Source: a virus. Taken from it: 32,056 bases of DNA. A program made the translations under genes and the position numbers. Shown here in pieces: positions 1 to 32,056 of this stretch. The notes under the pieces are model-generated. The model was not told where the DNA came from and ran no database searches. It worked only from the letters and a program-made list of their open reading frames with translations. The stretch spans positions 1-32,056 of the IMG/VR virus record IMGVR_UViG_3300005613_000264; one strand, 5' to 3'. Numbering within the stretch: position 1 is the stretch's first letter; every line of letters begins with the position of its first letter.

Positions 1-123
1 TACGTTTTTCTCGTACGTTATCGAGAGTCGCGTAAGTGGTTTCGCACCCATGTCAGATATGATAGAGAACGGATGTAGTTACGCTTTCGTCCACGGGTCT
101 ACATGTCAGGTATGAATTGACAA
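1..123. repeat. Left copy of 123-bp terminal overlap
   Basis: These bases recur exactly at 31934-32056, the very end of the window, so the ends overlap and the genome closes to 31,933 bp. The overlap falls between the scaffold gene and the coat protein gene, inside the coat leader and just after its probable promoter. A physical genome end there would split a head operon, so I read this as an assembly overlap of a circular or circularly permuted genome rather than a true terminal repeat. Confidence 0.9.
73..104 (+). promoter_or_regulatory. Stem-loop in the coat protein leader
   Basis: ATGTAG at 73-78 pairs perfectly with CTACAT at 99-104, and within the loop ACG (81-83) and CGT (88-90) can form a small inner stem. 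Imperfect 14-base copies (CATGTCAGATATGA at 49-62, CATGTCAGGTATGA at 102-115) flank it. The element lies in the long untranslated leader (promoter near 31898-31927, start codon at 136) of the coat gene. A role in messenger stability, translation or packaging is inference only. Confidence 0.4.
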
Positions 124-135
124 CTGAGGTTAAGC

Positions 136-1107
136 ATGTCAATTACTACAACAGGCAATTTAGGACCGATGATTTTGCAGAGCTTAGCTCCTGCAATGCT
201 TTATGTTCCTACGCCTACTATGAACTATATTACGGTCTGCGATAAGGTTTCGATGCCAGCTAATGGCGGAACAACTTGCAGATTTATGAGACCTCAGGCT
301 CTTACTCCCCCAACTGTTCAGTTGGGAAATGCGGGTATAGATCCTCCGGCTCAGGTGCCCCAAAGAGACATCATTGATGCTCAAATGGCTTTTTTTGGAA
401 CAGGTTGTGTAATTAACGAGCAAGTTATTTTACAAGACCAAGAGGGAGTTTTGGCTTGGGTTTCTGAGCGTCTAGCTGTTGCTATGCGTCAGGCTGAAGA
501 CTTAATTCTTCGTGACTACATTGTTTCTGCTGCTACTGAGATTAACGCAGGTGGTGGTTCAAACAATGATAACCCAACTAACCTTGGAGTCTCTGACTTT
601 TCGTTAGTAGCAACAACTTTGGATACCAACAATGCTTATAAATTTATGAGCGGTATCGAGGGTGAAGATAGGTTTGGAACAGGCCCTGTAAGGTCAGCAT
701 ACTTTATGCTTTCATCTACAGAGCTACAAACTGACTTTGACTCTTTGAGTGGGTCAGGGTTCCTAAGCCAGTGGAATTACCCTAACAACTCAAGCGCTCT
801 TCCATCTGAGTACGGTTCGGTTTATAATATCCGAATTCTATGCAGCTCGGAAGCGCCAGTAGCACGTAATTCTTCTGCTAACGATCAAGATGTATATTAC
901 AACACCGTTGTTGGAAAGCAAGCTATTACCCACATTAACCAAGACGGTTATAGTATGAACCTCATTTATAGAGATCCATACTACAGTGGTATGCTTGCAC
1001 AAAACGCTACTCTTGCTGTTAAGTTTGCTCAAGCGCAAGCTATCACACAAGACACAGCTATCAGAAACCTTCTCTGCACTAGCTTATATGCTAGCCAGAT
1101 AGTATAA
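136..1107 (+). CDS. Major capsid protein, N4-gp56-like
   Basis: The 323-residue product resembles the N4-gp56 family of phage coat proteins, which form the icosahedral shell. Seen in the sequence: an N-terminal stretch asking for uniform strand pairing (GGTTCRFMRPQALTPP near residue 44), a helix with INEQVIL and ERLAVAMRQAEDLI around residues 93-122, and a C-terminal half with the YGSVYNIRILCSSEAPV segment typical of this fold. GAGGT precedes the ATG at good spacing. Scaffold lies immediately upstream across the circular junction and portal and terminase further upstream, the usual head-gene order. Its own promoter and long leader suggest high expression. Family call by recall, not by search. 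Confidence 0.85.
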   Translation: MSITTTGNLGPMILQSLAPAMLYVPTPTMNYITVCDKVSMPANGGTTCRFMRPQALTPPTVQLGNAGIDPPAQVPQRDIIDAQMAFFGTGCVINEQVILQDQEGVLAWVSERLAVAMRQAEDLILRDYIVSAATEINAGGGSNNDNPTNLGVSDFSLVATTLDTNNAYKFMSGIEGEDRFGTGPVRSAYFMLSSTELQTDFDSLSGSGFLSQWNYPNNSSALPSEYGSVYNIRILCSSEAPVARNSSANDQDVYYNTVVGKQAITHINQDGYSMNLIYRDPYYSGMLAQNATLAVKFAQAQAITQDTAIRNLLCTSLYASQIV

Positions 1108-1117
1108 GGGGGATAAC

Positions 1118-2227
1118 ATGGCTGAATACTCAAGATTAGCAAGCGGAAGTTTTACTTCAGCAGGAACATCAAAAGCAATTTATTTGCCTTTTGCTCCTAC
1201 ATCCGTAAAAGTTTGGAACTACACTTCTGCAGCAACTCCTGCTGAAAACGGTGTTCCTTATGGATACTGGAATTCTAACATGGGTCAGGGATACGCAATG
1301 ATTAGCGCATTCAATGCGACTCCTGTTTTAACAACAGATGTTATTACATCAAACGGTATCAGTACTTTTAGCGCAGGTCTTTCCTTTCAATATGGCGCGC
1401 AAATCGCTATATCAGGAATTACTAAAGCTTCAGCTGCTGTGGTAACTACGGGTTCTGCCCACGGTTATGCAACTGGAGATGTAGTGGTTTTCCAAGGACT
1501 ATATCAGTCTTCAACAACAGGTATGCCGCAAATATGTGGAATGCCTTTTGTGATTACTGTAACTGGTGCTACCACCTTTACAATTCCTTGGAATACAAAC
1601 CAGTCTAATTATACTGCTTTATCTGGTTCTCCAAGTGGCGCATATGTAAAAAAAGTATTATATCCTTTTCTTTATGCTCCAGGAGTTTCTTTTATCAGTG
1701 CTATTACGACAGGTTCTACAACAACAATTGACACGACAGCTCCACATAACTTGGTAATTGGTCAGCAAGTTGCTTTCCATATTCCATCAAGCTGGGGAAC
1801 GATTCAGTTAAATCAAAACAATAATACGATTATACCTTCACAACCGGTATATGGATATGTTGTTTCTGTGACTGATGCAAACACTGTAGTGGTAAATATA
1901 AATTCTAGTGCATACACAGCATTTAACAGTAACCAAACTGTTTCTGCGGTAAAAGCTGGACTTTCTTTTCCCCAAATGGTGGCTACAGGCGATATTAATA
2001 GCGGAGGGGTGCAGATTTCTGCTGGCTCAAACTATTATCCATCACCTGTTGTTAATGGTGTCAGCACTATTAACGGACCTGCTATCCAGGGTGCTTTTGT
2101 TAACAACACTAGACAAGGGTTTATTATTGGAGCAGGAACAGGGGCAACTCTAACTTCTGCTGCACTCATTGGATCGTCTAGTGACGTTTTATATTGGGAA
2201 GCCACTTATTTTGATTACGGCCCATAA
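1118..2227 (+). CDS. Virion-associated beta-rich protein, FCCH-like repeats
   Basis: This 369-residue Ser/Thr/Gly-rich protein follows the coat gene after 10 bases with a strong GGGGGATAAC ribosome site, so it is likely made at capsid levels. It holds two copies of a beta-domain often labelled ubiquitin-activating-E1-FCCH-like in phage virion proteins: one near residue 105 (VVTTGSAHGYATGDVVVF) and one near 195 (TTIDTTAPHNLVIGQQVAF). The C-terminal part ends in GDINSGGV, a motif shared with the next gene. A capsid decoration or head-associated role is plausible from position and composition, but I do not recognise a specific family. Confidence 0.75.
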   Translation: MAEYSRLASGSFTSAGTSKAIYLPFAPTSVKVWNYTSAATPAENGVPYGYWNSNMGQGYAMISAFNATPVLTTDVITSNGISTFSAGLSFQYGAQIAISGITKASAAVVTTGSAHGYATGDVVVFQGLYQSSTTGMPQICGMPFVITVTGATTFTIPWNTNQSNYTALSGSPSGAYVKKVLYPFLYAPGVSFISAITTGSTTTIDTTAPHNLVIGQQVAFHIPSSWGTIQLNQNNNTIIPSQPVYGYVVSVTDANTVVVNINSSAYTAFNSNQTVSAVKAGLSFPQMVATGDINSGGVQISAGSNYYPSPVVNGVSTINGPAIQGAFVNNTRQGFIIGAGTGATLTSAALIGSSSDVLYWEATYFDYGP

Positions 2228-2263
2228 GGTGTAATTGAAATTATTTACTTGTTAGTAGATATT

Positions 2264-2296
2264 GAGGGGTAAAAGAAATTTTACCCCTCTTTTATT
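2264..2296 (+). terminator. Strong intrinsic terminator after the coat genes
   Basis: GAGGGGTAAAA (2264-2274) pairs without mismatch with TTTTACCCCTC (2279-2289) over a GAAA tetraloop and is followed by TTTTATT. This is a textbook Rho-independent terminator. It sits exactly against the next start codon at 2297, so downstream genes must be reached by read-through. It would set coat and 1118-2227 transcripts in excess of the connector and tail transcripts. Confidence 0.92.
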
Positions 2297-2725
2297 ATGA
2301 GCGCACCTGCACAAAATAATCCTGCGATTACGCCTTGGTACTACCAACCATCCAAGTTTGCCATTGCCGATATAACAAGGGGTCAAACAACAACTATTAC
2401 CATTATACCTGCAACTACAGGAGGGACAACTGTTAACCCTAACTATGTAGTTGGACAAAAGGTGCGAATTCAGATGAGCTTTGGGTATGGAATGAGGCAG
2501 ATTGATAATCAAGAAGCCATTGTTTTGTCCGTTCCTTCGGTAAACACTGTGGAGATTAATATCGATTCTAGTGCCTATAACGCATTTATTACTTCTCCTG
2601 TTTATTCAACTACTCCTTCTCAAATAATTGCTATAGGTGATATTAATTCAGGTGAAACAAACGGATCAGGTCCAAGTTCAACAGTGACCTATATTCCAGG
2701 ATCGTTTAGAGACATTTCATCATAA
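2297..2725 (+). CDS. Paralogue of the C-terminal domain of the preceding protein
   Basis: A 142-residue product that aligns by eye with the last third of the 1118-2227 protein: ITRGQTTTITI matches ITTGSTTTIDT, NTVEINIDSSAYNAF matches NTVVVNINSSAYTAF, and AIGDINSG matches ATGDINSG. It is thus a single FCCH-like beta-domain, probably a head or decoration component arising by duplication. The start is odd: the ATG comes directly after a terminator U-tract with no Shine-Dalgarno in reach, the only G-rich run being locked in the terminator stem. No alternative upstream start exists in frame. Function unknown. Confidence 0.75.
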   Translation: MSAPAQNNPAITPWYYQPSKFAIADITRGQTTTITIIPATTGGTTVNPNYVVGQKVRIQMSFGYGMRQIDNQEAIVLSVPSVNTVEINIDSSAYNAFITSPVYSTTPSQIIAIGDINSGETNGSGPSSTVTYIPGSFRDISS

Positions 2726-2734
2726 GGAGAATCC

Positions 2735-3304
2735 ATGACAAAAAAACCTAATGTAAAAGAAACAGAAATGAATAAGCTGGAGAAACAATTCGATGAATTT
2801 GATTCTCAGATTAAAGAAATGACTTTGGACAGAATGAACGAGGCTCCTAATCAAGAAATAGAAGCACAGACTAAGTTGTCTCAAAAAGAAATTCAAAACA
2901 GCAAAGATATTTTTTTAAAACCAAAAAGACGAGTTTCATCTAAAGAAAAGTTTAATGAAAAGTTTCGTCAGGATTACGAGTTTCAAAAAGAAACTGTTCA
3001 TTTTATAGCAGAGAACAAAGAAGTAATTGGAGAAGCAATAAATTTATGGACAAAACCATTTGCTGGAATGCCAGCGGAAGAATGGATAGTTCCAGTTAAT
3101 ACACCTGTTTGGGGACCTCGGTATTTGGCTGAACAAATAAAAAGAAAATATTATCATCGGTTAACTATGAAACAAACGACAACTTCGGCTGACGGTATGG
3201 GAAATTATTACGGAAAAATGGTAGCTGACACCACTATCCCCAGGTTAACGGCTGCACCCGTAAGTGATAGAAAATCAATTTTTATGGGAAAACATTTGTT
3301 TTAA
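2735..3304 (+). CDS. Conserved phage protein of unknown function
   Basis: The 189-residue protein has a charged, helical N-terminal half (Lys/Glu/Gln-rich, residues 1-90) and a conserved-looking C-terminal block with ELWTKPFAG-type sequence (here NLWTKPFAGMPAEEWIVPV, near 103), WGPRYLAEQIKR and ending RKSIFMGKHLF. Similar blocks recur, by memory, in head regions of environmental podoviruses, between coat and connector genes. AAGGAGAATCC gives a good ribosome site. Its place argues for a virion or head-assembly role; nothing enzymatic is visible. Confidence 0.75.
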   Translation: MTKKPNVKETEMNKLEKQFDEFDSQIKEMTLDRMNEAPNQEIEAQTKLSQKEIQNSKDIFLKPKRRVSSKEKFNEKFRQDYEFQKETVHFIAENKEVIGEAINLWTKPFAGMPAEEWIVPVNTPVWGPRYLAEQIKRKYYHRLTMKQTTTSADGMGNYYGKMVADTTIPRLTAAPVSDRKSIFMGKHLF

Positions 3305-3430
3305 AAAAAGTGAGAATAAATAATTTTTAATTTATAACTTGTTTAGTAAATAATTTCCCTTGTAGAAGGGACTATGATAACATGCACATAATGTTATGTA
3401 AAATGTGTCATTTAAAAAAACATATAAAAT

Positions 3431-4597
3431 ATAGGTAATCTTATCAACTATCTAAGCGATATAATTACTTACGTACGAAGAATAGTCAAAACTTCTTCAA
3501 ATGCTTCGTTAAGTGATAATCTCATCATCGATTATATTAATCGGTTTTGGCTGATGGATATAGATGCTCGCATACAGCTCTTTGACTTTAAAACTAGCTA
3601 CAGGTTTCAAACTATTCCTGGAATTACTGACTATAATATGCCCTTGTACTCAGTTCAAAGTCAGCCAGGAAATCAAAATATAGCTTCGTTTCCGGTTTAT
3701 CAGGGCTTTGAGCCTTATGTCGCTGTAAACGGCATAGCAATTCCTTTTTATACCCAAAAACAAGATTTTTGGAATTTGTGGCCTAATTACGTACAGTCAC
3801 AAAATACCGTTGCAATTGGTGACGGGACTGCAGGTCCGTACACTATAACTCTATCTTCCTCTCCTTGTTTGCCGGGACATATTGATATGACTGGTATTAT
3901 TGCGACTGGATCAACGCAAGATCCGCCATTTGTAAGTGATTTTAATACTAACATTCCTGTAACAAGCGTAAATTCTAGAGTATATCTAACAGCTACTGAT
4001 TCTAATGGTCAAAATATTGTGGTAGCGGATAGTGGTCAGTTTTTAAATACAGGAACTGGAGGGGATCTATATGGGCTCATGATGGTACCTGGGAATCCAT
4101 CACTTGGAAACACTGCTTGTTCTGGTGGTTACTCAACAACTAGCAATACTGTGAATTATTCCACTGGTACGGTAACAGTCACCTTTCCGACTGCGATTCC
4201 TTCTGGAACTCCGATTAATGCTCAATCTTACTTCTATAACCAAGGCATTCCACGAGGAGTACTTTTTTATAATAATACATTAAGCCTGTTTCCTCCTTCT
4301 AACATTTCTTATTTGGTTGAGCTTGATGCTTATTTGTCCCCCGCAGCATTTTTGTCGACTAATCAAGCAGCTCCATTTGGGTACATGTGTGAGTATATAG
4401 CCCGAGGAGCCGCTAGAAAGATACTTTCAGATACAGGTGACGTAGAACAATTTAACTTTTATGAGCCTCTTTTTATGGAGCAAGAAAGGCTGGTTTGGAA
4501 AAGAAGTCAAAGGCAATTTACTTCTACACGAACTCAAACTATATTCAGTTCCACACAAGGCCAAAACGCAGTTAATCCTTTACTTGGAGTAAACTAA
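3431..4597 (+). CDS. Head-tail connector protein with non-AUG start
   Basis: From the ATG at 3554 the protein is 347 residues, but the same frame is open back to 3428 and the extra codons read as protein: NLINYLSDIITYVRRIVK, then SDNLIIDYINRFWLMDID running straight into the rest. No ATG, GTG or TTG lies in that stretch; ATA at 3431 (giving M-G-N-L-I-N) or ATC at 3443 after AGGTAA are the candidate starts. The C-terminal region (YMCEYIARGAARKIL, ERLVWKRSQRQFTSTRTQTIF) is a pattern I associate with head-to-tail adaptors. The stop overlaps the next ATG (TAATG). The 126 bases before 3431 contain no gene. Confidence 0.75.
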   Translation: MGNLINYLSDIITYVRRIVKTSSNASLSDNLIIDYINRFWLMDIDARIQLFDFKTSYRFQTIPGITDYNMPLYSVQSQPGNQNIASFPVYQGFEPYVAVNGIAIPFYTQKQDFWNLWPNYVQSQNTVAIGDGTAGPYTITLSSSPCLPGHIDMTGIIATGSTQDPPFVSDFNTNIPVTSVNSRVYLTATDSNGQNIVVADSGQFLNTGTGGDLYGLMMVPGNPSLGNTACSGGYSTTSNTVNYSTGTVTVTFPTAIPSGTPINAQSYFYNQGIPRGVLFYNNTLSLFPPSNISYLVELDAYLSPAAFLSTNQAAPFGYMCEYIARGAARKILSDTGDVEQFNFYEPLFMEQERLVWKRSQRQFTSTRTQTIFSSTQGQNAVNPLLGVN

Positions 4598-5172
4598 TGG
4601 CAACTTATTCTTATGATAGTTCCGAACCTGCATCAAATTCTAATCCTAGCGATAGTCAACCAATAATGCTTACAAACGCAGCTTCTATCAGTAGTATAAT
4701 AGCTGTAGATCATGTAGGTTTTAATACAGCTAATGGAGGTTTTCACAAGCAAGTTTCTTTTAACGGGAATAACAGCGCTGGAGCTCAAACAGGAAATCTA
4801 TCGACGATATTTACCGAAGCGGGAACAGCTTCAGGAGAACCTGTTGCCAAAATTAAGAATTCTAAGGGAACTTTTCCCATGTCTTTGTTAAAAGCTGCGG
4901 GTTCTTTTGCGGATTCTTCTGGAACCAGTTCTTTTATTTCCAGTGTAAACTGCGTTAGTATTTCTTATGCTTCCAGTGTGTTTACGATTACTCTTACCTC
5001 TGGGGTTACTACAGGGAACAATGTTTTAGTGTTTACAAGTTATCAAGCAATAGCAAATCCTCCTACTGGGTTATCGGCAGGACCCGGATATTATTTTGAT
5101 AGCAACGTGCTTTATATTCGATCTATAGGCGGACTGGGAGCCACTATTAGTTTTCTAGTTTATCAGATTTAG
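4597..5172 (+). CDS. Probable tail-associated protein with VDHV motif
   Basis: A 191-residue Ser/Asn/Gly-rich protein, translationally coupled to the connector by TAATG overlap. After a flexible N-terminus it carries AVDHVGFNTANGGFHKQV (near residue 36), a short motif recurring, by memory, in structural and fibre proteins of related podoviruses, and then alternating beta-type sequence ending GATISFLVYQI. It is likely a virion or tail component, but no specific role can be assigned. Ordinary composition compared with neighbours. Confidence 0.7.
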   Translation: MATYSYDSSEPASNSNPSDSQPIMLTNAASISSIIAVDHVGFNTANGGFHKQVSFNGNNSAGAQTGNLSTIFTEAGTASGEPVAKIKNSKGTFPMSLLKAAGSFADSSGTSSFISSVNCVSISYASSVFTITLTSGVTTGNNVLVFTSYQAIANPPTGLSAGPGYYFDSNVLYIRSIGGLGATISFLVYQI

Positions 5173-5179
5173 AGGTGAT

Positions 5180-7816
5180 ATGGCCGATCAAATTTATATT
5201 GGTAACTTTGCAAAAGGCCTTACAACCAACCGTTTGCCTTTTAATATTGATAACGATGCTTTTCCCACATTGTTTAACGCTTATTCTTGGAGAGGAAGGG
5301 TTAAAAGAAAAAGAGGTACTTATCTTTTAGGGCAGTTAGAAAGGCAACTTCAGTCTGCTTCTTCTCCAAATGCATGGCAAGTCGGAACGATTACAACATT
5401 AAATGGAGGGGGAGATGGAAGTGCTAATCTTGTCACCGTATTCAGCTTGGGATCCTCATCCTCTATTGCACCAGGAACAATTAGTTTTACTGACGGAACC
5501 AATACTTATACCGAACCCACCACTCCTGATGGTACGTTGTCAGGATCCCCTGGAGGATCTGGAACCATTAATTACAGCACTGCAGCAATTACTATAACCG
5601 GCGGGGCTGCGTCTCAACCTTTAACTGGAACTTTTAGTTATAATCCAGGCCTTCCAGTAATGGGATTGCGGGATTTATATTCCAATAGTACTGCAGATAT
5701 ATATCCTAATCTACTTTCTTTTGATACTACTTATGCTTATCAATATAATCAAAGCTCAACCCCTAATTTCTTTTATTCAGTTAGTTATTATAAATCTTCA
5801 AACAATCCAGTGACATGGAGTGGACAAGATTATCAACAATTTTGGACTACTAACTATCAAAGCGCCCTATGGTCGGTAAATAACAATCCTGGAATGCAGT
5901 TTGAAACAATTACTTCCATAACGGTTGGTAACCCTACTATTATAACAAAAGCTAATCACGGGCTCGTGACGGGAGACTATGTTTGGTTTAATGAAATTAC
6001 CGGCGCAGACGCTGGGACTCTCAACGGTAATGCTTATAGTATTACAAGAACAGGGGCCAACACATTTACGGTGGCTGTAGATACGACTGGATTAACGATT
6101 AACAACGATGGAATATTTCAAACGTTAACATATACATCACAATCTGGAGACGGAATAAGATGGTATGATGGAGATCCTACAAATGCTACAGGCCTTCCGA
6201 CGACTACCTCTACTGGATGGGTTAATTTTGCTCCTCCTTTAACCTCTACTACTGTATCTATCGACGGTGGGACAGAAGGTCTTTATTACTTAGTGGGGGC
6301 ACAAGCGGTATTACCTTTTAAAGACAGGCTATTGTTTTTTTCTCCGTTTATTCAAACTAGTGGAGGAAATCCCATTCAGCTTCAAGATACTGTTATTTGG
6401 TGTTGGAACGGGACTCCTTACTATAATGCTTTGACTCCGTCAGGAGAAACGTTTGATACTACCAGTTCTAATTGGTACGTAGATCAAACTGGTAAGGGAG
6501 GGTATCTTTCTGCGGGCATTCGTCAGCCAATTGTTACAGTTAACAATAATGAAGATGTTTTATTAATTGGTTTTACTTCTATTCAAACAAGATTGTCTTA
6601 CACGGGAAACGATTTAGATCCGTTTCTATTTTATAATATTAATTCCGATTTAGGCTCCTCTGCTACTTTTTCTGGCGTGACATTAGACAAAGGCGGATTG
6701 TATGTGGGCAGTTATGGAATATCTATGGTGGATCAGCAAAGCGCTCAAAGAATCGATCTTCAGATTCCTAACCAAGTATTTCAAATTCAGGCATTAAATA
6801 ATGGTGTTAATCGGGTAAGCGGAATAAGGGACTATTTTAAAGAATGGGTATATTTTACCTATCCTATTGAAGACGGTAATGCCTCAACAGAATCTTGGGT
6901 GTTTCCTACTCGAAGCTTTCTTTTTAATTACAGAGATAATACCTGGTCTATTTTAAAGGAAAATTTTACAGCTCAAGGATATTTTAGACGTACTAGTTCG
7001 TATTCCTGGGCTAATATTGGAGGAACTTTTGGTACATGGAACGTGTGGAATGAATCTTGGAATTCGGGATCAACCTCAGCTGAATTTCCGGCTGTAGTTG
7101 GAGGAACACCTCAAGGATATGTACTTGTAAAAGGACAAGGCACAGGGGAAGGTAATTCGGGGACCATAGGAGCAATTGCTGACAGTGGAAGTGGGCAAAC
7201 AACTATATCCTCAGAAAATCATTGTGTAGAAATAGGAGATTACCTTTATTTTTCCGATTGTATTGGAAGCACTTTTTTAAACACGATAATTGGAAAAGTA
7301 ATTTCTACGGCTGATGCGGATACCTTTACAGTAGATATTGCATTTGAATCAGGTACTTATTTGGGCCTTGGAAAATTTTCTAGACTCTCTCAGCCATTTA
7401 TTCAAACAAAGCAGTTTCCTTTTTATTGGGAACAAGGAAGACAAGTTCGTTTAGGGGTTCAGAAGTATTTGATGGACAGAACGGCAAGCGGACAAGTAAC
7501 ACTTTATATTTATCTTTCTCAAGATCCAGATAATGCCTGGAATACAGGCAATGTTGTTCCTGAACTGTCGCAAAATAATTCGCTTGTTTATTCAGATATT
7601 CTTTTTACATCTCCTGAAACGGACAATCTTAATAATCCCACGGCTTCTTCTCAATTCCAGATATGGCATAGAATGAATACTAGTCTAATAGGCGACTCCG
7701 TGCAAATAGGAATTAGCTTATCAGACACACAAATGAGAGAGCTAGAACTAGCAACAGCAGAAATAGTATTACAAGGCATCCAATTGACTGTATTTCCTGG
7801 GCCTCTATTGTGTTAG
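5180..7816 (+). CDS. Large tail protein, P22 gp10-like
   Basis: At 878 residues this is the largest gene here. The opening (IGNFAKGLTTNRLPFNID) and the blocks LPFKDRLLFFSPF and GGLYVGSYGISMVD resemble proteins of the P22 gp10 (packaged-DNA stabilisation) kind, which plug the portal and attach tailspikes. Two FCCH-like beta modules are inserted near residues 255 (IITKANHGLVTGDYVWF) and 675 (TISSENHCVEIGDYLYF), matching those in the 1118-2227 protein. AGGTGATATGG gives the start. It follows the connector as gp10 follows gp4 in P22-like gene order. Assignment by general resemblance, not search. Confidence 0.7.
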   Translation: MADQIYIGNFAKGLTTNRLPFNIDNDAFPTLFNAYSWRGRVKRKRGTYLLGQLERQLQSASSPNAWQVGTITTLNGGGDGSANLVTVFSLGSSSSIAPGTISFTDGTNTYTEPTTPDGTLSGSPGGSGTINYSTAAITITGGAASQPLTGTFSYNPGLPVMGLRDLYSNSTADIYPNLLSFDTTYAYQYNQSSTPNFFYSVSYYKSSNNPVTWSGQDYQQFWTTNYQSALWSVNNNPGMQFETITSITVGNPTIITKANHGLVTGDYVWFNEITGADAGTLNGNAYSITRTGANTFTVAVDTTGLTINNDGIFQTLTYTSQSGDGIRWYDGDPTNATGLPTTTSTGWVNFAPPLTSTTVSIDGGTEGLYYLVGAQAVLPFKDRLLFFSPFIQTSGGNPIQLQDTVIWCWNGTPYYNALTPSGETFDTTSSNWYVDQTGKGGYLSAGIRQPIVTVNNNEDVLLIGFTSIQTRLSYTGNDLDPFLFYNINSDLGSSATFSGVTLDKGGLYVGSYGISMVDQQSAQRIDLQIPNQVFQIQALNNGVNRVSGIRDYFKEWVYFTYPIEDGNASTESWVFPTRSFLFNYRDNTWSILKENFTAQGYFRRTSSYSWANIGGTFGTWNVWNESWNSGSTSAEFPAVVGGTPQGYVLVKGQGTGEGNSGTIGAIADSGSGQTTISSENHCVEIGDYLYFSDCIGSTFLNTIIGKVISTADADTFTVDIAFESGTYLGLGKFSRLSQPFIQTKQFPFYWEQGRQVRLGVQKYLMDRTASGQVTLYIYLSQDPDNAWNTGNVVPELSQNNSLVYSDILFTSPETDNLNNPTASSQFQIWHRMNTSLIGDSVQIGISLSDTQMRELELATAEIVLQGIQLTVFPGPLLC

Positions 7817-7846
7817 TTCGAGGAATAAGTAAATAAGGAGTAAGAT

Positions 7847-8320
7847 ATGAGTACACCATTTCAGCAATCTCCATACTTAAAAGAACAAAAACATTTTCCA
7901 AATCGTGATCTATTAGATCTTTCTGGACAAGTGGATATTGCGTACATTGACATTGCCCAAAAGATTAATGCTAGAACAATTGGAACATTTGGATTAGGTT
8001 TTCCTTTAGTAACGGGAGAAAAATGGTTTCTTTCGGGATCTTCTACGTCCCAACAAACCTTAAGGCAGCTTTACACTTTTACAGCAGCCGGAAATATAGC
8101 TCATGGAATTGATATAAATGCTATATCGGGATTTACAAAAATTTATGGGACTTTTTCTAATGGAACTAATTGGTATCCTTTGCCTTTTGTTGATTCTTCA
8201 GCAGTAGGAAACCAAGTAAGTGTTTATGTTTCTTCCTCAAATATCGTTATATCAGCTGGAGGAAGTGCCCCTACTATCACTACAGGTTATGTAATTTTAG
8301 AATGGCTTAGCGAGATTTAA
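7847..8320 (+). CDS. Conserved virion protein of unknown function
   Basis: A 157-residue protein with AAGGAGTAAGAT before its ATG. The N-terminal third (FPNRDLLDLSGQVDIAYIDIAQKINARTIG, given here only as a position near residues 20-50) is helical and polar; the rest is beta-rich, with VTGEKWFLSG and ITTGYVILEWLSEI. I recall related proteins beside tail genes of environmental podoviruses, where they are unnamed. It lies between the gp10-like protein and the internal proteins, suggesting a tail or virion role. Confidence 0.7.
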   Translation: MSTPFQQSPYLKEQKHFPNRDLLDLSGQVDIAYIDIAQKINARTIGTFGLGFPLVTGEKWFLSGSSTSQQTLRQLYTFTAAGNIAHGIDINAISGFTKIYGTFSNGTNWYPLPFVDSSAVGNQVSVYVSSSNIVISAGGSAPTITTGYVILEWLSEI

Positions 8321-8375
8321 TTGTTCTTTCTAAAATTTATTAGTAATCGTATTCTTGAAAAAAAAGGAGAAGAAT

Positions 8376-8936
8376 ATGAATTCTAACTATGGTCCTACAG
8401 GCTCAGCCATTCCGCTGGCTGGGACAGGATATAAGCAGCAGCAGTTTCAAAACTTTACTCCTCAACAACTAGAGTTATTTAACAGCCTTTTCTCTCAGGT
8501 CGGACCTCAGTCTTATCTTTCACAACTTTCTCAAGGAAGACCAGAAGCGTTTGAACAAATGGAAAAACCCGCATGGAGAAATTTTGGAGAAGCCATAGGC
8601 CAAATTGGATCCCGATACAGCCAATTGGCTCCAGGAGCTAGAAGCTCTCAAAGAAGCTCAGGTTTTCAAAATGCTCAGACAGCCGCAGCTTCTCAATTTG
8701 CTGAAAATTTAGCCGCTAGAAGACAAGAATTACAACGCCAAGCAATTCAAGACCTTCTACAAAGCTCTCATATGCTTTTAGGAGAAAGGCCGTACGAAAC
8801 AATGTTTTTCGAGGAACAGCAAAAAGAACCTTCGTTTTGGGAAAAGCTCCTAGGAGGAATAGGGGGAATCGCAGGACAGATAAGCGGAACAGCAGCTTCT
8901 GGTTTAGGACGCAGGCTTACAGGAGGATTTAGATAA
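8376..8936 (+). CDS. Putative internal (ejection) protein
   Basis: A 186-residue Gln/Ser-rich helical protein. The start at 8376 is chosen because AAAAGGAGAAG lies just before it; a longer frame from TTG at 8355 would run over that site. Residues 120-165 form a helix rich in Arg/Gln (RRQELQRQAIQDLLQ), and the C-terminus turns hydrophobic and glycine-rich (GGIGGIAGQISGTAASGLG), as in P22 gp7-like proteins that enter the host envelope with the DNA. The stop overlaps the next ATG. It is the first of three consecutive genes with this character. Function inferred from composition and order. Confidence 0.65.
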   Translation: MNSNYGPTGSAIPLAGTGYKQQQFQNFTPQQLELFNSLFSQVGPQSYLSQLSQGRPEAFEQMEKPAWRNFGEAIGQIGSRYSQLAPGARSSQRSSGFQNAQTAAASQFAENLAARRQELQRQAIQDLLQSSHMLLGERPYETMFFEEQQKEPSFWEKLLGGIGGIAGQISGTAASGLGRRLTGGFR

Positions 8937-9586
8937 TGGCACAATTATTTCCATCAGTAAAAAAGACACCTTCATTCGGATCCATGTTAGGAGGATCAAT
9001 TGCTGGTGGGTTACAAAGAGGATATGAGTCGGCTCAAAATTTTGCCGATCAGCTAGATCTTCAAGAAAGAAAATCACAATCTTTTAATGAAGAATTAAAG
9101 AGAGTTGAAAAAATTAATGCCCTACAAGGTGCGCTGAGCACTATAGAAAGAATGAGAGAAATAGGTTCCAAGGGTAACTTAGGAAGAGGTTCTCAATTTC
9201 TAGGTTATTTTGGAGGAGAAACAGCACGGGATAGAGGAGAATATGAGCAGTTAGGAAAATCTTTAATACAATTGTCGACAACTATTCCCATTCGTAACCG
9301 TCAAGAATTTGAGACTTTAGCTGGAAGATTATATGATTCCTCTCTTCCTGATCAAGAAAGGGAAGGTGTTTTAACAGCAATGCAGTCAATAATTCAAAAT
9401 TCTCTAGGGGGACCATCAGTTGATCCAAGTCAAAGAGATGAAGAAATATTTGAGAAAGTGACTGAAAAGATTCAATTTAATCCTCAAAATGCAACTCACA
9501 GGAAAAAGGCTGAGCAACTTTATAAAACTTATAAAGATAAAGATAAAGTCAGGAAGATTTTATCGAAAGAGTTTGACGGACTATGA
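8936..9586 (+). CDS. Putative internal virion protein, helical
   Basis: The 216-residue product begins with a glycine-rich stretch (SMLGGSIAGGLQRGY, near residue 17) and continues as a highly charged helical protein rich in Gln, Glu and Lys. It is coupled at both ends: TAATG with the gene before and ATGA-type overlap with the gene after. Position between two similar genes suggests an ejection-protein trio like P22 gp7, gp20 and gp16. No enzymatic motif seen. Confidence 0.65.
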   Translation: MAQLFPSVKKTPSFGSMLGGSIAGGLQRGYESAQNFADQLDLQERKSQSFNEELKRVEKINALQGALSTIERMREIGSKGNLGRGSQFLGYFGGETARDRGEYEQLGKSLIQLSTTIPIRNRQEFETLAGRLYDSSLPDQEREGVLTAMQSIIQNSLGGPSVDPSQRDEEIFEKVTEKIQFNPQNATHRKKAEQLYKTYKDKDKVRKILSKEFDGL

Positions 9587-11034
9587 ATAATTATGATCCA
9601 TTATCCTTCTTAGATGTAACGGAAGAAATAGAAACTCCATCTCAACAAGATTCCCTTTCTTTTTTAGACGATTCTCCTAAGTCATCGATGAGAAAACAAG
9701 CTCGCAGAGCGGCTCAGTATGGTATAGGTCTTGCTCAATCGGCTATGGCTCCTTATGATGTAGCTACATCTACCCTATCATCTAAAAAAGCTCAACAAGT
9801 ACCATATAGAGAAAATCTTTTTCAAGACATCGAGAGGCTACAAGAACAAAAGCAAATGGGGCAATTTGACCAGCAAGATGAAGAGCTTTTGTCTCATTTA
9901 ATGTCTCAAGCTAAGAATCCTCAAGAATCCGAAAAGTTTATTAAAACAGCTAATATAGATACTGGATCTGTTATTGAAAAAATATCTAAACAGTTTGGAG
10001 TGGATTTAGAACCAGAGGATGCATCTGAGTTAATTTCTCGTTTTTCTGGTAACATATTGAGTCCTAAAAACATAGCTAAAATACCTTCTTTTTTAAAGCA
10101 ATTAGGGTCTAAAAAAGCTAGAGATGCTGCTAAATGGAAATCTTTAGAGAGTGGGGCAAAAGGAGACGCTTACAAGGTTAACATGCTTAACTTTGCTAAA
10201 GATAAAGGGTTAACTACTGAAGAAGCTTCTGTATTAATGAAATCTCCAAAGTTTATAGAGAATCTACAAAGAGTGGCTAAAAAGTCTCCTAAATATAAAG
10301 AAGTAGCTAAAGGATTAAAAACTAAACTGGGAAAAGAATACGATAATTTAAAGAAAATAGGGAGAGATGGAGGTCCCATTAGTGCCGACAAGCTAGAGCC
10401 TTTAGTAGAAGATCTAACGATTATGAAAGAAGATTTGGGTAGAACATTAGTTGAAGGCCCTGATCTTAAATCAGCACGAAAAGGGATTGAAGATACTTTA
10501 AATAAATTAGAATCCAGAGGTGCGGATTTAGAAACATTAATTAATTCTAGAAAAGAGTTAGGAAAGTTAGCTGATTGGAGGAATGTGAGTGAGGGAGATG
10601 CTATTTTGCACAATGCCAGAAAATCCTTTACTAAAGCGATAGATGATATCAATCCGGCAATTGGAAAGCGACTAAAGGAAAATGATGCAGCTTGGAGTAA
10701 GTATAAAAAATTATCTAAAGATTTACATAAACCCAAAATGATCAGTATTAAGGGACTACAAGTTCCCGCTGAAAATATAGCGTTTGTAGCCGCTCCGTTG
10801 CTTCATATAGCAAGTGGAGGAACAGCATTAAAAGTTTATGCTGCGAAAGAAGCTGTTCAGAGATTATCTACATCTATGATTTTAAATCCTAGGCTAGATA
10901 GCCTTAGAAAAAGAATGGTTCAATCGATGTTAAATGGGGAAAATGTCAATAAATATGGAGCTTTGATAGCCAAGGTGTTGAAGGAAGATGAGCCTGATTT
11001 ATATGAAGAGCTTACTTCTTCTAAAAAAGATTAA
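9583..11034 (+). CDS. Putative internal virion (ejection) protein, large
   Basis: A 483-residue, almost wholly helical protein. It starts with a repeated acidic motif (DPLSFLDVTEE, then DSLSFLDDSPK), possibly a docking peptide, followed by long Lys/Glu-rich helices with coiled-coil character and one hydrophobic segment near residues 400-425 (IAFVAAPLLHIASGGTALK). Large helical proteins with one amphipathic or membrane-like segment are typical of the last ejection protein. I see no lysozyme or transglycosylase motif. The stop codon shares bases with the stop of a convergent gene at 11031. Confidence 0.65.
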   Translation: MNNYDPLSFLDVTEEIETPSQQDSLSFLDDSPKSSMRKQARRAAQYGIGLAQSAMAPYDVATSTLSSKKAQQVPYRENLFQDIERLQEQKQMGQFDQQDEELLSHLMSQAKNPQESEKFIKTANIDTGSVIEKISKQFGVDLEPEDASELISRFSGNILSPKNIAKIPSFLKQLGSKKARDAAKWKSLESGAKGDAYKVNMLNFAKDKGLTTEEASVLMKSPKFIENLQRVAKKSPKYKEVAKGLKTKLGKEYDNLKKIGRDGGPISADKLEPLVEDLTIMKEDLGRTLVEGPDLKSARKGIEDTLNKLESRGADLETLINSRKELGKLADWRNVSEGDAILHNARKSFTKAIDDINPAIGKRLKENDAAWSKYKKLSKDLHKPKMISIKGLQVPAENIAFVAAPLLHIASGGTALKVYAAKEAVQRLSTSMILNPRLDSLRKRMVQSMLNGENVNKYGALIAKVLKEDEPDLYEELTSSKKD

Positions 11035-11165
11035 TACATATCCTCTGCATAAGGATCATCCGCACAAGGATCATTATAGTCTTTTTTTCTATTGTCCCAC
11101 ATCTCTTGTAGAGCTCCTCCAAATACTAGATATAGAAGAAAAAAACCTGCTATAAATTCATTCAT
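11031..11165 (-). CDS. Small single-span membrane protein, 44 aa
   Basis: A short convergent gene: ATG at 11165 after CTAGGAGATAAGT, a strong ribosome site, ending at 11031 in bases shared with the stop of the ejection gene. Residues 3-19 (EFIAGFFLLYLVFGGAL) form one membrane helix; the tail is acidic and Asp/Tyr-rich (DDPYAEDMY). With no endolysin or holin recognised elsewhere, a lysis or envelope role is possible but unproven. Its leader is unusual: a GGNNN array and an adjoining hairpin (11187-11256) lie between its probable promoter and its ribosome site. Confidence 0.65.
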   Translation of the reverse strand: MNEFIAGFFLLYLVFGGALQEMWDNRKKDYNDPCADDPYAEDMY

Positions 11166-11186
11166 ACTTATCTCCTAGTTTAAAAT

Positions 11187-11204
11187 GAGAATCCTAAGAC
11201 TCTC
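11187..11204 (-). terminator. Hairpin with short U-tract, possible attenuator
   Basis: On the minus strand GAGAGTC (11204-11198) pairs with GATTCTC (11193-11187) over a TTAG loop, with one G-U pair, then ATTTTAAA follows. The shape is that of a weak intrinsic terminator placed between the GGNNN array and the ribosome site of the 44-aa gene, so it could act as an attenuator. Pairing is seen; the regulatory role is inferred. Confidence 0.45.
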
Positions 11205-11256
11205 CCTTACCTCACCTGGCCTGACCGCTCCGGACCCGTCCATTCCAACCCTTACC
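11205..11256 (-). repeat. Eleven-unit phased GGNNN (CCNNN) array
   Basis: On the plus strand CC occurs at 11205, 11210, 11215, 11220, 11225, 11230, 11235, 11240, 11245, 11250 and 11255, always exactly five bases apart. The trinucleotides between are TTA, TCA, TGG, TGA, GCT, GGA, CGT, ATT, AAC, TTA, so only the dinucleotide and the phase are kept. The stretch is GC-rich in an AT-rich genome and lies in a gap between two minus-strand genes. On the minus strand it is G2N3 repeated, able in principle to form two-layer quadruplexes. Confidence 0.85.
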
Positions 11257-11258
11257 GC

Positions 11259-11286
11259 ATTATTTAACTTCAATATACTACTTCAA
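11259..11286 (-). promoter_or_regulatory. Predicted minus-strand promoter before the array
   Basis: On the minus strand TTGAAG (11286-11281) and AATAAT (11264-11259) are 16 bases apart, close to the sigma-70 consensus. A start point six to eight bases downstream would fall within the first units of the GGNNN array, so the leader of the 44-aa gene would begin with it. Prediction by eye only. Confidence 0.5.
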
Positions 11287-11311
11287 AACTCACTACATTA
11301 AATGGATTTAC

Positions 11312-11506
11312 TTATAACTCATCCTCAATCAATTCAATAATTTTGTTTAAAATAGGATTCCTAATTTCAATTTGCAAATCTTGACAAAGGTCATAAATTT
11401 TTTCAATGGTTCGATCGGCTTGCTTAATTTGTTTCATGGTCTGTTGCAAATCTACTAAAATCTTATTCATAACTTCCTCAATTTTCTTAAGTCTATCCTG
11501 TTTCAT
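11312..11506 (-). CDS. Small coiled-coil protein, unknown
   Basis: A 64-residue, entirely helical protein with Ile/Leu at heptad positions (VMNKILVDLQQTMKQIKQAD), probably a short coiled coil. The first ATG (11506) lacks a clear ribosome site; a second in-frame ATG at 11470 follows GAGGAAGTT and would give 52 residues. It lies alone on the minus strand before the array region, opposite in direction to its structural neighbours. No family recognised. Confidence 0.5.
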   Translation of the reverse strand: MKQDRLKKIEEVMNKILVDLQQTMKQIKQADRTIEKIYDLCQDLQIEIRNPILNKIIELIEDEL

Positions 11507-11542
11507 CTTTAAATGACAATGCCTTATTTTTTTTTAATTTTA

Positions 11543-11571
11543 TTGAATCGAAATTCAAACTAACCTAAATT
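11543..11571 (+). promoter_or_regulatory. Predicted promoter for the fibre cluster
   Basis: TTGAAT (11543-11548) and TAAATT (11566-11571) are separated by 17 bases, and the strong ribosome site of the 11599 gene follows. TTGAA and TTCAA around the -35 form a small inverted repeat that could be an operator. It would give the receptor-binding genes their own transcript. Confidence 0.5.
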
Positions 11572-11598
11572 TTATTTGGCTAAAAAAGGAGAAAAACA

Positions 11599-12342
11599 AT
11601 GGCTCAATTTCAACCAGGATCCAACCTATACACACAAGGAAATGGAAGCCGCGCTGAGAATGTGGAAGTACCGGTTATTCAGAGTAGAGCCCCCGCTACA
11701 AGCGATTCCGATTATCCAGTCGGTAAAGTATGGGTCGATTCGACAAACAATGCTTCTTACATACTAACTTCTTTAAGCTCGTCTGGAGGAACTGTTTTTG
11801 GAACATGGACAGCTCAAGGAGGAGGGGCAGCTCAGGTATCAACGTTAAGTGGTGATACAGGAACAGCTACCCCTTCTTCAGGTGACATTGAAATAGCCGG
11901 AACATCTAATCAATTAACTACGGCAGCAACAGGCGCAACTGTAACACTTTCTCTTCCAACATCACTGACCGCACCCGGTTCAGTTACAGCAACTACAAGC
12001 ATTACAGCTGTTTTAGGCGATATAACAGCTACTAATGGAGATTTTGTACTTTCCACAGCTGGAAATAAGCTTAACATTGCTGCCGGATCTAACGCTTCGG
12101 TGGGCCAATCCACTCTGACTGCGGGCACAGTTACTGTAAGCACGACTGCTGTTACATCTAATTCTTTGATATTTTTAACTAGAGGATCTATCGGATCTAC
12201 TGGGGCGGCCGCCACGGGAAATTTAGCGGTGGGAACAATAACAAACGGAACTTCATTTGTCATCAACTCCTTAGATCCGACCGATGCCACAGCTTTGGCT
12301 ACAACGGATGTTTCCGACATTAATTGGCTTATTATTAATTAA
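11599..12342 (+). CDS. Tail fibre/appendage protein, beta-rich
   Basis: A 247-residue Thr/Ala/Ser-rich protein starting after AAAAAGGAGAAAAAC. Residues 35-72 (DSDYPVGKVWVDSTNNASY then FGTWTAQ) form a small domain also seen at the start of the 15946 fibre (KYPIRQMWYNKTNSNLW), common in phage fibres. The rest has repeated TATSSITA-like beta sequence (VTATTSITAVLGDITATN near 115-140) ending in hydrophobic LAVGTITNGTSFVI. First gene of the receptor-binding cluster; most likely a fibre or fibre-attachment protein. Confidence 0.7.
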   Translation: MAQFQPGSNLYTQGNGSRAENVEVPVIQSRAPATSDSDYPVGKVWVDSTNNASYILTSLSSSGGTVFGTWTAQGGGAAQVSTLSGDTGTATPSSGDIEIAGTSNQLTTAATGATVTLSLPTSLTAPGSVTATTSITAVLGDITATNGDFVLSTAGNKLNIAAGSNASVGQSTLTAGTVTVSTTAVTSNSLIFLTRGSIGSTGAAATGNLAVGTITNGTSFVINSLDPTDATALATTDVSDINWLIIN

Positions 12343-12360
12343 TAAATAAGGATCCAAATT

Positions 12361-12699
12361 ATGGGATATAAAAACGCAGCTACATTTGATAGCCTTAGAT
12401 CTGTAGCATTTGGATCTATTACAACAAGTTATGCAATAGTGGGATCCACTTTGCCTTCACCGGCAGTAGCAGTTACTTTTAAAAATAATACAGATGGGCT
12501 TATTTTACTTTCTTTGGATGGATCTACCGACATGTTAGTGTTCCCATCGGGTACTTATTCTGTGTATGACGTGCGGACAAACGCCCCAAATGTAACAGAT
12601 TATCTTCTTTCGGAAGGAACACCATTTTTAATAAAATATAGTGGTAGCGCTCCCACAACAGGATCGTTTTACATAGAAGCATTACTCTTACAAACCTAA
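12361..12699 (+). CDS. Small conserved virion protein
   Basis: The 112-residue protein is beta-rich with ITFKNNTDG-like sequence (VTFKNNTDGLILLSLDGS near residue 39) and ends SFYIEALLLQT. Proteins with this length and pattern occur among tail or baseplate genes of environmental phages as unnamed conserved proteins (recall). AAGGATCCAAATT gives a fair ribosome site. It lies between two fibre-like genes on the same strand and is probably a structural partner. Confidence 0.65.
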   Translation: MGYKNAATFDSLRSVAFGSITTSYAIVGSTLPSPAVAVTFKNNTDGLILLSLDGSTDMLVFPSGTYSVYDVRTNAPNVTDYLLSEGTPFLIKYSGSAPTTGSFYIEALLLQT

Positions 12700-12709
12700 T
12701 AGGTATTTC

Positions 12710-13348
12710 ATGAGTCAGGTTGGACTATTAACGATAAATACCGAAACACCTGTAGATGTCGCTACTTCATTTGTAACTGACAGTGGAACAGCCGTTCCAG
12801 CAGCCAATGCTTTGACAGTAGCCGGTGGTAACCTTTTAAATACCGCTGGATCAGGAGCCACTGTAACAGTAAATGCAGATGATAACGTAGTAGGTTCTGT
12901 CTTATCAGATTCTGGAACCGTTACCCCAGCTTCTAATGCTTTTTCTATAGTAGGAACAGGAGGCATTACAACTTCTGGTGCAACTTCGATTATAACAATC
13001 GACGGATCTGGAATTAGCTCATTTTCTTGGGTTGTCGAGTCAGGAACTACTCACAGTTTAGCGGTCAATACAGGAGTATTTTGCAATAACGGCGCTGGAG
13101 TCACAGTAACGTTGCCAGCGGTAGCGGCTGTAGGTAATTCTTTTCAGGTCGTTGCAATGGATGCGGCCGGATTTACCATAGCACAACAAACGGGGCAAAC
13201 AATCCAAGTAGGAAACGATTCTACAACTACTACTACGGGTACCATTGTATCTACTGCCATAGGAGATTGGGTAGAAATAGTTTGCAATGTAGCTAATACG
13301 AATTTTATAGCTAACATAAAACAAGGCGGGGCGATTACGACAACATGA
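12710..13348 (+). CDS. Fibre protein with repeated beta domain
   Basis: A 212-residue Thr/Ala/Val-rich protein. Two internal repeats (FVTDSGTAVPAANALTVAGG and LSDSGTVTPASNAFSIVGTG, near residues 21 and 64) precede a C-terminal domain with GFTIAQQTGQTIQVGN, TTTTTGTIVST and VEIVCNVANTNF. That C-terminal domain is also present in the broken gene that follows at 13345, so the two are paralogues. The stop overlaps the ATG of the next frame (ATGA). Likely a receptor-binding fibre. Confidence 0.7.
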   Translation: MSQVGLLTINTETPVDVATSFVTDSGTAVPAANALTVAGGNLLNTAGSGATVTVNADDNVVGSVLSDSGTVTPASNAFSIVGTGGITTSGATSIITIDGSGISSFSWVVESGTTHSLAVNTGVFCNNGAGVTVTLPAVAAVGNSFQVVAMDAAGFTIAQQTGQTIQVGNDSTTTTTGTIVSTAIGDWVEIVCNVANTNFIANIKQGGAITTT

Positions 13349-13786
13349 CGATAGCAAGCGTATCTTTTTGGCAACCTTTGAATTTTTCTTCTAATCAGAG
13401 TTACTGATAAAGGACCGAAAGAAACTGTTTCCATCAGTCGTTTTGGTAAAGGATATGACTGGAATGTTATTTAAGATGCTACTAAAACCATTGTAGTAAG
13501 CGAAGGAAACTTTGCTGATCAAGCTAGAGGGGTGATTTTTACTTTTTTAAGTACGTTTACTGTAGGTTCAACTGTTATAATTACAAACATAAATGCAGGA
13601 GTCTTCTCAATAGCTCAGAATGCAGGACAAACGATTCACTTGGGAAATACAAGTACTACCACAGGAATAGGGGGTATTTTAAGCTCAACTGCGGTAAGAG
13701 ATTTACTCGTTTTAACTTGCAGTGTTGCTGATACCGACTTCTGGGAGACTTATGGAAGTATTGGCGGAGAAGTAACTTTAGCATAG
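13345..13786 (+). pseudogene. Broken fibre gene (frameshift and nonsense codon)
   Basis: ATG at 13345 overlaps the preceding stop and opens MTIASVSFWQPLNFSSNQ, which runs into a stop at 13405. The continuation is in the next frame (RVTDKGPKETVSISRFGKG, YDWNVI), as if one base were inserted near the T-run at 13383-13387. That frame meets TAA at 13472, then continues DATKTIVVSEGNFADQ and through GTG at 13532 to TAG at 13786 with GQTIHLGNTSTTTG and LVLTCSVADTDF. The second half matches the C-terminal domain of the 12710 gene. A truncated product of about 84 residues might be made from GTG 13532. Confidence 0.75.
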
Positions 13787-13795
13787 GAGAATAAA

Positions 13796-14431
13796 ATGCC
13801 TGGAACAATTAATGCCTTAAATAACTTGTCTTCTGAATTTACCGTGGATAATTTGTTTCTTAATGGAAATACATTATCTAGTACTTCGGGTGATTTAGTA
13901 ATTGAGTCGGACGCCACTAACGATATTCAATTTTTTAATGGGACATCTACATTATTAAATATGACATCATCCGGAGAACAAACATTGCCTTTACAACCGG
14001 CGATGTTATCTATTGTCAGCCCTAATCTTAATAATGTAACAGGAGATGGTACTAACTATACTGTAGTGTGGAATAATGAAATTTACGACCAAGGCAATGA
14101 TTTTACTTCCCCCACTTTTACTGCTCCTGTAACAGGTAAATACTTAATATGCGTTTCTTTAGGATATTCAGGTTTAGATGCTTCGACTTCAGGGAGTATG
14201 GTTATTAGTACCTCAAATCGTAATTTTTCGTATTCTACAAGTGCTGGAGGAGCTTTGACTGTTTCGGGAGGACAAACAAGTTTGACAAGTTCAGTAGTAG
14301 CTGATATGGATGCCGCTGATACATGCAGTATTCGGACATCTGTATCAGGAGCAGGAGCAGATACGGTAGACTTAATCCAGACAAGTGGAGTAACTTTTAG
14401 GTGTTGGTTTTCCGTAACTTTATTAACTTAA
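13796..14431 (+). CDS. C1q-like fibre head protein
   Basis: A 211-residue protein. After a short beta N-terminus (FLNGNTLSSTSGDLVIESD) residues 75-211 look like a C1q/TNF-like jelly roll: VTGDGTNYTVVWNNEIYDQG, FTAPVTGKYLICVSLGY, ADMDAADTCSIRTS and a final FRCWFSVTLLT. Such domains form trimeric tips that bind surface ligands, so this is a good candidate receptor-binding protein. AGGAGAATAAA gives the start. The intact copy follows directly after a broken fibre gene, so this cluster turns over quickly. Confidence 0.75.
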   Translation: MPGTINALNNLSSEFTVDNLFLNGNTLSSTSGDLVIESDATNDIQFFNGTSTLLNMTSSGEQTLPLQPAMLSIVSPNLNNVTGDGTNYTVVWNNEIYDQGNDFTSPTFTAPVTGKYLICVSLGYSGLDASTSGSMVISTSNRNFSYSTSAGGALTVSGGQTSLTSSVVADMDAADTCSIRTSVSGAGADTVDLIQTSGVTFRCWFSVTLLT

Positions 14432-14460
14432 TCCTTTAAATATGGAGCAAAGTAGTTCAA

Positions 14461-14748
14461 ATGAAATTTAAAATAAATGACAAAGAAATCTTTTCTCTTT
14501 CAGAAATTCAGCAACAAGTCATTAAAAATGATATTAAAGATGAAGATTTTACAAAAGATATGGAGCGAAGAATTGCATTTGTGATGCAACATAAATACGA
14601 ACAATGTTTTAAAAGATTAAAAGACGAATGGGAACCTAAATTAAAAGTTGCTGGTGTTCGTTCAATTCCCTTGGATAAAGATGAATTTGCTGCTTTAGTT
14701 TTTTCTCAGCCTTCTTACAAATCAAGGACTAAACGTGAAACTTCTTAA
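14461..14748 (+). CDS. Conserved small phage protein, unknown
   Basis: A 95-residue charged helical protein. The segment HKYEQCFKRLKDEWEPKL (near residue 43) and PLDKDEFAALVFSQP followed by YKSRTKRE are patterns I recall from small proteins in tail regions of many phages, where no function is known. Its last 14 bases overlap the lipoprotein gene that follows. GGAGCAAAG is a distant ribosome site. Confidence 0.7.
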   Translation: MKFKINDKEIFSLSEIQQQVIKNDIKDEDFTKDMERRIAFVMQHKYEQCFKRLKDEWEPKLKVAGVRSIPLDKDEFAALVFSQPSYKSRTKRETS

Positions 14749-14914
14749 AGTTTTAAGCTGCGGCTTGCTTTTTCTTTTTAGCGGTTGTAAAAAAGAAATA
14801 GATGAATTAATTAAAGATTATCCCAAAGATAATATTGGAGAAGAAATATTGGAAGAAATTATTGAGCATTATACAGGAATAGATATTGACTTAACTCCAG
14901 GATCTGAGGAATAA
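14735..14914 (+). CDS. Small lipoprotein with IDLTP C-terminus
   Basis: A 59-residue gene starting at GTG 14735, overlapping the previous gene by 14 bases. The N-terminus KLLKVLSCGLLFLFSGC is a lipoprotein signal with lipobox FSGC, so the mature protein would begin at Cys18 and be anchored in a membrane. The mature part is acidic (KKEIDELIKDYPKDNIGEE) and ends GIDIDLTPGSEE. A second lipoprotein at 20414 shares the DN...G..IDI.P pattern. Candidate roles are superinfection exclusion or outer spanin; it lacks the proline-rich linker usual for spanins. Confidence 0.75.
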   Translation: MKLLKVLSCGLLFLFSGCKKEIDELIKDYPKDNIGEEILEEIIEHYTGIDIDLTPGSEE

Positions 14915-15059
14915 AACCTAATTAGCCAAATAGGTAATTTAGGCAATTCCTTTAAGATTATTAAGTCGCTCTCCAGATCTAACAATAGAACGTAATTTTT
15001 CTTTTAACTGCTGCTGTTACGGAAGTAGTTTATGTCCTAAATCTTAAGTCTAAGTTGTC

Positions 15060-15260
15060 AATGCGGGTTTAGTAGTTAAATTTGATACAAAAAAAGCAGC
15101 GGAATAAAGAAAGTTGCTAAAACGTACTTTATCCAATAAGAATCAAATAATTAAGAGCATTGAAAATGATTGAGCTCTTAAACCACAAAAAATACTCCTT
15201 AAAGTTGAATCACGAATTTAAGCATTAAAGGATACCCATTATAAGATGGTCACTTTATAA
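15060..15260 (+). pseudogene. Decayed reading frame, remnant
   Basis: The frame from 15060 reads like protein (AGLVVKFDTKKAAE, then KLLKRTLSNKNQIIKSIEND, ALKPQKILLKVESRI, ALKDTHYKMVTL) but is cut by TAA at 15105, a TGA and a further TAA before its end at 15260. Just upstream another frame (15013-15074) reads AAVTEVVYVLNLKSKLSMR, which may be its displaced N-terminal part. No start with a ribosome site is visible. The rest of 14915-15060 shows nothing else I can support. Confidence 0.45.
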
Positions 15261-15264
15261 ATGA

Positions 15265-15528
15265 TTATTCAAATTCAAAAAGTTCTTTGTGGAGTACCTT
15301 TTCGGAAGACGACTTCTTCAGCTGATCATATTTAGCTAAAACTTCACTATATGCAGCTTGTTTGCCATGAATATAATAGTATGAAAAGATATCAAATGAA
15401 TCAGTAAGAAGATTTTTCGATTCTTCATAATCCAAAATCTCTTTATGTAACCATTCTCTAAACTTCTCATTTTCAGAGGACATTAATAAAAATGGAGTAA
15501 AAAGAAAAAAAGTAAGTATTTTTTTCAT
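15265..15528 (-). CDS. Secreted protein on the opposite strand, possible moron
   Basis: An 87-residue protein with a Sec-type signal peptide (MKKILTFFLFTPFLLMSS) and no lipobox, followed by a charged helical mature part (FREWLHKEILDYEES; YDQLKKSSSEKVLH). AGGAAAAAATC precedes the ATG at 15528. It is the only leftward gene within the fibre cluster, has its own spacing, and is flanked by decayed frames on both sides. That suggests an inserted host-derived or lysogenic-conversion-type gene. No family recognised. Confidence 0.65.
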   Translation of the reverse strand: MKKILTFFLFTPFLLMSSENEKFREWLHKEILDYEESKNLLTDSFDIFSYYYIHGKQAAYSEVLAKYDQLKKSSSEKVLHKELFEFE

Positions 15529-15653
15529 GATTTTTTCCTAGTATAAAATTTTGTTGTTTATTAATAAAAAGGTGCATTTTAGTCATATAACTTACATTTA
15601 GACAGTAAGTTTTTTATAAAGTAATTAAAATTAAGCAAAATTTTTTTTTGCTC

Positions 15654-15944
15654 ATGAATATGTTTAAAGATATGAAATGCGGGTTTTGGAGACAACGTTT
15701 ATGTTTATTTTCTCAATATGAATATGATTTTTTTTAAGATTGGTTTTACGAATTAGTATTTTGAGAAAAAGATTATTATTTTTGCGAACTCATAATAAAT
15801 TCTGGTTTTGAAATATGGGTAGATCCTACTATTGAGTTTAATCATTCTGAGGTAAAAAAAGCTCTTATTTGGGTTGTGACAAACAACAAAGAAGATAGTT
15901 TTTCAAAAAAATTTTACCTCCGAAAAAACCTAAAAAGGGAATGA
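15654..15944 (+). pseudogene. Gene with two in-frame stops before the fibre tip gene
   Basis: From ATG 15654 one frame reads NMFKDMKCGFWRQRLCLFSQ and YEYDFF, meets TAA at 15735, continues DWFYELVF to TGA at 15762, then EKDYYFCELIINSGFEIW and VDPTIEFNHSEVKKALIW to TGA at 15942-15944, one base before the next gene. Protein-like sequence on both sides of both stops, in a single frame, means a nonsense-mutated gene. The last 59 codons remain open but have no good start. Family unknown. Bases 15541-15653 hold AT-rich sequence without a gene. Confidence 0.65.
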
Positions 15945-15945
15945 T

Positions 15946-16971
15946 ATGGGATTCAGCGCTAATGTTAATTATTCTCAAGGAACTGGGTCGAATTCAAATT
16001 CAGCTCAAATAATATTGTTTTTTGACTCAGATCCAACGAATAATGACTTTAAATATCCTATTAGGCAGATGTGGTATAATAAGACGAATTCGAATTTATG
16101 GATATTAGAGGAATATGATACAACTTCTGGATATCCTCAGGCGGTATGGCAGCAAATTGCAACTTCTTTAGAAAACGTTACTGAGTATGCTCTTTTAGTT
16201 GGAGGAGCTGATAATACAATCTCTTCGCTTGCAAGCGTAGGTACTTCAGGTCAAGTTTTAACATCCAATGGCGCTGCCGCTTTTCCAACATGGGAAAGTA
16301 ATACCTCATTTACTCAGATTGTTATTCAAACCTTTACATCGAATGGAACTTACACCCCTACCTCAGGCATGAAATATTGCATTGTTGAAGTTCAGGGAGG
16401 CGGTGGTGGTGGCGCTGGATCTCCTTCTACCTCTTCCTCTGAAGTAGGTGCAGGAGGTGGTGGAGGGGGCGGGGGATACGGAAAAAATGTTTTCTCTGCT
16501 GCTACCATAGGAAGTAGCCAAGCGGTTACTGTAGGCTCAGGAGGAGCGGGAGGAGTGGGAAACGCCGCCGGTTCTTCAGGTAACACCTCTTCACTTGGAT
16601 CTCTAATATCTGCTGGGGGTGGGAGTGGAGGAGGAAATGCAGGCGCAGCTGCTGTCACTCAAGCAAATGGTGGAGTAGGAGGAAACGGAGGAGGGGCTGT
16701 TGCAGTAATTGGTGGCAGTGGAGGATCATCTTTTGGATGCGTAGTTGGCGCTTCCGCTGCTATTAACGGAGGTATAGGTGGATTATCGTTCTTGGGAAGC
16801 TCAAGTAACTCTGTAGGTACTACCTCAGGATCTACACAAGGAAACGGAAACGCGGGCAAAAACTATGGTGGCGGTGGTGGTGGTGCTATCTCAATCACAG
16901 GAGGTACCACAGCTACAGGGGGAGCCGGAGCCGGAGGAATAATAATTATAACGGAGTTTGTGGCTTCTTAA
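15946..16971 (+). CDS. Glycine-rich tail fibre tip protein
   Basis: A 341-residue protein. Residues 20-70 carry the small N-terminal domain shared with the 11599 protein (KYPIRQMWYNKTNSNLW). Residues 80-115 hold ASVGTSGQVLTSNGAAAFPTWE, a common fibre linker. From about residue 125 (QTFTSNGTYTPTSGMKYCIVEVQ) it becomes a glycine-rich domain with runs GGGGGG near 146, 168 and 305, ending GAGAGGIIIITEF. This is the phage fibre-tip type with polyglycine-II packing. Runs of GGN codons make this region repetitive and easily slipped. Confidence 0.8.
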   Translation: MGFSANVNYSQGTGSNSNSAQIILFFDSDPTNNDFKYPIRQMWYNKTNSNLWILEEYDTTSGYPQAVWQQIATSLENVTEYALLVGGADNTISSLASVGTSGQVLTSNGAAAFPTWESNTSFTQIVIQTFTSNGTYTPTSGMKYCIVEVQGGGGGGAGSPSTSSSEVGAGGGGGGGGYGKNVFSAATIGSSQAVTVGSGGAGGVGNAAGSSGNTSSLGSLISAGGGSGGGNAGAAAVTQANGGVGGNGGGAVAVIGGSGGSSFGCVVGASAAINGGIGGLSFLGSSSNSVGTTSGSTQGNGNAGKNYGGGGGGAISITGGTTATGGAGAGGIIIITEFVAS

Positions 16972-17066
16972 TGGATGAAGGACCTCTACATACGTTTTTA
17001 TTTATTTTTTATTTAATATTAGTAGGTATTTTTTTGGTGTGGGGAATTTGGAAGGTGATTTCTTAG
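16971..17066 (+). CDS. Tiny membrane protein, 31 aa
   Basis: ATG at 16971 overlaps the stop of the fibre tip gene (TAATG). The product MDEGPLHTFLFIFYLILVGI continues FLVWGIWKVIS: a short N-terminus, one membrane helix from about residue 8 to 28, and a short basic end. Size and topology suit a holin-like or envelope protein. No lysis gene is otherwise recognised, so it is a lysis candidate, without direct proof. Its stop is interleaved with the stop of the convergent gene at 17063. Confidence 0.6.
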   Translation: MDEGPLHTFLFIFYLILVGIFLVWGIWKVIS

Positions 17067-17299
17067 AAAACCTCGCGGCATTTTCTCCATCCAATAACGG
17101 GTTCGTTGGTTTTATTTTTATAACTAAAAAACTCAAACCCAGTCCACCATCCTTTTATGGTTTTTCCGCTTTCCGTTTGAAATTCACATAAATCAAAAGG
17201 AGTAGGTCTCCAGTCGTCGGAATTAATCCATCCATCCGCGTCGCACTCTATATTATTGAAATTAGTGGCAATACGAAATGTACGTCGTTTTACTTCCAT
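17063..17299 (-). CDS. Small conserved phage protein, unknown
   Basis: 78 residues from ATG 17299, chosen because AGGAG lies five bases before it; a GTG two codons upstream would overlap that site. The sequence has paired Trp motifs (DGWINSDDWRPTPFDLCEF; GKTIKGWWTGFEFF; EPVIGWRKC) like many small phage proteins of unknown role. First gene of the leftward strand after the fibre cluster; separated from upstream genes by about 110 bases that contain a probable promoter. Confidence 0.65.
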   Translation of the reverse strand: MEVKRRTFRIATNFNNIECDADGWINSDDWRPTPFDLCEFQTESGKTIKGWWTGFEFFSYKNKTNEPVIGWRKCREVF

Positions 17300-17332
17300 T
17301 TGCACTCCTATTTATTATAGCAATGATTAAAA

Positions 17333-17361
17333 ATCCTATAATAAAAATTCATCGTTATCAA
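17333..17361 (-). promoter_or_regulatory. Predicted promoter for the 17063-17299 gene
   Basis: On the minus strand TTGATA (17361-17356) and TAGGAT (17338-17333) are 17 bases apart, about 34 bases before the start codon. A second -10-like TATAAT nearer the ATG would leave too little leader for the ribosome site. Moderate match only. Confidence 0.4.
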
Positions 17362-17408
17362 AAAACAAGCTATGAAAAACCGTGTTATCTAGATCCAATT
17401 GACCAATG

Positions 17409-17648
17409 TTACTCTCTTTCGTCGCTGTACCTTTCGATGCTATACATTTCATGAAGAAGGTCGTCTAATACTCTTAAATCCCAAAATATTTGATATAAGA
17501 ATTTTTCTTTTTGTTCTTCTGTTTTATTTTGAAAATGCTCCCATATATGTTTGGGAGAGCATTGCTCGGAAATTTCACAAATTCCTTTTTCCAAATAAAT
17601 ATTAAGGAGGGAAGCTATTCTTCCTAATTTTTCAACTTTTTCTTTAAT
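17409..17648 (-). CDS. Small helical protein, probable ATT start
   Basis: The usual start search gives TTG at 17594 without a ribosome site. The frame upstream reads KEKVEKLGRIASLLNIYL directly into EKGICEISEQCSPKHIWE, so coding clearly extends further. Its best start is ATT at 17648, overlapping the stop of the previous gene as ATTAA and preceded by GGAG, though 11 bases away. The full product is 79 residues, helical, ending DLLHEMYSIERYSDERE. It belongs to the leftward replication operon. No family recognised. Confidence 0.6.
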   Translation of the reverse strand: MKEKVEKLGRIASLLNIYLEKGICEISEQCSPKHIWEHFQNKTEEQKEKFLYQIFWDLRVLDDLLHEMYSIERYSDERE

Positions 17649-17892
17649 ATTGCTTTTTACTCCATTTAATATCTTCTTGCATGAATAAAATGATTAATTC
17701 TTTTTTTTTAGTAATCCCATGCAGGTTTATTACATTAATAGAGAGGGATTTTTCCACTAATTGTTTTAATAAAATAACCAGTTCTTTTAATTCTTCAGCA
17801 AAATATTGAGGATTACAGACTATCTTTAAAATGGAGGTATTATCGTGTAAATCAAATAATATATCTAAAGATTGGTGTTCTTTAAAGGCCAT
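17644..17892 (-). CDS. Small protein downstream of the helicase, unknown
   Basis: An 82-residue mixed protein (HQSLDILFDLHDNTSILKI; AEELKELVILLKQLVEKSL) whose ATG lies inside the last 28 bases of the helicase gene, as in a tightly packed operon. No strong ribosome site precedes it, so coupling to helicase translation is likely. No motif recognised. It overlaps the start of the next gene by the ATTAA arrangement. Confidence 0.6.
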   Translation of the reverse strand: MAFKEHQSLDILFDLHDNTSILKIVCNPQYFAEELKELVILLKQLVEKSLSINVINLHGITKKKELIILFMQEDIKWSKKQY

Positions 17893-19244
17893 GGGAATTC
17901 TTCAGGGTGGGGTGAATGGACTTCACGATTATTAATTGAGGAAGTTGCTTTATTAAAATCTAAAATTATTTTTCCTGTTCTCCCAAATCGGTTTTTAGCG
18001 AGCAAAACTTCGAGGGTGTTGGTATTATATGGCTCCATAATAGAAGGATCATTTAAAAGAAAAATAGCGTCCGCATCTTGTTCTATGCTTCCTGAATCTC
18101 TCAAGTCGCTTACCATGGGTTTTCCAGATTTAGCGGCTTCTCTATTAAGCTGCGCCAAGGATATAACAGTGATCTTCATATCTTTGGCTAACTTTTTTAG
18201 CATTTGAGAAACCAAAGTAATCTCTTCATATTTGTTGTTTGTTTTTGATCCTCCTTTTATTAATTGAAGGTAATCAATGAAAACAACCTTTATGTCATGT
18301 ACATTTTTCCAGTGCTTAACGCGGTGATATAAAAAGTTAATGTTAATTCCCGCAGTATCGTCTATGTAAATAAATTTATTTTCTAGCTCTTTAGTCGCGA
18401 CAAAGATTTTTTGAAAGTCGTTTCCGTGGATCTGTCCTCTTTTATAATCATACCCATTAACTTCGGCTCTTAAAAGAATTAGTTTTTCGGTTATTTCCAA
18501 GTCTTCCATTTCTAAAGACATAATAGCGCAGGGCACGTTGTTCTTAAGTGCCATGTTACAAACAAGATTGCACATAAAAGTAGTTTTACCCACCCCAGGC
18601 CTTGCTCCAATTACAACTAAGTGTCCAGGCTTAAACCCGTCAAAAATTGCGTCAATTTCTTTGTAATGAGTAGGAAGTCCAATTTCTGTAGTTAGCCCTT
18701 TTTTGGCCTGCTCCTGTCGTTTTTCAAGGCATTCTAAAAAGGAAAGCCCTCTTTCTTCATCGTAATTCTTTAATATTTCGCTAACTGTCCGGTATGTAAT
18801 GTCTTTTTTAGATTCAGAAATCATATCAGACAAGTGATTAACCCAATCCAGCCCCTCTTCATAACTAAGCGTCTTTTTTTCTTTAAATTGAGCCGCTCCA
18901 AGTTCGCACTGTTCAATCATTTGTCGGTGAAAAGAAAGCATTTTAATTTCTTGAATCTTTTCCTCTAAAAAAGTTGGATCCAAGTTTTCACGGGTGAAAC
19001 CCATAACTACTGGAATAAGCTTGAATTCTTTCTTAGAATCAATCTCGGTAAGAAGGGTAGTGTAAGAAACAATTACTTTTCGAGAAGCCATCTCTTTAAC
19101 GATTATGAAAATTCTCCGATGATTGAGTTCGTAAAAATCAAAAGGCTCTAGAGTATTTATTACATGTTCCATTAAAGAATAATCAAAAACACATGACATT
19201 AAAACCGATCTTTCCAAAACCAAATTGTGAGGTAGTAGTTTCAT
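17865..19244 (-). CDS. dnaB: Replicative DNA helicase, DnaB family
   Basis: A 459-residue DnaB-type hexameric helicase. The N-terminal domain (residues 1-150) has LERSVLMSCVFDYSL and FYELNHRRIF. The RecA-like core carries Walker A GARPGVGKT (about 213-221), Walker B VVFIDYLQL (about 320-328), the SLAQLNR motif (about 362-368) and DLRDSGSIEQDADAIFLL. All catalytic motifs are intact. Start at 19244 is chosen because CGGAGAAAAA lies just before it; an ATG at 19262 is less well placed. It unwinds the phage fork using host polymerase, since none is encoded here. Confidence 0.95.
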   Translation of the reverse strand: MKLLPHNLVLERSVLMSCVFDYSLMEHVINTLEPFDFYELNHRRIFIIVKEMASRKVIVSYTTLLTEIDSKKEFKLIPVVMGFTRENLDPTFLEEKIQEIKMLSFHRQMIEQCELGAAQFKEKKTLSYEEGLDWVNHLSDMISESKKDITYRTVSEILKNYDEERGLSFLECLEKRQEQAKKGLTTEIGLPTHYKEIDAIFDGFKPGHLVVIGARPGVGKTTFMCNLVCNMALKNNVPCAIMSLEMEDLEITEKLILLRAEVNGYDYKRGQIHGNDFQKIFVATKELENKFIYIDDTAGININFLYHRVKHWKNVHDIKVVFIDYLQLIKGGSKTNNKYEEITLVSQMLKKLAKDMKITVISLAQLNREAAKSGKPMVSDLRDSGSIEQDADAIFLLNDPSIMEPYNTNTLEVLLAKNRFGRTGKIILDFNKATSSINNREVHSPHPEEFPWPLKNTNL

Positions 19245-19294
19245 TTTTTCTCCGTGTTTCATCTTCGCAATATACGGCGTTTAATCTTTATTTC

Positions 19295-20029
19295 CTATCG
19301 GAAATTTGAATCCATGCATTTCAAAAAATAAGCTTTTGACGAGTTAACATGCTCTCTGTACTTTCTCACCTGATTCATTCCTTCCGTAATGTCCCTAATG
19401 TCATGCTTACTGCAGATGTTTACCAAGTGGTAGTGGTTTAAGAATTCTAATTCATTTCGTTTGGTGTTACGGAATTCAACGCTTTTAAGATATTCATAGC
19501 ATTTTCGTTGATGATCGGTAAAAAACTCTGGAGGTTTTTGAACTTTCTTTTCACAAGCTGTCTTTTTTCTTTGTGGGCGTAAGCCCAAATCTGTCTTAAA
19601 CTCGACTTTAAGTTTGTTAGAACTTTTAAGAGAGTAGAGAGATTCTTTTTCTTTTTTAAGATTAGTATTCTTAGGGGCTTTTTTACCGTGCACGGTAAAT
19701 GGAGCTACGGATAAATTATTTGAATTTTCTTCAATTGGCGTAAAAGACCACTCATATTCATTGTGACTAAAAATTCCTTTACTTGTTCGGATCTGAACAA
19801 CTTTCACTAGCCTTTTTTCTTTTAAAATTTTTAAGGCCTTTTGAAGTTTTTGCTTTGACCATCCTAAATCCTCGATTGTCTTGGATTGATAAACCTTCCA
19901 CTCCGAAGAATGAGAAGACAAATAGCAAAGAAGCCTAAAAGCGCTATCTTCTAGATTTGAACGAATAATTGAGTTCGGAATGGCTGTGAATTGATGGTTA
20001 GATTTAGATGAAACGAAAGAATTTTCCAT
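19295..20029 (-). CDS. Winged-helix replication protein
   Basis: A 244-residue protein. Residues 10-100 form a helix-turn-helix domain of the HTH_36/replication-initiator kind (TAIPNSIIRSNLEDSAFRLL; TIEDLGWSKQKLQKALKIL; RLVKVVQIRTSKG). A basic linker follows, then a helical C-terminal domain (RKCYEYLKSVEFRNTKRNE; YREHVNSSKAYFLKCM). Placed just before the DnaB gene, it is probably the origin-binding and helicase-loading protein; the origin may lie within or near it. CAGGGAGAACACA gives a good start. Confidence 0.75.
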   Translation of the reverse strand: MENSFVSSKSNHQFTAIPNSIIRSNLEDSAFRLLCYLSSHSSEWKVYQSKTIEDLGWSKQKLQKALKILKEKRLVKVVQIRTSKGIFSHNEYEWSFTPIEENSNNLSVAPFTVHGKKAPKNTNLKKEKESLYSLKSSNKLKVEFKTDLGLRPQRKKTACEKKVQKPPEFFTDHQRKCYEYLKSVEFRNTKRNELEFLNHYHLVNICSKHDIRDITEGMNQVRKYREHVNSSKAYFLKCMDSNFR

Positions 20030-20205
20030 TGTGTTCTCCCTGCAATTAAGTGTTTTAGGAGATCTTTTCTAATAAAAAAAACTTTATCTCTATCGAGAAA
20101 TGAAACAGTATGATATATTCTTCGTCTATAAACACTAAATGGTCTGAAACATTGCTGTTTGTAAGTGTTGCTGAATAATTCGGCATACTGTATGGTCTTT
20201 TTCAT
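19951..20205 (-). CDS. Possible small protein before the replication gene
   Basis: An 84-residue frame starting ATG 20205 eight bases after AGGT. The first 60 residues (KKTIQYAELFSNTYKQQCF; FLDRDKVFFIRKDLLKHLI) look like protein. The last part overlaps the first 79 bases of the replication gene in another frame, which is long for this genome, and a T8 run near 20073-20080 could hide a frame error that would end it earlier. Unknown function; C-terminal end uncertain. Confidence 0.4.
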   Translation of the reverse strand: MKKTIQYAELFSNTYKQQCFRPFSVYRRRIYHTVSFLDRDKVFFIRKDLLKHLIAGRTQWKILSFHLNLTINSQPFRTQLFVQI

Positions 20206-20221
20206 TAGTTGAGACCTTTTT

Positions 20222-20253
20222 AAAACCCCAGTTCCGCAAGGATTTGGGGTTTT
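20222..20253. terminator. Hairpin with GCAA loop, bidirectional terminator
   Basis: AAAACCCCA (20222-20230) pairs with TGGGGTTTT (20245-20253), and inside TCC and GGA close a GCAA tetraloop, with one mismatch between. The plus-strand side is followed by AATTTTTT and the minus-strand side by TTTTAAAAAGG, so it may stop transcripts from both directions, better on the plus strand. Confidence 0.7.
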
Positions 20254-20318
20254 AATTTTTTCGTCAGACTATCTTCACTAAAGATTTTAATCCACTACTT
20301 TTTGTTTCTTTTCTAGGT

Positions 20319-20357
20319 AAAAAAAATTCCCTCCCTAGAAAAAACCTAAAGAGGGAA
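20319..20357 (-). terminator. Leftward terminator with pseudoknot-capable loop
   Basis: On the minus strand TTCCCTC (20357-20351) pairs with GAGGGAA (20333-20327), then eight T follow (20326-20319): an intrinsic terminator for the exonuclease-lipoprotein transcript. A second 9-bp pairing, CCTAGAAAA (20334-20342) with TTTTCTAGG (20309-20317), uses its loop and would form an alternative hairpin or an H-type pseudoknot. Confidence 0.6.
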
Positions 20358-20413
20358 AGCGTCCTATAGAGGATAATACGACAAAAATTATTATGTATTA
20401 GCGGTTAATTTAG

Positions 20414-20563
20414 TCATAGAGGCTTGTGAGGTTTAATATCGATTGTCATTCCTTGATTTTTGTCTAAAAGATCATGAACCAAGTCAGACAGGTTATCTGG
20501 GCAGGGGTTGCAGCTAGTGAACAAAAATAGGATTAAAACTGAGAAAGTGTAAACAGCGCCCAT
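20414..20563 (-). CDS. Second small lipoprotein
   Basis: A 49-residue gene whose ATG overlaps the exonuclease stop (TAATG). The N-terminus GAVYTFSVLILFLFTSC is a signal with lipobox FTSC (Cys18). The mature part NPCPDNLSDLVHDLL ends GMTIDIKPHKPL. It resembles the 14735 lipoprotein: both have DN, thirteen or fourteen helical residues, then G, a three-residue hydrophobic/acidic step, IDI or IDL, and P. Made with early recombination genes, it may act early, for example in superinfection exclusion. Terminator hairpins follow at 20222-20357. Confidence 0.7.
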   Translation of the reverse strand: MGAVYTFSVLILFLFTSCNPCPDNLSDLVHDLLDKNQGMTIDIKPHKPL

Positions 20564-21423
20564 TATGTACTAATCCTCCATCTGTATGTGCTAGGCTTTC
20601 TGTAAGCCTCTAAATTCACGTTTCTAAGTTCGGGGATAGCTCCATAGTCCACTAATCCCTTTGCTTCGTATTTAATGGCTTTGAACTCTTCTAAACACAC
20701 GTTACGGTTTTTACACCTTTCTTTGATAATCTTTTCGAGAGAGTTTATCTCATTATCTAAAGATGACTTTGCTTCTCTTAAAGCTTTAAGTTTCTTAAAA
20801 TGATTTTTAAGTTCTTTTTTTTCGTCTGAACTGAGATGGCTATTATCTTCCACGGGAATTTGAAGAGCAATGTGGTTTTGATAAAACTTTCTTTCCGCGC
20901 AAACCAAGCTTTCAATTAATTCGTCGTTCCTCTCTAATTTTAGAATTACCCCCTCTTTGTTTCGATAGGAAACGTAATAAATTTCGTCTAAATTAAGAAC
21001 TTCCATCTGATGATAAAGTTGCCATTTGTAATAAGAGGGTATTTGTCCGTCTAAGGCTATTTGATGAACTCTTTCCCCTGGACATTTGATCTCAATGGCA
21101 AAGTTACTACAAGGGCTTACTCCATCAAAAGAAGCGATCATCCAATCGTAAAAGGGATGTTGGAAGACCTTAGGAATAAAAATCCTTTGTAATTCAACCT
21201 CAGCCCAGATTCTTGCCTCTGATTCCATTTCCATTCCGCGCTTCATGGCTGCATTTAAAAAAACTTCCTTTCCCTCTACCTTTTCCGCATAAAGATCAGA
21301 TAAGCTTTTATGTCCAGTTCCCATAATAGAAGGGGCGTCACTAGCCCCTATTTTAGATCTTCGAAATTCTTTCCACTTCTCAGATCCTTGTATTAAATTA
21401 ACTTCTGTAGCTGTTTTAATCAT
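20563..21423 (-). CDS. YqaJ-type exonuclease (lambda-exo-like)
   Basis: A 286-residue nuclease of the YqaJ/lambda-exonuclease family, which resects double-strand ends to give 3' tails for an annealing protein. Seen: WKEFRRSKIGASDAPSIMG (near 17-35), a conserved acidic residue in SFDG (Asp100), and the ExK signature AIEIKCPGE (about 109-117). A helical Lys/Glu-rich segment follows (residues 195-235). Its ATG overlaps the end of the Erf gene, the usual partner. All expected metal-binding residues are present. Confidence 0.88.
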   Translation of the reverse strand: MIKTATEVNLIQGSEKWKEFRRSKIGASDAPSIMGTGHKSLSDLYAEKVEGKEVFLNAAMKRGMEMESEARIWAEVELQRIFIPKVFQHPFYDWMIASFDGVSPCSNFAIEIKCPGERVHQIALDGQIPSYYKWQLYHQMEVLNLDEIYYVSYRNKEGVILKLERNDELIESLVCAERKFYQNHIALQIPVEDNSHLSSDEKKELKNHFKKLKALREAKSSLDNEINSLEKIIKERCKNRNVCLEEFKAIKYEAKGLVDYGAIPELRNVNLEAYRKPSTYRWRIST

Positions 21424-22000
21424 AAGAGGAAACCTTCTTTTTGAGAGAAGTTATTAACTTGTCAAAGTCGGCAGGCTTTACATCCCTTAGATCTGAAAGG
21501 CTTAGATACTGCGCCATTTTTTGCAAGTACTCAACATCGTCAATTTTTGAGAGCAATGACTCGAGAAAAGACTTTTGCTTATCGGACAAGGACCCGGGAA
21601 CCCTGTTTACCGTCGATTCTCCGTCATCGTCTTCTGTAGCTATGTGACAAAGAGAAGACAAAGCGTAGCGTCTGGCATAAGAAATAGCCGATCCCATTTT
21701 CTGCATATCCATCTTGTCCGCAATTAGGGGTATAAACGTTCTAATCCATTCTCCGCTGGAATGAGATAAGGTTCCTATTAAATAATTTTGACCTTCAATT
21801 GTTACGCAGGAAGACGAAAAAGAAAGGTTGTTTTCTGTTAAAGGTTTTTTCGCTACATCTGTTACCGAAGCCAAGTCTGCATATTTAGATTTGAAAAAAG
21901 GGTTAGCGCTGTCTTTTAAAGCGTTTCCCATTTGGCTTTGTGCTTTGCTTAACGCTTCGGATATAGCGCCAATGGTCGGGCTAGATATTTCCATGTTCAT
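21416..22000 (-). CDS. erf: Erf-family single-strand annealing protein
   Basis: The 194-residue product looks like P22 Erf: ISEALSKAQSQMGNALKDS, NPFFKSKYADLASV (near residue 33), then ENNLSFSSSCV and a core ending SAISYARRYALSSLCHIA followed by EDDDGE. Such proteins anneal complementary strands made by the linked exonuclease, supporting recombination and circularisation. GGAGACAAAAA gives a strong start, and the ATG overlaps the TGA of the HTH gene. The C-terminal 60 residues are helical and less conserved. Confidence 0.9.
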   Translation of the reverse strand: MNMEISSPTIGAISEALSKAQSQMGNALKDSANPFFKSKYADLASVTDVAKKPLTENNLSFSSSCVTIEGQNYLIGTLSHSSGEWIRTFIPLIADKMDMQKMGSAISYARRYALSSLCHIATEDDDGESTVNRVPGSLSDKQKSFLESLLSKIDDVEYLQKMAQYLSLSDLRDVKPADFDKLITSLKKKVSSYD

Positions 22001-22167
22001 TTTTTGTCTCCTATTAGTGCACGTAGGTTTCTTAAATCTTCTATTTTATAAAGGCGGAAGTTGGATATGGGATGACGATAGGCTTTAAATTTGCCGCTTT
22101 TGTCCCAATTCCTAAGTGTATCTATGCTTACGCCTAAGTACTGCGCTGCTTCTTTTATCTTTAACAA
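21997..22167 (-). CDS. MerR-type helix-turn-helix protein, TTG start
   Basis: A 56-residue DNA-binding protein: LKIKEAAQYLGVSIDTLRNW then DKSGKFKAYRHP and FRLYKIEDLRNLR, the pattern of the HTH_17/MerR-like excisionase family. Start at TTG 22167 follows GGAGAATTAGAAAA; no ATG is in frame. The TGA overlaps the Erf ATG (ATGA). Without an integrase nearby, a regulator of the early leftward genes is more likely than an excisionase. Confidence 0.8.
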   Translation of the reverse strand: MLKIKEAAQYLGVSIDTLRNWDKSGKFKAYRHPISNFRLYKIEDLRNLRALIGDKK

Positions 22168-22181
22168 TTTTCTAATTCTCC

Positions 22182-22340
22182 TTAAAAAATACCTCTTTTA
22201 AAATAAGAATCTCTTTTAAAGCATTTTAAAAACTGTTTTTTTTGAATTAAAAAATTTTCCCATCTTATTACGTCAGAAAGATATGAAATTGTAGTTGCTG
22301 CTCTTTTTAGAATAAGATCTCTTTTTTCTTCGTCAGTCAT
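22182..22340 (-). CDS. First gene of the leftward operon, small helical
   Basis: A 52-residue protein (TDEEKRDLILKRAATTISYL; SDVIRWENFLIQKKQFLKC) with AGAGGATAAA before the ATG at 22340. It is all-helical and basic at the end. As the first gene after the leftward promoter and its structured leader it is probably made early. No family recognised. Confidence 0.65.
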   Translation of the reverse strand: MTDEEKRDLILKRAATTISYLSDVIRWENFLIQKKQFLKCFKRDSYFKRGIF

Positions 22341-22440
22341 TTTATCCTCTTTTATTTCACATAGATGTGGGCTTCTCACCCACTCGGCCCTTGGCCAGAC
22401 TGCGCTCTTTTGGCAGGTGTAGCTTAACCTAACACTATGA
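22341..22440 (-). promoter_or_regulatory. Structured leader of the leftward operon
   Basis: Between the -10 at 22442 and the start at 22340 the minus strand can form GUGGGU/GCCCAC around GAGAA (22383-22367), GGCC/GGCC around AAG (22396-22386) and CUGC/GCAG further upstream. This stretch is much richer in G and C than the flanks. A regulatory role (attenuation, RNA protection) is inferred. Confidence 0.4.
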
Positions 22441-22441
22441 A

Positions 22442-22470
22442 AATATATGAAACCTTGGAATTTGTTTCAA
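22442..22470 (-). promoter_or_regulatory. Leftward early promoter
   Basis: On the minus strand TTGAAA (22470-22465) and TATATT (22447-22442) are exactly 17 bases apart, near consensus. It would drive the whole leftward block: HTH protein, Erf, exonuclease, lipoprotein, possibly the replication genes. Its -35 lies 26 bases from the -35 of the divergent promoter, so one operator could control both. Confidence 0.75.
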
Positions 22471-22496
22471 TCTTTTTCTCTTTTTGTTTGATTCCC

Positions 22497-22525
22497 TTGA
22501 GACAAAACGTTTATTAAAGTAAAAT
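22497..22525 (+). promoter_or_regulatory. Rightward early promoter
   Basis: TTGAGA (22497-22502) and TAAAAT (22520-22525) are 17 bases apart, 23 bases before the start codon of the HTH gene at 22548. It forms a divergent pair with the promoter at 22442-22470. Confidence 0.75.
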
Positions 22526-22547
22526 TTGTGTTTAACAAGGACCGTCA

Positions 22548-22727
22548 ATGAAAATCATTGAGTACATGAAAATGTCCCAGTTGACCTACCGGCAACTTTC
22601 TAAGCTGTGGGGAGTAGGTCATACAACAATTCACCATTGGGTGTCTGGAAGAGCTAAGCCATTTCCTAGGCACAGGGAAATGATAAGAAAAAAATCCCGA
22701 GGATTAATTACGTTTGAGGACCAATGA
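22548..22727 (+). CDS. Small HTH protein, Cro-like
   Basis: A 59-residue protein: MSQLTYRQLSKLWGVGHTTI followed by HHWVSGRAKPFPRH is a helix-turn-helix of the Cro/C1 type (recognition helix about residues 25-33). It starts 23 bases after the rightward promoter with ACAAGG as ribosome site, and its TGA overlaps the RusA ATG (ATGA). It probably binds between the divergent promoters and adjusts both. Confidence 0.75.
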   Translation: MKIIEYMKMSQLTYRQLSKLWGVGHTTIHHWVSGRAKPFPRHREMIRKKSRGLITFEDQ

Positions 22728-23116
22728 TCCTATTAGCTCTCATAGGAAAGCCTGTTCCCTTTAAGTCGCCCAGAGTATATGGAACAGCTACCTTTAACCC
22801 AAACCACTTGGTAAAAAAAACCATTCAAGAAGATATACGGAAGAATTACGATGGAGATATTTTGGATTGTCCCGTCCGTGTTGACTATATTTTTACTTTT
22901 CCTATTCCTCAGAGTTTTTCTAAAAGAAAGGTAGAAGAAATTTTACATGGAACAAAATGGTATCCTAAGAGACCGGATACTTCAAATTTAGTTAAGTTCT
23001 ACGACGACTGTCTTATTGACACTATTCTTAAAGATGATTCACTGATCGTCAACTGTACGATAAAAAAACAGTATTCCACAAAACATTTGACAATCATAAA
23101 AATTGAAGCTTTGTGA
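22724..23116 (+). CDS. rusA: RusA-family Holliday junction resolvase
   Basis: A 130-residue RusA-type endonuclease, which cuts four-way junctions arising in recombination and before packaging. The N-terminus has GKPVPFKSPRV (PxxKxR-like, near residue 9); the catalytic acids fit RPDTSNLVKFYDDCL (Asp85, Asp94-95) and KDDSLI (Asp104-105). Length is normal. It is coupled to the HTH gene by ATGA overlap and complements the Erf/exonuclease genes on the other side of the divergent promoters. Confidence 0.9.
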   Translation: MILLALIGKPVPFKSPRVYGTATFNPNHLVKKTIQEDIRKNYDGDILDCPVRVDYIFTFPIPQSFSKRKVEEILHGTKWYPKRPDTSNLVKFYDDCLIDTILKDDSLIVNCTIKKQYSTKHLTIIKIEAL

Positions 23117-23182
23117 TTGAAAAATAAGTTTCCACTTTTCATCATAAAAATTGTTTTTTAACACTTAAATTATGAGGAAAAA

Positions 23183-23416
23183 ATGAGAAAGCAAGGTTAC
23201 AACGCTAGATTAGACGATTCACTAGGAGAGCGTAGAGGTAAAGAATCTGGAAAGAAGCAATCTTTTAAAGATAGAAGAGACGAATCGAAGGGAATGGAAA
23301 AATCCAGCGGGAAAAGAGCTTACTCAGCAGACAAAGGAATGGACGCGGCTGATCACCACAAAGCTATCAAGCATCATTTATCTGAATTGCATAAAATGGC
23401 TAAAAAGAAAAAGTAA
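23183..23416 (+). CDS. Small very basic protein
   Basis: A 77-residue Lys/Arg/His-rich protein (YNARLDDSLGERRGKESGKK; DHHKAIKHHLSELHKMAKKK) with GAGGAAAAA before the ATG. Composition suggests nucleic acid binding or a disordered virion protein. Short basic proteins starting with RKQGYNARLDDSLG occur in other environmental phages by my recall. Function unknown. Confidence 0.65.
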   Translation: MRKQGYNARLDDSLGERRGKESGKKQSFKDRRDESKGMEKSSGKRAYSADKGMDAADHHKAIKHHLSELHKMAKKKK

Positions 23417-23433
23417 ACAGAACGGGCTTCAAA

Positions 23434-23613
23434 ATGATTAGACTAACTATCAAGGTAAAAAATGATCACTGCTCCTTTACGGAACATTTTGAAGTCTCTT
23501 CTTTACTCTTAGATCCTAATGATGTTCATTTAAAAAGCATGATAGAGAAAACTATTGCAGGATTTAATCAGCCTGTAGATGAGGTTAAAGTCAAAACTAC
23601 GATGGATGTATGA
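23434..23613 (+). CDS. Small protein, unknown
   Basis: A 59-residue gene (IRLTIKVKNDHCSFTEHFEV; LKSMIEKTIAGFNQPVDEVK) with a mixed alpha/beta pattern, starting at ATG 23434, between two small basic genes. Ribosome site is weak (ACGGGCTTC region). The stop is two bases before the next start. Codon use matches the neighbours; no family recognised. Confidence 0.55.
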   Translation: MIRLTIKVKNDHCSFTEHFEVSSLLLDPNDVHLKSMIEKTIAGFNQPVDEVKVKTTMDV

Positions 23614-23614
23614 T

Positions 23615-23899
23615 ATGGCTAAAAAGGTTCAAATCGCTCAAGGGGTTAAAATAGCCCGGGGAAAAGAAGAACGAATGAAAGAAAGGGCTGGTGGGAGCAA
23701 CGTTGGAGAATATAAGCATGTAAGTAAATCTGACTTTGCTGGGCCATCAGGGGGAGCTCCACAGGGTTCTTATCCGATTAATACAGAGAAAAGAGCTAAA
23801 GCCGCTCTTGCGTATGCTCATAATGCTCCTAATCCTGAAGGAATAAGAAGAGCAGTGGCCAGGAAATATCCAACTCTAGGTAAAGATAACAAAAATTAA
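23615..23899 (+). CDS. Small protein with DUF6582-like C-terminus
   Basis: 94 residues from ATG 23615; a longer frame from 23579 would overlap the preceding gene and has no ribosome site. The N-terminus is basic (AKKVQIAQGVKIARGKEERM). The C-terminal YPINTEKRAKAALAYAHNAP then IRRAVARKYPTL resembles the DUF6582-type helical module in which residues of the phage or host are re-used as short adaptors. No function known. Last gene before the packaging promoter. Confidence 0.65.
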   Translation: MAKKVQIAQGVKIARGKEERMKERAGGSNVGEYKHVSKSDFAGPSGGAPQGSYPINTEKRAKAALAYAHNAPNPEGIRRAVARKYPTLGKDNKN

Positions 23900-23928
23900 T
23901 TGACCCCTATCTTGTTTATTCTTACACT
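23900..23928 (+). promoter_or_regulatory. Promoter for the packaging genes
   Basis: TTGACC (23900-23905) and TACACT (23923-23928) are 17 bases apart, with AAAGGTGAT and the small terminase start shortly after. It begins the rightward late unit. Confidence 0.7.
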
Positions 23929-23953
23929 GTAGAAAAAAGTTTAAAGGTGATAG

Positions 23954-24433
23954 ATGGGTCCAGGGGCACCATATAAATATTTAAGCGACAATGAGCTTCA
24001 TGAACTTGGAGAAGAACTTCTTAAATGGATGAAGGAAAATAAAAAGAATAAAGATGTAGCTCATTTATCTGCTTTTTATTCTGAATATAAAGATTTATGT
24101 AGAAGTGAATGGAAAGCTATTTGTCAAAGAAAACAATTCCTGCCATATTATGAAAAAGCTTTAGAGTGGATGGGTCAAAAAGTCCTAACAAATGACAAGA
24201 TGCCCCCCTCATATGGAAACCGATTTTTACAAATTTATTTTAAGGAAATTCGAGAGACTGAAAGAGAAGTAGCTAGAGAAAAGATCCAAGACGAGCTAGA
24301 GCTTAAAAAAGCGGATCAGCAACAAGTCTCAGACCAATTCGAGGAAATGCACGAAAAGGTTATGCAGAAACTCGATGGCCTTCAAGCATCTTCTGTACGT
24401 CACAAAAAAGACTCTCAACGATCAAAAGCATAG
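23954..24433 (+). CDS. terS: Terminase small subunit (probable)
   Basis: A 159-residue helical protein that reads like small terminases of environmental podoviruses: YLSDNELHELGEELLKWMKE, HLSAFYSEYKDLCRSEWKAI, RFLQIYFKEIRETEREVARE. It ends in a charged, probably oligomerising tail. TerS binds the packaging start site and regulates TerL. AAAGGTGATAG gives the start. It lies one accessory tract upstream of the large subunit. The last 74 bases overlap the antisense gene at 24360. Confidence 0.75.
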   Translation: MGPGAPYKYLSDNELHELGEELLKWMKENKKNKDVAHLSAFYSEYKDLCRSEWKAICQRKQFLPYYEKALEWMGQKVLTNDKMPPSYGNRFLQIYFKEIRETEREVAREKIQDELELKKADQQQVSDQFEEMHEKVMQKLDGLQASSVRHKKDSQRSKA

Positions 24434-24782
24434 AAAGGTGGTCTGCAACCGAAACCGTTTGATACTGCCCATGAGAAGGAAGAGACTCATAATCTTCAAT
24501 CATTAACTTAAGAGCATCTAACTTATCCTCTAAACTTATTAAAGGTTTTTTTTCTTCAATTTTTTCATTAGAAGTTAGGGGCTCTTTTTTATCCTGCACC
24601 TTTATTTCTACTTCGTTTCCTTCGTCATCGATTCTCACAAAGTTCCCCCAGTCTTTAGCCCCGCAATAGTTTTTGTTTCCTCCATGCACACATATTTCTT
24701 TGCATGGACATTCCACAAAGTCATCCATGCTTTTGCTTTCGATTATCTGGTTGCACTTTCTACATTTGGCTCTGTTTCTCAT
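24360..24782 (-). CDS. Cysteine-rich putative zinc-binding protein (DUF7695-like)
   Basis: A 140-residue protein on the opposite strand. The N-terminus MRNRAKCRKCNQIIESKSM followed by DFVECPCKEICVHGGN resembles the small family with CxxC, IIESK and CxC, plus VDGG-like turn (DUF7695 by recall), probably a zinc ribbon. Residues 70-140 add a charged linker and helices (LEDKLDALKLMIEDYESL). Its end overlaps the terS 3' end head-on by 74 bases. Function unknown; often seen as an accessory gene. Confidence 0.7.
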   Translation of the reverse strand: MRNRAKCRKCNQIIESKSMDDFVECPCKEICVHGGNKNYCGAKDWGNFVRIDDEGNEVEIKVQDKKEPLTSNEKIEEKKPLISLEDKLDALKLMIEDYESLPSHGQYQTVSVADHLSMLLIVESLFCDVQKMLEGHRVSA

Positions 24783-24846
24783 GCTTGATCAAAATCCTTT
24801 TCGTTTAATCTTAGCAGTGATAGGATGTTTAATAAAAGGAAAATGT

Positions 24847-24918
24847 GGATTAGTAGCTCAGTGGAAAAGCAGAGAGTCGTTAACACTCTAGTCGCAAGTT
24901 CGATTCTTGCTTAGTCCT
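24847..24918 (+). tRNA. tRNA-Asn-like gene with unusual anticodon arm
   Basis: GGATTAG (24847-24853) pairs with TTAGTCC (24911-24917) with two G-U pairs; D arm GCTC...AAGC is weak; the T arm GCAAG/CTTGC with loop TTCGATT is perfect. In standard spacing the loop is T-C-GTT-A-A, so Asn(GUU), but position 33 is C instead of T and the stem has an A-A mismatch. A register shifted by one gives a perfect stem AGAGT/ACTCT with UUA at 34-36, but then G at 33. No CCA is encoded. It may be a degenerate or specialised tRNA. Confidence 0.75.
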
Positions 24919-24937
24919 ATTTACTAAAGAATAAAAT

Positions 24938-25133
24938 ATGAAATTCTGGGAAGCAACAAAAGCTCTTGAAGAAGGAAAAATAATGAAACGATCAAATATT
25001 GAGAAAGTACAACAATTTTTGTATAAAATATAATTGTATGTGGAGGATGAATTCGGAGAAAAATCAACCACATGAGTGTTGGACTTCCCTTTTAGGTGAT
25101 ATATTCGCTAAAGGCTGGATTGTAGTGGAATAA
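24938..25133 (+). pseudogene. Broken Tad2/DUF2829-like gene
   Basis: ATG 24938 opens MKFWEATKALEEGKIMKRSN, the start typical of the DUF2829/Thoeris anti-defence Tad2-like family, but TAA at 25031 ends it after 31 residues. The frame resumes LYVEDEFGEK and then, after a one-base shift near the A5 run at 25060, continues CWTSLLGDIFAKGWIVVE to TAA at 25131, again the family-like end. The total of 196 bases is one over a multiple of three. Family call by recall of short motifs. Confidence 0.6.
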
Positions 25134-25134
25134 C

Positions 25135-25193
25135 ATCACGGTAGCGTCGGCTGCATCTCCGATCTGCCGTCGATGAGCGCAGCTTACCGTGAT
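25135..25193 (+). ncRNA. Compact branched RNA-like element before terL
   Basis: ATCACGGTA (25135-25143) pairs perfectly with TACCGTGAT (25185-25193). Inside, GTCGG/CCGAT (25146-25150 with 25159-25163) and CTGC/GCAG (25164-25167 with 25179-25182) can form two more stems, giving a three-way junction; GCTGC/GCAGC is an alternative. It is GC-rich in AT-rich surroundings, has no U-tract, and lies 31 bases before the terL start, which lacks a clear ribosome site. It could be an RNA regulator or a DNA packaging signal. Confidence 0.5.
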
Positions 25194-25224
25194 CATATCA
25201 ATTTTAACAAAGTTGTCAAGATAA

Positions 25225-26517
25225 ATGAGTGAAGATCCCTTTAGCCCTAAGCAAATAGATTTCCTCGTTAATGCAAATGCGAAATGGAACTTTGCTCACG
25301 GTGCAGTTCGTACGGGAAAAACTATCATCACGCTTTATAAGTTCATGCATGCAGTAGATAGATGTCCTGATTCCAGCATATGGATGATTGGGTATACGGC
25401 ATCCACTATATTTGATAACGCCATAAAATTGCTGTTTGATAATCCTATATTTGAAATCTATAAGCCCTTTTGCACCTGGCATAAGCTCGACAGAGTGTTA
25501 ACCTACAAAGACAAAAAAATACGTACTTGTGGGGCTGATAACTCAAGCTCTATAGGTCGTATTCAAGGACAGACGATGTCTCTTTTTTATGGGGATGAAA
25601 TGACTTTATTTACCGAGCCAATGATTCAGATGATTGATTCCCGTCTTTCTAATGAATGGTCTAGAGGATATGGGGCTATGAACCCTTCTCACCCCAACCA
25701 TATTATCAAAAAGTGGATTGATTTAGGAGAAGAGGGTGATGAGAACTATTATTCCCTTCACTTTGAAATAACGGACAATCCTTTTTTACCTAAAGACTAT
25801 ATCCAACGTCTAAAGAAAAGTTCTTCTGGTCTTTTTTATAAAAGGAATTACCTAGGACTTTGGGTATTAGCGGAAGGAGCTATTTTTGATTTCTTTGACG
25901 AAAGCATTCATGCAGTTGCACGGCCTCCTCGAGCAGCTGACTACTGGATAGCCTCGATTGACTACGGAACTAGTAACGCTTTTTGCTGTCTTCTTATCGG
26001 AGTAAGCACCGGGAAACACACTAAAACAGGAAAAAAGCTTTGGGTAGAAAAAGAGTATTACTGGGACTCCAGAAAAAAACACAGGCAAAAGCTAAATTCA
26101 GAATATGCGGATGATGTAGAAAAATTCTTACTCCCTTATGGGCCAAGAGCTATTTACATCGATCCCTCTGCAGCGGCTTTTAAGGCGGAACTACGTAAAA
26201 GAGGTTTACATACGGTTGACGCAAACAATGACGTTAGGAATGGGATTCAAATGATGACAAATGAAATGCATCAGGGAAGGCTCGTAGTTTGCCACGAATG
26301 TACAAACCTTATTCGAGAAATTCAAGGATATGTGTGGGACCCTAAGTCGGCAAAATTGGGGTATGACGAACCCTTAAAGCAAGACGATCACGCCTGCGAC
26401 GCTCTTAGATACGCAATAGCGACTCACAAAGCCCCATCCTATGAAAACGTTTACGACGATCCTGAAGAAGAGGTACACCGAAGCCATCGGCACCCAGGGG
26501 GAAGTAGGTGGATATAA
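25225..26517 (+). CDS. terL: Terminase large subunit
   Basis: A 430-residue packaging motor with both domains. ATPase: Walker A GAVRTGKT (26-33) and Walker B LFYGDE (120-125), followed by the coupling region. Nuclease: SIDYGT (Asp246), YIDPSA (Asp313) and QDDHACDALRYA (Asp387-388, Asp392), the three acidic sites of the RNase-H-like fold; PBSX-type arrangement. It cuts and pumps DNA into the prohead through the portal. The ATG has no convincing Shine-Dalgarno; a structured element precedes it. The C-terminus is His/Arg-rich. Confidence 0.95.
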   Translation: MSEDPFSPKQIDFLVNANAKWNFAHGAVRTGKTIITLYKFMHAVDRCPDSSIWMIGYTASTIFDNAIKLLFDNPIFEIYKPFCTWHKLDRVLTYKDKKIRTCGADNSSSIGRIQGQTMSLFYGDEMTLFTEPMIQMIDSRLSNEWSRGYGAMNPSHPNHIIKKWIDLGEEGDENYYSLHFEITDNPFLPKDYIQRLKKSSSGLFYKRNYLGLWVLAEGAIFDFFDESIHAVARPPRAADYWIASIDYGTSNAFCCLLIGVSTGKHTKTGKKLWVEKEYYWDSRKKHRQKLNSEYADDVEKFLLPYGPRAIYIDPSAAAFKAELRKRGLHTVDANNDVRNGIQMMTNEMHQGRLVVCHECTNLIREIQGYVWDPKSAKLGYDEPLKQDDHACDALRYAIATHKAPSYENVYDDPEEEVHRSHRHPGGSRWI

Positions 26518-26518
26518 A

Positions 26519-26899
26519 ATGACTGCTCCCCTTTCACTTAATGCTCAAGCCCGAGATTTACGAATTGATCTACGAGATTCATGTAACTGTTGCTGTTTTG
26601 GAAAACCAATAAACCCAGGTACTCCAGTTTACATCAATGATGATGGAATAGTCGTAAAGTTCGATATAAAAAAGGCAGTAGATGAAAGAAGGGCAATGAA
26701 AAAGTCTTTGTCTAATCTGGAAAGGCATATAGAAAGAATTTCTATTCAAATGCAAAAAGACAAGGAAGAAATGAAGCAAGAGATTGAAAGGAGAGTTGGT
26801 CTTGAGCTTAATTCAGATCCGCCTTCCCCAGTTACTCTTTCGTTAGCTTTTCGTATCAATGAAGCAATTAAAGATGTCTTTGGAACAAAGGACTCCTAA
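26519..26899 (+). CDS. Small protein with Cys cluster and coiled coil
   Basis: 126 residues from ATG 26519, two bases after the terL stop, with AGGTGGATATAAA as ribosome site; a longer frame from 26441 lies inside terL and is rejected. The N-terminus has RDSCNCCCFGKPINPGTPV (residues 21-39), possibly a metal-binding knot, then residues 50-95 are a charged coiled coil (LSNLERHIERISIQMQKDKE). Unknown role in the packaging operon. Confidence 0.65.
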   Translation: MTAPLSLNAQARDLRIDLRDSCNCCCFGKPINPGTPVYINDDGIVVKFDIKKAVDERRAMKKSLSNLERHIERISIQMQKDKEEMKQEIERRVGLELNSDPPSPVTLSLAFRINEAIKDVFGTKDS

Positions 26900-26901
26900 C
26901 C

Positions 26902-26982
26902 ATGAAAATATCCCCGTGCTGTAATAGCGCATGTATTGTTCTCGCTCTATTAAAAATAGCTGAATCAATAGGAGAAAAGTAA
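26902..26982 (+). CDS. Micro-protein, 26 aa
   Basis: A short frame, KISPCCNSACIVLALLKIAE then SIGEK, from ATG 26902 to TAA 26982, between two coupled genes; its last bases supply the GGAGAAAAG ribosome site of the next gene. Cys-rich start and a hydrophobic middle. It may simply be a leader carrying that site. Confidence 0.35.
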   Translation: MKISPCCNSACIVLALLKIAESIGEK

Positions 26983-27243
26983 ATGACCTGGGTTCCTATT
27001 TCACTAGAAAAGCCTCCCATATGTGAATACGTAGTATTTTATAAACCTTCTGTTGATCAAGACACGTATTATGAAAACTATGATTTTTTCATAGGGTTTA
27101 TAACGACAAATTCCGAGGCATACTTAAACACTTGGCAAGAGGGTTTTATTCCTTATCAAATTGATGAAGATTGTTATTGGTGTAAATTGCCTCAAGGCAC
27201 AGAGAAGAATGTATTAGATATTTCGACATTATTGAATTTTTAA
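26983..27243 (+). CDS. Small DUF551-like protein
   Basis: An 86-residue protein beginning MTWVPISLEKPPICEYVVFY and containing DEDCYWCKLPQG: the W-x-P-I opening and the late W-x-x-LP of the DUF551 family common in phages. Function unknown in that family. GGAGAAAAGTAA gives a strong start one base after the preceding stop. Confidence 0.6.
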   Translation: MTWVPISLEKPPICEYVVFYKPSVDQDTYYENYDFFIGFITTNSEAYLNTWQEGFIPYQIDEDCYWCKLPQGTEKNVLDISTLLNF

Positions 27244-27296
27244 CTTGTCGCAGATATAAATTTAAGATTCAATAACACGTTAACCAGGAGCCAAGC

Positions 27297-29378
27297 GTGT
27301 CCTTTTATTATCCACCTTGGAACAATGATCTGCAGCCGAATCAAGGGAATGTACGCCAATGGCTTGACAATTTGTACTCTAAATTTCAACCAATAGAGCA
27401 AGCCCGATGGAATCAGTCAAATATTGATACTCTTTTTTATGCTGGAAGTCAGACGTTTATTAATCGTTATTTTAATCTTAGTCCCTCATCTAATAACGCC
27501 AATTTCTATTTTAACTTGCTTCAGCAGCCCGTAAATATGGTTACAGGATACCAAAGACAGCACCGTAAGCAAATAAACTATATTCCCATTGGCGGAGCGG
27601 ACACAGAAACGACAGACCAATATAACAAGTTAATGACCGCTGTGTGCAATAAAGAGATGATTCACGAAACCTTTTCTAGGGCATGTGAGCAGGCTTGTGT
27701 TAACGGAATGGTATTGCTTCAGCCTTATCTTGACTATTCTTCTTCGGATCCAGCGCAAGGTGAATTAAAGCTAAAATTATGGGAATACAACAGCTTTCTG
27801 TGCGATCCTTATGCAAGAGAATTAGATTTTTCAGATTCAAACTTTATTTGGACTCAAGAGTATATTTCAAAAAAAGAAGCTGAATTTCGATTTCCTGAAA
27901 AAACTAAAACAATTTCCCCTATGTCGGGAAGTCCTCAACGTTACGGGTCATTTTATTTCCTGCCCGAAAATTACAATATGGCTCGTAACGACCTTATGGT
28001 CCTTTCTTATGTTTGGTACAAATGGAAAAGAAAAAAAAAGAAGCTCTATTCTCAATCTAAAAATATGTTTTTCGACTATTCCGAAAAAAACACTGATGTA
28101 GATGTTCTAGTTTACAATATTCCCGATCTAGAGGTGGTAGAAATAGAAGTTCCCACATGGAAGCTAGCAGTAGTTCTAAACGATCAGCTCATGTTTGAAG
28201 GAGATAATCCTCTAGGTGGCGACGATTGCCCGTTTGTTCCTGTTGTGTGGAATTACGAGCCCTATAATAACTACTACGATTTAAGAGTTAGAGGTCTTGT
28301 TCGAACGATGAGAGATAGCAATTATCTTCTTAATAGAAGAATAATTATAAACCATGACATTTCAGAAGCCACCATTAACGCAGGTTGGATGAGAAAGGTT
28401 GGAGCCGTTGCCAATGAAGACAACCTTAAAAAATCCGGGCAAGGTTGGGACATTATAATTAATGAAGGATATGAGATTTCCGACTGTCAAAAAATACAAC
28501 CTTCGGCAGTCCCTCAATCAGATATGGCGTTAGCTGACCAGCTACAATCTATGATATTTTCCACATCTGGAGTTAACTTAGAATCTTGGAGTGCAGAAAA
28601 CTCACCACAGGCTTCCTCTCTTACTGTTTTAATGAAACAAGCTGCTAACTTAATGGTGCTTCAAAAATATTATGATCAGTGGGATTTATCCCTCAAAACT
28701 TTAGGTGAAAGGTTGCTTAATATTGTTTTAAATAATTGGGACGCTTCTAAAGTGTCCCTAATAATTAATGAAGAACCCTCTCCGTTGTTTTATTCGGGTA
28801 TATTTAGCAAATATCAAACGGTAGTTGAAGAGGGAATTCTTACACCTACTCAGCAGTACCAAGAATATCAATCATGGCTTGAACTTAACCAACAGCTTGG
28901 TGGGGTAATTCCAGCAGAAAAACTGGCCGAAAAAGCTCCGATTCAGGGGAAAAAAGAGCTTATGGAGATCCTTCAAGCACAAAGAGAACAGCAAGCCGCC
29001 GCGGCCGCGGAACTACAAAATATTCAACATGCTAGCGAAGAAGCAAAACTCCGAGAACTACACTCTAAAGCTGCCGCTAATGTGGCCATGGCTAAAGAAA
29101 GGTATGGTAGATTTGAAAGCAACATTGGACTATTAGAAGAAAGAATCTCGGAAATAACTCGAAACCGTGCTCTTGCAACAAAAGATAAAATGGAAGCTTT
29201 AGAAAAGCTAATGGATATTATTTCTCGCTATGGAGAACTGGAAACCAAGCTTGCGGAGCAAGGGATAGAAAACTACGATTACAAACAAATGCAAAAAGAA
29301 AACTTTGAAAATAGGCAAGCGCACCAACAACAAGCCGCAGACGAATTTACTGCCAAGTTAATGCAAGGACAAAACTAA
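27297..29378 (+). CDS. Portal protein, P22-like
   Basis: A 693-residue portal starting at GTG 27297 after CAGGAG. Length and order fit P22-type portals. Seen: NMVTGYQRQHRKQINYIPIG (near 80), CNKEMIHETFSRACEQAC, YLLNRRIIINHDISEATI (near 341), SGVNLESWSAE and the long C-terminal helical barrel (residues 555-690) rich in Gln, Glu and Ala (QAQREQQAAAAAELQNIQHA). The dodecamer forms the DNA entry channel at one vertex and docks TerL and tail. The 53 bases before it hold no clear promoter. Confidence 0.88.
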   Translation: MSFYYPPWNNDLQPNQGNVRQWLDNLYSKFQPIEQARWNQSNIDTLFYAGSQTFINRYFNLSPSSNNANFYFNLLQQPVNMVTGYQRQHRKQINYIPIGGADTETTDQYNKLMTAVCNKEMIHETFSRACEQACVNGMVLLQPYLDYSSSDPAQGELKLKLWEYNSFLCDPYARELDFSDSNFIWTQEYISKKEAEFRFPEKTKTISPMSGSPQRYGSFYFLPENYNMARNDLMVLSYVWYKWKRKKKKLYSQSKNMFFDYSEKNTDVDVLVYNIPDLEVVEIEVPTWKLAVVLNDQLMFEGDNPLGGDDCPFVPVVWNYEPYNNYYDLRVRGLVRTMRDSNYLLNRRIIINHDISEATINAGWMRKVGAVANEDNLKKSGQGWDIIINEGYEISDCQKIQPSAVPQSDMALADQLQSMIFSTSGVNLESWSAENSPQASSLTVLMKQAANLMVLQKYYDQWDLSLKTLGERLLNIVLNNWDASKVSLIINEEPSPLFYSGIFSKYQTVVEEGILTPTQQYQEYQSWLELNQQLGGVIPAEKLAEKAPIQGKKELMEILQAQREQQAAAAAELQNIQHASEEAKLRELHSKAAANVAMAKERYGRFESNIGLLEERISEITRNRALATKDKMEALEKLMDIISRYGELETKLAEQGIENYDYKQMQKENFENRQAHQQQAADEFTAKLMQGQN

Positions 29379-29389
29379 TAAAAAGCCTA

Positions 29390-29417
29390 TTGAAAATGTT
29401 TTTTTAAAACGTATAAT
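29390..29417 (+). promoter_or_regulatory. Strong promoter after the portal gene
   Basis: TTGAAA (29390-29395) and a perfect TATAAT (29412-29417) are 16 bases apart, starting 12 bases after the portal stop. It would express the short 29446 gene and its neighbours at a high level. Confidence 0.8.
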
Positions 29418-29445
29418 AAAATCAAATCCTACATGGAGGTAAAAG

Positions 29446-29661
29446 ATGGCTAGACGCATTGATGACCACAGCTTTTGGGCTGGTAAAGGTGAAAAAGGCT
29501 CCGTATTCCCAGATGGAGTTCATTTAAAAGAAGAGAGAAGCGCAGAAGGTGCAGGGGACCTTAGAGACTATTATGATACATCAGAAAAGATTCGCGATTG
29601 TCAAGATATGGGCGAAAGAAAAGCTGTATCTCATAAACAAAAGTCCGGTTACAGATATTAA
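29446..29661 (+). CDS. Small conserved phage protein
   Basis: A 71-residue polar protein starting after GGAGGTAAAAG: RRIDDHSFWAGKGEKGSVFP, DGVHLKEERSAEGAG, and an end KQKSGYRY. Proteins with SFWAG, FP.GVH, EGAG and a GYRY end are common beside portal genes of environmental phages in my recall; no function known. Likely abundant, since it has the strongest promoter and ribosome site here, and so possibly a virion component. Confidence 0.7.
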   Translation: MARRIDDHSFWAGKGEKGSVFPDGVHLKEERSAEGAGDLRDYYDTSEKIRDCQDMGERKAVSHKQKSGYRY

Positions 29662-29664
29662 TGT

Positions 29665-29727
29665 ATAGTCCGCTTCTATTCCTAAGATAGAGCTGTTAAG
29701 TTGGTGCAAAAAACATCGGCGGACTAT
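29665..29727 (+). ncRNA. Branched RNA-like element between small genes
   Basis: ATAGTCCGC (29665-29673) pairs perfectly with GCGGACTAT (29719-29727), enclosing an inner stem TCTAT/ATAGA (29675-29679 with 29687-29691) and further bases. A short TTTT follows. It begins four bases after one stop codon and ends 17 bases before the next start. It may be a terminator with a branched loop or a processing/regulatory RNA element. Confidence 0.5.
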
Positions 29728-29744
29728 TTTACTCAAGGATGGTT

Positions 29745-30017
29745 ATGGAAAAAGGTTTTAAAAATCCAATTTCTCCTCGATTGAAAGAGCAGAAAAAAAA
29801 GTCTCCGTGGAATTTTGAATCTCCATGCTATGACGATCGTAACATGATCTCGGCAGGCGACAACTACGGGAAGGGTTTTAAAAATCCTGTCGGCACCTTT
29901 AAGGCTTCAAACGAAAATTCTCCTATCCCTAAGGGGAAAGTTGATACTATGAGAGTAGACAATATCCCTAAAGATAAGTTTGAAGTGTACAAGGACGATC
30001 AAGATGAAATCTATTAA
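29745..30017 (+). CDS. KNPVG-motif protein A
   Basis: 90 residues from ATG 29745, whose ribosome site is AAGGATGG; an ATG two codons earlier overlaps that site. The protein has GFKNPISPR at its start, then KKKSPWNFES and AGDNYGKGFKNPVGTFK. The block SPW ... YG.G.KNPVG returns in the next gene. It is basic and glycine-rich, probably disordered. It overlaps the next gene by 14 bases. Function unknown. Confidence 0.65.
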   Translation: MEKGFKNPISPRLKEQKKKSPWNFESPCYDDRNMISAGDNYGKGFKNPVGTFKASNENSPIPKGKVDTMRVDNIPKDKFEVYKDDQDEIY

Positions 30018-30222
30018 GCCCAAGGGAATTGGTGGAATAGGTTTAAAATCCCCTTGGAGTAAAGACCCTTCCGACAACGATACGCGTGCCTTTACCGGAA
30101 CAGGATGCGGTGATTACTACGGGTCGGGAGTGAAAAACCCCGTCGGGCGAATTAGAAAGGGATTCGGACAAACACGAGAGTCCCCTAAAAATATAAAAGA
30201 GCCTCCTACAAAGTTGGCGTAG
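30004..30222 (+). CDS. KNPVG-motif protein B
   Basis: 72 residues from ATG 30004 inside the end of the preceding gene. It carries LKSPWSKDPSDND and GDYYGSGVKNPVGRIRKGFG, the same SPW and YG.G.KNPVG blocks as protein A, so the pair is a tandem duplication. A start at 29980 is possible but has no ribosome site. Its end overlaps the convergent gene at 30206. Likely a virion or DNA-associated protein; unproven. Confidence 0.65.
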   Translation: MKSIKPKGIGGIGLKSPWSKDPSDNDTRAFTGTGCGDYYGSGVKNPVGRIRKGFGQTRESPKNIKEPPTKLA

Positions 30223-30481
30223 CATCTTTATCGTAGTAATTTCTACAATTTTCAGCTTCTTTAGATATCCACGAAGTACGGGATAAATCTTTGGCTTCAA
30301 AAGAGATGATTAATTTATCTGCAGCATTTATTTTTTCTTTAAGAGCTGTTAACTCCCAAGTGCCATTATTACTGTCATCTTTTATTTCTCTCTTTAGTCG
30401 TCCCCCTTTGGTAAGCATAATAGATTCTGATGAATCAAGGGAGGCAGCCAGGTGTAAAATATTTTCAATTTCTAGTTTCAT
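30206..30481 (-). CDS. Small protein, unknown, minus strand
   Basis: A 91-residue protein (KLEIENILHLAASLDSSESI; WELTALKEKINAADKLIISF) starting ATG 30481, four bases after the stop of the 30486 gene, so the two form a leftward operon. Mixed alpha/beta character, no motif recognised. It runs 17 bases into the convergent KNPVG gene B. No strong ribosome site; probably coupled. Confidence 0.6.
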   Translation of the reverse strand: MKLEIENILHLAASLDSSESIMLTKGGRLKREIKDDSNNGTWELTALKEKINAADKLIISFEAKDLSRTSWISKEAENCRNYYDKDATPTL

Positions 30482-30485
30482 ATTA

Positions 30486-31049
30486 CTATGCTTTTGTTAA
30501 AGGTTTTAAGTTATTTTCCAGCTTAATCTCTTCAAAGATTTTGTCAATGATTGAGTCTGGAAGGTCGTCTTCTTCTTTTTCGGCTAACTCCTTAGGATTA
30601 GTCTGAAACTTATAAATGCTTTCAACTATCACCTGACTCTCTGTCATATTTCCTTTCTTATATTGAGACCACATCTCTTTAGCTGGGATTATCCAAATAA
30701 TTTTAATATTGTCACCAGGCGGATACGCTTTAAAAAGCATCGAGTTTTCTTGAGGTCTAGGTTTTGTGAGACGGGGAGACCATATAAAGCGACAAGTAGG
30801 AACTTGAGATAAACTTTTATATTGTCGTGAGTACATGGGGTTTACAAGGCTTTGAGCATGATCTTGATTAAATATAGATAGCCTTTCATCTAGTTCTATA
30901 GATCGGCTATGACAAAAAATATAAAAGGGATGATTACCAAAAGCTTCTGGTCGTTTCTTAATGCATTCAGAACACCCTTGAGAAATAAGATCAGATTGAT
31001 TGTTAAAATGAAGAAGGCGATCATGAGCATCCAATTTTTTTATTTTCAT
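30486..31049 (-). CDS. Conserved phage protein, unknown function
   Basis: A 187-residue protein: CSECIKKRPEAFGNHPFYIF, RSIELDERLSIFNQDHAQSL, FIWSPRLTKPRPQENSMLFK and IKIIWIIPAKEMWSQYKKG. I recall the same blocks (NHPFYIF, DERL..YNQD, PRLTKP..NSML, IWIIP) in unnamed proteins lying opposite head genes of environmental podoviruses. The acidic C-terminus follows. GGAGAG is nine bases before the ATG. It interrupts the head operon between portal and scaffold on the other strand. Confidence 0.7.
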   Translation of the reverse strand: MKIKKLDAHDRLLHFNNQSDLISQGCSECIKKRPEAFGNHPFYIFCHSRSIELDERLSIFNQDHAQSLVNPMYSRQYKSLSQVPTCRFIWSPRLTKPRPQENSMLFKAYPPGDNIKIIWIIPAKEMWSQYKKGNMTESQVIVESIYKFQTNPKELAEKEEDDLPDSIIDKIFEEIKLENNLKPLTKA

Positions 31050-31054
31050 TTTTG

Positions 31055-31084
31055 TTGACTCTCCATAGAGGATTCTAGTTTAAT
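31055..31084 (+). promoter_or_regulatory. Possible promoter for the scaffold gene
   Basis: TTGACT (31055-31060) and TTTAAT (31079-31084) are 18 bases apart, about 58 bases before the scaffold start. It is needed because two leftward genes separate scaffold from portal. The same 93-base gap must also hold the start of the leftward pair. Confidence 0.5.
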
Positions 31085-31142
31085 TAAATTTTAAATACGA
31101 CATAAACTAATTTAATCGCTAACCGGCGTCAAGGAGAAATTA

Positions 31143-31814
31143 ATGAGCACAGAGTCCTATGTTGAAAAAACCGAAGATAGAGTGGAAACCCCCCAAGTCT
31201 CGGATAAAGAGCTTAATTTCAGAAAACAAGAAGCTATGTTCCAAAGAAAACTTGAGCAAAAAGAAGCAGAACTCGCGGAAATCCGCAAACAATTGCAACA
31301 AAAGGCCGCGGGATGGAACACAGAATCAGACGAAGAAGAAGACGATGAGCCCTATGTCGACAAAAGAAAGCTTAATAAAACGCTGGATAAGTTTGGTCGG
31401 AAGTATAAAGAAGAAACTAGCTCAGATATTAAGCGGGCGGTAAACGAAGCACTGGCCGAAGAGCGCAAGCAAAACTGGATAAAAGCCAATGGGGACTTTA
31501 ATGAGGTAATGCAACATGCTCAAAAGTTTGCAGATCTGGATCCAGAACTAGCAGAGACCATATTGACTATGCCTGACACGTTTGAAAGGCAGAAGCTGGT
31601 ATATAAAAACATTAAGGCTCTGGGCCTACATAAGCCAAAAGAAGAAAAGTCTTCTGTTCAATCCAAAATAGATCAAAATAGAAGAGGCCCTTTTTATCAA
31701 CCTACCGGCATGTCAAACGCTCCTTATGATGCTGTGGGAGACTTTAGTCCGGCAGGGCAAAAAAGCGCTTATGACAAGATGAAAGAGCTAAAAAATAGAT
31801 TACGGCTCGGTTAA
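31143..31814 (+). CDS. Capsid scaffolding protein
   Basis: A 223-residue highly charged helical protein: an N-terminal coiled coil (FQRKLEQKEAELAEIRKQLQ, residues 33-52), an acidic run (DEEEDDEP near 62), further helices and a basic end (YDKMKELKNRLRLG) that would bind coat protein. These are marks of scaffolds, and it directly precedes the coat gene across the circular junction. AAGGAGAAATTA gives the start. No protease motif seen. Confidence 0.8.
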   Translation: MSTESYVEKTEDRVETPQVSDKELNFRKQEAMFQRKLEQKEAELAEIRKQLQQKAAGWNTESDEEEDDEPYVDKRKLNKTLDKFGRKYKEETSSDIKRAVNEALAEERKQNWIKANGDFNEVMQHAQKFADLDPELAETILTMPDTFERQKLVYKNIKALGLHKPKEEKSSVQSKIDQNRRGPFYQPTGMSNAPYDAVGDFSPAGQKSAYDKMKELKNRLRLG

Positions 31815-31842
31815 TAAACATAATTAATTTACACTCTAATTC

Positions 31843-31888
31843 AGGGGCAGACACTCCTATGTCTGAAAAGGCAGCACACCGTTCCCCT
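31843..31888 (+). terminator. Branched hairpin between scaffold and coat genes
   Basis: AGGGG (31843-31847) pairs with CCCCT (31884-31888), and directly stacked inside is a perfect CAGACA/TGTCTG hairpin (31848-31853 with 31860-31865). CTTTCTTATTT follows, so it may terminate the scaffold transcript just before the coat promoter, though the long branched loop is unusual for a terminator. Confidence 0.5.
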
Positions 31889-31897
31889 CTTTCTTAT

Positions 31898-31927
31898 TTG
31901 ACAAATTAAACTTTTATTATTTATACG
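31898..31927 (+). promoter_or_regulatory. Coat gene promoter
   Basis: A consensus TTGACA (31898-31903) is followed after 18 bases by TATACG (31922-31927), or after 17 by TTATAC. TACGT then recurs at 31924, 31934 and 31947, possibly an activator or operator site. It would start a leader of about 250 bases running across the circular junction to the coat gene at 136. Confidence 0.65.
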
Positions 31928-31933
31928 TAAATG

Positions 31934-32056
31934 TACGTTTTTCTCGTACGTTATCGAGAGTCGCGTAAGTGGTTTCGCACCCATGTCAGATATGATAGAG
32001 AACGGATGTAGTTACGCTTTCGTCCACGGGTCTACATGTCAGGTATGAATTGACAA
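31934..32056. repeat. Right copy of 123-bp terminal overlap
   Basis: Identical over its whole length to bases 1-123 and located at the extreme end. See the left copy: the overlap lies within the coat leader, which favours a circularly permuted genome joined by the assembler. Confidence 0.9.

Follow-up and report, generated by a model that had tools for sequence, protein, structure and literature searches.

The virus genome analysed here, a 32,056-bp IMG/VR record (hereafter the window), carries on its minus strand at 11205–11256 a (GGNNN)11 tandem repeat that is very probably an element of the vrRNA type, the guide RNA of the Viral Interference Programmable Repeat (VIPR) systems described for Escherichia phage SUSP1 and a P. 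fulva prophage (bioRxiv 2026; PMC13142463). As set out in the available part of that report, a VIPR system consists of a small RAMP protein, the Cas7/RAMP-like Vipr, and of vrRNAs loaded on it, each made of 9–16 pentanucleotide GGY/NN repeats with a constant GG ('a related consensus' being allowed), hypervariable NN bases and an invariable structured 3' tail; the NN bases read the DNA target with one base skipped per pair (the 1-nt skip rule). Seven diverse types were reported, and some systems have just one vrRNA. Because a vipr gene was sought in the window and not found, we do not file the window as a complete VIPR system; the most economical reading, which we hold tentatively, is that of a guide dependent on the Vipr of another replicon, and a decoy fits nearly as well.

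A phased GG array with a fused hairpin

On the plus strand the array appears as CC at 11205, 11210 and so on to 11255, giving 11 copies at an exact 5-nt spacing with variable triplets between them; on the minus strand the triplets of the units read, 5' to 3', TAA GTT AAT ACG TCC AGC TCA CCA TGA TAA GAG, the eleventh of which is already the start of a hairpin. Nowhere else in the whole record is there a (CCN3)7 or (GGN3)7 run, and a scan of the window at periods 4 to 8 revealed no second tract comparable to it. Calculated from dinucleotide frequencies (CC 1111, GG 1551 in 32,056 bp), the number of runs of at least 11 units expected by chance in the window is 1.1 × 10−10, which bears out the preliminary description, where the phased CC copies were reported and a chance origin was judged negligible. 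An origin from polyG or simple repeats was excluded because the triplets are diverse; the first 10 units hold 8 different NN dinucleotides. The third base is Y in 6 of the 11 units, compared with 71–100% in arrays that have Vipr in their locus.

The array was also correctly placed in intergenic, noncoding sequence, as it lies between a gene at 9583–11034 (+) and an ORF at 11312–11506 (−). The label 'ejection gene' that had been given to the former was not confirmed, its 483-aa product being without a Pfam or PHROG match. No relative was found for the latter, which encodes 64 aa and precedes the array on the minus strand; a Vibrio phage blastn match (E = 3 × 10−4) covers the end of this ORF, does not include the array and was set aside. 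Just downstream of the array lies a 44-aa ORF (11031–11165, −) with a ribosome-binding site, AGGAGA, at 11171–11176; its N-terminus is hydrophobic, its C-terminus is acidic, and a Pfam search gave no match.

Fused to the last GG is a hairpin at 11187–11204 (−), GAGAGTC-TTAG-GATTCTC, located by inspection of the sequence and a hairpin scan, which has 7 pairs, is followed by ATTTT and is a candidate vrRNA tail or weak terminator; it was neither favoured in the global minimum-energy fold nor called as a terminator. The global fold of the array RNA showed no gain in stability over shuffles (z = −0.40). A promoter-like site (TTGAAG-16-AATAAT; 11259–11286, −) matches the consensus at 9 of 12 positions and ends 2 nt before the first GG; as a promoter of the array it is suggestive only, two such sites having been found with 2.5 expected in shuffles.

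Period-5 arrays and the Vipr family in IMG/VR

IMG/VR was searched blind with the bare pattern (GGN3)10, which occurred in at least 120 contigs. PolyG or simple repeats account for about 12 of the 120 contigs listed; nearly all of the remaining listed contigs carry one to several arrays in which the third base is pyrimidine-rich and the last two bases are highly diverse. An iterated profile search, seeded with the ORF beside the arrays of a capsid relative of the window (L035), converged on 85 proteins in 85 loci. A gene of this family was present in the fetched stretch of 82 of the 120 listed contigs, at a mean column identity of 22% and usually adjacent to the array, and a search of whole records located it elsewhere in four more (L131, L160, L176 and L179). 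The profile, although built without PMC13142463, finds the SUSP1 Vipr (ALH47069.1) at 6.5 × 10−47, beside a (GGN3)12 array. On sequence homology, therefore, the array-linked protein family is Vipr; it corresponds to phrog_4652, which PHROGs lists as of unknown function. The AlphaFold model of the L035 protein (pLDDT 91.9) had its best PDB matches by Foldseek among Csm and type VII CRISPR effector subunits (E about 10−8), so that the family combines a predicted RAMP/Cas7-like fold with a profile match to the SUSP1 Vipr. Scanning raw sequence for the bare pattern (GGN3)10 thus suffices to locate VIPR loci. In one contig (L106:6311–7015) two unbroken (GGN3) runs close to a Vipr gene reach 41 and 43 units, far above the published 9–16, and these possibly represent overlapping (staggered) vrRNAs.

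The window array shares part of its variable sequence with one Vipr-linked array. A 22-nt block comprising units 4–7 (ACG, TCC, AGC and TCA with the flanking GG; 11221–11242, −) is identical to positions 5166–5187 of contig IMGVR_UViG_3300031760_000830 (L241), which is its single exact match in IMG/VR and has it in the same phase. There the block belongs to a period-5 array that begins right after a Vipr gene (profile E = 4.8 × 10−40); L241 is an unrelated phage contig with no protein in common with the window. From the triplet frequencies of the arrays examined, about 0.001 occurrences of this particular block are expected in a million array windows, and the chance of the block as a plain 22-mer over IMG/VR is estimated to be of order 0.01.

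It is very unlikely that the array is something other than a vrRNA, such as an unrelated regulatory leader of the 44-aa ORF, a G-quadruplex, a CsrA or TRAP site, or a Rho-loading site. It does lie a short way 5' of a small ORF that has a ribosome-binding site, and its G strand could form two-layer G-quadruplexes; however, across IMG/VR arrays of this pattern go together with one protein family, the four-unit block is common to the window and a Vipr-linked array, no Rfam match there reached the gathering score, and the fold z-score is close to that of shuffles. The G-quadruplex and CsrA/RsmA readings of the preliminary description are unsupported, the pattern being explained otherwise, and its plus-strand reading as a Rho-loading site lacks support because the orthologous arrays, without exception, lie beside a Vipr gene and are read from the strand that bears GG. 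A TRAP-type ring binder, suggested by the 11 units at period 5, was dropped because the arrays proved to be linked to a Cas7-like gene; their constant dinucleotide is GG, not (G/U)AG. What stood was the relevance of the minus strand, together with the proposal that a fixed dinucleotide between changing spacers points to selection on phase, perhaps for a binder of several subunits, since Vipr is Cas7/RAMP-like and the published vrRNAs are pentanucleotide repeats. The triplet spacers are not filler: in vrRNAs they form the guide, with 2 of every 5 bases specifying the target. Taken as a whole, the earlier interpretation is partly supported.

A closed genome and its Vipr-bearing relatives

Positions 1–123 of the window are repeated exactly at 31934–32056 as a 123-bp direct terminal repeat; the genome is therefore closed and complete at 31,933 bp, and the lack of vipr is not an end effect. 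Its genes include those for a P22-like portal (PF16510), a terminase, a major head protein (phrog_1357), a DnaB-like helicase, Erf, a RecE-like exonuclease and RusA, and the gene order agrees with that of relatives, the gene at 31143–31814 lying directly 5' of the capsid gene as it does in L006, L008 and L009. The window also encodes a tRNA at 24847–24918 (+) whose anticodon, UUA, would recognise UAA stop codons (ARAGORN; Rfam tRNA, 47.5 bits); TAA ends 18 of the 27 main genes of the window, and the tRNA is a possible suppressor.

No Vipr was found in the window by the iterated profile, by the profile with filters off or by a six-frame search of the genome, and an hhalign comparison of the Vipr profile with every window ORF of at least 90 aa gave no probability above 1.5%. 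We regard it as decidedly unlikely that the window holds a complete VIPR system whose Vipr lies elsewhere in the genome and is too divergent for the profile. The diversity reported for VIPR (seven types and one-vrRNA systems, in the part of PMC13142463 available) speaks for such a protein, as do several window ORFs of 110–250 aa without a match and the IMG/VR sample, in which some 22 plausible arrays likewise have no detected Vipr. Unmatched window proteins are encoded at 12361–12699, 12710–13348 and 13796–14431. Against it, the profile extends to 82 contigs at that low mean identity and to SUSP1, every window ORF compared remained within the hhalign limit given above, and no candidate lies beside the array, the usual position of Vipr.

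The fusion of array and hairpin seen in the window recurs in the Vipr-less L104, L118, L186 and L205 (records of 17–56 kb that may be incomplete). A hairpin at offset 0 was present in 4 of 22 loci without Vipr and in 2 of the 87 with it (Fisher P = 0.015; the comparison was made post hoc, the numbers are small and the loci were counted by hand). In L186 (5563–5627, −) the Vipr-less GGY array is followed by a perfect 11-bp hairpin and lies on a phage contig beside genes that by eye resemble those of sialic-acid-type biosynthesis (NeuB/CMP-transferase-like).

In a set of 80 loci from capsid relatives, a single one, L035, carries four (GGN3)7–12 arrays; queries with the neighbouring genes P0001 and P0004 identified no relatives of the window. 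Vipr is encoded in 5 of the 50 full records of the capsid family of the window (L008, L009, L025, L035 and L042), and the other 45 have neither Vipr nor arrays, indicating that VIPR is frequently gained and lost. Perfect runs of (GGN3)7 or more occur in L025, L035 and L042, all within the five Vipr records, and in none of the 45 Vipr-less records; since such runs are confined to Vipr-bearing relatives, the window stands alone among the 51 in having a perfect array but no Vipr. The array of L008 has a degenerate GGY form, and that of L035, beside the Vipr gene, has the form GG[A/C]. The condition named earlier as counter-evidence, relatives without any period-5 signal, holds at the exact gap only, because Vipr-bearing relatives have period-5 arrays elsewhere in the genome.

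Further features were observed in these relatives. L009, whose capsid protein is 92% identical, carries GTT/NN arrays at period 5 on both sides of its Vipr gene (800–2300, −). In the record of L042 (L238 and L237), at least seven vrRNA-type arrays surround a Vipr gene that itself spans the contig ends, placing this locus among the richest VIPR loci of the phage family. A terminase-like ORF of L035 (1563–3281, −) has an insert judged by eye to be intein-like (C-VTSETKIRLL ... MIANGIVTKN-C).

The array may also be a relic, the last drifting vrRNA of a former VIPR locus that lost vipr, which we consider unlikely. The proportion of family records with and without Vipr (5 and 45 of 50) and the relaxed third base are consistent with such a loss; however, all 22 G of the units are intact while up to 5 of the 11 third bases are off Y, so that simple neutral decay from GGY is improbable (P about 0.001–0.004 under a simple site model that assumes a GGY ancestor, although L035 has GG[A/C], and that becomes somewhat weaker, at 4 of 10, when the hairpin triplet is excluded).

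Possible roles and comparison with known systems

In the guide reading that we prefer, the minus strand from 11187 to 11256 would be transcribed into an orphan vrRNA in which each 5-nt unit would present its constant GG to a single protomer of a Vipr filament, and the two bases that close each unit (AA TT AT CG CC GC CA CA GA AA) would spell a gapped DNA target with one base skipped per pair. Because no vipr gene was found in the phage itself, the RNA would work in trans; it may be loaded onto an outside Vipr, putatively supplied by the host, by a prophage or by a second phage in the same cell, and the loaded Vipr could then repress a competitor, much as mini-CRISPR arrays use host Cas proteins. 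That the window array works as a guide in trans is in our judgement slightly less than an even prospect.

By the 1-nt skip rule the guide reads xAAxTTxATxCGxCCxGCxCAxCAxGAxAA. The full guide of 10 dinucleotides had no exact match in IMG/VR, and 8 dinucleotides gave 11 matches there, with 4–6 mismatches in the rest, which is not above chance. A search of GTDB genomes with 9 dinucleotides returned 7 matches where about 7 were expected, in unrelated proteins and frames. Within the capsid-family loci and all loci examined, targets of the window array stayed at control level; the arrays of Vipr-bearing relatives likewise had no target above chance in the same sets, so the missing target in the small family set says little. 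The orphan guide of L104 had no exact target in IMG/VR. Taking all three N as the guide with 0–3 skipped bases gave nothing above shuffled controls. In L206 the first ten dinucleotides matched at 20 of 20 positions, but this hit was discarded: about 0.5 matches of that quality are expected in the collection, and the locus is an ordinary Bacteroidetes chromosome.

A decoy, that is, an anti-VIPR RNA, is also conceivable and in our view fairly unlikely: a vrRNA mimic would titrate or misassemble the Vipr that a rival phage or prophage makes, and so protect its own phage, and its NN bases would need no target. A single Vipr-less array with a perfectly kept GG, a relaxed third base and no target above chance fits this role, Vipr-bearing relatives exist in the same phage family, and solitary CRISPR repeats that act as RNA anti-CRISPRs by binding Cas6f/Cas7f provide a precedent (PMC10651486, in the part available). 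However, a decoy requires neither hypervariable NN bases nor four units identical to the guide of another phage.

Whether as guides or as decoys, the Vipr-less arrays with a fused hairpin (the window, L104, L118, L186 and L205) have about an even chance of forming a stand-alone class of vrRNA by which phages parasitise or block the VIPR of competitors. If vrRNAs do travel without Vipr, guide and effector would be separable in nature, and one phage could take over, or jam, the guide-loaded repressors of another. Such elements would be a natural source of VIPR inhibitors and would allow cross-loading between Vipr types to be tested directly in the laboratory, in a system known only since 2026 and proposed as the ancestor of CRISPR effectors.

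Among known RNAs, the TRAP leader has eleven (G/U)AG triplets at about 5-nt spacing that are read by a protein multimer. The window array resembles it in the number and spacing of its units and differs in its constant GG element and in belonging to a kind of array that co-occurs with a RAMP protein.

The likeness to VIPR vrRNAs extends to the constant GG every 5 nt, a unit count (11) within 9–16, the variable dinucleotides, and the intergenic and phage-borne location; the hairpin that caps the tract at its 3' end is a candidate for the structured tail. Unlike the published systems, the window is a closed genome with a single array, no vipr or vap gene and no target found, and its third base is not restricted to Y (GGN/NN rather than GGY/NN); in contrast to the SUSP1 tail, its tail is a short 7-bp hairpin fused directly to the last GG and present in a single copy. 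The kind of element has thus been described already (2026), whereas the Vipr-less, hairpin-fused form of the GGN type is absent from the main text of PMC13142463, as far as the part available extends.

Two further parallels come from CRISPR biology, each drawn from the available part of its source. Virus-borne mini-CRISPR arrays of Sulfolobales viruses, in which closely related viruses carry spacers against each other (PMC6858448), are similarly guide arrays in viral genomes without effector genes, plausibly serving virus–virus conflict; they differ in having CRISPR repeats and contiguous spacers, and in the window no target was found. The RNA anti-CRISPRs termed Racrs (PMC10651486) are, as the window element may be, phage-encoded RNAs that stand alone, imitate a guide RNA and have a RAMP-type (Cas6/Cas7) protein for a partner; what Racrs reproduce is the constant CRISPR repeat, whereas the window array also has a full variable tract.
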